Shown: positions 1 to 64,000 of the stretch, piece after piece | How the letters are laid out: each line of letters opens with the position of its first letter | Position numbering within the stretch: the stretch's first letter is position 1 | Assembly: GCA_034401795.1 (NCBI GenBank) | Contig: CM067372.1 | Coordinates: forward strand, 21,076,598-21,140,597 | Length of the DNA: 64,000 nt | DNA from: Chaetoderma sp. LZ-2023a | Taxonomy: Eukaryota > Mollusca > Caudofoveata > Chaetodermatida > Chaetodermatidae | Reading direction: 5' to 3' | Made by a program: the position numbers and the translations under genes | Notes under the pieces: model-generated | Told to the model about the DNA's origin: nothing | Database searches by the model: none | Seen by the model: the letters and a program-made list of their open reading frames with translations, nothing else

Positions 1-740
1 TTGAAACTAATTTGACTGGGTGCTGTTATGCATTTCATATCAGTCCGTTAGGACTATTAAGCGTTTAAGACAGACTAAATCGAGTCACTCATGACATAAT
101 GATTATGACGTTATACTTACACGTAGTTCATTATGACGTTATAAGACGTCGTATGATGGATGGATAAGGTCCATTGTGTTGTGTAAATATAGGTGTCTCT
201 AACAGGTGAATGAAATACCTGAATAGATATAGGTCTATTTATCTTTTCCATTCTAAGTTAAACATGGCTACTATTTTCCATTAAGTCAATCCTGTCTATG
301 ATGGCCACCTATTGTTGCCAAACAATAGCAATTCATTAAATTAATTTGGTTGTCGAAAAAGCATCTGTCTCAAACAACATGTCACAATTGACTTTTCCAG
401 TTTATCCATCCATCATATGACGTCATAATCACCTACGCGACATGTTAGATGACGTTATAATCAAATACAGCACAAAAGATTCGATTTAGTCCGTCTTAAA
501 CGCTTAGTAGTTCGACACAGTGTACGAATTGTATTTCTTTGCTATTTAATAAACATGCTGCTGAATATTTTGTAACTAATTTTATTGGGCGCCGTTGCAC
601 AATCTTTTTGCAGCAACATCACCCAGTCAAATTAGTTCCAAAATATTCACCAGCTTACCTGTATAGTATTCTGGAAATTGAAAATCAGGGATGCCAACAC
701 GAGCGAGGTGTGGGTGGAGCTAAGCTAGACATGGGCGGGT
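1..740. repeat. Foldback (MITE-like) element, copy A, left end outside window
   Basis: The left arm starts with a block reading AACTAATTTGACTGGGTG and the right arm (about 590-660) carries its reverse complement, ending near 738 in a GAGCTAAGC...ATGGGCGGG terminal motif. Between the arms are several TGACGTCA-like and ATGACGTTAT motifs in both orientations. Related arms occur at 38.9-40.2, 44.4-44.7 and 48.8-49.2 kb. No transposase is seen, so it is read as a non-autonomous foldback family. The left terminus is cut off by the window edge. Confidence 0.6.
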
Positions 741-784
741 GGGTGTGGGGTGGGTGGGGGTGGGGGGTGGTGGGGGGGGGGGTG
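729..784 (+). repeat. G-rich tract with G-quadruplex potential
   Basis: About 55 bp almost entirely of G runs separated by single T, TG or C, ending in a run of eleven or so G. It contains many more than four G-triplets in close succession, so a G-quadruplex is possible on the plus strand. It sits at the outer end of foldback copy A. Confidence 0.7.
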
Positions 785-1762
785 TAGCTGAAACTAGAAA
801 GGTCTATTACTTCCACAAGCGATCTATCAAGCCTTCTAGTGTAAATGAATTACACACCAAGTGATCCCTTCTTGCAGTGACCACATTTTGATTGTGCCCG
901 TTATAAACAGGGTGACGGTATATATATATCCCCTAATGCAGTATCTAGCTCATCAAACACAAGATTCATATGACATTAAGATAATATCCCTGATATTGAT
1001 GGAGAGCAGTTTTAATAAATACATGAGATTAAAGGCCGCATAAGCACCACAAGAGTCTTCATCTCACATCTTCCACCAGACATCGGGGATATCAATCAAT
1101 ATTCTATTTCATTGTCAAAAGGAAAACTAGAAATATAGTTTCTGATTTACACACACGCACACGCGCACACGCATGCGCGCACTCACTCACTCACGCACGC
1201 ACGCACGCACACACAATTGGCCAATTATCATCAAAAGACACAGAGTGGGTCATGAGTGTCTAGATATATATTTAGTTTTGTGAAAGAGTCGTCGTGATTT
1301 TCAGATGGATATATGTATATAAATACGTGTCTAGCAGCATATAAGTTCCAAACAAGTATTTGAGTGACAATGGTGTGAACCAGTTTAGAAAATATGAAAG
1401 TAACTGAGTTGAACGTAACAGTAAACACGTAGTCTAAATTTGAAGTAAGTCTTAATATTAAATGCAGCTAAATTTACATGAGAAATAAAGCTGATTTTAT
1501 GGGCCAGATGAAATTATGTTTTTAACAAAGATAATCCTTCGTCCATATATGCTAATCGCCTCAAAACTACAGTCGACATGGAAATCTTCTGATGTAAGGA
1601 ATATTTAGTTATATCATTTTTGAAATACGCTCACAGTCCAAGCAAATTATTTTCAAAATAGCCAGCATGTTACATGGCGGCTATGATGTTTTTAGAATGC
1701 CAGGTTTGAGGTGTTTAATGAACAAACATGTCATGTACATGCTGATAATCTAGACTTGCAGG
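785..1762. other. Non-coding stretch with one CA/CG simple repeat
   Basis: No supported gene. At about 1150-1216 there is a degenerate (CA)n/(CACG)n simple repeat. The rest is AT-rich sequence upstream of the receptor gene at 1763; I could not identify a convincing promoter element. Confidence 0.6.
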
Positions 1763-2770
1763 ATGCTCCAGGAGATTAAAGAGATTATGATGGTGAATAT
1801 CTCCAACAAGACGGAGGTGCTTGTAGCAGGAGAGATACGCTCTCAATCATATAGCCTCCTGGACATACAACAGCTGGGATTCTGGACCGCGTATAAAGCT
1901 ATCCCTGGATGGATCACCAAGACGTTCCTTGTCCCCGCATTTGGAATTGGACTCGTCGCAAACACCTTTATCCTGGTTTACTTTTGCAAGTCCAGAAAAT
2001 ACCGTGTGCCAATATTTACCTTATTCACTAGTTTGGCAGTAACTGATTGGGTCAGTTGTCTACTGTACTATGTCATGTTAACACTGATGTTTCCCGACGT
2101 AACGTTCCCTGTATTCGCTTCAGCGCTTTGCAAGCTTGTGAAGTATCTATCGGCGGTGGCATACGGAGCAAGTGTCTTACATTTGGTATTGTTGTCAGCA
2201 TTGCGTTACTATCAGCTGTGTTACCCGCTCGCGTCTAAATTCCGTGTGACAATGGCGTCCGTGTTAAGAATCTGTATATCACTGTGGGCATTCTGTTTTC
2301 TGGTTTATATAGAGACACCTTTACACAAAGCGATCCATGAGGTATCATTCAGAAATCAGACACTGAAATTCTTCATCTTCACAGGAAACAGAGAGCTGAA
2401 GGAGCAACTCGATATAACGCTGGGAGAGGTAATTCCATTATGTGCTATTATAATCTTACATTTTATAAAACTGTGCAAACTATCTAGAGTGCAAAACATT
2501 ATGAGACAGAGTCGACGAAGTGTGAGCTCTCGAACTGCGGCTTTGATTATAATTGTTTTTATTTTGTCAATAATAGTGCGATTATTCCATAGCTTCTACC
2601 ATGGAGTTCTCGGATTTCCATACCATAGCTATCATCTGTTAGTAGACATGTCAGCAGCAAATCTGTTGTTTGCGAATAGCATTGTCAACCCTTTCCTCTA
2701 CTTTCTGGGATCAGCAAAAATACGAAAAGATATCCTGAATACATTTTGCAGGTACAACAATAGATCTTAA
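1763..2770 (+). CDS. Rhodopsin-family (class A) GPCR-like receptor
   Basis: A 335-residue single-exon frame with seven hydrophobic segments (about residues 52-75, 84-108, 122-148, 165-185, 217-237, 258-278 and 293-316). Class A landmarks are visible: the helix-1 asparagine in GLVANT (N67), LAVTD in helix 2 (D95), a helix-3 cysteine (C123), and NPFLY in helix 7 (309-313). Sequons at N12 and N15 suit an extracellular N-terminus. It is atypical: the helix-3 D/E-R-Y motif reads LRY (147-149), the helix-6 CWxP motif is missing, and the second extracellular loop has no cysteine to pair with C123. Ligand and G-protein coupling cannot be told from sequence. The first ATG is used; M9 or M10 are alternatives. 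The stop lies about 10 bp before the hexamer array, so any 3' UTR would be made of repeat. An orphan chemosensory or peptide receptor is plausible. Confidence 0.85.
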   Translation: MLQEIKEIMMVNISNKTEVLVAGEIRSQSYSLLDIQQLGFWTAYKAIPGWITKTFLVPAFGIGLVANTFILVYFCKSRKYRVPIFTLFTSLAVTDWVSCLLYYVMLTLMFPDVTFPVFASALCKLVKYLSAVAYGASVLHLVLLSALRYYQLCYPLASKFRVTMASVLRICISLWAFCFLVYIETPLHKAIHEVSFRNQTLKFFIFTGNRELKEQLDITLGEVIPLCAIIILHFIKLCKLSRVQNIMRQSRRSVSSRTAALIIIVFILSIIVRLFHSFYHGVLGFPYHSYHLLVDMSAANLLFANSIVNPFLYFLGSAKIRKDILNTFCRYNNRS

Positions 2771-2780
2771 TAATAGCTGT

Positions 2781-5700
2781 GCTAACACTAACACTAACAC
2801 TAACACCAACACCAACATCAACACACACTAGCAAACACCTACACCAACACCAACACCAACACCAACACCGACACCGACACCAAAACTAACACTAAAATTC
2901 AACCTCAGATTCAAACTCAAACTAAAGCTAACACTAATACTAACATTAATACCAATACTAACACTAACACTAACACTAACACTAACACTAACACTAATAC
3001 TAACACTAACACTAATAGTAACACTAATACTAACACTAATACTAACACTAACACTAACACTAATACTAACACTAACACTAACACTAACACTAACACTAAC
3101 ACTAACACTAACACTAACACTAACACCAACACTAACACTAACACTAATACTAATACTAAACTAATGCTAACACTAACACTAACACTAACACTAACACCAA
3201 CACTAACACTAACACTAACACTGATACTAACATTAATACTAACACTAATACTAACACTAACACTAACACTAACATTAACACTAACACTAACACCAACACC
3301 AACACCAACACCAACACTAACACTAACACTAACACTGATACTAACATTAATACTAACACTAATACTAACAGTAACACCAACACTAACACTAACACTAACA
3401 CTAACACTAACACTAATACTAATACTAATGCTAACACTAACACTAACACTAACACTAACACTAACACCAACACTAACACTAACACTAACACTAACCCTAA
3501 CACTGATACTAACATTAATACTAACACTAACACTAACACTAACACTAACACCAACACCAACACTAACACTAACACTAACACTGATACTAACACTAACACT
3601 GATACTAACATTAATACTAACACTAACACTAACACTAACACTAACACTGATACTAACATTAATACTAACACTAATACTAATACTAATTCTAACACTAATA
3701 CTAATACTAACACTGATACTAATATTAATACTAACATTAATACTAACACTAATACTAACACTAATACTAATACTAATGCTAACACTAATACTAACACTAA
3801 CACTAACACTAATACTGATACTAATACTAATACTAATGCTAACACTAGCACTAACCCTAACACTAACACTAACCCTAACACTAACACTAACACTAACACT
3901 AATACTAATACTAATACTAACACTAATACTAATACTAATGCTAACACTAATGCTAATGCTAACACTAACACTAACACTAACACTAACACTAACCCTAACA
4001 CTAACACTAACACTAATACCAATACTAACACTAATACTAATACTAATACTAATGCTAACACTAACACTAACACTAATACTAACACTAACACTAACACTAA
4101 CACTAACACTAATACTAATACTAACACTAATACTAATACTAATGCTAACACTAATACTAATACTAATACTAATACTAATGCTAACACTAACACTAACACT
4201 AACACTAACACTAACCCTAACACTAACACTAACACTAATACTAACACTAATACTAATGCTAACACTAACACTAATACTAACACAAACACTAACACTAACC
4301 CTAACACTAACACTAACACTAACACTAATACTAACACTAACACTAATACTAACACGAACACTAACACTAACACTAACACTAATACTAACACTAATACTAA
4401 TACTAATGCTAACACTAACACTAAAACTAATACTAATACTAATACTAACACTAATACTAATACTAACACTAACACTAACACTAACACTAATACTAATACT
4501 AACACTAATACTAATACTAATACTAATGCTAACACTAACATTAACACTAACACTAACACTAACACTAATACTAATACTAACACTAACCCTAACACTAACA
4601 CTAACACTAATACTAATACTAATACTAATACTAACACTAATACTAATACTAATACTAATACTAATACTAATACTAATGCTAACACTAACACTAACACTAA
4701 CACTAACACTAACGCTAACACTAACACTAATACTAATACTAATACTAACACTAATACTAATACTAATGCTAACACTAATACTAATACTAATACTAACGCT
4801 AACACTAACACTAACACTAACACTAACACTAACCCTAACACTAACACTAACACTAATACTAATACTAACACTAATACTAATACTAATACTAATGCTAACA
4901 CTAACACTAACACTAACACTAACACTAACCCTAACACTAACACTAACACTAATACTAATACTAATACTAATACTAACACTAATACTAATACTAATGCTAA
5001 CACTAACACTAAAACTAATACTAATACTAACACTAATACTAATACTAACACTAACACTAATGCTAACACTAACACTAACACTAACACTAACACTAACACT
5101 AACACTAACACTAATACTAATAATAACACTAACACTAATACTAATTCTGATACTAATATTAATACTAACACTAACACTAATACTAACACTGATACTAATA
5201 TTAATACTAACACTAACACTAATACTAATACTAACACTAACACTAACACTAACACTAACACTAACACTAACACTAATACTAACACTAACACTAACACTAA
5301 CACTAATACTAACACTAACACTAAAACTGAATCACTAATACTAACACTAACACTAACACTAACACTAATACTAATACTAATACTAACACTAATACTAATA
5401 CTAATACTAATACTAATACTAACACTAATACCAATGCTAACACTAACACTAACACTAATACTAATACTAATTATGATATTAATACTAAAACTAATATTAA
5501 TACTAATACTAACACTAATACTAATACTAACACTGATACTAATATTAATACTAACACTAACACTAACACTAACACTAACACTAACACTAACACTGATACT
5601 AACATTAATACTAATACTAATACTAATTCTAACACTAATACTAATACTAACACTGATACTAATATTAATACTAACATTAATACTAACACTAATACTAACA

Positions 5701-8566
5701 CTAATACTAATACTAATGCTAACACTAATACTAACACTAACACTAATACTGATACTGATACTAATACTAATACTAATGCTAACACTAGCACTAACCCTAA
5801 CACTAACACTAACCCTAACACTAACACTAACACTAACACTAATACTAATACTAATACTAACACTAATACTAATACTAATGCTAACACTAATGCTAATGCT
5901 AACACTAACACTAACACTAACACTAACCCTAACACTAACACTAATACCAATACTAACACTAATACTAATACTAATACTAATACTAATGCTAACACTAACA
6001 CTAACACTAATACTAACACTAACCCTAACACTAACACTAACACTAATACTAATACTAATACTAACACTAATACTAATACTAATGCTAACACTAATACTAA
6101 TACTAATACTAATACTAATGCTAACACTAATACTAATGCTAACACTAACACTAACACTAACACTAACCCTAACACTAACACTAATACTAATACTAACACT
6201 AATACTAATACTAATACTAATGCTAACACTAACACTAACACTAACACTAACACTAACCCTAACACTAACACTAACACTAATACTAACACTAATACTAATA
6301 CTAATGCTAACACTAACACTAATACTAACACAAACACTAACACTAACCCTAACACTAACACTAACACTAATACTAACACTAACACTAACACTAACACTAA
6401 CACTAACACTAACACTAACACTAACACTAATACTAACACTAATACTAATACTAATGCTAACACTAACACTAAAACTAATACTAACACTAACACTAATACT
6501 AATACTAACACTAACACTAACACTAACACTAATACTAATACTAACACTAATACTAATACTAATGCTAACACTAACATTAACACTAACACTAACACTAACA
6601 CTAATACTAATACTAACACTAACCCTAACACTAACACTAACACTAACACTAATACTAATACTAACACTAACACTAATACTAATACTAATACTAATACTAA
6701 TGCTAACACTAACACTAACACTAACACTAACACTAACGCTAACACTAACACTAATACTAATACTAATACTAACACTAATACTAATACTAATGCTAACACT
6801 AATACTAATACTAATACTAACGCTAACACTAACACTAACACTAACACTAACACTAACACTAACCCTAACACTAACACTAACACTAATACTAATACTAACA
6901 CTAATACTAATACTAATACTAATGCTAACACTAACACTAACACTAACACTAACACTAACCCTAACACTAACACTAACACTAATACTAATACTAATACTAA
7001 CACTAATACTAATACTAATGCTAACACTAACACTAACACTAAAACTAATACTAATACTAACACTAATACTAATACTAACACTAACACTAATGCTAACACT
7101 AACACTAACACTAACACTAACACTAACACTAACACTAACACTAACACTATCACTAACACTAACACTAATACTAATAATAACACTAATACTAATACTAATT
7201 CTGATACTAATATTAATACTAACACTAACACTAATACTAACACTGATACTAATATTAATACTAACACTAACACTAATACTAATACTAACACTAACACTAA
7301 CACTAACACTAACACTAACACTAACACTAATACTAACACTAACACTAACACTAACACTAACACTAACACTAATACTAACACTAACACTAACACTGAATCA
7401 CTAATACTAACACTAACACTAACACTAACACTAACACTAATACTAATACTAATACTAATACTAACACTAATACTAATACTAATACTAATACTAACACTAA
7501 TACTAACACTAATACCAATGCTAACACTAACACTAACACTAATACTAATACTAATTATGATATTAATACTAAAACTAATATTAATACTAATACTAACACT
7601 AACACTGATACTAATATTAATACTAAGACTAACACTAATACTAATACTAACACTAACACTAACACTAACACTAACACTAATACTAATACTAACACTGATA
7701 ATAATATTAATACTAACACTAACACTAACACTAATACTAACACTGATACTAATATTAATACTAACACTAACACTAACACTAACACTAACACTAATACTAA
7801 CACTAACACTAACACTAACACTAACACTAACACTAACACTAATACTAATACTAATACTAACACTAATACTAATACTAATACTAATACTAACACTAATACT
7901 AACACTAATACTAATGCTAACACTAACACTAACACTAATACTAACACCAACACTAACACTAACACTAACACTAACACTAATACTAATGCTAACACTAACA
8001 CTAACACTAATACTAACACTAACACTAACACTAACACTAGCACTAACACTAACACTAACACTAACACTAATACTAATACTAACACTGATACTATTATTAA
8101 TACTAACACTAATACTAATACTAACACTAATACTAACACTAATACTAATACTAACACTAATACTAACACTAATACTAACACTAATACTAATGCTAACACT
8201 AACACTAACACTAACACTAACACTAACACTAACACTAACACTAATACTAATACTAACACTAACACTGATACTAATATTAATACTAACACTAATACTAATA
8301 CTAATTCTAATATTAATACTAATACTAACACTAACACTAACACTAACACTAATACTAACACTAACACTAATACTAACACTAATACTAACACTAATACTAA
8401 CACCAACGCTAACACTAATACTAACACCAACGCTAACACTAATACTACTACTCACGCTAACACTAACACTAACACTAACACTAACACTAACACTAACCCT
8501 AACTCAAACACTAGTGCTAACACAAATACTAATACTAACAATAATACTAACACTAATACTAACACC
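2781..8566 (-). repeat. Telomere-variant hexamer array (TTAGTG/TTAGTA/TTAGGG)
   Basis: About 5.8 kb (roughly 960 units) of CTAACA and CTAATA on the plus strand, which is TTAGTG and TTAGTA on the minus strand, with scattered TTAGGG (plus-strand CCCTAA), TTAGCA and TATCAG variants. Period six is kept almost throughout. Long open frames on both strands are Leu-Thr/Ile-Thr or Leu-Val/Ser-Val dipeptide strings, as expected for a hexamer without stops, and are not genes. TTAGGG is the usual animal telomere repeat, so this is best read as an interstitial or subtelomeric degenerate array whose G-rich strand points toward lower coordinates. Confidence 0.9.
3660..7404. repeat. About 2 kb internal duplication within the hexamer array
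   Basis: Rare variant landmarks recur in the same order. AATTCTAACAC is at 3685 and 5625 (offset 1940). CTGAATCACT is at about 5327 and 7393 (offset 2066). The AATTATGATATT motif is at about 5469 and 7553 (offset 2084). The order of P, M and A codons in the artefact frames also repeats. This shows block duplication of about 2 kb with small length changes, on top of the 6-bp period. A partial third block follows from 7555. Confidence 0.8.
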
Positions 8567-9105
8567 CAGACATGGCCTCACCCATAGTGACTGACAATTT
8601 CTCTCGAATAACGATACACACGTTTACAACACCAATGTCCACTTTATTGTTACTACTGTTTAGGTCAAATATAAACACAATTACACACGGCAAGTCAACA
8701 TTCTGTTTGTCGAAGGAAAGGTCTTTGTAAACAGCACATATTAATATGCATCATCATCTAACCAACATTCTATTGTCTTATGTCCATTGATTCAGAGTGC
8801 TGCTTGGTGCGAGACAAGTAGATTATGTCTATATCAATGTTTAATAAAACAATGGACACATATTTGGCCATCAAAATGTGGCTACAAATGAGATGTGGTC
8901 TCTTATTGCAACTCATTTACTATGAAAGATAGCATGTGTGGCCAAATGCTGGTGGTTCATTGTGAAGCGCTTTCATCATATGCCCCCCCCCACCCACATG
9001 CTGATGTCCGTTATTAAAGCGTATCCACATGGTGTCACGTTCTTTAAAGGCAGGCTTTTATAAACTAATAAAATACGAGAATCACAATGTCAAGGTAATA
9101 ATACC
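8567..9105. other. Unique spacer between two satellite arrays
   Basis: Ordinary low-copy-looking sequence with no supported gene. It separates the hexamer array from the 65-bp satellite. A short poly-C run occurs near 8984. Confidence 0.6.
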
Positions 9106-10609
9106 AATAAGCTACTGTATTCTCCATGCGCCCTCACGATGATGTAGCAGGCTTACAGTGAACAATATACAAGTGGCTACTGTATTCTCTATGCGCCCTC
9201 ACGATGATGTAGCAGGCTTACAGTGAACAATATACAAGTGGCTACTGCATTCTCTATGCGCCCTCACGATGATGTAGCAGGCTTACAGTGAACAATATAC
9301 AAGTGGCTACTGTATTCTCTATGCGCCCTCACGATGATGTAGCAGGCTTACAGTGAACAATATACAAGTGGCTACTGCATTCTCTATGCACCCTCACGAT
9401 GGTATCTCGGGCATATAGTGAACAACATTATACAAGTGGCTACAGCATTCTATATGTGCCTTCACGATGGTATCCCAGGCTTACAATGAACAATATACAA
9501 GTGGCTACTGCATTCTCTATGCACCCTCACGATGGTATCTCAGGCATATAGTGAACAATATACAAGTGGCTAGTACTACATTCTTTATGTGCCCTCACGA
9601 TAGTATCTCGGGCTTACAGTGAACAATATACAAGTGGCTACTGCATTCTCTATGCACCCTCAAGATGGTATCTCAGGCATATAGTGAACAATATACAAGT
9701 GGCTAGTACTTCATTCTTTATGCACCCTCACGATGGCATCTCAGGTACATAGAGAACAATATACAAGTTGCTACTGCATTCTCTATGCGCCCTCACGATG
9801 GTATCTCAGACATATAGAGAACAATATACAAGTGGCTATTGCATTCTCTATGCGCCCTGACGATGGTATCTCAGGCATATAGAGAACAATATACAAGTTG
9901 CTATTGCATTCTCTATGCGCCCTCACGATGGTATCTCAGGCTTACAGTGAGCAATATACAAGTGGCGACTGCATTCTCTATGCGCCCTCACGATGGTATC
10001 TCAGTCTTACAGTGAACAATATACAAGTAGCTACTGCATTCTCTATTCGCCCTCACGATGATATCTCAGCTTTACAGTGAACAATATTCAAGTGGCTACT
10101 ACATGCTCTATGCGCCCGCACGATGGTATCTCAGGCATATAGAGAACAATATACAAGTGGCTATTGCATTCTTTATGCGCCCTCACGATGGTATCTCAGG
10201 CATATAGAGAACAATATACAAGTTGCTACTGCATTCTCTATGCGCCCTCACGATGGTATCTCAGGAATATAGTGAATAATATACAAGTGGCTACTGCATG
10301 CTCTATGCACCCTCACGATGGCATCTCAGGTATAGAGAGAACAATATACAAGTTGCTACTGCATTCTCTATGCGCCCTGACAATGGTATCTCAGGCATAT
10401 AGAGAACAATATACAAGTGGCTATTTCATTCTCTATGCGCCCTCACGATGTTATCTCGGGCATATAGTGAACAATATACACGTGGCTACTGCATTCTATA
10501 TGTGCCCACATGATGATATCTCAGGCTTACAGTGAACAATATACTAGTGGCTACTGCATTCTCTATGCACCCTCACGATGGTATCTCAGGCTTATAGTGA
10601 ACAATATAC

Positions 10610-11109
10610 NNNNNNNNNNNNNNNNNNNNNNNNNNNNNNNNNNNNNNNNNNNNNNNNNNNNNNNNNNNNNNNNNNNNNNNNNNNNNNNNNNNNNNNNNNN
10701 NNNNNNNNNNNNNNNNNNNNNNNNNNNNNNNNNNNNNNNNNNNNNNNNNNNNNNNNNNNNNNNNNNNNNNNNNNNNNNNNNNNNNNNNNNNNNNNNNNNN
10801 NNNNNNNNNNNNNNNNNNNNNNNNNNNNNNNNNNNNNNNNNNNNNNNNNNNNNNNNNNNNNNNNNNNNNNNNNNNNNNNNNNNNNNNNNNNNNNNNNNNN
10901 NNNNNNNNNNNNNNNNNNNNNNNNNNNNNNNNNNNNNNNNNNNNNNNNNNNNNNNNNNNNNNNNNNNNNNNNNNNNNNNNNNNNNNNNNNNNNNNNNNNN
11001 NNNNNNNNNNNNNNNNNNNNNNNNNNNNNNNNNNNNNNNNNNNNNNNNNNNNNNNNNNNNNNNNNNNNNNNNNNNNNNNNNNNNNNNNNNNNNNNNNNNN
11101 NNNNNNNNN
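10610..11109. other. Assembly gap (500 N) in the satellite
   Basis: Exactly 500 N, flanked on both sides by satellite monomers. A round 500 suggests an arbitrary gap size, so the real array length is unknown. Confidence 0.99.
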
Positions 11110-11736
11110 TCTATGCGCCCTCACGATGGTATCTCACGCATATAGTGAGCAATTTACAAGTGTCTACTATATTCTCTATGCGCCCTCACGATGGTATCTC
11201 AGGTATATAGAGAACAATATACAAGTGGCTACTGCATTTTCTATGCGCCCTCACGATGGTATCTCAGGCATATAGAGAACAAAATACAAGATGCTACTGC
11301 AATCTCTATGTGCCCTCACGATAATATCTCACGCATATAGTGGACAATATACAAGTGGCTACTGCATTCTCTATGCGCCCTCACGATGGTATCTCATGCG
11401 TATAGAGAACAATATACAAGTGGCTACTGCATTCTCTATGCGCCCTCACGATGGTATCTTAGGCATATAAAGAACAATATACAAGTGGCTACTGCATTCT
11501 CTAGGCACCCTCACGATGGTATCTCAGGCATATAGTGAAAAATATACAAGTGGCTACTGCATTCTCTATGCGCCCTCACGATGGTATCCCAGGTATATAG
11601 AGAACAATATACAAATGGCTACTGTGTGCTCTATGCGCCCTCACGATGATATCTCAGGCTTCCAGTGAACAATATACAAGTGGCTACTGCATTCTCTATG
11701 CGCCCTCACGATGGTATCCCAGGCTTGCAGTGAACA

Positions 11737-14700
11737 ATATACAAGTGGCTACTGCATTCTCTATGCGCCCTCACTATGGTATCCCAGGCATATAGAGAAC
11801 AATATACAAGTGGCTACTGCATTCTCTATGCACCCTCACGATGGTATCTCAGGTTTACAGTGAACAATATACAAGTGGCTACTGTATTCTCTATGCGCCC
11901 TCACGATGGTATCTCACGAATATAGAGAACAATATACAAATGTCTACTGCATTCTCTATGCGCCATCATGGTGGTATCTCAGGCTTACAGTGAACAATAT
12001 TCAATTGGCTACTACATGCTCTATGCAACCTCACGATGGTATCTCAAGTATATAGACAACAATATACAAGTGGCTACTGCATTCTCTATGCGCCCTCATG
12101 ATGGTATCCCAGGCACATAGAGAACAATATACAAGTGGCTAATTCATTCTCTATGCGCCCTCACGATGGTATCTCACGCATATAGGTAACAATATATAAG
12201 TGACTACTGCATTCTCTATTCGCCCTCACGATGGTATCTCACGCATATAGTGAACAATTTACAAGTGGCTACTGTATTCTCTATGCGCCCTCACGATGGT
12301 ATCTCAGGTATATAGAGACCAATATACAAGGGGCTACTGCATTTTCTATGCGCCCTCACGATGGTATCTCAGACATATAGAGAACAATATACAAGTTGCT
12401 ATTGCATTCTCTATGCGCCCTCACGATGGTATCTCAGGCTTACAGTGAACAATATACAAGTGGCGACTGCATTCTCTATGCGCCCTCACGATGGTATCTC
12501 AGTCTTACAGTGAACAATATACAAGTAGCTACTGCATTCTCTATGCGCCCTCACGATGATATCTCAGCTTTACAGTGAACAATATTCAAGTGGCTACTAC
12601 ATGCTCTATGCACCCGCACGATGGTATCTCAGGCATATAGAGAACAATATACAAGTGGCTATTGCATTCTTTATGCGCCCTCACGATGGTATCTCAGGCA
12701 TATAGAGAACAATATACAAGTTGCTACTGCATTCTCTATGCGCCCTCACGATGGTATCTCAGGCATATAGAGAATAATATACAAGTGGCTACTGCATGCT
12801 CTATGCACGCTCACGATGGCATCTCAGGTATAGAGAGAACAATATACAAGTTGCTACTGTATTCTCTATCCGCCCTGACAATGGTATCTCAGGCATATAG
12901 AGAACAATATACAAGTGGCTATTTCATTCTCTATGCGCCCTCACGATGTTATCTCTGGCATATAGTGAACAATATAGACGTGGCTACTGCATTCTATATG
13001 TGCCCACATGATGATATCTCAGGCTTACAGTGAACAATATACTAGTGGCTACTGCATTCTCTATGCACCCTCACGATGGTATCTCAGGCATATAGTGAAC
13101 AATATACAAGTGGCTAGTACTACAGTCTTTATGTGCCCTCACGATGGTATCTCGGGCATATAGTGAACAATATACAAGTAGCTACTGCATTCTCTATGCA
13201 CCCTCACGATGGTATCTCGGGCATATAGTGAAAAATATCCAAGTGGCTAGTACTACATTCTCTATGCGCACTCACAATGGTATCTCAGGCATATAGTGAA
13301 CAATATACAAGTGGCTAGTACTACATTCTCTATGTGCCCTCACGATGGTATCTCGGGCATATGGTGAACAATATACAAGTCGCTACTGCATTCTCGATGC
13401 ACCCTCACGATGGTATCTCAGGCATATAGTGAACAATATACAAGTGGCTACTGCATTCTCTATGCGCCCTCATGATGGTATCTTAGGCATATAAAGAACA
13501 ATATGCAAGTGGCTACTGAATTCTCTATGCACCCTCATGATGGTATCTCAGGCATACAGTGAACAATATACAAGTGGCTACTACATGCTCTATGCGCCCT
13601 AACGATGATTTTTAGGCTTACAGTGAACAATATACAAGTGGCTACTACATGCTCTATGCGGCCTCATGATGGTATCTCATGCATATAGAGAACAATATAC
13701 AAGTGTCTACTGCATTCTATATGCGCCCTCATGGTGGTATCCCAGGCATATAGAGAACAATATACAAGTGGCTACTGCATTCTCTATGCGCCCTCACGAT
13801 GGTATCTCACGCATATAGGCAACAATATATAAGTGAATACTGCATTCTCTATTCGCCCTCACGATGGTATCTCACGCATATAGTGAGCAATTTACAAGTG
13901 CCTACTGTATTCTCTATGCGCCCTCACGATGGTATCTCAGGTATATAGAGAACAATATACAAGTGGCTACTGCATTCTCTATGCGCCCTCACGATGGTAT
14001 CCCAGGCATATAGAGAAGAATATACAAGTGGCTACTGCATTCTCTATGCACCCTCACGAGGGTATCTCAGGCTTACAGTGAACAATATACAAGTGGCTAC
14101 TGCATTCTCTATGCGCCATCACGATGGTATCTCACGCATATAGTGAGCAATTTACAAGTGCCTACTGTATTCTCTATGCACCCTCACGATGGTATCTCAG
14201 GTATATAGAGAACAATATACAAGTGGCTACTGCATTTTCTATGCGCCCTCACGATGGTATCTCAGGCATATAGAGAACAATATACAAGTGGCTACTGCAT
14301 TCTCTATGCGCCCTCACGATGGTATCTCACGCTTACAGTGAACAAATTACAAGATGCTACTGCATTCTCTATGCGCCCTCACGATAATATCTCACGCATA
14401 TAGTGGACAATATACAAGTGGCTACTGCATTCTCTATGCGCCCTCACGATGGTATCTCAGGCTTGCAGTGAACAATATACAAGTGGCTACTGCATTCTCT
14501 ATGCGCCCTCACGATGGTATCCCAGGCATATAGAGAACAATATACAAGTGGCTACTGCATTCTCTATGCACCCTCACGATGGTATCTCAGGCTTACAGTG
14601 AACAATATACAAGTGGCTACTGTATTCTCTATGCGCCCTCACGATGGTATCTCACGAATATAGAGAACAATATACAAGTGTCTACTGCATTCTCTATGCG

Positions 14701-15780
14701 CCATCATGGTGGTATCTCAGGCTTACAGTGAACAATATTCAATTGGCTACTACATGCTCTATGCAACCTCACGATGGTATCTCAAGTATATAGACAACAA
14801 TATACAAGTGGCTACTGCATTCTCTATGCGCCCTCATGATGGTATCCCAGGCACATAGAGAACAATATACAAGTGGCTAATTCATTCTCTATGCGCCCTC
14901 ACGATGGTATCTCACGCATATAGGTAACAATATATAAGTGACTACTGCATTCTCTATTCGCCCTCACGATGGTATCTCACGCATATAGTGAACAATTTAC
15001 AAGTGGCTACTGTATTCTCTATGCGCCCTCACGATGGTATCTCAGGTATATAGAGACCAATATACAAGGGGCTACTGCATTTTCTATGCGCCCTCACGAT
15101 GGTATCTCAGACATATAGAGAACAATATACAAGTTGCTATTGCATTCTCTATGCGCCCTCACGATGGTATCTCAGGCTTACAGTGAACAATATACAAGTG
15201 GCGACTGCATTCTCTATGCGCCCTCACGATGGTATCTCAGTCTTACAGTGAACAATATACAAGTAGCTACTGCATTCTCTATGCGCCCTCACGATGATAT
15301 CTCAGCTTTACAGTGAACAATATTCAAGTGGCTACTACATGCTCTATGCACCCGCACGATGGTATCTCAGGCATATAGAGAACAATATACAAGTGGCTAT
15401 TGCATTCTTTATGCGCCCTCACGATGGTATCTCAGGCATATAGAGAACAATATACAAGTTGCTACTGCATTCTCTATGCGCCCTCACGATGGTATCTCAG
15501 GCATATAGAGAATAATATACAAGTGGCTACTGCATGCTCTATGCACGCTCACGATGGCATCTCAGGTATAGAGAGAACAATATACAAGTTGCTACTGTAT
15601 TCTCTATCCGCCCTGACAATGGTATCTCAGGCATATAGAGAACAATATACAAGTGGCTATTTCATTCTCTATGCGCCCTCACGATGTTATCTCTGGCATA
15701 TAGTGAACAATATAGACGTGGCTACTGCATTCTATATGTGCCCACATGATGATATCTCAGGCTTACAGTGAACAATATAC
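11737..15780. repeat. Higher-order repeat pair, offset 2738 bp
   Basis: Monomer variants repeat in the same order at a fixed offset of 2738 bp, about 42 monomers. For example, the CTCACGAATATAGAG variant at about 11,913 recurs at 14,651, and the 12,396-13,033 block recurs almost identically at 15,134-15,771. A second step of 1625 bp (25 monomers) leads to 16,759-17,396, so 13.0-14.7 kb also matches 17.4-19.1 kb at 4363 bp. Other offsets are 1304 bp (20,311 to 21,615), 4155 bp (25,325 to 29,480) and 5070 bp (27,199 to 32,269). This shows repeated block duplication by unequal exchange. Confidence 0.85.
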
Positions 15781-18700
15781 AAGGGGCTACTGCATTTTCT
15801 ATGCGCCCTCACGATGGTATCTCAGACATATAGAGAACAATATACAAGTGGCTATTGCATTCGCTATGCGCCCTGACGATGGTATCTCAGGCATATGGAG
15901 AACAATATACAAGTTGCTATTGCATTCTCTATGCGCACTCACGATGGTATCTCAGGCTTACAGTGAACAATATACAAGTGGCGACTGCATTCTCTATGCG
16001 CCCTCACGATGGTATCTCAGTCTTACAGTGAACAATATACAAGTAGCTACTGCATTCTCTATGCGCCCTCACGATGATATCTCAGCTTTACAGTGAACAA
16101 TATTCAAGTGGCTACTACATGCTCTATGCACCCGCACGATGGTATCTCAGGCATATAGAGAACAATATACAAGTGGCTATTGCATTCTTTATGCGCCCTC
16201 ACGATGGTATCTCAGGCATATAGAGAACAATATACAAGTTGCTACTGCATTCTCTATGCGCCCTCACGATGGTATCTCAGGCATATAGAGAATAATATAC
16301 AAGTGGCTGCTGCATGCTCTATGCACCCTCACGATGGCATCTCAGGTATAGAGAGAACAATATACAAGTTGCTACTGTATTCTCTATGCGCCATGACAAT
16401 GGTACCTCAGGCATATAGAGAACAATATACAAGTGGCTATTTCATTCTCTATGCGCCCTCACGATGTTATCTCAGGCATATAGAGAACAATATACAAGTT
16501 GCTACTGCATTCTCTATGCGCCCTCACGATGGTATCTCAGGCATATAGAGAATAATATACAAGTGGCTACTGCATGCTCTATGCCCCCTCACGATGGTAT
16601 CTCAGGCATATAGAGAACAATATACAAGTTGCTACTGCATTCTCTATGCGCCCTCACGATGGTATCTCAGGCATATAGAGAATAATATACAAGTGGCTAC
16701 TGCATGCTCTATGCGCCCTTACGATGGTATCTCAGGCATATAGAGAACAATATACAAGTTGCTACTGCATTCTCTATGCGCCCTCACGATGGTATCTCAG
16801 GCTTACAGTGAACAATATACAAGTGGCGACTGCATTCTCTATGCGCCCTCACGATGGTATCTCAGTCTTACAGTGAACAATATACAAGTAGCTACTGCAT
16901 TCTCTATGCGCCCTCACGATGATATCTCAGCTTTACAGTGAACAATATTCAAGTGGCTACTACATGCTCTATGCACCCGCACGATGGTATCTCAGGCATA
17001 TAGAGAACAATATACAAGTGGCTATTGCATTCTTTTTGCGCCCTCACGATGGTATCTCAGGCATATAGAGAACAATATACAAGTTGCTACTGCATTCTCT
17101 ATGCGCCCTCACGATGGTATCTCAGGCATATAGAGAATAATATACAAGTGGCTACTGCATGCTCTATGCACGCTCACGATGGCATCTCAGGTATAGAGAG
17201 AACAATATACAAGTTGCTACTGTATTCTCTATCCGCCCTGACAATGGTATCTCAGGCATATAGAGAACAATATACAAGTGGCTATTTCATTCTCTATGCG
17301 CCCTCACGATGTTATCTCTGGCATATAGTGAACAATATAGACGTGGCTACTGCATTCTATATGTGCCCACATGATGATATCTCAGGCTTACAGTGAACAA
17401 TATACTAGTGGCTACTGCATTCTCTATGCACCCTCACGATGGTATCTCAGGCATATAGTGAACAATATACAAGTGGCTAGTACTACAGTCTTTATGTGCC
17501 CTCACGATGGTATCTCGGGCATATAGTGAACAATATACAAGTAGCTACTGCATTCTCTATGCACCCTCACGATGGTATCTCGGGCATATAGTGAAAAATA
17601 TCCAAGTGGCTAGTACTACATTCTCTATGCGCACTCACAATGGTATCTCAGGCATATAGTGAACAATATACAAGTGGCTAGTACTACATTCTCTATGTGC
17701 CCTCACGATGGTATCTCGGGCATATGGTGAACAATATACAAGTGGCTACTGCATTCTCGATGCACCCTCACGATGGTATCTCAGGCATATAGTGAACAAT
17801 ATACAAGTGGCTACTGCATTCTCTATGCGCCCTCATGATGGTATCTTAGGCATATAAAGAACAATATGCAAGTGGCTACTGAATTCTCTATGCACCCTCA
17901 TGATGGTATCTCAGGCATACAGTGAACAATATACAAGTGGCTACTACATGCTCTATGCGCCCTAACGATGATTTTTAGGCTTACAGTGAACAATATACAA
18001 GTGGCTACTACATGCTCTATGCGGCCTCATGATGGTATCTCATGCATATAGAGAACAATATACAAGTGTCTACTGCATTCTATATGCGCCCTCATGGTGG
18101 TATCCCAGGCATATAGAGAACAATATACAAGTGGCTACTGCATTCTCTATGCGCCCTCACGATGGTATCTCACGCATATAGGCAACAATATATAAGTGAC
18201 TACTGCATTCTTTATTCGCCCTCACGATGGTATCTCACGCATATAGTGAGCAATTTACAAGTGCCTACTGTATTCTCTATGCGCCCTCACGATGGTATCT
18301 CAGGTATATAGAGAACAATATACAAGTGGCTACTGCATTCTCTATGCGCCCTCACGATGGTATCCCAGGCATATAGAGAAGAATATACAAGTGGCTACTG
18401 CATTCTCTATGCACCCTCACGAGGGTATCTCAGGCTTACAGTGAACAATATACAAGTTGCTACTGCATTCTCTATGCGCCATCACGATGGTATCTCACGC
18501 ATATAGTGAGCAATTTACAAGTGCCTACTGTATTCTCTATGCGCCCTCACGATGGTATCTCAGGTATATAGAGAACAATATACAAGTGGCTACTGCATTT
18601 TCTATGCGCCCTCACGATGGTATCTCAGGCATATAGAGAACAATATACAAGTGGCTACTGCATTCTCTATGCGCCCTCACGATGGTATCTCACGCTTACA

Positions 18701-21700
18701 GTGAACAAATTACAAGATGCTACTGCATTCTCTATGCGCCCTCACGATAATATCTCACGCATATAGTGGACAATATACAAGTGGCTACTGCATTCTCTAT
18801 GCGCCCTCACGATGGTATCTCAGGCTTGCAGTGAACAATATACAAGTGGCTACTGCATTCTCTATGCGCCCTCACGATGGTATCCCAGGCATATAGAGAA
18901 CAATATACAAGTGGCTACTGCATTCTCTATGCACCCTCACGATGGTATCTCAGGCTTACAGTGAACAATATACAAGTGGCTACTGCATTCTCTATGCGCC
19001 CTCACGATGGTATCTCACGAATATAGAGAACAATATACAAGTGTCCACTGCATTCTCTATGCGCCCTCATGGTGGTATCTCAGGCTTACAGTGAACAATA
19101 TTCAATTGGCTACTACATGCCCTATGCTTCCTCACGATGGTATCTCAAGTATATAGACAACAATATACAAGTGGCTACTGCATTCTCTATGCGCCCTCAT
19201 GATGGTATCCCAGGCATATAGAGAACAATATACAAGTGGCTACTGCATTCTCTATGCGCCCTCACGATGGTATCTCACGCATATAGGTAACAATATATAA
19301 GTGACTACTGCATTCTCTATTCGCCCTCACGATGGTATCTCACGCATATAGTGAACAATTTACAAGTGGCTACTGTATTCTCTATGCGCCCTCACGATGT
19401 TATCTCAGGTATATATAGACCAATATACAAGGGGCTACTGCATTTTCTATGCGCCCTCACGATGGTATCTCAGACATATAGAGAACAATATACAAGTGGC
19501 TATTGCATTCTCTATGCGCCCTGACGATGGTATCTCAGGCATATGGAGAACAATATACAAGTTGCTATTGCATTCTCTATGCGCACTCACGATGGTATCT
19601 CATGCTTACAGTGAACAATATACAAGTGGCAACTGCATTCTCTATGCGCCCTCACGATGGTATCTCAGTCTTACATTGAACAATATACAAGTAGCTACTG
19701 CATTCTCTATGCGCCCTCACGATGATAACTCAGCTTTACAGTGAACACTATTCAAGTGGCTACTACCTGCTCTATGCACCCGCACGATGGTATCTCAGGC
19801 ATATAGAGAACAATATACAAGTGGCTATTGCATTCTTTATGCGCCCTCACGATGGTATCTCAGGCATATAGAGAACAATATACAAGTTGCTACTGCATTC
19901 TCTATGCGCCCTCACGATGGTATCTCAGGCATATAGAGAATAATATACAAGTGGCTACTGCATGCTCTATGCACCCTCACGATGGCATCTCAGGTATAGA
20001 GAGAACAATATACAAGTTGCTACTGTATTCTCTATGCGCCATGACAATGGTACCTCAGGCATATAGAGAACAATATACAAGTGGCTATTTCATTCTCTAT
20101 GCGCCCTCACGATGTTATCTCGGGCATATAGTGAACAATATACACGTGGCTACTGCATTCTATATGTGCCCACATGATGATATCTCAGGCTTACAGTGAA
20201 CAATATACTAGTGGCTACTGCATTCTCTATGCACCCTCACGATGGTATCTCAGGCATATAGTGAACAATATACAAGTGGCTAGTACTACAGTCTTTATGT
20301 GCCCTCACGATGGGTTCTCGGGCATATAGTGAACAATATACAAGTAGCTACTGCATTCTCTATGCACCCTCACGATGGTATCTCGGGCATATAGTGAACA
20401 ATATACAAGTGGCTAGTACTACATTCTCTATGTGCCTCACGATGGTATCTCGGGCATATGGTGAACAATATACAAGTGGCTACTGCATTCTCGATGCACC
20501 CTCACGATGGTATCACAGGCATATAGTGAACAATATACAAGTGGCTACTGCATTCTCTATGCGCCCTCATGATGGTATCTTAGGCATATAAAGAACAATA
20601 TGCAAGTGGCTACTGAATTCTCTATGCACCCTCACGATGGTATCTCAGGCATACAGTGAACAATATACAAGTGGCTACTACATGCTCTATGCGCCCTAAC
20701 GATGATTTTTAGGCTTACAGTGAACAATATACAAGTGGCTACTACATGCTCTATGCGGCCTCATGATGGTATCTCATGCATATAGAGAACAATATACAAG
20801 TGTCTACTGCATTCTATATGCGCCCTCATGGTGGTATCCCAGGCATATAGAGAACAATATACAAGTGGCTACTGCATTCTCTATGCGCCCTCACGATGGT
20901 ATCTCACGCATATAGGCAACAATATATAAGTGACTACTGCATTCTGTATTCGCCCTCACGATGGTATCTCACGCATATAGTGAACAATTTACAAGTGGCT
21001 ACTGTATTCTCTATGCGCCCTCACGTTGTTATCTCAGGTATATAGAGACAAATATACAAGGGGCTACTGCATTTTCTATGCGCCCTCACGATGGTATCTC
21101 TGGCATATGGAGAACAATATACAAGTGGCTACTGCATTCTCTATGCGCCCTCACGATGGTATCTCAGGCATATAGAGAACAATATACAAGTTGCTACTGC
21201 ATTCTCTATGCGCCCTCACGATGGTATCTCAGGCATATAGAGAATAATATACAAGTGGCTACTGCATGCTCTATGCACCCTCACGATGGCATCTCAGGTA
21301 TAGAGAGAACAATATACAAGTTGCTACTGTATTCTCTATGCGCCATGACAATGGTACCTCAGGCATATAGAGAACAATATACAAGTGGCTATTTCATTCT
21401 CTATGCGCCCTCACGATGTTATCTCGGGCATATAGTGAACAATATACACGTGGCTACTGCATTCTATATGTGCCCACATGATGATATCTCAGGCTTACAG
21501 TGAACAATATACTAGTGGCTACTGCATTCTCTATGCACCCTCACGATGGTATCTCAGGCATATAGTGAACAATATACAAGTGGCTAGTACTACAGTCTTT
21601 ATGTGCCCTCACGATGGGTTCTCGGGCATATAGTGAACAATATACAAGTAGCTACTGCATTCTCTATGCACCCTCACGATGGTATCTCGGGCATATAGTA

Positions 21701-24700
21701 AACAATATACAAGTGGCTAGTACTACATTCTCTATGCGCACTCACAATGGTATCTCAGGCTTATAGTGAACAATATACAAGTGGCTAGTACTCCATTCTC
21801 TATGTGCCCTCACGATGGTATCTCGGGCATATGGTGAACAATATACAAGTGGCTACTGCATTCTCGATGCACCCTCACGATGGTATCTCAGGCATATAGT
21901 GAACAATATACAAGTGGCTACTGCATTCTCTATGCGCCCTCATGATGGTATCTTAGGCATATACAGAACAATATGCAAGTGGCTACTGAATTCTCTATGC
22001 ACCCTCACGATGGTATCTCAGGCATACAGTGAACAATATACAAGTGGCTACTACATGCTCTATGCGCCCTAACGATGATTTTTAGGCTTACAGTGAACAA
22101 TATACAAGTGGCTACCACATGCTCTATGCGGCCTCATGATGGTATCTCATGCATATAGAGAACAATATACAAGTGTCTACTGCATTCTATATGCGCCCTC
22201 ATGGTGGTATCCCAGGCATATAGAGATCAATATACAAGTGGCTACTGCATTCTCTATGCGCCCTCACGATGGTATCTCACGCATATAGGCAACAATATAT
22301 AAGTGACTACTGCATTCTGTATTCGCCCTCACGATGGTATCTCACGCATATAGTGAACAATTTACAAGTGGCTACTGTATTCTCTATGCGCCCTCACGTT
22401 GTTATGTCAGGTATATAGAGACCAATATACAAGGGGCTACTGCATTTTCTATGCGCCCTCACGATGGTATCTCTGGCATATGGAGAACAATATACAAGTG
22501 GCTACTGCATTCTCTATGCGCCCTCACGATGGTATCCCAGGCTTACAGTGAACAATATACAAGTGGCTACTGCATTCTCTATGCGCCCTCACGATGGTAT
22601 CTCACGCATATAGTGAGCAATTTACAAGTGCCTACTGTATTCTCTATGCGCCCTCACGATGGTATCTCAGGTATATAGAGTACAATATACAAGTGGCTAC
22701 TGCATTTTCTATGCACCCTCACGATGGTATCTCAGGCATATAGAGAACAATATACAAGTGGCTACTGCATTCTCTATGCGCCCTCACGATGGTATCTCAC
22801 GCTTACAGTGAACAAAATACAAGATGCTACTGCATTCTCTATGCGCCCTCACGATAATATCTCACGCATATAGAGGACAATATACAAGTGGCTACTGCAT
22901 TCTCTATGCGCCCTCACGATGGTATCTCATGCGTATAGAGAACAATATACAAGTGGCTACTACATTCTCTATGCGCCCTCACGATGGTATCTTAGGCATA
23001 TAAAGAACAATATACAAGTGGCTACTGCATTCTCTATGCACCCTCACGATGGTATCTCAGGCATATAGTGAAAAATATACAAGTGGCTACTGCATTCTCT
23101 ATGCGCCCTCACGATGGTATCCCAGGTATAAAGAGAACAATATACAAGTGGCTACTGCGTGCTCTATGCGCCCTCACGATGGTATCTCGGGCTTGCAGTG
23201 AACAATATACAAGTGGCTACTGCATTCTCTATGCGCCCTCACGATGGTATCTCAGGCTTGCAGTGAACAATATACAAGTGGCTACAGCATTCTCTATGCG
23301 CCCTCACGATGGTATCTCAGGTATATAGAGAACAATATACAAGTGGTTTCTGCATTCTCTATGTCCCATAACGATGGTATCTCAGGCATATAGAGAACAA
23401 TATACAAGTGGCTACTGCATTCTCTATGCGCCCTCACGATGGTATTTCAGGCATATAGAGAACAATATACAAGTGGCTATTGCATGCTCTATGCGCCCTC
23501 ACGATGATTTTTAGTCTTACAGTGAACAATATACAATTGGCTACTACATGCTCCATGCGCCCTCATGATGATTTTTAGGCTTACAATGAACAATATACAA
23601 GTGGCTACTACATGCTCTATGTGGCCTCATGATGGTATCTCATGCATATAGAGAACAATATTCAAGTGGCTACTGCATTCTCTATGTGCCCTCATGGTGG
23701 TATCTCAGGCTTACAGTGAACAATATTCAAGTGGCTACTACGTGCTCTATGCACCCTCACGATGGTATTTCACGCATATAGTGAACAAGTTACAAGTGGC
23801 TACTGCATTCTCTATGCGCCCTCACGATGGTATCTCAGGCATACAGTGAACAATATACAAGTGGCTACTACGTGCTCTATGCACCCTCACGATGGTATCT
23901 CAGGTATATAGAGAACAATATACAAATGGCTTCTGCATTCTCTATGTCCCCTAACGATGGTATCTCAGGCATATAGAGAACAATATACAAGTGGCTACTG
24001 CATTCTCTATGCGCCCTCACGATGGTATTTCAGGCATATAGGGAACAATATACAAGTGGCTATTGCATTTTATATTCTCTGCGCCCTCACGATGATTTTT
24101 AGGCTTACAGTGAACGATATACAAGTGGCTACTACATGTTCTATGTGGCCTCATGATGGTATCTCATGCATATAGAGAACAATATACAAGTGGCTACTGC
24201 ATTCTCTATGCGCCCTCATGGTGGTATCTCAGGCTTACAGTGAACAATATTCAGGTGGCTACTACGTGCTCTATGCACCCTCACGATGGTATTTCACGCA
24301 TATAGTGAACAAGTTACAAGTAGCTACTGCATTCTTTATGCGCCCTCACGATTGTATCTCAGGCATACAGTGAACAATATACAAGTGGCTACTACATGCT
24401 CTATGCGCCCTCACGATGATTTTTAGGCTTACAATGAACAATATACAAGTGGCTACTACATGCTCTATATGGCCTCATGATGGTATCTCATGCATATAGA
24501 GAACAATATACAAGTGGCTACTGCATTCTCTATGCGCCCCCATGGTGGTATCTCAGGCTTACAGTGAACAATATTCAATTGGCTACTCCGTGCTCTATGC
24601 ACCCTCACGATGGTATCTCAGGTATATAGAGAACAATATACAAGTGGCTACTGCATTCTCTATGCGCCCTCATGATGGTATCCCAGGCATATAGAGAACA

Positions 24701-27700
24701 CTATACAAGTGGCTACTGCATTCTCTATGCGCCCTCACGATGGTATCTCACGCATATAGTGAACAATTTACAAGTGGCTACTGTATTCTCTATGCGCCCT
24801 CACGATGGTATCTCAGGTATATAGAGAACAATATACAAGGGGCTACTGCATTTTCTATGCGCCCTCACGATGGTATCTCAGGCATATAGAGAACAATATA
24901 CAAGTGGCTACTCCATTCTCTATGAGCCCTCACGATGGTATCCCAGCCATATAGAGAACAATATACAAGTGGCTAGTGCATTCTCTATGCACCCTCACGA
25001 TGGTATCACAGGCTTACAGTGAACAATATACAAGTGGCTACTGCATTCTCTATGCGCCGTCACGATGGTATCCCAGTTATATAGAAAACAATATACAAGT
25101 GGCTACTGCATTCACTATGCGCCCTCATGATGGTATCCCAGGCATATAGAGAACAATATACAAGTGGCTACTGCATTGTCTATGCGCCCTCACGATGGTA
25201 TCTCACGCATATAGGTAACAATATATAAGTGACTACTGCATTCTCTATTCGCCCTCACGATGGTATCTCACGCATAAAGTGAACAATTTACAAGTGGCTA
25301 CTGTATTCTCTATGCGCCCTCACGATGGTATCTCAGGTATATAGAGACCAATATACAAGGGGCTACTGCATTTTCTATGCGCCCTCACGATGGTATCTCT
25401 GGCATATAGAAAACATATACAAGTGGCTACTGCATTCTCTATGCGCCCTCACGATGGTATCCCAGGCATATAGAGAACAATATACAAGTAGCTACTGCAT
25501 TCTCTATGCACCCTCACGATGGTATCTCAGGCATATAGAGAACAATATACAAGTGGCTACTGCATTCTCTATGCGCCCTCACGATGGTATTTCAGGCATA
25601 TAGGGAACAATATACAAGTGGCTATTGCATTCTCTATGCGCCCTCACGATGATTTTTAGGCTTACAGTGAACAATATACAAGTGGCTACTCCATGTTCTA
25701 TGTGGCCTCAAGATGGTATCTCACGCATAAAGTCAACAATTTACAAGTGGCTACTGTATTCTCTATGCGCCCTCACGATGGTATCTCAGGTATATACAGA
25801 ACAATATACAAGCGGCTACTGCATTTTCTATGCGCCCTCACGATGGTATCTCAGGCATATAGAGAACAATATACAAGTGGCTACTGCATTCTCTATGCGC
25901 CCTCACGATGATATTTCAGGCATATAGAGAACAATATACAAGTGGCTATTGCATACTCTATGCGCCCTCACGATGATTTTTAGTCTTACAGTGAACAATA
26001 TACAAGTGGATACTACATGCTCCATGCGCCCTCATGATGATTTTTAGGCTTACAATGAACAATATACAAGTGGCTACTGCATGCTCTATGCGGCCTCATG
26101 ATGGTATCTCATGCATATAGAGCACAATATACAAGTGGCTACTGCATTCTCTATGCGCCCTTAGGATGGTATCTCAGGCATACAGTGAACAATATACAAG
26201 TGGCTACTGCATTCTCTATGCACCCTCACGATGGTAGCTCAGGTATATACTGAACAATATACAAGTGGCTACTGCATTTTCTATGCGCCCTCACGATGGT
26301 ATCTCAGGCATATAGAGAACAATATACAAGTGGCTACTGCATTCTCTATGCGCCCTCACGATGGTATTTCAGGCATATAGAGAACAATATACAAGTGGCT
26401 ATTGCATGCTCTATGCGCCCTCACGATGATTTTTAGTCTTACAGTGAACAATATACAAGTGGCCACTACATGCTCCATGCGCCTTCATGATGATTTTTAG
26501 GCTTACAATGAACAATATACAAGTGGCTACTACATGCTCTATGCGGCCTCATGATGGTATCTCATGCATATAGAGAACAATATACAAGTGGCTACTGCAT
26601 TCTCTATGCGCCCTCACGATGGTATTTCAGGCATATAGGGAACAATATACAAGTGGCTATTGCATTCTCTATGCGCCCTCACGATGATTTTTAGGCTTAC
26701 AGTGAACAATATACAAGTGGCTACTCCATGTTCTATGTGGCCTCATGATGGTATCTCACGCATAAAGTCAACAATTTACAAGTGGCTACTGTATTCTCTA
26801 TGCGCCCTCACGATGGTATCTCAGGTATATACAGAACAATATACAAGCGGCTACTGCATTTTCTATGCGCCCTCACGATGGTATCTCTGGCATATAGTGA
26901 ACAATATACAAGTGGCTACTGCATTCTCTATGCGCCCTCACGATGGTATCTCATGCTTACAGTGAACAAAATACAAGTGGCTACTGCAGTCTCTATGCGC
27001 CCTCACGATAATATCTCACGCATATAGTGACCAATATACAAGTGGCTACTGCATTCTCTATGCGCCCTCACGATTGTATCTCAGGCATATAGAGAACAAT
27101 ATACAAGTGGCTACTACATGCTCTATGCACCCTCACGATGATTTTTAGGCTTACAGTGAACAATACACAAGTGGCTACTACATGCTCCCTGCGGCCTTAT
27201 GATGGTATCTCATTCATATAGAGAACAAAATACAAGTGGCTACTGCATTCTCTATGCGCCCTCATGGTGGTATCTCAGGCTTACAGTGAACAAAATTCAA
27301 TTGGCTACTACGTGCTCTATGCACCCTCACGATGGTATCTCAGGTATATGGAGAACAATATACAAGTGGCTACTGCATTCTCTATGCGACCTCATGATGG
27401 TATCCCAGGCATATAGAGAACAATATACAAGTGGCTACTGCATTCATTATGTGCCCTCAAGATGGTATCTCAGGCATATAGGGAACAATATATAAGTGAC
27501 TACTGCATTCTCTATGCGCCCTTACGATGGTATCTCAGGCATACAGTGAACAATATACAAGTGGCTCCTGCATTCTCTATGCACCCTCACGATGGTAGCT
27601 CAGGTATATAGAGAACAATATACAAGTGGCTACTGCATTTTCTATGCGCCCTCACGATGGTATCTCAGGCACATAGAGAACAATATACAAGTGGCTACTG

Positions 27701-30700
27701 CATTCTCTATGCGCCCTCACGATGGTATCTCACGCTTACAGTGAACAAAATACAAGTGGCTACTGCATTCTCTATGCGCCCTCACGATAATATCTCACGC
27801 ATATAGTGAACAATATACAAGTGGCTACTGCATTCTCTATGCGCCCTCACGATGGTATCTCAGGCGTATAGAGAACAATATACAAGTGGCTACTGCATTC
27901 TCTATGCGCCCTCACGATGGTATCTCAGGCTTGCAGTGAACAATATACAAGTGGCTACTACGTGCTCTATGCCCCCTCACGATGGTATCTCAGGTATATA
28001 GAGAACAATATACAAGTGGCTTCTGCATTCTCTATGTCCCCTAACGATGGTATCTCAGGCATATAGAGAACAATATACAAGTGGCTACTGCATTCTCTAT
28101 GCGCCCTCACGATGGTATTTCAGGCATATAGGGAACAATATACAAGTGGCTATTGCATTTTATATTCTCTGCGCCCTCACGATGATTTTTAGGCTTACAG
28201 TGAACAATATACAAGTGGCTACTACATGTTCTATGTGGCCTCATGATGGTATCTCATGCATATAGAGAACAATATACAAGTGGCTACTGCATTCTCTATG
28301 CGCCCTCATGGTGGTATCTCTGGCTTACAGTGAACAATATTCAAGTGGCTACTACGTGCTCTATGCTCCCTCACGATGGTATTTCACGCATATAGTGAAC
28401 AATATACAAGTGGCTACTACATGTTCTATGTGGCCTCATGATGGTATCTCATGCATATAGAGAACAAGTTACAAGTGGCTACTGCATTCTTTATGCGCCC
28501 TCACGATTGTATCTCAGGCATACAGTGAACAATATACAAGTGGCTACTACATGCTCTATGCGCCCTCACGATGATTTTTAGGCTTACAATGAACAATATA
28601 CAAGTGGCTACTACATGCTCTATATGGCCTCATGATGGTATCCCAGGCATATAGAGAACACTATACAAGTGGCTACTGCATTCTCTATGCGCCCCCATGG
28701 TGGTATCTCAGGCTTACAGTGAACAATATACAAGTGGCTACTGCATTCTCTATGCGCCCTCATGATGGTATCCCAGGCATATAGAGAACACTATACAAGT
28801 GGCTACTGCATTCTCTATGCGCCCTCACGATGGTATCTCAGGCATATAGGGAACAATATATAAGTGACTACTGCATTCTCTATGCGCTCTCACGATGGTA
28901 TCTCACGCATATAGTGAACAATTTACAAGTGGCTACTGTATTCTCTATGCGCCCTCACGATGGTATCTCCGGTAAATAGAGAACAATATACAAGGGGCTA
29001 CTGCATTTTCTATGCGCCCTCACGATGGTATCTCAGGCATATAGAGAACAATATACAAGTGGCTACTGCATTCTCTATGAGCCCTCACGATGGTATCCCA
29101 GCCATAAAGAGAACAATATACAAGTGGCTACTGCATTCTCTATGCACCCTCACGATGGTATCTCAGGCTTACAGTGAACAATATACAAGTGGCTACTGCA
29201 TTCTCTATGCCCCGTCACGATGGTATCCCAGGTATATAGACAACAATATACAAGTGGCTACTGCATTCACTATGCACCCTCATGATGGTATCCCAGGCAT
29301 ATAGAGAACAATATACAAGTGGCTACTGCATTGTCTATGCGCCCTCACGATGGTATCTGACGCATATAGGTAACAATATATAAGTGACTACTGCATTCTC
29401 TATTCGCCCTCACGATGGTATCTCACGCATAAAGTGAACAATTTACAAGTGGCTACTGTATTCTCTATGCGCCCTCACGATGGTATCTCAGGTATATAGA
29501 GACCAATATACAAGGGGCTACTGCATTTTCTATGCGCCCTCACGATGGTATCTCTGGCATATAGAAAACATATACAAGTGGCTACTGCATTCTCTATGCG
29601 CCCTCACGATGGTATCCCAGGCATATAGAGAACAATATACAAGTAGCTACTGCATTCTCTATGCACCCTCACGATGGTATCTCAGGCATATAGAGAACAA
29701 TATACAAGTGGCTACTGCATTCTTTATGCGCCCTCACGATGGTATTTCAGGCATATAGGGAACAATATACAAGTGGCTATTGCATTCTCTATGCGCCCTC
29801 ACGATGATTTTTAGGCTTACAGTGAACAATATACAAGTGGCTACTCCTTGTTCTATGTGGCCTCATGATGGTATCTCACGCATAAAGTGAACAATATACA
29901 AGTGGCTACTGTATTCTCTATGCGCCCTCACGATGGTATCTCAGGTATATACAGAACAATATACAAGCGGCTACTGCATTTTCTATGCGCCCTCACGATG
30001 GTATCTCAGGCATATAGAGAACAGTATACAAGTGGCTACTGCATTCTCTATGCGCCCGCCCTCACGATGATATATCAGGCTTCCAGTGAACAATATACAA
30101 GTGGCTACTGCATTCTCTATGCGCCTTCACGATGGTATCTCTGGCATATAGAAAACATATACAAGTGGCTACTGCATTCTCTATGCGCCCTCACGATGGT
30201 ATCCCAGGCATATAGAGAACAATATACAAGTGGTTACTGCATTCTTTATGCACCCTCACGATGGTATCTCAGGCTTACAGTGAACAATATACAAGTGGCT
30301 ACTGCATTCTCTATGCGCCCTCACGATGGTATCTCACGCATATAGTGAACAATTTACAAGTGGCTACTGCATTCTCTATGCACCCTCACGATGGTATCTC
30401 AGGCATATAGTGAAAAATATACAAGTGGCTACTGCATTCACTATGCGCCCTCACGATGGCATCCCTGGTATATAGAGAACAATATACAAGTGGCTACTGC
30501 GTGCTCTATGCGCCCTCACGATGATATATCAGGCTTCCAGTGAACAATATACAAGTGGCTACTGCATTCTCTATGCGCCCTCACGATGGTATCTCAGGCT
30601 TGCAGTGAACAATATACAAGTGGCTACTGCATTCTCTATGCGCCCTCACGATGGTATCTCAGGCTTGCAGTGAACAATATACAAGTGGCTACTGCATTCT

Positions 30701-33598
30701 CTATGCGCCCTCACGATGGTATCTCAGGCTTACAGTGAACAATATTCAAGTGGCTACTGCATTCTCTATGCGCCCTCACGATGATATTTCAGGCATATAG
30801 AGAACAATATACAAGTGGCTATTGCATGCTCTATGCGCCTTCACGATGATTTTTAGTCTTACAGTGAACAATATACAAGTGGCTACTACATGCTCTATGT
30901 GGCCTCATGATGGTATCTCATGCATATAGAGAACAATATACAAGTGCCTACTGCATTCTCTATGCGCCCTCATGGTGGTATCTCAGGCTTATAGTGAACA
31001 ATATTCAAGTGGCTACTACGTGCTCTATGCACCCTCACGATGGATTTCACGCATATAGTGAACAAGTTACAAGTGGCTACTGCATTCTCTATGCGCCCTC
31101 ACGATGGTATCTCAGGCATACAGTGAACAATATACAAGTGGCTACTACATGCTCCATGCGCCCTCATGATGATTTTTAGGCTTACAATGAACAATATACA
31201 AGTGGCTACTACATGCCCTATGCGGCCTCATGATGGTATCTCATGCATATAGAGAACAATATACAAGTGGCTACTGCATTCTCTATGCGCCCCCATGGTG
31301 GTTTCTCAGGCTTACAGTGAACAATATTCATTTGGCTACTGCATTCTCTATGCGCCCTCACGATGGTATCTCAGGCATATAGGGAACAATATATAAGTGA
31401 TTACTACATTCTCTATGCGCTCTCACGATGGTATCTCACGCATATAGTGAACAATTTACAAGTGGCTACTATATTCTCTATGCGCCCTCACGATGGTATC
31501 TCAGGTATATAGAGAACAATATAAAAGGGGCTACTGCATTTTCTATGCGCCCTCACGATGGTATCTCAGGTATATAGAGAACAATATACAAGTGGCTACT
31601 GCATTCTCTATGCGCCCTCATGATGGTATCCCAGGCATATAGAGAACAATATACAAGTGGCTACTGCATTCTCTATGCGCCCTCACGATGGTCTCTCAGG
31701 CATATAGGGAACAATATATAAGTGACTACTGCATTCTCTATGCGCTCTCACGATGGTAGCTCCCGCATATAGTGAACAATTTACAAGTGGCTACTGTATT
31801 CTCTATGCGCCCTCACGATGGTATCTCAGGTATATAGAGAACAATATAAAAGGGGCTACTGCATTTTCTATGCGCCCTCACGATGGTATCTCAGGCATAT
31901 AGAGAACAATATACAAGTGGCTACTGCATTCTCTATGAGCCCTCACGATGGTATCCCAGCCATATAGAGAACAATATACAAGTGGCTACTGCATTCTCTA
32001 TGCGCCCTCACGATACTATCTCACGCATATAGTGAACAATATACAAGTGGCTACTGCATTCTCTATGCGCCCTCACGATAATATCTCACGCATATAGTGA
32101 ACAATATACAAGTGGCTACTGCATTCTCTATGCGCCCTCACGATGGTATCTCAGGCATATAGAGAACAATATACAAGTGGCTACTACATGCTCTATGCAC
32201 CCTCACGATGATTTTTAGGCTTACAGTGAACAATACACAAGTGGCTACTACATGCTCCCTGCGGCCTTATGATGGTATCTCATTCATATAGAGAACAAAA
32301 TACAAGTGGCTACTGCATTCTCTATGCGCCCTCATGGTGGTATCTCAGGCTTACAGTGAACAAAATTCAATTGGCTACTACGTGCTCTATGCACCCTCAC
32401 GATGGTATCTCAGGTATATGGAGAACAATATACAAGTGGCTACTGCATTCTCTATGCGCCCTCATGATGGTATCCCAGGCATATAGAGAACAATATACAA
32501 GTGGCTACTGCATTCTTTATGCGCCCTCAAGATGGTATCTCAGGCATATAGGGAACAATATATAAGTGACTACTGCATTCTCTATGCGCCCTCACGATGG
32601 TATCTCAGGGTTACAGTGAACAATATACAAGTGGCTACTGCATTCTCTATGCACCCTCACGATGGTATCTCAGGCTTACAGCGAACAATATACAAGTAGC
32701 TACTGCATTCTCTATGCGCCCTCACAATACTATCTCACGCATATAGTGAACAATATACAAGTGGCTACTCCATTCTCTATGCGCCCTCACGAGGGTATCT
32801 TAGGCATATAGAGAACAATATACAAGTGGCTACTACATTCTCGATGCGCCCTCGCGATGGTATCTCATGCATATAGAGAACAATATACAAGTGGCTACTA
32901 CATTCTCTATGCGCCCTCACGATGGTGTCTCACGCATATAGAGAACAATATACAAGTGGCTACTCCATTCTCTCTGCGCCCTCACGATGGTATCTTAGGC
33001 ATACAATAAATAATATACAAGTGGCTACTGCATGCTCTATGCGCCCTCACGATGGTATCTCTGGTATATAGAGAACAATATTCAAGTGGCTACTACGTGC
33101 ACTATGCACCCTCACGATGGCATCGCAGGCATATAGTGAACAATATACAAATGGATACTGGATGCTCTATACGCCCTCATGATGGTATCTCAGGGTTACA
33201 GTGAATACTATCCAAGTAGCTACTGCATCTCTCCGCGCCACCCCATGATATCTCAGGCATTGAGTGAATAATATACAAGTGGCTACTGCATGCTCTATGC
33301 GCCCTCACGATAGTATCTTGGGCATGCACTGAACAATATACAAGTGGCTACTGCATGCTCTATACGCCCTCACGATGATATCTTAGGCTTACAGTGAAAA
33401 ATATACAAGTGGCTACTACATGCTCAAAGCGCCCTCACGGTGATATCTCAGACTTAAAGTGAACAATGTACAAATGGCTACTGCATTGTCTACGTCCCAC
33501 CCCATGATATCTAAGGAATAGAGTGAATAATATACAAGAGGCTACTGCATGCTCTATGTGCCCTCACCATGGTATCTCAGGTATACAGTCAACAGTAG

Positions 33599-33821
33599 CA
33601 ACATTGAATCAACAGACACATGTGTGTACATATATGCAATGCGAAGGTATATTTAATGTATTAAATGCACTACTGCACTTTTCTTCATTGATGAACTAGA
33701 CTGTATTAAGTGCATGAATGACACGAAATTTCGATTTCAAAGCCAGCAGTATAAAGTCCATTAATTTCTATCATATATATTTCGAAATGATCATGTTTTA
33801 TACTATTTGTATAGAATAAAT
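33599..33821. other. Short unique spacer after the satellite
   Basis: AT-rich sequence with no visible gene or repeat between the last satellite unit and the SINE-like element. Confidence 0.5.
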
Positions 33822-34075
33822 CAGAGACGCGGCGGGCGAGTGGATAGGCACTTGAGCCATAGCTTCGCGGGTTCCCTCACCGGTTTGCTGCATTGTGCCC
33901 TTACGCAAGTCACTTAACTCTGCAGTGCCTTTGTCGACGTAGCTGTAAATAGACACATGTGATGGCATACATGGACGCCTGGTTGATTCAAAAGTGGACG
34001 GCCACGTGAACAGGAGATAATTGTAAAACGCGTAGAGCATGACATCGTTATATAATTGTGCCCGCTATCTATAAA
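33822..34075 (+). mobile_element. tRNA-derived SINE-like element
   Basis: The head resembles a tRNA-related SINE: an A-box-like GGGCGAGTGGATAGGC is followed about 20 bp later by a decayed B-box region (GCGGGTTCCCTCACC). Downstream is a GTGCCCTTACGCAAGTCAC...TTAACTCTGC block and GTAGCTGTAAATAG. That central block resembles the conserved central segment I know from many invertebrate SINEs. No clear poly-A tail or target duplication is seen. The family name is not certain. Confidence 0.55.
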
Positions 34076-34116
34076 CTGTGCAAAAATCGCAAACATTTAG
34101 TTTTGCTTTTGCCAAT

Positions 34117-34523
34117 AAGATCCTCACCCAGGCGAGGTTCGTCACCACCACAGCTAGCTTGATGGAGAAATTGAAGGATCTCTTGTTAAATGCCCGTGAC
34201 ATGTGGATACTGATGTCAACATTCGTGGTGGTCAGACAATGTCAGCGCAGCTACGTACTCTCTCAAAACCACTCTGCCAGTTTGGAGTAAGTTTATCGAT
34301 CTTATCTCTGATACGATATAATGCTCCATTTGAGAACAGCTTTTGGATGTGGTTCTAAAGCACCAATGTCTGGCCACAGCGAATGTTGACATCAGTAGTG
34401 CTATCAAAGCTTTGGGATTTCTACAATATTAAAATCCACATGTCACGTGCATTTGACCAGAGATCCTTCAGTTTCTCCATTAAGCTGGCTGCTGATGACG
34501 AACTAGGCCTGGTGAGAATCTTC
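34117..34523. repeat. Imperfect inverted repeat, arms about 125 and 150 bp
   Basis: The left arm (34,117-34,240) reappears in reverse complement at 34,372-34,523. Shared blocks include CTGATGTCAACATTCG, TGACATGTGGAT, TGAAGGATCTCT and AATGGAGAAA. The right arm has about 40 extra bases between two of these blocks. It is either a foldback element or an inverted duplication. No protein-coding frame is supported. Confidence 0.7.
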
Positions 34524-34550
34524 ACGTAATCGAGGACCACTAAATATGAG

Positions 34551-36560
34551 AAAGAACAACCTAAAGGAGTCTAGGACGCTCTAAAGGAGCCTAGGACCTC
34601 TAAAGGAACCTAGGACGTTCTAAAGGACCCTACGACGCTCTAAATGAGTCTAGGATGCTCTAAAGGACCCTAGGACGCTCTAAAGGACAATAGGACGCTC
34701 TAAAGGCACCGAGGAGGCTCTAAAGGGCCCTATGATCCTCTAAAGGACCCTAGAATGCTACAAAGGAGCCTATGACGCTCTAAAGCGGCATAGGACGCTC
34801 TAAAGGAGCCTAAGACACACTAAAGGAGCCTAGGACGCTCTAAAGGACCCTAGGACCTCTAAAGGACCCTAGGAAGTTCTAAAGGACCCTAGGACGCTCT
34901 AAAGGAGCATAGGATGCTCTAAAGGAGCATATGACGCTCTAAAGGAACCTAGGACGCTCTAAAGGAACCTAGGACGCTCTAAAGGAGCCTAGGATGCTCT
35001 AAAGGAACCTAGGACGCTCTAAAGGAACCTAGGACGCTCTAAAGGAACCTAGGACGCTCTAAAGGAACCTAGGACGCTCTAAAGGAACCTAGGACGCTCT
35101 AAAGGAACCTAGGACGCTCTAAAGGACCCTATGACGTTCAAAAGGACCCTAGGACGCTCTAAAGGAACCTAGGACGTTCTAAAGGACCCTAGGACGCTCT
35201 AAAGGAGCATAGGATGCTCTAAAGGACCCTAAGACGTTCTAAAGGAACCTAGGACGCTCTAAAGGAACCTAGGACGCTCTAAAGGAACCTAGGACGTTCT
35301 AAAGGACCCTAGGACGCTCTAAAGGAGCATAGGATGCTCTAAAGGAGCATAGGATGCTCTAAAGGACCATAGGACGCTCTAAAGGAACCTAGGACACTCT
35401 AAAGGAGACTTGGACGCTCTAAAGAAGCCTAGGACGCTATAAAGGAGCCTAGGACACTCTAAAGGAACCTAGGACGCTGTAAAGGAGCCTAGGACGCTCT
35501 AAAGGAGCCTAGGACGCTCTAAAGGAACCTAGGACGCTCTAAAGGAGCCTAGGACACTCTAAAGGAACCTAGGACGCTCTAAAGGAGCATATGACGCTCT
35601 AAAGGAACCTAGGATGCTCTAAAGGAACCTAGGATGCTCTAAAGGAACCTAGCATGCTCTAAAGGAGCCTAGGACGTTCTAAAGGAACCTAGGACACTCT
35701 AAAGGAGCCTAGGACGCTCTAAAGGAGCCTAGGACGCTATAAAGGAGCCTAGGACACTCTAAAGGAACCTAGGACGCTGTAAAGGAGCCTAGGACGCTCT
35801 AAAAGAGCCTAGGACGCTCTAAAGGAGCCTAGGACACTCTAAAGGAACCTAGGACGCTCTAAAGTAGCATATGACGCTCTAAAGGAACCTAGGATGCTCT
35901 AAAGGAACCTAGGATGCTCTAAAGGAACCTAGCACGCTCTAAAGGAGCCTAGGACGCTCTGAAGGAACCTAGGACGCTCTAAAGGAGCCTAGGACGCTCT
36001 AAAGGAACCTAGGACGATCTAAAGGAAGCTAGGATGCTCTAAAGGAACCTAGGATGCTCTAAAGGACCCTAGGACGCTCTAAAGGAGCCCAGGATGCTCT
36101 AAAGGAGCCTAGGACCCTCTAAAGGAACCTAGGACGCTCTAAAGGACCCTAGGACGATCTAAAGAGCCTAGGACGCTCTAAAGGAACCTAGAATTCTCTA
36201 AAGCAACCTAGGATGCTCTAAAGGAACCTAGGACGCTCTAAAGGAACCTAGGATGCTCTAAACGAACCTAGGATGCTCTAAAGGAACCTAGGACGCTCTA
36301 AAGGAACCTAGGATGCTCTAAAGGAACCTAGGACGCTCTAAAGGACCCTAGGACGCTCTAAAGGAACCTAGGATGCTCTAAAGGACCCTAGGATGCTCTA
36401 AAGGAACCTAGGACGCTCTAAAGGACCATAGAATGCTCTAAAGGAGCCTAGGACGCTATAAAGGAACCTAGGATGCTCTAAAGGAGCCTAGGACGCTCTA
36501 AAGGAACCTAGGACGCTCTAAAGGAGCCTATGACGCTCTAAAGGAGCCTAGGACGCTCTC
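34551..36560. repeat. 20-bp minisatellite, about 100 copies
   Basis: The unit is CTCTAAAGGAACCTAGGACG with frequent GAGCCT, GACCCT and GATGCT variants. Most units contain the palindrome CCTAGG. The period is very strict (20 bp) with one or two single-base shifts, for example near 36,165. Confidence 0.95.
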
Positions 36561-38433
36561 AGTGGACAAGACACAGTGGAGAAGGTTGAAGAAGTATTGA
36601 TTGCAGCTGAAAAAGTATTCACTTCTTCAGCTGCAGAACACAGCCACTCGTCGTCGTATTATATTTTGTGACAATAAGTTTCAGTTCATAATAAAATTCA
36701 ATTGCTCAATTCGTAATATACACAGGCGTTAATCCTATAGATTGTCATTATTTTCTAATTAATGGTGCTGATTGGCACGATTCGCGAGGCCTGGAATGCG
36801 CTCCATGTCACATTACCTATGTCATTCTATGGATAATGAATAACACATTCTACAGTACTGCTGATAAATGAGTTAAAATGTTTCCAAAACAGAGCAGAAA
36901 CATGTAAGTTAGCACAGTCTTGAACACGATGTAAGAAATGGTCTGTTGAGTTTATTGAACATAATTAGATTGAAAATCATTTCTGGCTTAGGTAGTAATG
37001 TCTTCCTATCCAATTATGTTCAAAATATTCAACAATACGTTTTCAGTTATTTCTGAACTGTACTGTATTTGAATCTAGGCCGTTGTGGATTTACTTTCTA
37101 ATAGATACTAACCATAGAAATCTAATAAGGGCAGAACGGGCATGAGCATACTATTGACCCGACTTCCGGTGACGTGAGTTCAGTAAAATACAACTGCTCA
37201 TGTTCGGACGGGCTGACGCAGGAGATCCGCAGCATTGAAAGAGAAATGGAACAGACGCAATTGTGTATAATTGTATTCAGAAATAAACCTGTATTGGCTA
37301 TATACTAATTTGGCACTTTATTCGACTACGTAACAAAAACATACTATTTTGAAGACTATAATAAAGTACTGAATTGAAATTCCGCCTTTGAGAGAGTCTT
37401 AGCCACTCTATGCTATTTAACTCTATGATTCTAACTGCTTATCAATATATTCCAATGGTGCGCCTCATGGAATATATTTGACTCATATGTCAGTAAACAG
37501 ATGATTGGATCTATTCACTCTAAGCAGCGCAGGTATGTTAACTTACCTGGAATGTAATTGACTTCAAAGTAGTATTACAGTATGCGTGTCTGGCTTCATA
37601 GTCACTGTACTTATGAACAGACGACCTTCTCATCCACACCAGTACATACAGGGCCTGTGTGGCCAGGCCCACGCAATGCACTACTCAGTACATTTACTTC
37701 TCAGGTCATGATACTGAATGTCATCACAACCTTTCGTCTGAAGAATAATAGTTAGACTATTTACTGAATGCTATTAATGAGAATATCATGAATAATCCGA
37801 CACACTTGTTTCATCAATAGATTTTTAAATCTGATACAGCATGACATAATCGGTAAACTAGAGTGGATCTTTCGTGACATTAATGCAATGACTGGCCGGT
37901 TGGGTAATCCATTAAGAAACACTCAGTCTCAAACAATAAAAACTCAATCTGAGCGTAGACCATAGCGTACGCAGAATGGATATCCAGTTGTCCCGATTGT
38001 CGAAAGATGAGAAAAGAAAATAACTATGAACATAGGGTAGTAAAAATATATGTGCAGAAAGCTCAATAGAATACGCATCGTCAATGTGAGAGAGAAGGAT
38101 GGCAGAGGGTCGGGTGGACAACCTCCGAGGAGGTTAGTGTGGCGATAAGTGTTTTGTAATGGCCAAATATATGTCCCTCTTGATGTTGATGACTATGTTT
38201 TTAATTTCATTCATGAAATAATGTGCGATTTCCAAAACACTATGCATGTTGTTTTAGCTCGTATGTAAATAATATCCAAGATATAGATCCGAATGATTAT
38301 GATTGAAAGCACGTACGTCAATCTAGCGTGAAATAAATGGAGACTAGCTGTGGGGAACTGCTAAGTAATGTTGTTCTAGTTGGCGTTCGATCTATCCTCA
38401 AACGTATAGAGCGTAAACGAGTTTTTCAATGTG
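36561..38433. other. Non-repetitive stretch without recognised gene
   Basis: AT-rich sequence. Several short open frames exist but none shows a recognisable domain or compositional sign of coding. A small palindrome-like TTCAGCTG/CAGCTGAA pair occurs near 36,605-36,630. I see nothing else. Confidence 0.5.
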
Positions 38434-38845
38434 TCACCATTTGATGATGCAAACATTGATGATGCAAACATTTGATGATACAAACATTTGATGATGCAAA
38501 CATTTGATGATGCAAACATTTGATGATGCAAACATTGATGATGCAAACATTGATGATGCACACATTTGATGATACAAACATTTGATGATGCAAACCTTTG
38601 ATGATGCAAACATTGATGATGCAAACATTTGATGATGCAAACCTTTGATGATGCACACATTTGATGATGCAAACATTTGATGATGCACATATTGATGATG
38701 CAAACATTTGATGATGCAAACCTTTGATGATGCAAACATTGGTGATGCAAACATTTGATGATGCAAACCTTTGATGATGCAAACATTTGATGATGCAAAC
38801 ATTTGATGATGCAAACATTGGTGATGCAAACATTTGATGATGCAG
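38434..38845. repeat. 15/16-bp minisatellite
   Basis: About 26 head-to-tail units of GATGATGCAAACATTT (16 bp), alternating with a 15-bp form lacking one T, with CACATT and CCTTTG variants. It gives three overlapping artefact frames on the minus strand rich in CIIKCLHHQ and MFASSN words. Confidence 0.95.
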
Positions 38846-38924
38846 ATGGTCATCATCATCTCCATGTTCTGCTCATGTGTGCGAATAAATGTCATTAATG
38901 GCTTGCCTTTTAAAAGGACCTTTC

Positions 38925-39150
38925 CATTTTAGCTATGCCCCGCCCATCTCTAGCTAAGCCCCACCCTCACCTCGCCAGTGTTGGGATCGATCGATCTCTA
39001 AACTTTCTGACTATCAATTGCCATGGCAGCAACAGCGTCCAGTCAATTTAGTTTCAAAATATTCAACAGCATGATTATTAAATAATAGAGATATACAATT
39101 AGTACAGCGTGTCGGACTATTAAGAGTTCAAGAGCTGTCAAATAGAATCA
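38925..39150. repeat. Foldback family, internally deleted left arm (copy B1)
   Basis: It begins with TAGCTATGCCCCGCCCATC and CACCTCGCCAGTGTTGG, the terminal motifs also seen at 44.4 kb and, in reverse, at 700-740. It then jumps to the inner block AGTTTCAAAATATTCAACAGC. Part of the arm seen in other copies is missing. Confidence 0.55.
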
Positions 39151-39470
39151 TTTTTAGCTATGCATCGCAATTTCTAGCTATGTATCACCTATTTCTAGCT
39201 TTACACCGCCCATTTCTAGCTATACAACGCCCATTTCTAGCTATATATCGCCAATTTCCAGCTACACACCGCTCATTTCTAGCTATACACCACCCATTTC
39301 TAGCAATACCTCGCCAATTTCTAGCTATACATCGCCCATTTCTAACTATTTCCAGCCCATTTCTAGCTATTCCCCGCCCATTTCTAGCTATGCTCGCCCA
39401 TTTCTACCTAGGCCCCCCCCCCCCCCATTTCTAGCTCGGTCCTGCCCATTTCTAGCCAAACTCCGCCTAA
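39151..39470. repeat. About 21-bp minisatellite built from the foldback terminus
   Basis: About 14 degenerate units of CGCCCATTTCTAGCTATAC type. The same words (CCGCCCAT, TCTAGCTA) form the outer end of the adjoining foldback arm, so the array probably arose by expansion of that terminus. It contains a 13-14 bp poly-C run near 39,414-39,427. Confidence 0.75.
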
Positions 39471-39474
39471 ATTG

Positions 39475-40220
39475 TATTCATGCTGGCATCGTTTTATAAC
39501 TTTGAAATGTCAATTCCCAGAAACTAAATTTCAAGGTAGGCTTAACTATATAGGAAAGCTTTTGAATATTTTCTCTCATTTGACTGGGTACTGCCTGAGG
39601 CAGCAATAGCTCCCAGGCAAATTAGTTTCACAAATGTTTGATAGAATGTTTCTAAAGTTGTAAATCCATCAAAGAATACAATTCGTATGCTTGACGGATT
39701 TTTTGAATTTCATAACGGAATTCTAATACGTCATTATGATTGTAACGTCTGCTAACGCGTGACTTATTTGAGCATGACGTCAGCTAATTGAGTGAAATAA
39801 CTGATCCCTCTGTTATGCAAGAAGAGAACACAGCCAAGGACATTGCCTCCGACACTCTTCCCAGCCTAATGGAGTGCGTGGTTCACCATCACACTAGAGG
39901 ATTCCACTGTCGCAGTCAATCATATGACGTGATAATCAACTACGCCACGTGTAGGATGACGTCAAAATCAATTACGTCATGAATGACGTAGCTAAGTTCG
40001 CCACGAACGCGTAATTGATGACGGACTAAGCGTTGTTGTATGAATTGTATGTCTTTACTATTTAATAACTAATTTGAAAGTAGGCAGCAAGAGCACCCAA
40101 TCAAATTAGTTAAAAATATGCAAGAAATTACCTGTATAGTTTTCTGGAAATTGAGATTAATAGAATGCATATCCCAACACGGGTAAAGCGCGTGTGGAGA
40201 TTAGCTGGAGATGGGCGGGA
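39475..40220. repeat. Foldback element, copy B2 (two arms)
   Basis: The left arm (39,475-39,760) includes TTTGACTGGGTACTG and GCAAATTAGTTTCA. The right arm (39,900-40,215) ends with AACACGGGTAAAGCG...GATGGGCGGG. Between and within the arms are several ACGTCA/TGACGT motifs, including ATGACGTCA twice, and one CCACGTG box. This is the most complete copy in the window. Confidence 0.65.
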
Positions 40221-41154
40221 CATAGCTAAAACTGGATTCATCCATTCATCTTGGGAGTGCCAGCCGGAGAGTCCTCTTGGACTGAGCTACTGCCGTGGAA
40301 AAGCAAGACGAATCTGGTGCACATCTCACGGCTCGCTGTCAAGATATCGAGGAAATTTAGATACTAGATTCAGACAAGTTCCTCACAGATTCTAGAAGCA
40401 CTAAGAAATAACTCACATGTCTCACATTGATTAATAAGCCTTAGTAAATTTAGCGTAACACTTTTGATAACGAGAATCAATAAGAATTTAAGGCTTATAA
40501 TAATTAACCAATAAGTATAATTTGCATAGCGATAAATAAATAATAGATGTGCTATTTACAACGCCTATCTTGATGTTTATGTCAAACCTAAAATAATGAA
40601 TCTATTTTAGATTCCTTGTTCACATTGAGCCGATAGTTGATAATTGTCTTACCATGTGACATCCTATATTATGTGCATAGCCTCACTCCATCCAACCCCA
40701 TCCCACCAACAAGTTTCAATTAAGCAATAACAAGATTTATTTAAGCGAGCGATGGTTGAATTAACCTTGCCCAGACGGTCTTTTCGGGAATCTACTGGGC
40801 GTATGCTTGAGCCCGCGGCCATGATATTTACATCTAATCGCTGGCCACCTTGCATATTACATAAGTGGAGAACTAAGACGTAACGATGAGTGCACAACAC
40901 AGATCGTCATTCATGCGAAATAGTTCATCAAATAGTTTCAAATGCAGCAACATTCCATTTACAAATATTGATCAATAAATTTCAAATTCAAATTAAGATA
41001 CAATTCATGCCGAATTAACAACGCCCCCCCCCCCCCCCCGGTCTCCCCACCCATACTAAAATTTCCACCAATCTAAATGTTAGTACAATACTATCCTGAA
41101 AACAGAAAGCATACCTTCTTATTCAAGCAATGCAGAACGTGTGACCAAATCCTC
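40221..41154. other. Unique stretch with a 16-bp poly-C run
   Basis: No supported gene. A C homopolymer lies at 41,024-41,039. Confidence 0.5.
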
Positions 41155-42266
41155 TGGTGTCAACGTTACTCTTACTAACCACATATACTTCTACTCTCTC
41201 AGCAACCACAATAGTTCTACTCTCTCAGTAACCGCAATACCTCTACTCTCACTAGCCACAAATAGTTCTAGTCTCTCAGTAACCACACATACTTCCATTC
41301 TCTCAGTAACCACACATACTTCTACTCTCTCAGTAACCACACATTTTTCTACTATCAGTAGCCACACATCCTTCTACTCTCAGTAACAACGCATACTTCT
41401 ACTCTCTCAGTAACCACACATGCTTCTATCCTCTCAGTAACCACACATACTTCTACTCTCAGTAACCGCACATACTTATACTCTCTCAATAACAACACAT
41501 ACTTCTACTCTCAGTAACCACACACACTTCTACTCTCTTAATAACAACATATACTTCTACTCATTCAGTAACCACACATACTTCTACTCTCTCAGTAACC
41601 ACACAAACTTCTACTCTCAGTAACCACACATACTTCTACTCTCTCAATAACAACACATACTTCTACTCATTCAGTAACCACACATACTTCTACTCTCTCA
41701 GTAACCACACATACTTCTACTCTCAGTAACCACACATACTTCTACTCTCTCAATAACAACACATACTTCTACTCGTTCAGTAACCACACATACTTCTACT
41801 CTCTCAGTAACCACACAAACTTCTACTCTCAATAACCACACATACTTCTACTCTCAGTAACCACACATACTTCTACTCTCAGTAACCACACATACTCCTA
41901 CTCTCATTAACCACACATACTCCTACTCTCATTAACCACACATGCTCCTACTCTCAGTAAGCACAATACTTATACTCTAACTAATCACATATACTTCTAC
42001 ACTCTCAGTAACCACACAAACTTCTACTCTCTCAGTACCCACACATACTTCTACTCTCAGTAGCCACACTGACTTCTACTCTCAGTGGCCACACAGACTT
42101 CTACTCTCAGTAACCACACATACTCCTACTTTCATTAACCACACATACTCCTCCCCTCAGTAAGCACAATACTTCTACATAAGTAATCACATATACATCT
42201 ACTCTCTCAGTAACCACACATTCTTCTACTCTCTCAGTAACCACACATACTTCTACTCTCAGTAGA
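41155..42266. repeat. 25/27-bp minisatellite, block 1
   Basis: Units of TAACCACACATACTTCTACT followed by CTCTCAG (27 bp) or CTCAG (25 bp), about 42 copies, with short forms lacking CACA. It continues after an interruption at 43,543. Confidence 0.95.
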
Positions 42267-43542
42267 AATGGAACTGGAATAACTGGCTTTCTTACCTAGT
42301 CAGTTATTCCAGTGTTAAACTTTCAGAAATAGTCTCCTCTTGGTCTGCAAATTGACATTTTCTAAGACCACTGAAGATGGTTCCTCTCGCCAGATTGAAT
42401 GTTAAAAGGTTAAGAGTTGGGAGGTCTATAAAGCCTGAAATAATGGGTTTTGTCTAATTTCATTGCTAGGCATATTCAGTATGCATGCATGAATGGTATC
42501 TTAGCAATAAGTGTATAATTGCTCAGGCCAGGTATTTGTGTACATACGTATTATGTATTTGTACAGCTTCTATAAGCTTCCTTCCTACATTTCTCAACAT
42601 TCAATGATAACTGACCAGAAATGACAATTTTTATGGTGCTAGGAAAGATTCTATTGAACATTTTGAAAATTATTTGTTGGAAGGCCTTGCTGCTTTATGG
42701 TTTCCAAACATTATTTTCAAAATATATAACAGTTTGCCTATATGACTGCTTTGAAAGGTAGATAAAGAGGGTTTAAATAGTGCAAGGGTTAAAATGCTCT
42801 GCTTGTTTAATCGTATTTCCTATTAGAATACATACAGAAATTGCCCATTTCAACACAAATATTCAGAATTTAAATTTCAAAACAAACAAACAGCTAAGAT
42901 TATAAATATTTTGAAATTAATTTGGCGGTCGGCTGTTGCTGGCTCAAGCAGCAAATGAAGCAATGCCTTCTAGTTGAATTTATGTTAAAATATGAAACAG
43001 TTTCCTGTATGACAGCCCTGAAATTATAAATGTTTCATTAGCGTAAGTGTTTTAAAATGCATGTTGTCTAATTCCATATAAGGATAGCAGGTACCTACTA
43101 CAGCAATTGCCGTTTCCAGGCAAACATCCAGAATTTCAGTTTTAAAACAATTTTTAAAAACAAATCTCTAGGAAAACATATTACTAGGCAAATTAATTCC
43201 AAAATTTTGTGCAGGTTTCACAAAGTTAGTCAAATTGTTGTCAAATACTTACTAGATTTCATATGAGAAACAGTGCTTGGAATTTTAAAAGAAAAAGATA
43301 AATATATGCATAAGATTTTTCTGTAGAAAATGGATAAGTACTCAGCTTGTACTCTTAAATACTCAAAAGTACACGTACGGAGTATGTACTCGAGTACACG
43401 TACGAGTACTTTGGAAATGTACCGAGGCTGAGTACAAGTACATGCACTCATAAAAAGGCACGAGTACTGAGTATATGCGAATACTTGAAAATTTTTACTC
43501 GAGTACACAAGTACTGAGTACATGAGCACATTGACCCCAATC
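42267..43542. mobile_element. About 1.28 kb insertion splitting the 25/27-bp minisatellite
   Basis: The same minisatellite resumes on the other side, so this segment was probably inserted. Near its left edge a perfect 12-bp inverted repeat (CTGGAATAACTG at 42,274; CAGTTATTCCAG at 42,301) forms a hairpin with a 15-nt loop. Near its right edge (43,340-43,530) lie many GTACTC/GAGTAC words, including ACTCGAGTAC twice. The interior (42,890-43,060) has a degraded block like the foldback arms. No coding frame is recognised. The target-site duplication cannot be told because the flanks are repeats. Confidence 0.45.
43340..43530. repeat. Clustered GTACTC/GAGTAC palindromic words
   Basis: Within 190 bp there are about ten GTACT or AGTAC words, several in palindromic form (ACTCGAGTAC) near 43,388 and 43,498. 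Dense short repeats near an element end resemble the subterminal repeats of some DNA transposons, but no transposase is present. Confidence 0.5.
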
Positions 43543-44368
43543 TTGACTCTCAGTAACCACAATACTTCCACTCTCAGTAACCACATACACATCTACCCTC
43601 AATAACCACACCGACTTCTACTCTGTCAGTAACCACACATACTTCTACTCTCTCAGTAAACACACATAGTTCTACTCTCAGTAACCACACATACTTCTAC
43701 TCTCTCAGTAATCACACATACTTCTACTCTCTCAGTAACCACACATACTTCTACTCCCTCAGTAACCATACATACTTCTACCCTCTCAGTAACCCCACAT
43801 ACTTCTACTCTCGGAGTAACCACATATACCTCTACTCTCAGTAACCATACATACTTCTACTCTCAGTAACCACAATCCTTCTACTCTCAGTAACCACAAT
43901 ACCTCTACTCTTAGTACTCACACATACTTCTACTCTCAGTAATCACATATACGTCTACTCTCAGTAACCACACATACTTCTACTCTCAGTAACCACAATA
44001 CTTCTACTCTCAGTAACCATACATACTTCTACTCTCAGTAACCACACACACTTGTACTCTCAGTAACCAGACATACTTTTACTCTCATTAACCACACACA
44101 CTTCTACTCTCTCAGTAACCCCACATACTTCTACTCTCAGTAACCACAATACTTCTACTCTCAGTAACCACAATACTTCTACTCTTAGTAACCGCACATA
44201 CTTCTACTCCTAGTAACCATATATACTTCTACTCTCAGTAACCACACATAGTTCTACTCTCAGTAACCACCATACTTCTACTCGCAGTAACCACAATACT
44301 TCTACTCTCAGTAACCACAATACTTCTACTCTCAGTAACCACACACACCTCCACTCTCAGTAACCAAT
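43543..44368. repeat. 25/27-bp minisatellite, block 2
   Basis: Same unit family as 41,155-42,266, with more short forms reading AACCACAATACTTCTACTC. It ends against foldback copy C. Confidence 0.95.
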
Positions 44369-44429
44369 CCGGCTGTTTTCACGACGTGATAATAATATGT
44401 GACCACGTTCATGCCAACCCAGAACATTT

Positions 44430-44690
44430 ATTATCTTAGCTCCACCCACACTTCGCTGTGCTGGGATCGATCGATCACGGAACTGCTTGACTATCAATTT
44501 TCAGAAAACTATACAGGTAAGCTGTTGAATGTTTTGAAACTAATTTGACTTGGTGCTGTTACTGCCTATGGCCGTCATCAATTAAGCGATCGTGATGAAC
44601 TTATCTACGTCATTCATGACGTAATTGATTGTGACGTTATCAAACACGCCACGTAGTTGATTATGACGTCATATGATTGATGTATGACAT
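44430..44690. repeat. Foldback family, left arm only (copy C)
   Basis: Terminal CTTAGCTCCACCCACACTTCG, then GGGATCGATCGATC as in copy B1, then GTTTTGAAACTAATTTGACT as in copy A. The inner part has ATTGATTGTGACGTTATC and ATTATGACGTCATATG. The right arm is absent. Confidence 0.6.
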
Positions 44691-45948
44691 GGAAAGATCC
44701 ATTAATATCAAGATGAAGAAACGCACGTTACTTTTATATTGCCAATCCATTTTGATCAACGTGAAGCCCTGTGCGCGGAATATGTTTAATCTAGGCATAA
44801 TTTATCTCTGCAAGTTTATTATATATTGGGATATAACTTGTAATAGTTGTATTTGTCAAAACAGACACATGCATAATGCATCGGTAATATGAAACCTGTA
44901 CTGCTTAATACAATTGTGATCCGACGCTCGGCGCTTTGCCACAAACATGAACCATGTAGTTGTTAGTCGACTGCCATGTGATATGCATGCGTGCGTGCAT
45001 GACACATTTGGAACGGCGTTAGTCAAACCAGATGGGGTTTCGGCGGTTCTCACGGGGGAAATTTTGAAACATAGTTTCTCTCAGATGACCTCTCCCGCAT
45101 TGCCAGAGGTAAATATGGACACTCAGTTAACTGTTAAAGAAAAGGATCAGGGAACTAAAATATGCTCTTGAATGAAAGCTTTATATAATAATCAATATAT
45201 AGCCCCCAGTAAAAAACAGAAATAAATCAGAATAACTAGAAAAAACAACTAAATACAATTTATGTAACTCGGGCGGGAACCAATTAGTGACGATGCCGGA
45301 TAAATAATACCCGCTATAGCTAATCATATAAGCTCAGTCATATTCGCGTTAAGCTGATTAGCCACTAGTTCATGCAGGTAAAATACTGTCTAGTTTTAAA
45401 ATAATTTGACTGAAAGCCGTTGTTTACGGAGAGGTGGGGGATCTACATTAAGTCACACGGATTTCAAAATATTCAATGAGGATCATATAACGACCTTGGA
45501 AACCAGCAGTGTATTTTGAAATCATTTTGAACGAGACTTGTTGCTTCCACCAGAAAAAGTGACTTTCAAACGTAGCGTTTTCAAACGGATTAATAGTGAA
45601 TTAGCAGTAGTGAGTTAATAGCTCGGCATCGGCGCCTGTAGAGAATACTATTCATATCGCTTGCAAAACTATATTCAGGTGTGCTGTCATTATATTCAGA
45701 TATGCCTATGCGGAACACCTGCACACACAGTTGACACATGCCGGAGTGCGAAGCACCAGCTATGCCACTAATTGGCTCCAAGTTAAGCGCTCCTAGATTT
45801 AGTAAATGGTTCTTCTCAAATAATCATTTTTTTCCGATCGTAGTTTATTTAATATTGTATGAAATTATCAATAAACATCATTTGTTATTTCCCTTTTCCT
45901 TCCTTTAAATAATTCAATTATTTACCACTTAATTATAATTTAAAATTA
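44691..45948. other. Stretch without recognised gene
   Basis: Several short frames (for example a 74-residue one at 44,947-45,171) show no domain I recognise. One TTAAAATAATTTGACTG block near 45,395 may be another decayed foldback arm. Confidence 0.4.
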
Positions 45949-46060
45949 GGGTGGGTGAGGGTGACGATTTGGGTGGGTGAGGGTGATGATCTGGGTGGGT
46001 GAAGGTGATGATTTGGGTGGGTGAGGGTGATGATTTGGGTGGGTGAAGGTGATGATTTTC
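45949..46060 (+). repeat. 22-bp G-rich minisatellite, five copies
   Basis: Five units of GGGTGGGTGAGGGTGATGAT plus TT. Each unit carries three GGG runs, so a G-quadruplex is possible. Confidence 0.9.
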
Positions 46061-46971
46061 TCATTGATAGTACTAAGAATGGGCCGAATTAGGCCTACTC
46101 ATAGCATTCAAAATCTCAGACCAGGTACTTTACAACAGCCACAGAGTATTTTTTTGCCTAACTGGCTCTATTTCGTTGCCGTCTTATGTTGAAAGGTATT
46201 AGTTAGCGATCTCGTTACGCCAATTGCTTTAGTATGGTGTAATGATATCGCTAACATAACGATAGCTTCGGGAACATGGCCCAGGGCAGCAATAGCTTCT
46301 AGGTATTCCCTCAATGGGCGGTTATATGCATGGCTTCAAATATAAGGCAACAACAAGTTTAAGTGCAGTTAGTGTAAAAATATGAATAACCGATTTCAGT
46401 CCAAGTTGTCACAAAATATATATGAGATATGAATGAGATAGATCTTGACAGGACGTATACCGATAAAGTACTTTTGAATATTTTGTTGCTAATATGAGTG
46501 GAAAGTGTTGGTGCCTAAGGCTTTTAAATTTGCTATGCTGCCAGCCAACGCATACAAAGTCTGCAGAGGATGCACCTGATCAATGAGACAGGGTTGGGTA
46601 GACTAATAACCCTGAAGTGGAATACACGGGAGCTAAGCACTCTGGGTGAGGATAAGAAACAGTGCTTAAAGGGCTGATTGCTGGTGTAGGAGGTTTTCAA
46701 AGCTCCTCATCCGCGGAACAAAGCACATCATTATGCATACGTATGTGCATCTTGGCGGTATGACCCATCAACAATTCAGCAACAATCAGTCAAATGTGTT
46801 GGACAATAACGCAGGCCTAGTAGGTCCTACTATAAAATGGACGTTGATTGTATATTATGAAACTGGCAAACAGAATACGCTCCGTGATCTAATCACACAT
46901 GGTAATGTACCAGAATGACTATAAGCACCAAACAATATCCCAAGGTGAGTTAGAATTTAAAGGCGGTTGCT
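46061..46971. other. Stretch without recognised gene
   Basis: No supported gene. The segment 46,545-46,720 looks more conserved in composition (GGGAGCTAAGCACTCTGGG, then AGTGCTTAAAGGGCTGATTG) and could be a decayed repeat, but I cannot assign it. Confidence 0.35.
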
Positions 46972-47250
46972 TATATATTATGCATGAACTACTTCCCAGA
47001 GGAAGCCACTCACGCACTTGCGAACTCTCGTCTGGTAAGGCGCTTCCCGTTGCCCTTATTGTGATGGCCGCATTATTAATTGACATTACTAAACGCGAGC
47101 ACGGATGCTAATTTATCCTTCCATTCGTGTATTCACTGCTCGTATCCATCCATCCATCCATCCATCCATCCACCATATATTATGCATGAACTACTTCCTA
47201 GAGAAGCCAATCACGCGCTTGCGAGCGCTCATCCGGTAAGGCAATTCCCG
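46972..47250. repeat. About 75-bp direct repeat pair around an (ATCC)n tract
   Basis: The block beginning TATATTATGCATGAACTACT at about 46,975 recurs at about 47,177 (offset roughly 204 bp) with about 85-90% identity through TCCGGTAAGGC...TTCCCG. A (CATC)n microsatellite at 47,144-47,173 lies just before the second copy. Confidence 0.8.
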
Positions 47251-48142
47251 CACCAAAATTTATCTTCCGGATACAATATTTCTGGCAAAGAAACACAAAC
47301 ATCATGATACCCATGCCTCTGTATTGCTATATCTGTGGCCTTTCACTATAACTAATTGTAGAGTCATAAAGGCTATAGTGGAGGGAATAACATAATGTCT
47401 AGACACATTACAATTGGCATTTAACAATCACTCGATTTCCCTGTCCGTGAATCACGAATCATGTATAGAACATTGACGTCAGAGTAAATCAACGTAGGAA
47501 CTAATTTCCAGGAAATATCTGCGACAGTCTAAAGTTGTCCAATTGCTTCCGGCAGAGGCAATGTCGGGGAGCATCAATGGCGACACATGTCAACGGAATT
47601 ACATTACCGCGCCACAGAGCGCCAGTGTTATGTCTCAGCTTGCAGAGCGCACTAATGCTCTCATCTGACTTTCTCTTCCGGGAAAAAACATTGAAAAAAC
47701 CTCTTTGAACAAAACTCTGGATAAAGGACAAGCTGTACAGATGTCTGTGTATTTAGCTGTGTGTCACTGATATAAATATAAGGGTCTATTAAAATGGACG
47801 ATACGTGGAGACTAATCTAATGTTCGGACTAAAGCTTACGCTGGATACAACTAGATACATTTCATACAGATTAGTTTGCCTATACACCATGATCTTTCAA
47901 CTGGCTAGTGAGATAACACATACGCGTCTTTGTAGTTACTTTAACACTTTATTAATATATATTTTACGCTGGGACACTGTCACTGGTTCATTTGTACAGC
48001 TAGCCAAAATCCACAGTTTGATATTCACGTCCTGGAGTGGAACCGAATATCTAAGACTATAAGTGCCCGTGGCCAACGCCAAACACCAACTGACTGTCGT
48101 CCCATGTTCTTTTACAAATATTTGACGCCAGTTCATAGTCAC
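47251..48142. other. Stretch without recognised gene
   Basis: Short frames only, none recognised. Nothing else seen. Confidence 0.4.
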
Positions 48143-48303
48143 GCCTTGGTGACAGACAGTTTCACATGATCCGTGGCAACACATTCAGTATATAGAGTAT
48201 ATATTGATAGTCTAAAGTCACAAGCCTTGGTGACAAACAGTTTCACCTGATCCATGACAACACATTCAGTATATAGAGTACATATTGTTAGACTAAATAC
48301 ACC
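48143..48303. repeat. 82-bp tandem duplication (two copies)
   Basis: CCTTGGTGACAGACAGTTTC at 48,143 recurs as CCTTGGTGACAAACAGTTTC at 48,225. The rest of the unit, including ACACATTCAGTATATAGAGT, is nearly the same. Confidence 0.9.
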
Positions 48304-48339
48304 ACAAGTGAGGACAGTAAATCTTAGATAATCCTATAT

Positions 48340-48476
48340 CCTACGTGCGTGCGTGCGTGTGTGTACGTGCGTCTTTGTGCATGTGCTGAAAGTCTCCCGT
48401 TCTCTGTACCACACACGCACGCACCCACGCACGCACGCACCCACCCACCCACGCAGCGCGCGCTGACACACACACA

Positions 48477-48520
<44 letters not shown>

Positions 48521-48522
48521 CA
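48340..48522. repeat. (ACGC)n-type simple repeats
   Basis: GTGCGTGCGTGTGTGT on the left, then CACGCACGCACC and a pure CGCA run (48,476-48,520). Frames through it are Arg-Ala-Cys-Val strings and are not genes. Confidence 0.95.
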
Positions 48523-48779
48523 CAAATCTTGTGAGTTTGTTAAATAGGCCTTACGTGAACGATCAAAACGAAATGCACGATTAAGCAAGCAGATTTTCGT
48601 GAATTAGAATCAGTTTACCCCAAGATTATTACATATCTTTATTAAAAACATGGAAATGCATTGGTCACTTGGAAAAATATATCAGATGAACAAAATTATA
48701 TTGCACAGTATATCTTAATTAATCCATTGCATACAATTTTCTCTCTCACCAACGGAATGGATTAATCCTATCTGCCACT

Positions 48780-49230
48780 CAAGTATATGACGTCATAGTT
48801 AATTCCGCCACATGTACAGACAGAATACTCCATCATGAAGCTGGAATTGTCCGTCAGATGTAGGCTGACATCACCATCATAACTGACAGAATACTCCGTC
48901 ATGAAGCTGGAATTGTCCGTCAGATGTAGGCTGACATCACCATCATAACTGACAGAATACTCCGTCATGAAGCTGGAATTGTCCGTCTGATGTAGGCTGA
49001 CGTCAGCATCATAACTGACAGAATACTCCGTCATGAAGCTGGAATTGTCCGTCAGATGTAAGAATTGTATGCATTTGATGGGCTTACTATTTAAGAAACA
49101 CTCTTTTGAATATTTCGAAATCGAGTTGACTGGGCACTTTACGTAGTAACAGCACCCAGATAAACTAGTTTCAAAATAGCTTACCGGTATAGTTAACTTG
49201 AAATTGGCATTCTGAGAATTCAGGGTTAGT
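48780..49230. repeat. Foldback family, right arm (copy D), expanded by a 66-bp repeat
   Basis: TATGACGTCATAGTTAATTC at 48,786 matches the core motif of other copies. The arm resumes at 49,063 with AGAATTGTATGC, CTATTTAAGAAACAC and CAGCACCCAGATAAACTAG, as in copies A and B. Between them lies the 66-bp tandem repeat. Confidence 0.6.
48820..49062. repeat. 66-bp tandem repeat, four copies
   Basis: ACAGAATACTCC starts at 48,820, 48,886, 48,952 and 49,018, exactly 66 bp apart. 66 is a multiple of three, so a minus-strand frame shows a 22-residue repeating peptide; this is a by-product, not evidence for a gene. Confidence 0.95.
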
Positions 49231-49241
49231 AGTAGAGTCGG

Positions 49242-49494
49242 AATTAAAATGATACCACCTCCCTTAACTGGCAGCCGATCGGCGATCCGTGGCCCCCACC
49301 GCCCTCTTAATCCCTGGTGACTTAGGGTTGTTGAGACATGTGGTTGGTGTTTGCCTTTCATTCCGGTCCTGATCGGTACCACGAGAATGATGTGATTTAA
49401 TCCCGGTCGAAATTAAAATGATACCACCGACCTCAACTGGCAGCCGTTCGGCGATCCGTGGCCCCCAACGCCATACCAAATCCATGGGGCATAG
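49242..49494. repeat. About 84-bp direct repeat pair, offset 169 bp
   Basis: AATTAAAATGATACCACC at 49,242 and 49,411, followed by AACTGGCAGCCG and CGGCGATCCGTGGCCCCC in both. It lies just outside the virus-like gene block. Confidence 0.85.
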
Positions 49495-49645
49495 GAATTT
49501 GAGACATGTGATGTTCGTGGTCGAGATGGGAGAGGGTGACATGGAAGGCCATGGTGAAAATAACACTCCCGTGCGGATCCCACTGTCCGGGAGAACCTCC
49601 TTACGATACCGGCCAGTGGCCAGCCTCTCTCTATTCTATGTAGGC

Positions 49646-50057
49646 TCAGACAAACACGTAGTCTCTGCCAGAGTCGCATCGGTATGATGGGACCACCCAT
49701 AGTGTCTTCCATCTACCTTGCCAATGCTCACCTGGTAGGAGGCTAAAGTGCATAGCATTTGCACCAGGGCAGACTCTGGCATGTTCACATATTATGCAGA
49801 GAATCTGGTGCTGAGCAGGTGTCTCCAGCAAACAACCACGTCCTACCCTCTCCACACCATAGAAGTGGCAGACAGACTCGATCTCTTTACGTGGGTGAAA
49901 GCGGTCATAAATGTTTCTCCGCAAGGGGTCGACCCAAGGCTTGTACTGGGGGGGGGGCATCCCGGAAGTGGGCCCACTTAGCATCCAATATCATGGCAGT
50001 CTCAGCACCCTGTGCCACTGCTGTAGACGCCAACACGAGCAGTATGATAAGAATCAT
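49646..50057 (-). pseudogene. Putative secreted cysteine-containing protein, frameshifted
   Basis: The gene starts at 50,057 with a classic signal peptide (MILIILLVLASTAVAQG, likely cut after AQG). The frame breaks at a run of ten G at 49,948-49,957. It continues in another frame from there to a stop at 49,646, giving about 130 residues in all, with a CIICEHARVC cysteine cluster near the middle. Because the break is in a homopolymer, it could be a sequencing error. The start lies only 2 bp after the stop of the preceding minus-strand frame, a virus-like spacing. The first part of the gene is duplicated at 53,919-53,997, where it runs into purine-rich sequence. Function is unknown. Confidence 0.5.
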
Positions 50058-50109
50058 GGCTATACATGAAGAGTTAACCTGAACAGAGTGAACCCCTCGA
50101 GAAATATCT
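49979..50109. repeat. 131-bp direct repeat, left copy
   Basis: Matches 53,919-54,049 with a single difference seen (AACCCCTCG against AATCCCTCG). It is cut off by the assembly gap, so the true repeat may be longer. The two copies flank the Penelope-like insertion. Confidence 0.9.
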
Positions 50110-50609
50110 NNNNNNNNNNNNNNNNNNNNNNNNNNNNNNNNNNNNNNNNNNNNNNNNNNNNNNNNNNNNNNNNNNNNNNNNNNNNNNNNNNNNNNNNNNN
50201 NNNNNNNNNNNNNNNNNNNNNNNNNNNNNNNNNNNNNNNNNNNNNNNNNNNNNNNNNNNNNNNNNNNNNNNNNNNNNNNNNNNNNNNNNNNNNNNNNNNN
50301 NNNNNNNNNNNNNNNNNNNNNNNNNNNNNNNNNNNNNNNNNNNNNNNNNNNNNNNNNNNNNNNNNNNNNNNNNNNNNNNNNNNNNNNNNNNNNNNNNNNN
50401 NNNNNNNNNNNNNNNNNNNNNNNNNNNNNNNNNNNNNNNNNNNNNNNNNNNNNNNNNNNNNNNNNNNNNNNNNNNNNNNNNNNNNNNNNNNNNNNNNNNN
50501 NNNNNNNNNNNNNNNNNNNNNNNNNNNNNNNNNNNNNNNNNNNNNNNNNNNNNNNNNNNNNNNNNNNNNNNNNNNNNNNNNNNNNNNNNNNNNNNNNNNN
50601 NNNNNNNNN
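50110..50609. other. Assembly gap (500 N)
   Basis: Exactly 500 N. It hides the 3' part of the Penelope-like element and its junction with the virus-like block. Confidence 0.99.
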
Positions 50610-51140
50610 TTGGTAATGCTTTGGATTACTGAGTTGACGGTGCGCTTCACGGATGTAGTTGTTTTAAAGCATAATTACAGTAGCAGACCCTTTGTCAGCA
50701 GGTTTAATGACAATGCCATTGTTTTTACGCAATCCAGTTAAGGCTTTACGCTCCTCACATGACAAATTTTTATGATTTTTTGGAAATTCAACATTTTCAA
50801 CACGTTCTTTGATCATTTTTATACTATCAAAGATCGCTGGGTCGACTAATTTAGACTCTGGTGCCCAACCAGTTTTTTCGACAAATGGCAGAATATTATT
50901 TTTCGAGTTTCGAAAAAAGTCAGCTAATTTGACACGGTGGGCGAATTCAAGAACTTCTATTGATCCATTATCTAAAAGTGCATCTAGACCGATTTTCGGC
51001 ATCGGCGTTGGTACAAATGTTAGGCCACGACTGAGTAATAATTTCTCTGATTCAGATAAAGCAGAGCCAGTGAGATTAACAATATCACTACCCAGCCCGA
51101 TACCTGGGTGGTTAGTACCTTGACCCTCAGTTAGTTTAAA
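50610..51140 (-). pseudogene. Penelope-like ORF2, N-terminal fragment with premature stop
   Basis: Open in the -1 frame from the heptamer at 51,140. It shares GSDIVNLTGSAL, TFVPTPMPK, HRVKLADFFRNS and VIKPADKGSATV with the intact ORF2 at 57.5-59.8 kb. The first ATG in this frame is at 51,002, about 46 codons in, after conserved sequence. A TAA stop at 50,664-50,666 breaks the frame right after GSATVIML; homology continues past it in the same frame (NNYIREAHRQLSNP) to the gap. This copy therefore cannot make full-length RT. Confidence 0.85.
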
Positions 51141-52627
51141 TTAAGAAAAGTTAACCAGCTATAATACATGGTGTTAGCAGTCTTCTCGCTCCAGTGAATT
51201 TTATCTTGGACAACCTGAAATTCAGAAACGGGGAGGCTGGGGATGATGGAAACCTTCACTCTCATGTTTTCGACACAGGAGTTAATCGACTGGATGTTCC
51301 TCTTCTGGTGGGCTGAAAGACGCTGACAGTAGTTGAGCTTGGCGAAGTGGATCTTGGATTCGGGGAACTTGCACCTAAGTGTGCTAAAGAGAAGATGTGT
51401 ACGTTGGGCCGATTGACCCATCGATTCATCCTTGTCATTTATTCCAAAATTGACTATTATCTGCTCAGGTTTGTAGGATTCATTATATTTATTAACAATG
51501 GTCCTGGCATGTACTAATTTAGCGCCTGGAAAGCAGGCGATTTGCATATCAGGATGAGGTTCGACATTGATTCTACTCAAATTTGATGCACCAATGACCA
51601 AAATCTTCTTATTCAAAGTCGGGAGACGCCACTCATTTTTGTGCTCAACCTCATGTCGAAATTTCCAAAATATGTTCTGTTCTAAAGGTGTTCTAGGAGG
51701 TTGAGACGTCACGCTAGTTCTACAAGGGGTGGGTGAAAATCGAGGTTGTGGCAATTTGGTCGCAGGAGTTCTATTGGTGTTGATTATGCGTCTTGTTTTA
51801 CGGCCACCAGCTCTTTGTGGGAGCGGAGGAAATTCCTGTGGTGACAGAGGAGGTGGTGGAGGTAGTGTACCTGGCAGAGGAATTGTAGACGGATTCATAG
51901 GTGGCGGCAAATCTAGAAGAGGAGCTTGAGGTGTATCCGTAGGGCTGTTAGACTCATTGGATGTACTCGGGGCAGAGACTAGAGGGAAAACTGGAGATAA
52001 TTTGGTGTCTATTCGCTTCACTGGTGGGGGGCTATCAGTTGGTGACCTAGTTCGTTTCTTTACCTGGGATGGTGGTACAATTACACAATCATCGGAAGCT
52101 GGGACCCTTGGTGGGCTGGCAATGGGCATACTAGTTTGCTTATTTTTCTGGAAATGTGGGTCAAATGGTCTTATGAACTGATAAAAGGCCTCTATTGATT
52201 TGGCATGGAGTTTTTGGCCATAATTTGCTTTAGCCCATTTGATAGCCGTTGATTTCGCCTTACCTAAATTAAGGTTAGGCGCGGCCTGGGCTACTAAGAT
52301 TTCTGACATGACTGTTCCTAAGCTAAAATTATAATGGTCAATCATGGCTTTTATCAGGGAATTTGCCCAATCAAAATTAACCCTCCTGATGTCGTAAGCT
52401 ATTTCTACATTTGGTAAAGCGGGTTTCACGAAGCGGCATAGTTCATCTACCTTCCTGCTCAGGCCACTTGGCAAGGTGTTATCATTCAAATTACTGGTCA
52501 GCACACCAATGTGATGGAAGCATTGAATAATCATATAATAACACTTGACCAGTCGAGCCTGGGGGGGCGACGGAATGCTGTTCTCGTGCATGCCATTCCG
52601 TCGCTTACCCTTGCTCGTTCTGGCCAT
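51131..52627 (-). CDS. Penelope-like element ORF1 with SGNH (GDSL-type) hydrolase domain
   Basis: 498 residues from an ATG in excellent Kozak context (ACCATGG) at 52,627; 10 further in-frame residues upstream lack an ATG. Layout: an N-terminal unassigned part (1-165), a Pro/Ser/Thr-rich linker (about 165-325), and a C-terminal SGNH-like domain (about 340-490). All four SGNH blocks are present: VIGASNLS (Ser348), FPGAKL (Gly368), NFGIND (Asn397) and DKIHW (Asp475, His478). SGNH esterases occur in ORF1 proteins of some CR1/L2 LINEs and, as I recall, near Penelope-type Athena elements in bdelloid rotifers. The natural substrate is unknown; esterase activity or an adapted binding role are both possible. 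The frame is intact and ends at a TAA directly after a frameshift heptamer. The same C-terminus, diverged, precedes ORF2 in the second copy. Confidence 0.8.
   Translation of the reverse strand: MARTSKGKRRNGMHENSIPSPPQARLVKCYYMIIQCFHHIGVLTSNLNDNTLPSGLSRKVDELCRFVKPALPNVEIAYDIRRVNFDWANSLIKAMIDHYNFSLGTVMSEILVAQAAPNLNLGKAKSTAIKWAKANYGQKLHAKSIEAFYQFIRPFDPHFQKNKQTSMPIASPPRVPASDDCVIVPPSQVKKRTRSPTDSPPPVKRIDTKLSPVFPLVSAPSTSNESNSPTDTPQAPLLDLPPPMNPSTIPLPGTLPPPPPLSPQEFPPLPQRAGGRKTRRIINTNRTPATKLPQPRFSPTPCRTSVTSQPPRTPLEQNIFWKFRHEVEHKNEWRLPTLNKKILVIGASNLSRINVEPHPDMQIACFPGAKLVHARTIVNKYNESYKPEQIIVNFGINDKDESMGQSAQRTHLLFSTLRCKFPESKIHFAKLNYCQRLSAHQKRNIQSINSCVENMRVKVSIIPSLPVSEFQVVQDKIHWSEKTANTMYYSWLTFLNLN
51134..51140 (-). 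promoter_or_regulatory. Candidate -1 ribosomal frameshift site (TTTAAAC), copy 1
   Basis: In the ORF1 frame it reads T TTA AAC followed by TAA, a canonical X XXY YYZ heptamer. Slipping back one base gives TTT AAA CTA ACT GAG and opens ORF2. Seven bases later (TAACTGA) a GGGT pairs with ACCC after a short loop, and an ACCCAG/CTGGGT pairing lies just beyond. The stem is weak, so the stimulator is uncertain. Confidence 0.65.
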
Positions 52628-53037
52628 GGTGATAGTATACAACAACAAATGATCCAATTAACCAGCTAATTTAACAACAACCGAACAGGCCAACAAATCT
52701 AAACAAGGGAGGCAATCGAACTACAATCACGGATTGTTTTAAAGGGCTGTTCTAATAGCTAAAACCTGAACCAAGGGAGATAATCAGACTCTAACCTATC
52801 GCTAATTGCCTAAGGTTAATGACTGGGAGGATCTAAAATCTAAATGTTGAAATGATGAATAATTAAATCTGCAAGCCTACAAAACTACAACTCTACAAGC
52901 CTATCGGATTTTACAAGCTTAAACAATATAATCACAGCTGAAATTGAAGATTAGTAGCATTTAATATTTAAACATACAAGCAATACAAAAATAATAATTA
53001 ATATATCTATAACTCACAGTTTGTTACCGTCGTGCTT

Positions 53038-53077
53038 GGCTGACCGGTTTCGGTTAAGAATAACCTTCTTCAGAGCC
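53038..53077 (-). ncRNA. Hammerhead-ribozyme-like motif
   Basis: Read on the minus strand: GGCT, then CTGAAGA (matches the CUGANGA core), one extra A, a perfect 5-bp stem GGTTA/TAACC with loop TTCT, then GAAA, a self-complementary ACCGGT and a GTC cleavage triplet followed by AGCC. GGCT and AGCC pair as stem I. The very short, palindromic stem III is typical of hammerheads reported in Penelope-like elements, which can act as dimers. The extra A beside A9 departs from consensus, though extra bases there are known in natural hammerheads. Cleavage activity is not shown. Confidence 0.6.
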
Positions 53078-53679
53078 TTTACAACAAATCTGTCCTTCCA
53101 TCAAAATTTCTGTCTATTTATTAGTTTGGCTAACTCTTTGTTACTCAAATGTTTTGAAGTTGGAAAACTTGCTTTCATTGAGGATTAAGACAGCCATAAA
53201 TTTTAGATTCAATTGTGTAAAGCCCTTTGCTACTGATTGAGCATTAGGGTTTGTGAGTGAGGTTTTGGCATCACTCACTAGTTTGAGAGGTCATCGATCA
53301 AAGGATCAAACATCGACCATTAATTCAGTGAATTGTTTTTCTATTCTTCAAAGGAGTCCAATAGGCTTGGTTTTCAAAGTTTGATTTATTCCTTTAGAAT
53401 TTAAAATTCAAACAGAGAATTATTTAGGCAATTTGAATAAGAGATTCTTTCAATCTTAATTTACTGAAAGTTTCTTTTAAAGTATTTTGAGTTTTGTGTT
53501 GCTGAATGTATTTTGTTGTTGGCCACATCAACAAAACATCTAGTAAATCTAATTCCAAAATTACTCTGTAAATCGAAGGAATTGGATAGATGGGTGGAAA
53601 GTGGGAGACTAAATAAATGGCTAAAATACAGTGGGGTGGGGCGACGGAGGGTGGGTGGGGGCGGGGGTGATGGACAAAT
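53078..53679. other. Leader or flank of the Penelope-like element, no gene
   Basis: AT-rich sequence with no supported gene. It may belong to the Penelope-like 5' end. A G-rich stretch (53,630-53,672) with GGGGTGGGG and GGGTGGGTGGGGG words could form a G-quadruplex. Confidence 0.4.
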
Positions 53680-53918
53680 TGTAGAAAGGAAAAGCTGGAA
53701 TGATGGAATGAGAAAAGGAGGGAGTGAGGGAAAGAAGAAAGGAATGATGGAAAGAAGGAAGGAGGCGGATGAGAAAGAAAGAAGGAGTGAGAGAGGGGAG
53801 GAATTAGAGAAAGAAGAGATGAGAGGAAGAAAAGGAATGCGAGAAAGAAGGGATGAGAAGGGATGAGAGAAAGAATGAGAAAAGTGAAGGAATGAATGAG
53901 GGAGGCAAGAATTAGAGA
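53680..53918 (+). repeat. Purine-rich (GA) degenerate repeat
   Basis: About 240 bp almost purely of A and G with repeated GAAAGAAGGA, GGGATGAGA and GGAATGA words. It ends exactly where the right copy of the 131-bp direct repeat begins. Minus-strand frames through it are Phe/Ser/Leu-rich artefacts. Confidence 0.85.
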
Positions 53919-54049
53919 TAGCATCCAATATCATGGCAGTCTCAGCACCCTGTGCCACTGCTGTAGACGCCAACACGAGCAGTATGATAAGAATCATGGC
54001 TATACATGAAGAGTTAACCTGAACAGAGTGAATCCCTCGAGAAATATCT
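53919..54049. repeat. 131-bp direct repeat, right copy
   Basis: Right partner of 49,979-50,109. Beyond 54,049 the native sequence of the virus-like block continues without break, so this copy is joined to the rest of the minus-strand gene. Confidence 0.9.
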
Positions 54050-54404
54050 GTGCCAGATCGAGCCCTGTTCCATCCGGATCGATAGTGAACTTCATCCCCT
54101 CAGGGGCAGGGGCTAGCTGCTTCACTCTGCCGCCAGCTAAGAAACGTAGCTCTAGGACTATATGAGTCGTTTGTGGGCCAGTGACTCTGACTCGCTGAAG
54201 CAGTTTAACAGCACCCTTGACTTTGGAGACATGTGACACCCCATCTACCCATAGGGTGCCCTCCTGGAGGTTAACAGCTTCTTCTGGTCCATCGAATGGA
54301 CGACGCAGCAGGAGCTTTCCACCTGTAACCCCAATCTGCTGACTCACCCTCGTCAGGGAGACACCTTCACCTATGTAGGTAAGGAAGGATGATACCAGAA
54401 TGTA
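54000..54404 (-). pseudogene. Unrecognised small protein of the virus-like block, no ATG
   Basis: An open minus-strand frame of about 134 codons ending in TAG, 2 bp before the signal-peptide ATG of the next gene. It is open from about 54,404 but contains no ATG upstream of its conserved-looking part; the first alternative start is a GTG at 54,347. It has Gly/Leu-rich segments (GVTGGKLLLRR) and ends GLDLAQIFLEGFTLFRLTLHV. I do not recognise the family. Loss of the start codon suggests decay. Tight spacing to the secreted-protein gene suggests they were transcribed together. Confidence 0.45.
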
Positions 54405-54409
54405 GAGCT

Positions 54410-54897
54410 TTCAAACTGTCCCATCCCTTTTCACAACAGTGGAGAGGGGAGTAACCTCTATATCAATGACTGCGGGAGGCTCTCTTCTACCTTGGCAGCA
54501 TCAACTGCATACACATCTGCCAGGTCAGCAAAACCAGTCGAGTGAGCAAATATTGGTTCCATAGCACGCTATATAGATGGGGTTTAAACAGGAGATATAA
54601 CCATGCCGATTGTCCGACTGCTGCTCGCCGGTGGTGAGAACGCAATCTCACCCTCTCTGGAGGGGAGACGGGTGGTACAGTACTGTGTAGAATGGGTCCT
54701 CTTCCTCCGGGCAGTGCACACAGCAGCTCACTGGTAGAAGTCAGCTGAGACGTGAGTATCTCCAAGGTGACAACAGCTACCTATGGAAAGCTATCAGTCC
54801 TAGCCTGTTCACACCTGTAAATCACCTGTTTGACAGCCCCTCCATTAACATATATGCCGGCACGGATGGGATATCGGATGCCCATATTACTGATTGA
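54410..54897 (+). pseudogene. Decayed gene of the virus-like block
   Basis: A plus-strand frame with coding character (for example LYINDCGRLSSTLAAS, then MPIVRLLLAGGENAISP) is broken by an in-frame TGA after AKPVE, a TAA after DGV and a TAG after HTAAHW. It then shifts frame near 54,750 and finishes as NSYLWKAISPSLF...IYAGTDGISD with a TGA at 54,895-54,897. The product is not recognised. It runs in the same direction as the next four frames and ends 13 bp before the next ATG. Confidence 0.5.
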
Positions 54898-54909
54898 CCT
54901 GACGACAAT

Positions 54910-55227
54910 ATGATATCATACCAGGAATATCTGACCTGGGCCGAGATGCTGAAGAAAGCGGTTCACCCCTTTATGACCCCTGCACAGATAAAGGCCTTAA
55001 ACGAACAGAGGCTCGCACTGCAACAAGAAGGAGAGCGACTACAGCGGGAGAACTGGTATCAACAGAACACGAGCCTTGCAAGGAGGCGAAGGAACAGTGA
55101 AAATTTCCGATACTGGCAGGCCCTCCTGGAGGCGAGTAAGCAAGACGCAGGAGTCTTGACAGACGACGATGAGCCAGATGTTTTCACAGACGAAGATGAG
55201 CCAGGTGTCTTCTCAGACGAGGATTAG
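54910..55227 (+). CDS. Small charged protein with acidic C-terminal repeats
   Basis: 105 residues from an ATG. The middle (about 38-75) is rich in Arg, Glu and Gln and probably helical. The end has three imperfect repeats of the type VxTDxDEPD/GVFxDED (about 80-105), strongly acidic. No family is recognised. It lies 13 bp after the decayed gene upstream and 27 bp before the next ATG, in a compact co-directional run. It is intact, unlike most of its neighbours, but short. Confidence 0.5.
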   Translation: MISYQEYLTWAEMLKKAVHPFMTPAQIKALNEQRLALQQEGERLQRENWYQQNTSLARRRRNSENFRYWQALLEASKQDAGVLTDDDEPDVFTDEDEPGVFSDED

Positions 55228-55254
55228 TCAGAGGTCATACAGTGGGAAAAGGAG

Positions 55255-55491
55255 ATGGCGCAGAGGTGTAAGACCAAGAAAGTCATCCAGCGGCGGACCT
55301 ACTATGTTGGTGATAAGGTGAAGTTTCAGATGTCACATCTCAGAAAGCTACTGGCACCCGACATAGTGCTGGATGACCACTGTCTAAGAGACATCTGTCT
55401 CAACACCCGCAAGCTGGTACGGTTCGCCGGGCTCTCCAAAATGAACCCTTCTATGACTCATGAGCAGATTCTGCAGGTGATGCAGGTTTAA
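55255..55491 (+). CDS. Small basic protein of the virus-like block
   Basis: 78 residues from an ATG, basic at the N-terminus (RCKTKKVIQRR) with three cysteines. No family is recognised. It is 16 bp from the next start codon. Intact, but too short for a strong coding case; position in the compact run is the main support. Confidence 0.45.
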   Translation: MAQRCKTKKVIQRRTYYVGDKVKFQMSHLRKLLAPDIVLDDHCLRDICLNTRKLVRFAGLSKMNPSMTHEQILQVMQV

Positions 55492-55506
55492 GCCTCCAGA
55501 TATACT

Positions 55507-56067
55507 ATGGCAAAATCAGAGTGGCAGAAGCAACCAGAACTATACCCCTCCCTGACTGCTGACGAGGGCAGTACCATCCATGGCTGGCGACTCCAGCAGA
55601 TAGATACCATCAGGCAGAATCTCGTCCGTGAGGCAGAAAAGTACAGCAGAACATGAAGGCGATATAAGACAGCATACAACGTCCTCGCGCGTACAACCAC
55701 TGCTGCGGGTGTGATTGGAGCCAGTGCTGGTGTGGCAGCTGTGGCCACTCTCCCTACATGGGTGGGTACCCTCGTCGCCATCCCGCTGGGTGGCATGACA
55801 CTAGCCGCCACTGTCTTGGCCACAAGCTTCGGTGGTGGGGCAGCGGCAGTTCACAAGGAGGCTGCTGGAGAAGCATGCTAAATACGTGAACTGGCACAGA
55901 ATATGCTACGGACTATCGACGAGTCTGTCAGCAAAGCTCTCGAGGATGGACGGGTCACCGATGAAGAGTACCACAATATATTGAAGGTCCAAGCCCTGTA
56001 CCGCATGGAGAAACCTAAACGAGATGTTATGGCGAGGTCACCTCGCCGGTCTCTGGAGTCGAGATGA
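55507..56067 (+). pseudogene. Membrane protein of the virus-like block, two in-frame stops
   Basis: One frame of 187 codons from ATG to TGA, interrupted by TGA after KYSRT and TAA after AAGEAC. Two hydrophobic segments (TAAGVIGASAGVAAVATLP and GTLVAIPLGGMTLAATVLAT) lie in the middle and look like a membrane hairpin. The C-terminal part (SVSKALEDGRVTDEEYHNIL) is soluble and helical. Near the TAA a neighbouring frame looks better, suggesting paired small indels. The first stop fits CGA to TGA. Function unknown. Confidence 0.55.
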
Positions 56068-56120
56068 CTACAAATAGCGTGGTGCCTGTATGGTAGCTTT
56101 AAGAACACCAGTTAGTATAG

Positions 56121-57296
56121 ATGGCCTTCCCACTGAACCTCACGAAAGTCATCCGGAGCCAACCGCCCCTCCTGGGTATACCCCTGACTGGCCTGAGAGG
56201 TCCACTGGATGATATACCAGAACTAACACCGTTCTCCATCACAGTGGATGGACGGTCCTGAACCAGCTTCTCCGTCAACCCATGACCGCTGACCAACCTC
56301 CCCATAAAGGATGCAAAGCAAGCTCATACTTGGATGGCTGCTCCAAGCCTCTCATACTGGAATCAGCAGCTGAACTTTGCCGTGTGGTGTGCCACGGCAG
56401 GATGTGGAATAGGTTCCACCCTGCTTCACTCCTATTCTGGTACTCCTGAAGCTGTGCTCATTGCCAGCTGTCTCAGATTCCACGTGTACTTCATGGTGTG
56501 ACGAATCCTCCAAGAGCTGGGCGCAAGCCTCCCTGATACAAACGACTTCGACCCACAGCTCAACAGTCATAGCGTCTCAGCAGCCAGCAGACTACAGAGA
56601 GAGTTCAGTGCTCACCCAGACTATCGGTGGCATGGTGGTGACAACATTGGCCTAGGGGTTATATACGGTGACCCAAGACGTGACTACTCAGGATTCCCCT
56701 ATTGAACACCCCGACAAGTAGGCAATCGGAAGACAGCGACATTCTCGTTCGATCCAGACTCCAACCCTGGAGCGCTGGTGCAAAATATGCACATCACTGG
56801 CTTGTGGCAGGACTATCCAGATGTGTGGAAGTACTTTGTCCCACACACCACCTCAGGCCTCACACCAGCAGGGATCGTTCCGGTCAACCAGTCCCTGGAA
56901 GCACGGTGCTACTGCCTCCTTACAGCACAGACCAAGCTGCGTCATTCCATTGATGGTGTCAGCGGAGCAGAGGTCCAGGCCATGTTCATCAGTCTCGTTG
57001 AAGATATGATCATCGTGGCAGATCCCAGCAGTTTTATTGCTAAGTTCCAGCAGGGGTTGCAGAAGGCCCGTCGCAAACTTGTCTTTGTTATTTCACCACA
57101 CCTACGGGTAATTCCGAGCAACATGATCGTGAACATCGAGGACCTCCAAGTCAGGGGCTATAACAACATGATAGTCGAGGGGAGTTCCCCAGGTGTCCAC
57201 TTTGGCTTCAACACTGATATCAACGCACCTATGCGTAGTCTGGGCCATACAGTCGTTCTGACCTTGACACTGCAGCCAGTCGACACGACGCTTCCC
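56121..57296 (+). pseudogene. Largest protein of the virus-like block (about 390 residues), four TGA stops
   Basis: A single uninterrupted reading frame from ATG at 56,121 to the retroelement insertion, broken only by four in-frame TGA codons (after VDGRS, SVNP, FHVYFMV and SGFPY). Coding character is otherwise clear along the whole length, for example FAVWCATAGCG, YRWHGGDNIGLG and AEVQAMFISLVED. I have the impression of a family seen in several marine-invertebrate genomes but cannot name it; a structural (capsid-type) role is only a guess. All four stops fit CGA to TGA at CpG sites. The 3' end is cut by the composite retroelement, inside the target-site duplication. Confidence 0.6.
57252..57296. 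repeat. Target-site duplication of the composite insertion, left copy
   Basis: Positions 57,266-57,289 are identical to 63,141-63,164 (24 bp, starting GACACTGCAG and ending CGACACGAC). Similarity extends both ways to about 57,252 and 57,296 (63,129-63,174); the left copy shows C to T changes and lacks an ACC. Confidence 0.8.
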
Positions 57297-57318
57297 ATGT
57301 ATGTATGTATGTATGTAA
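57297..57318 (-). repeat. (CATA)n tail of the composite element
   Basis: Five tandem tetranucleotides exactly at the boundary with the target-site duplication, as expected for the 3' tail of a target-primed retroelement. Confidence 0.8.
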
Positions 57319-57472
57319 TATTGTAAACGCACCGGCTCAGAATTTTCAAAATTGAAAAAAATTGAAAATATTTTTGCTTATTTTATCACCTGAGATTGTC
57401 AATTTTGTTTAATAGATGCCATATGGCCTGATTAGTATACAATGATAAATCATTGATTGATGTTTTGAACAC

Positions 57473-59788
57473 TTATTTGAGTTTCGCTTTTACCAAGATG
57501 TCGCGTAGATTAGGATTTTTCTTAAATGCAATTACTGGACGCTTGTTGAATGGTTGTTTTAAATTGTCCTGTAATTTGTGATACTCATCCTTTAGGATTT
57601 TCGCAATTTCAACATTTTTCCGATTGTATGTGAGAGTAAATGGGATAATCTCACGTTGATCCGAGAGGCATGGGTCCGAATTTATGCCCCTTGGCCATTG
57701 TGTTTCGAGTTCTTTAATCCAAAACGATTCTCTTAGTGATCTTTGTTTATCAGTTTCCTCTGTTGTGTCTGAAAGAGGTAGCTGTTCGATGGGCATAATT
57801 TCAAAGTCACGGGTGACTAAATGATCAGGAAGATTAAAATGTTCAGCCACATGTGTGTCTTCCTCTAGTCTAATATCTGAAAGGTGTCTGGTTGCTCGGC
57901 ATCTTAGTCGATTTTTTGTTTCGCCAACATACTGCTTTTGACACAATTTGCATGAAATTAAGTAAATGACATTTTCAGAATCGCAATCTAATTTCGACTG
58001 AATTTGAAATTTGCTTTTGTTTTGAAAGCTCGTGAATGTACTCTGGGAAGGAAGAAATTTATCCAATTTACACCTTTTCTTTTCACATTTCCGAGATTCT
58101 CCATCACCAATAATCGGACGATTATGACAAATTTTGGTAGGCCGAGAATTTCTGGCATTATCCGGAATGATTTCCAAATTATGCAAAGTTTCAGACTTTA
58201 TTTTGCGCAGGAACCGAGAAGAGTACCCTCTCGGTTTGAGGGCTTTGAATAAGGTCGTACATGATGATTCAAAGTTTTTTTTATCACTCGAATTTCGATG
58301 AAAACGGATTATTTGTGATTTTACAAGTCCCTTGAAAGTATGCGGTGGATGGAATGATTTGTTGTGCAGTAGTTGATGCGAGTCGGTTGGCTTAAAATAA
58401 ACTTTGTAGTCTAAGTAACCAGTTGTTTCATACTTTATACCTTTGTATAAAGTTACATCCAGGAAATCTACGGACATCTCATCAATTTGAGCTTTTAGTT
58501 TGATATTCGGATCATGATTATTCAGAATGGCCAGAAATTCGGTAAATGCTTCCTTACTATGTTGCCAGATCATGAAAATGTCATCGAGGTACCTGCGGTA
58601 GATGAGCGGCTGATTTGGACAGATTTCGAGTGCTTCCTTTTCCCACTCTGCCATGTAAAGGTTAGCGAAACCTGGGCTGAAACGCTTACCCATTGCGCAG
58701 CCACAAATTTGTTGGAAAATTTCACCAGCAAATTCAAAGTCATTGCCCTTCAGACTAAGCTCTAATAGAGCTATTACTTCTCTGTCGGGCCTGTTGGTGT
58801 GAGGATAGTCGGTAAATGCTCTACGAATTGAATTTAGACCCTTTTCGATGTCAATGTTTGTGTACATAGCATCGACGTCCATTGTAATTAAGAATGAATT
58901 TGGAGGGACCGAGATCTTAGAGACCTGGGCTAGGAAGTCTTCAGTGTTTTTCAGATAGCTAAAATGTCTATTTGCAATTGGCTGAAGATGGTAGTCGATA
59001 AATTCACTAATCCTATATGATTCCGAACCACAATCTGAAATGATGGGTCGCCCTGGTGGTGTCATTGGGTCGGTCCATAAGTCAACAGACTTATGGATTT
59101 TAGGAAGAAGATAAAATGTACGTGGTTTCGAATCATCTTTGGCACACAGGTATTTAAATTGCTTTTCAGTTATCTTCCTGTTATCAACCATTTTTTGGAG
59201 AATTTCGTTGAATTTGCTACAGTTATTTTGCCAAAGTGGTTCATTTAGTTTTCGGTAATGCTTCGGATTACTAAGCTGTCTATGCGCTTCTTTGATGTAG
59301 TTGTCTTTATCCATTACTACAGTAGCCGATCCTTTATCCGCAGGTTTGATGACAATTTCATTCTTTCTAGATAAATCTAATAGGGCCTGGCGTTGCTCAT
59401 AGGATAAATTTTGCTGATCGTTTGGAAATGTAGTATTTTCAATACTTTCAGAGTAAAGTTTTATACTTTCACCGATTGCTGGGTCAACACATTTTAAGTT
59501 TGGAGCCCAGCCGGTTCTTTCAATGAATGGTGGAATATTACTATTGGAGTTTCGAAAAAAATCTGCCAATTTTACTCGGTGACCAAATTCAGCAGTTTCA
59601 GTAAAGCCATTATCTAAATCTGCATCCAAACCTGTTTTAGGTGTTGGTGTTGGGACAAAGGTCAAGCCGAAATCAAGCAGTGACTGTTCTGCTTCACCTA
59701 ATGCGGAGCCGGTTAAGTTTACAATATTACTACCCAGTCCCAGTTCCAGTTCTGGGTGGATGCTACCCTGACCCTCATTCAATTTAAA
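57473..59788 (-). CDS. Penelope-like reverse transcriptase with GIY-YIG endonuclease (ORF2, intact)
   Basis: About 770 residues, open from the frameshift heptamer at 59,788 to a TAA at 57,473. The product would copy element RNA at nicked target DNA in the nucleus. RT motifs, numbered from the TTG at 59,782: KPADKGSATVVMDKD (147-160), FYLLPKIHK (223-231), PPGRPIIS (242-249), motif A MDVDAMYTNI with D302 and D304, GCAMGKRFSPGFANLYM (361-377), and catalytic YLDD (398-401). The C-terminus holds a GIY-YIG nuclease, VIYLISC-KLC-QKQYVGETKN (605-624), with the CxxC insertion typical of animal Penelope-like elements, then ERESFWIKEL-type sequence. The first ATG (residue 157) is inside the conserved RT region, so independent ATG initiation could not give a working protein. 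No stop or frameshift is seen, making this the best-preserved coding unit in the region, although its element is 5'-truncated. Confidence 0.92.
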   Translation of the reverse strand, partial: FKLNEGQGSIHPELELGLGSNIVNLTGSALGEAEQSLLDFGLTFVPTPTPKTGLDADLDNGFTETAEFGHRVKLADFFRNSNSNIPPFIERTGWAPNLKCVDPAIGESIKLYSESIENTTFPNDQQNLSYEQRQALLDLSRKNEIVIKPADKGSATVVMDKDNYIKEAHRQLSNPKHYRKLNEPLWQNNCSKFNEILQKMVDNRKITEKQFKYLCAKDDSKPRTFYLLPKIHKSVDLWTDPMTPPGRPIISDCGSESYRISEFIDYHLQPIANRHFSYLKNTEDFLAQVSKISVPPNSFLITMDVDAMYTNIDIEKGLNSIRRAFTDYPHTNRPDREVIALLELSLKGNDFEFAGEIFQQICGCAMGKRFSPGFANLYMAEWEKEALEICPNQPLIYRRYLDDIFMIWQHSKEAFTEFLAILNNHDPNIKLKAQIDEMSVDFLDVTLYKGIKYETTGYLDYKVYFKPTDSHQLLHNKSFHPPHTFKGLVKSQIIRFHRNSSDKKNFESSCTTLFKALKPRGYSSRFLRKIKSETLHNLEIIPDNARNSRPTKICHNRPIIGDGESRKCEKKRCKLDKFLPSQSTFTSFQNKSKFQIQSKLDCDSENVIYLISCKLCQKQYVGETKNRLRCRATRHLSDIRLEEDTHVAEHFNLPDHLVTRDFEIMPIEQLPLSDTTEETDKQRSLRESFWIKELETQWPRGINSDPCLSDQREIIPFTLTYNRKNVEIAKILKDEYHKLQDNLKQPFNKRPVIAFKKNPNLRDILVKAKLK

Positions 59789-59938
59789 TTAAGGAACTTG
59801 AGCCAATTACCATAGATAGCATTAGCAGTTCTCTCAGTCCAGTGAATATTGTCATGACACACACTGAACTCTGTGAGTGGCAGGCGTGGAATGACAATAA
59901 CGCCGGACTCAGAGGACTTGATCTTGCTAGACTGAATT
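59779..59938 (-). pseudogene. Penelope-like ORF1, C-terminal remnant (copy 2)
   Basis: About 52 codons matching the end of the 498-residue ORF1: the SGNH block-V region reads HDNIHWTERTAN against QDKIHWSEKTAN, and the last residues FLNLN are identical. It stops at TGA (59,779-59,781). Everything upstream is replaced by LINE sequence. Confidence 0.85.
59782..59788 (-). promoter_or_regulatory. Candidate -1 ribosomal frameshift site (TTTAAAT), copy 2
   Basis: T TTA AAT followed by TGA in the ORF1 frame. After a one-base backward slip the reading is TTT AAA TTG AAT GAG and continues through the whole RT-endonuclease. The 7-base spacer is TGAATGA, again followed by GGGT with ACCC downstream, as in copy 1. 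Confidence 0.65.
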
Positions 59939-62900
59939 GCTCAAAATCCCTTTACAAAATTTAGAATGCTCTTTGGAAAAGATATGTTTTAGTAGTGATT
60001 TAAATGAGTCAATTTTAGAGCAGTTTCTAATTTCAGGTGGAAGAGAGTTCCAGAATCGCGGACCGGCTCGAGAAAATGCACGATCTCCAGTAGTTAAGTT
60101 TGATTTTGGTATGGTACATAGTAATTGTGTGCTAGACCTAAGAGACCTTGGTGCTGCTCTTTGCTGGATTAAGGATTTTAAGTATGGTGGGGCCAGATCA
60201 TGTAGGCACTTGAACACCAACAAAGCCACCTTGTACCATATACGTTGTCTTATAGGCAACCAGTGCAGCTCCAATAGGACAGGTGTGATATGATCGAATC
60301 TTTTGGTGTGTGTAATCAGTCTAGCTGCTGTATTCTGCGCTCTCTGTAAACGATCTAATTGGCTAGATGGTATGCCTATTAACAGAGAGTTACAGTAGTC
60401 TAGGCGTGACGTGATGGTAGCATGTACGAGAGTTTTGACCGCATTTTCATCCAGGAAGCTGCAAATTTTTCTAATGTTCCGAATGTTCATGAATATGGAA
60501 CGGCAGACAGTGGTAACATGAGCTTCCATCGATAGGGAATTGTCAAATGTTACGCCTATGTTACGGGCACTTGCACCGAAAGATACGTCAGCCTCCCCAA
60601 TGTGCAAACTGGTGATGTCAACCGTATGTCTTAGGTGCGGTGAGGTTATTAACAGAATTTCAGTTTTCTTATCATTCAACTGCAATAAGTTGCTTAACAT
60701 CCATAGTTTAATGTCACGAACACAGTCTTCAACACGCTCACGAGCATTCACCTGGTCATTTGCACAGAATGCGAGATATAGCTGTGTATCGTCAGCGTGG
60801 AAATGGTAACTTATGCCATGAGACTGCAATAGCACTCCAAAGGGTGCTGTATAGATTGTAAAAAGGATCGGTCCCAGGACCGACCCCTGTGGCACACCTG
60901 ATGTTAATTCATGTTCCTCTGATTTGATATTATTCACAATGATTATTTGATGGCGTTTTCTGAGATATGATGAAAACCAAGCAAGAGAAGTGTCTAAAAT
61001 GCCCAGTTCTGCTAATCTAGATAACATGACATCGTGGTCTATAGTGTCAAATGCGGCAGACAAATCCAGGAGAACTAGTAAAACACACTTGCGTTCATCC
61101 ATGGAACATAAGACATCATTTTGTACGCGCAGTAGGGCTGTCTCAGTGCTGTGAAGTTCGCGGTATGCGCTTTGAAAAGGTTCCAGAAGATTATTTCTTA
61201 CTAAGTGATCATTGAGCTGCTGGGCGACAACTCGTTCTAATACTTTTGACAGGAAAGGTAAATTTGAAACAGGTCTGTAGTTCCCAAGCACATTTTGGTC
61301 TAGTGATGTCTTTTTTAGTAACGGAATCACGTTTGCAGTTTTGAACAGGTCAGGGACATTGCCACTTGTTAAGGACAAATTAATGATTTTGAGTATCGTA
61401 GGCAATAATTCATCAACACAACCCTTAACAATATTTGTTGGTATCGGATCTAGTGAACAGGATGCTCGAGACAATTTGCGAATTATTGTCGATACTTCTT
61501 CAGAGCAAGCCGGTTTAAATTCTGTCATGGTACATTTTAAGTTAAGGGCGGTGCGACAACTAATTAGCGGTGAGTAGTTTTGGTGATTTAAAATGCAGTC
61601 ACGAATTAAACCAATTTTCTCCGAAAAGAAGTTCGCAAACTTGTTTGCTAGCTCAGTTGGGTCAGTGTGTTGTGGGAGATTGCTCTTACTTTTGTCCATG
61701 TGAAGTAGGTCGCTGAAGATGCTGAACAGCTTTCCCTGGTTGGATACATGTTCAGATACTAACGTGGAGTAATACGATCGCTTTGCTGATAGTATCATAT
61801 CACTTACGAGACGAACTTGACTTGCATGTACTTGGCGATGGACCTGAAGTTTGGATTTATGGGCGACACGCTCATGTTTACGACAGAGCTGTTTTGCAAC
61901 TTTTATTTCACAGTTGTACCATGGTGATTTCTCTCGGACAATGATTACCTTTCGCTTCAACGGGGCATGTTTATCGAGGATAGATCGCATATCGTTATTG
62001 TACTGCTCAACAATCCGTGATACGTCATCAGATGGATTCATGCACACCTCAGAGGACTGAATGTCGGACTTTAACGATTGTGTAGGGAGCGAATGAAGAT
62101 TTCGATACGTTAATTCCTTTCTCGGTAGTGCTGGTTTCAGAAGCGATATATCAAAGGTAATGGCAGCGTGATCAGATGTAATAGCACCAAGATCTACATT
62201 CACGTTTCTAATCACTGATTCGGTTGTTCGAGTTATGATTAAATCCAGTAAGTGACCCTTTGTATGGGTTGGGTAAGTAACATGCTGTTCTAGGTTTAAT
62301 GTATCAAGGAGTGTTCCTAGAGCAGATACACTACTGTCCGATGCATTCTCGAAGTGCACATTAAAGTCACCCAATATTAACAAATTGCCACTACTTAGAG
62401 CATATCGGTCGAAAAGCAGAGACAGTTCGTGAAGGTACTCTGTCATATTACGTTTATGCTTTTTTAATGACGGCGGGCTGTAAATCACAACGATTCGCAG
62501 TAAGCTAGAGTTCTGCACAATGTCAAATTCGAAGTTCTCAAATGTGTGATAAGAAGGAGATTTTGATACAGAAATCGTAATTGTCTCTTTTAGTAGAATG
62601 GCTATGCCACCGCCACCCCTGGATGATCTAGGGACATGCTTGAAAGAGTATCCAGCCGGTGTGAGGTCGCCTATTGCTATGTCATCGGTATCAGCCTTAA
62701 GCCATTTGAAATAACATAATCTACGATGTTAATGGTTTTATTTCGCATTGATCTTGCATTGAGAAGACAGCCTTTACACATTGCCTGGTGGTCTGATGCT
62801 TTGGGACCAGGATATGTGGAATCAACTATTGCAGAAGTAGTTGGTATCTTAATAAGATTGTCAGTACATGCAGCGGATTTGGATTGACGCTTTTTTCTCT

Positions 62901-63099
62901 TGTTGAGTGGTGTAGCGTGAATAGGAATAATTCTCTCTTTGAATCTCCCACCTCGACACGCACGGCGCGTAGGACGAGTATTGCTTATGCCACAATCATG
63001 AAGAGTTTTGAATACGTCATAGTCCAGTCTATGTAAAAAGCCACAATGGAGTACTGATCGGTGAGTTCTGTTCAGTTCCGCCGCCGAGTATGCAATCAT
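59927..63099 (-). pseudogene. L2/CR1-group LINE ORF2 (endonuclease-reverse transcriptase), broken
   Basis: Two frames. 63,099-62,677 holds an N-terminal basic part (RRACRGGRFKERIIPI) and the start of the APE-type endonuclease (LLNARSMRNKT). After a short deletion and frame change near 62,690 the reading continues (WLKADTDDIAIGDL, then the 863-residue frame from 62,518). Endonuclease motifs LILGDFNVH (47-55) and SDHAAI (115-120) are present, but the segment that should carry the catalytic TETW glutamate is missing just before WLK. RT motifs: LLDLSAAFDTIDH (483-495, D485), GVPQGSVLGP (541-550), HADDTQLY (574-581; His in place of the usual Tyr). The C-terminal LHWLPIRQRIWYK block is typical of the L2/CR1/Rex1 group. 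The 5' end is truncated. Dead by endonuclease loss. Confidence 0.85.
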
Positions 63100-63123
63100 G
63101 TCGATTGTTAGACAGTTGGACCC

Positions 63124-63345
63124 ATGGCCGCTCCGACCCCGACACTGCAGCCAGTCGACACGACACCGCTTCCCGTGGTAGCTCTATGAGTGGTGTCAGG
63201 TCTAGCTATCATGGCGCTCGGGATCAGCCTACTCCGCCACTAGCAAATCAGCTATAAGACTATCCTGACTCTCTACAGTAGCAGTGGAGACCACGGTGAG
63301 ACACTGAACCAGTTTGGCCTACCCTACAGCCCCTATACACGCTGC
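63124..63345 (+). pseudogene. Decayed small membrane protein of the virus-like block
   Basis: Starts with an ATG (MAAPTPTLQPVDTTPLPVVAL), followed by in-frame TGA and, later, TAG. A hydrophobic segment (VVSGLAIMALGISLLR) follows the first stop. It lies directly right of the composite insertion; its start is inside the right target-site duplication. Where it ends is unclear because it runs into the opposite-strand gene. Confidence 0.4.
63129..63174. repeat. Target-site duplication of the composite insertion, right copy
   Basis: Partner of 57,252-57,296. This copy keeps CCG and CCCCG where the left copy has CTG and CCTTG, so it is probably closer to the original target. Confidence 0.8.
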
Positions 63346-63725
63346 CAACATGCACATCCAAGGGCTGGATGTTTCCACAGCGCATCCTTTTCCAGCTTGT
63401 AGTATCGCAGGGCCTTGTTCAGCTCTGAGTCAGGTGAGGCCATGAAGGTCTGCAACTGCTGGAACACATCTGACAGATATTCCCGATCCTTGTAGATACC
63501 TTTAGCTCGCAGGAGCTGCTCGACGATACTCCCGCCCATGATAAGGTATTCGAGGAAGCAGATCTGCCCCTTACCAAATCCTAGATAGAGCTTCACAGCT
63601 GTCAGCTCCTTTGTCAGCTCAGCACCGGAGAGCTGAGCGAGCTCATCTGGTGTTTTCTTCTTGTAGTCCTTCAACTCCCTCCGGAAGAGCTCATAGTACT
63701 TCTCGCATCGCGTGAGCCTGGACAT
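63333..63725 (-). CDS. Unrecognised helical protein of the virus-like block
   Basis: 130 residues from an ATG to a stop, intact. It is rich in Leu, Lys, Glu and Tyr with a predicted all-helical character (RCEKYYELFRRELKDYKKK at the start; YLSDVFQQLQTFM later). No family recognised. The start faces the plus-strand gene at 63,749, 23 bp away, a divergent pair that could share a promoter. It shows no decay, unlike the neighbours. Confidence 0.5.
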   Translation of the reverse strand: MSRLTRCEKYYELFRRELKDYKKKTPDELAQLSGAELTKELTAVKLYLGFGKGQICFLEYLIMGGSIVEQLLRAKGIYKDREYLSDVFQQLQTFMASPDSELNKALRYYKLEKDALWKHPALGCACWQRV

Positions 63726-63748
63726 GTTTAAGATGTCTCAATAGAGAG

Positions 63749-63904
63749 ATGAATATTCCTGCGTACCAACCTGGACATCTGGCAGATGCAGACTGGGAAG
63801 ATCTTAATAGCTCACTCGACAGGGAACGCGGGCATTTAACTGCATTGTATACTCAGTGCTTAAACAATGACGTCAACTGTACAGATCGTGAAGCAACTGC
63901 CTGA
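63749..63904 (+). CDS. Short acidic frame, divergent from 63,725
   Basis: 51 residues from an ATG (MNIPAYQPGHLADADWEDL) to TGA. It overlaps the next ATG by 38 bp in another frame. The product is not recognised. The Pro/Tyr-containing start and tight overlap are virus-like, but the frame is short and may be incidental. Confidence 0.35.
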   Translation: MNIPAYQPGHLADADWEDLNSSLDRERGHLTALYTQCLNNDVNCTDREATA

Positions 63905-64000
63905 GAGCCAGGCGAGTCTTCAGAAGGTGGAGAACCTGCTGCGAACCAAGACCCAGAAGCTACTGACACAGGCTAAGCCCCTGGCAGTCCATATCGCCAG
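63867..64000 (+). CDS. N-terminus of a gene running off the window
   Basis: Open from ATG at 63,867 to the window end (MTSTVQIVKQLPESQASLQ, then a Lys/Thr/Leu-rich helical stretch), at least 44 codons. It overlaps the preceding frame. It could be the next gene of the virus-like block; too short to identify. Confidence 0.4.
   Translation, partial: MTSTVQIVKQLPESQASLQKVENLLRTKTQKLLTQAKPLAVHIA

What the first reader, a model, noticed from the sequence alone, without database searches (positions are those of the whole stretch)
51131..51140. Conserved -1 frameshift heptamer fusing SGNH ORF1 to RT-GIY-YIG ORF2 in a Penelope-like element
In both copies the last two sense codons of ORF1 plus the preceding base form X XXY YYZ (TTTAAAC + TAA at 51,134-51,140; TTTAAAT + TGA at 59,782-59,788). 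The heptamer type and register are kept although the third base and the stop codon differ. A -1 slip enters ORF2 exactly. ORF2 has no ATG before its conserved region: the first is 46 codons in for copy 1 and codon 157 for copy 2. The pre-ATG residues are themselves conserved between copies (IVNLTGSAL, TFVPTP). The spacer to a GGGT/ACCC stem is 7 nt in both. I know of no description of frameshifting in Penelope-like elements.
Basis: partly seen in the sequence, partly recalled or inferred. Interest (0 to 1): 0.88.

Follow-up and report, generated by a model that had tools for sequence, protein, structure and literature searches.

The report
Frameshift fuses Penelope retroelement proteins
Genomic parasites of the Penelope type appear to make their copying enzyme only when the ribosome slips back one base at a fixed seven-letter signal at the end of their first gene, a trick known from retroviruses that we did not find described for this group.

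Summary
Confirmed and extended. Both Penelope-like elements (PLEs) in the window carry T_TTA_AAY in the ORF1 register, directly before the ORF1 stop; ORF2 (RT plus GIY-YIG) is open only in the -1 frame, from that TTT. The same 2.44-Gb genome holds at least seven PLE (sub)families; 30 of 30 fetched loci of the copy-1 family and 25 of 26 of the others keep heptamer plus adjacent stop, while the stop varies (TAA, TAG, TGA). A distant PLE (38% identical), stray in a bacterial record, has U_UUA_AAC at the same join, and no ORF2 ATG for 370 codons. Proteins show the same mark: 20 of 21 ORF1 relatives end in x-L-N or x-K-N; 22 of 32 long enough ORF2 N-termini carry F-K, K-K, G-K or F-F, fitting U_UUA_AAY, A_AAA_AAY, G_GGA_AAY, U_UUU_UUY. 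Codons before the first ATG are under purifying selection (dN/dS 0.10). Best reading: -1 programmed frameshifting makes an ORF1-RT-EN fusion across a large PLE clade. Weak points: the stimulatory RNA structure is poorly supported, one subfamily has an early ATG, only protein was seen for the non-U_UUA types, and nothing was measured. No description was found in the papers searched.

The parts
51131..52627 (-). ORF1 of copy 1 (498 aa, SGNH hydrolase domain near the C-terminus), ATG in the context ATCACCATGG
   Evidence: profile of PLE ORF1s matches PDB 4c1b_A 'ORF1-encoded protein' at 2e-06
51134..51140 (-). slippery heptamer T_TTA_AAC of copy 1
51131..51133 (-). ORF1 stop TAA, directly after the heptamer
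51106..51126 (-). possible stimulatory hairpin GGGT (51126-51123) / ACCC (51109-51106), 7 nt downstream of the heptamer, with an inner GGT/ACC stem
   Evidence: kept in 7 (sub)families, 2 compensatory pairs; not clearly more stable than shuffles
50664..51140 (-). ORF2 of copy 1, -1 frame, open from the TTT of the heptamer, interrupted after 158 codons; assembly gap follows
59779..59926 (-). remaining C-terminal tail of ORF1 of copy 2 (...NIHWTERTANAIYGNWLKFLNLN*), cut by a LINE insertion; the upper limit is approximate
59782..59788 (-). slippery heptamer T_TTA_AAT of copy 2, followed by TGA (59779-59781)
57473..59788 (-). ORF2 of copy 2 (771 aa: reverse transcriptase with YLDD, C-terminal GIY-YIG endonuclease), -1 frame from the TTT
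   Evidence: (GIY-YIG E 0.00036, 21.2 bits, just under the Pfam cut-off of 22.6)

Best explanation
These are endonuclease-bearing Penelope-like retroelements with a gag-like first protein (an SGNH esterase ORF1p). About 500 codons in, the ribosome reaches T_TTA_AAC immediately before the ORF1 stop. Most ribosomes terminate and release ORF1p. A minority slip back one base, so that the two tRNAs re-pair with UUU and AAA, and read on into ORF2, giving an ORF1-RT-EN fusion at a set low ratio. Shown here: the site, its register, its conservation between families and its agreement with the termini of both proteins. Inferred: that slippage happens, its efficiency, that the 7-nt-spaced hairpin (or a pseudoknot including it) stimulates it, and that the ratio matters for RNP assembly.
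Against: No expression, reporter or mass-spectrometry data. Folding downstream of the heptamer is not clearly stronger than in dinucleotide shuffles (z from -1.02 to +1.61 in six own (sub)families, -1.46 and -0.51 in L064), and no shared pseudoknot emerged. In the pair count, 91 of 500 shuffles reach the same percentage paired and sliding by -3 gives the same covariation score; in the first count 209 of 500 shuffles had as many two-sided pairs. F2b has an ATG at codon 14 of ORF2. Several database ORF2s have a Met 1-21 residues before the motif (e.g. P0060, P0038, P0019), so separate initiation is possible there; 10 of 32 lack the motif, though by my reading 6 of those start too far downstream to show it. 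P0123 lacks the ORF1 pattern; P0127 is L064's own ORF1, not an independent case, and most amino acids have an NNT or NNA codon (15 and 12 of 20), so that agreement is moderate evidence. For the A_AAA_AAY, G_GGA_AAY and U_UUU_UUY types only protein sequence was seen, not DNA. The motif set was chosen after looking at the sequences.
Confidence: 0.9

Rival explanations
1. ORF2 is made on its own by termination-reinitiation or internal initiation at an ATG (or near-cognate codon) downstream of the ORF1 stop; the conserved F-K-L is only a remnant.
For: F2b has an ATG at codon 14, about 30 nt after the stop; some database ORF2s have a Met close to the motif; a separate start codon 37 nt after the gag stop is described for TART-B1 in PMC5009743.
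Against: First ATG at codon 47 (F1), 159 (F2a window copy), 61 (F4), 371 (L064), none within the 153, 118 and 90 codons read of F3, F5 and F6; the codons before the F1 ATG are under the same purifying selection as the rest; heptamer conservation would be unexplained.
Confidence: 0.06
2. A spliced mRNA joins ORF1 to ORF2; the genomic junction is not the translated one.
For: PLEs are reported to keep introns through retrotransposition (a title in the reference list shown; otherwise recall).
Against: The two frames abut with no interval between them, the pre-ATG codons from TTT onward are protein-constrained, and the heptamer is kept in all 8 elements tabulated. No transcript data were available.
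Confidence: 0.02
3. The heptamer is a by-product of protein conservation or recent common origin, with no role in decoding.
For: Within F1 the scored copies are 98-100% identical at DNA level, so copies alone prove nothing; F-K-L and L-N could be kept for protein reasons.
Against: Families differ at many synonymous sites (pS up to 0.74 within the genome, up to 0.87 to L064); F-K-L is only translated if the frame shifts there; alternation of F, K and G (TTT, AAA, GGG) at one position is not a conservative amino-acid swap but keeps XXX.
Confidence: 0.02

Closest known systems
-1 programmed frameshifting of retroviral and LTR-retrotransposon gag-pol and of coronavirus IBV (U_UUA_AAC)
   Same: Same heptamer rule, same place (end of a gag-like ORF in the retroelements), same expected outcome (RT made as a minority fusion).
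   Different: Element class: PLE with GIY-YIG endonuclease; ORF1 is an SGNH hydrolase; the heptamer lies directly against the stop in the own-genome families; a strong stimulatory structure is not demonstrated.
Canonical endonuclease-bearing Penelope-like elements (Penelope of D. virilis, A. vaga Pen families)
   Same: RT plus C-terminal GIY-YIG in one ORF; tandem head-to-tail copies (5.76-5.90 kb in F1).
   Different: Described as single-ORF elements (passages of PMC6431247 and PMC3846280); here an upstream ORF1 and, in most families read, an ORF2 without its own start codon; no hammerhead ribozyme found by Rfam.
SGNH/esterase ORF1p of CR1, RTEX and Penelope-like elements (ZfL2-1, PDB 4c1b)
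   Same: Profile of PLE ORF1s matches 4c1b_A at 2e-06; PMC3905857 already lists PLEs among esterase-bearing elements.
   Different: The parts of that paper that I read (section 12 and passages) do not say how ORF2 is expressed in PLEs.
Telomeric LINE TART-B1 (separate start codon after the gag stop)
   Same: Retroelement whose RT lies in another frame after a gag-like ORF.
   Different: Presumed separate start codon 37 nt downstream (PMC5009743, passage); here no such start codon in most families read.

Membership tests
Endonuclease-bearing Penelope-like elements | PLE-type reverse transcriptase with C-terminal GIY-YIG nuclease | tested here: met
   1852 related database proteins, many of the 120 listed with precomputed RT (PF00078) and GIY-YIG (PF01541) marks; D402 and D403 of YLDD and Y609, Y620, G622, R631, H635, E687 of the nuclease part invariant in 18 aligned sequences; GIY-YIG just under the curated cut-off. 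No tree against named PLE clades was built.
Endonuclease-bearing Penelope-like elements | Partial tandem copies / pseudo-LTR organisation | tested here: met
   Head-to-tail copies at 5763, 5826, 5898 nt in F1, about 8.0-8.1 kb in the copy-2 family, 5441 nt in L064. Pseudo-LTRs themselves were not delimited.
Endonuclease-bearing Penelope-like elements | Hammerhead ribozyme motif (in many PLEs; recall and a reference title) | tested here: not met
   No Rfam match in the window at gathering score; up to E=1 in L031, L034, L064 only an irrelevant miRNA match. Not a defining feature of every PLE (recall).
SGNH-hydrolase ORF1 proteins | Conserved S, G, N, H blocks | tested here: met
   S302, G322, N354, H437 invariant over 11 ORF1 rows, two of them partial; profile match to 4c1b. 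No Pfam match for copy-1 ORF1 at 0.001.
-1 programmed frameshift cassettes | In-register X_XXY_YYZ heptamer at the join of two ORFs, second ORF in -1 | tested here: met
   All 8 elements tabulated.
-1 programmed frameshift cassettes | Structured RNA 5-9 nt downstream | tested here: inconclusive
   7-nt spacer and GGGY/RCCC stem (27 of 28 cells paired) in 7 (sub)families, 2 pairs with two-sided change (16 of 500 shuffles as high, but 91 of 500 for percentage paired), no excess stability.
-1 programmed frameshift cassettes | Measured fusion product | not testable with these tools
   No RNA or protein data at hand.

The most novel reading that the evidence does not exclude
Across a large, old clade of ORF1-bearing Penelope-like elements, the reverse transcriptase-endonuclease is made only as a -1 frameshift fusion behind an SGNH ORF1p. 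The slippery site has switched between U_UUA_AAY, A_AAA_AAY, G_GGA_AAY and perhaps U_UUU_UUY while keeping place and register, so gag-pol-style ratio control is ancestral in a retroelement class related to telomerase.
Probability: 0.65. Interest if true: 0.86.

Novelty: new variant of a known kind. Interest (0 to 1): 0.79.

Why it matters
PLEs share ancestry with telomerase RTs and endonuclease-bearing ones are usually described as single-ORF elements (PMC6431247, passage). A conserved frameshift would mean that the real product is an ORF1-RT-EN fusion, that many annotated ORF2s are N-terminally wrong, and that a set ORF1p:RT ratio is part of the life cycle, as in retroviruses. It also gives a simple, testable handle for a reconstituted PLE assay and a sequence mark (x-L-N or x-K-N at the end of ORF1; F-K-L, K-K-L or G-K-L before the VNL block of ORF2) for recognising and annotating such elements.

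Tried and rejected
Scans of viral contigs with copy-2 ORF2 and with an 18-sequence alignment found no relative. A genome-contig scan found one, L064. A shared H-type pseudoknot was sought in 8 junctions; each has candidates, none that I could see as homologous across families. The competing hairpin (ACCCAG/CTGGGT), preferred by the energy model in several families, is broken in F3 by eye; a formal count failed because my structure string was one character too long and was not repeated. Two F3 loci with longer open frames (995 and 971 aa) were examined for an in-frame ORF1-ORF2 join; their junctions were normal. Stop-codon readthrough was rejected because the frame after the stop is not ORF2. 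Long flanking repeats were tested as target duplications: of 8 loci, 1 (L031) shows one of about 190 nt, 1 (L037) a 1.2-kb tandem-type repeat, 6 none. The L064 ORF2 query gave no new family in the genome, only F3-type frames.

Papers: searches. 'Penelope' + 'slippery' + 'retrotransposon': 0 papers. 'Penelope-like elements' + 'ribosomal frameshift': 1 paper, PMC5911963, seen as a listing only. 'Penelope-like' + 'frameshift': 34 papers, of which passages of four were seen (PMC3846280, PMC5408684, PMC4465651, PMC6431247); there 'frameshift' means decayed copies or LTR gag-pol; the other 30 were seen as a listing only. PMC3849965 and PMC5009743 (first 300,000 of 475,107 characters held; no occurrence of 'Penelope' in that part): passages. 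PMC3905857: passages and section 12. The main PLE papers in subscription journals and Repbase were not available, so novelty rests on these searches.

Full report
OBSERVATION. On the minus strand of the window, ORF1 of copy 1 ends AAT TTA AAC TAA and ORF1 of copy 2 ends AAT TTA AAT TGA. In both, ORF2 is open in the -1 frame from exactly the TTT of the heptamer; the -1-frame codon before it is TAA. The first ATG of ORF2 is codon 47 in copy 1 and codon 159 in copy 2. Copy 1 is an incomplete copy (ORF2 stops after 158 codons, N gap 50110-50609). Copy 2 has an open 771-codon ORF2, but its ORF1 is cut by a LINE. In the complete 499-codon ORF1 of copy 1, the junction is the only in-register X_XXY_YYZ; in three complete ORF1s (1643 codons) there are 6, three of which are the junctions.

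FAMILIES IN THE SAME GENOME. The window lies in a 2.44-Gb genome. DNA search with the copy-1 junction gave 40 scored matches out of 1903 candidates, 98-100% identical; the 30 fetched all keep the junction. These are young copies and show only that the sequence is not a private mutation. Fifteen stretches of about 10 kb hold 20 such junctions: ORF2 has 775 codons in 10 of the 20, and is interrupted or runs off the stretch in the others; the first ATG is codon 47 in 19 of 20 (the last could be read for 15 codons only). Head-to-tail spacing is 5763-5898 nt. Protein searches with copy-2 ORF2, P0006, P0042 and P0019 (57-59 candidates scored of about 21,000-24,500 each, so counts are lower bounds) led to further copies of F2a (the window's copy 2) and to F2b, F3, F4, F5 and F6; the L064 ORF2 as query found F3-type frames again. 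I fetched 26 stretches. 25 contain the junction and all 25 read T_TTA_AAY followed directly by a stop; L062 lacks the junction. Heptamer and stop: F1 TTTAAAC TAA, F2a TTTAAAT TGA, F2b TTTAAAC TAA, F3 TTTAAAC TAA, F4 TTTAAAC TAG, F5 TTTAAAC TAG, F6 TTTAAAC TAA. Pairwise pS in the N-terminal part of ORF2 (up to 85 codons, one locus per family) is 0.23 (F2a-F2b) to 0.74 (F1-F3). So the stop changes, synonymous sites are widely changed, and TTTAAA does not change in these loci.

ORF2 HAS NO UPSTREAM START. In 6 of 7 own-genome (sub)families a -1-frame stop directly precedes TTT, in F4 it lies three codons upstream, and no ATG is available there in any. Downstream, F1 and F4 have a first ATG at codons 47 and 61, the window copy of F2a at 159, and F3, F5, F6 none in the 153, 118 and 90 codons read. 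F2b has one at codon 14, so for that subfamily separate initiation is not excluded. Comparing F1 with the window copy of F2a, the 46 codons before the F1 ATG have pN 0.165 and pS 0.689, dN/dS 0.10, like the other 723 codons (0.107); bootstrap pN/pS 0.13-0.43. These codons are evidently translated.

A DISTANT ELEMENT. A scan of bacterial and archaeal genome contigs returned one relative, L064, in a single-cell record of Epulopiscium. It is a eukaryotic-type PLE (38% identity, residues 19-703), presumably from the animal host or gut content. It has an SGNH ORF1 of 611 aa ending ...ISYLNFKAP*, with T_TTA_AAC four codons plus stop before the end, and ORF2 in -1 (...LDLIFKLQSP...). The first ATG is 370 codons after the TTT, and none lies in the 21 open codons before it. 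A GC-rich foldable stretch starts 6 nt downstream (z -1.46 over 46 nt, -0.51 over 70 nt).

PROTEIN-LEVEL TRACE IN 5.8 BILLION PROTEINS. ORF2: 120 of 1852 hits were listed and all 120 sequences fetched. My script found the conserved VNL block in 69; the other 51 were set aside, nearly all because the predicted protein starts later. Of the 69, 32 reach at least 16 residues upstream of the block; 22 of these carry FKL (13), FKR (1), KKL (4), GKL (2) or FFL/FFC (2), 13-26 residues before the block, against 337 of 6400 control windows (5.3%). The motif set was chosen after inspection. By eye, residues before the motif are unlike each other and those after it are alike. F, K and G are three of the four residues with a homopolymer codon (TTT, AAA, GGG). 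26 of the 69 begin within four residues of the VNL block itself, mostly with M or V at a V or I position, which suggests GTG-type starts chosen by gene callers for want of an upstream start (inference). ORF1: two searches gave 21 distinct relatives. 20 end in x-L-N or x-K-N within four residues of the C-terminus, and x has an NNT codon (before L) or NNA codon (before K) in all 20; the miss is P0123. P0127 is L064's own ORF1, and by eye P0122 is close to F4. L-N after NNT can read T_TTA_AAY and K-N after NNA can read A_AAA_AAY, matching the FKL and KKL forms of ORF2. P0141 (x-K-N) and P0053 (by eye like the KKL-type P0043, N-terminally short) have longest contigs of equal length (4583), as have P0139 and P0104 (4744); this suggests but does not prove linkage. 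[quoted passage not shown]

DOWNSTREAM RNA. All seven own-genome (sub)families have 7 nt between heptamer and GGG, and GGGY/RCCC can pair (27 of 28 cells). With the inner GGY stem, 2 of 7 pairs show two-sided change (UA to CG in F4, UA to CG in F3), a number reached by 16 of 500 shuffles. RNAalifold chose the same structure on an earlier 10-sequence set. Against it: 91 of 500 shuffles reach the same percentage paired, sliding by -3 gives the same covariation score, the first count had as many two-sided pairs in 209 of 500 shuffles, minimum free energies are not clearly below shuffles (z -1.02 to +1.61 in six own (sub)families, F6 not folded), the energy model often prefers another hairpin, and no common pseudoknot was found. 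The stimulator is therefore open.

WHAT THE ELEMENT IS. ORF2 is a PLE-type RT with C-terminal GIY-YIG. ORF1 carries an SGNH hydrolase: S, G, N, H invariant in 11 rows, profile match to the zebrafish L2 ORF1p esterase 4c1b at 2e-06. PMC3905857 (section 12 read) already states that the esterase occurs in PLEs. PMC6431247 (passage) describes PLEs as having a single ORF with endonuclease or two ORFs without it. No hammerhead ribozyme was detected.

MECHANISM AND NOVELTY. Most likely, -1 programmed frameshifting at the heptamer yields a minority ORF1-RT-EN fusion, as in retroviruses. Shown: site, register, conservation, constraint on the codons after the slip, and agreement of both protein termini with the heptamer rule. 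Inferred: the slip and its rate. The principle is known; its use in Penelope-like elements was not found in the searches listed, which do not cover Repbase or most subscription papers. I rate it a new variant of a known kind.

Noticed in passing
window 59927-62728 (-): A non-LTR retrotransposon reading frame (933 aa, endonuclease/exonuclease plus RVT_1) sits inside ORF1 of copy 2.
   Followed up: partly
window 49979-50109 and 53919-54049; L031 about 1296-1480 and 5882-6078: Direct repeats of 131 and about 190 nt flank two elements, longer than the target duplications I recall for PLEs. Of 8 loci tested only L031 showed this kind; could be long target duplications or assembly effects.
   Followed up: partly
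L064 (LJHE01000041.1): A eukaryotic-type PLE tandem sits in a bacterial genome record; its ORF1 is in the protein databases as a bacterial hypothetical protein (P0127).
   Followed up: partly
P0126, P0137: Two ORF1 relatives carry an extra PF08719 domain beside the SGNH domain.
   Followed up: no
G000: The genome carries many open, nearly identical PLE copies of at least seven (sub)families, often in head-to-tail arrays, suggesting recent activity.
   Followed up: partly
window 48768-49412 (-): A reading frame listed repeats a peptide unit (TDNSSFMTEYSVSYD..), indicating a short tandem DNA repeat.
   Followed up: no
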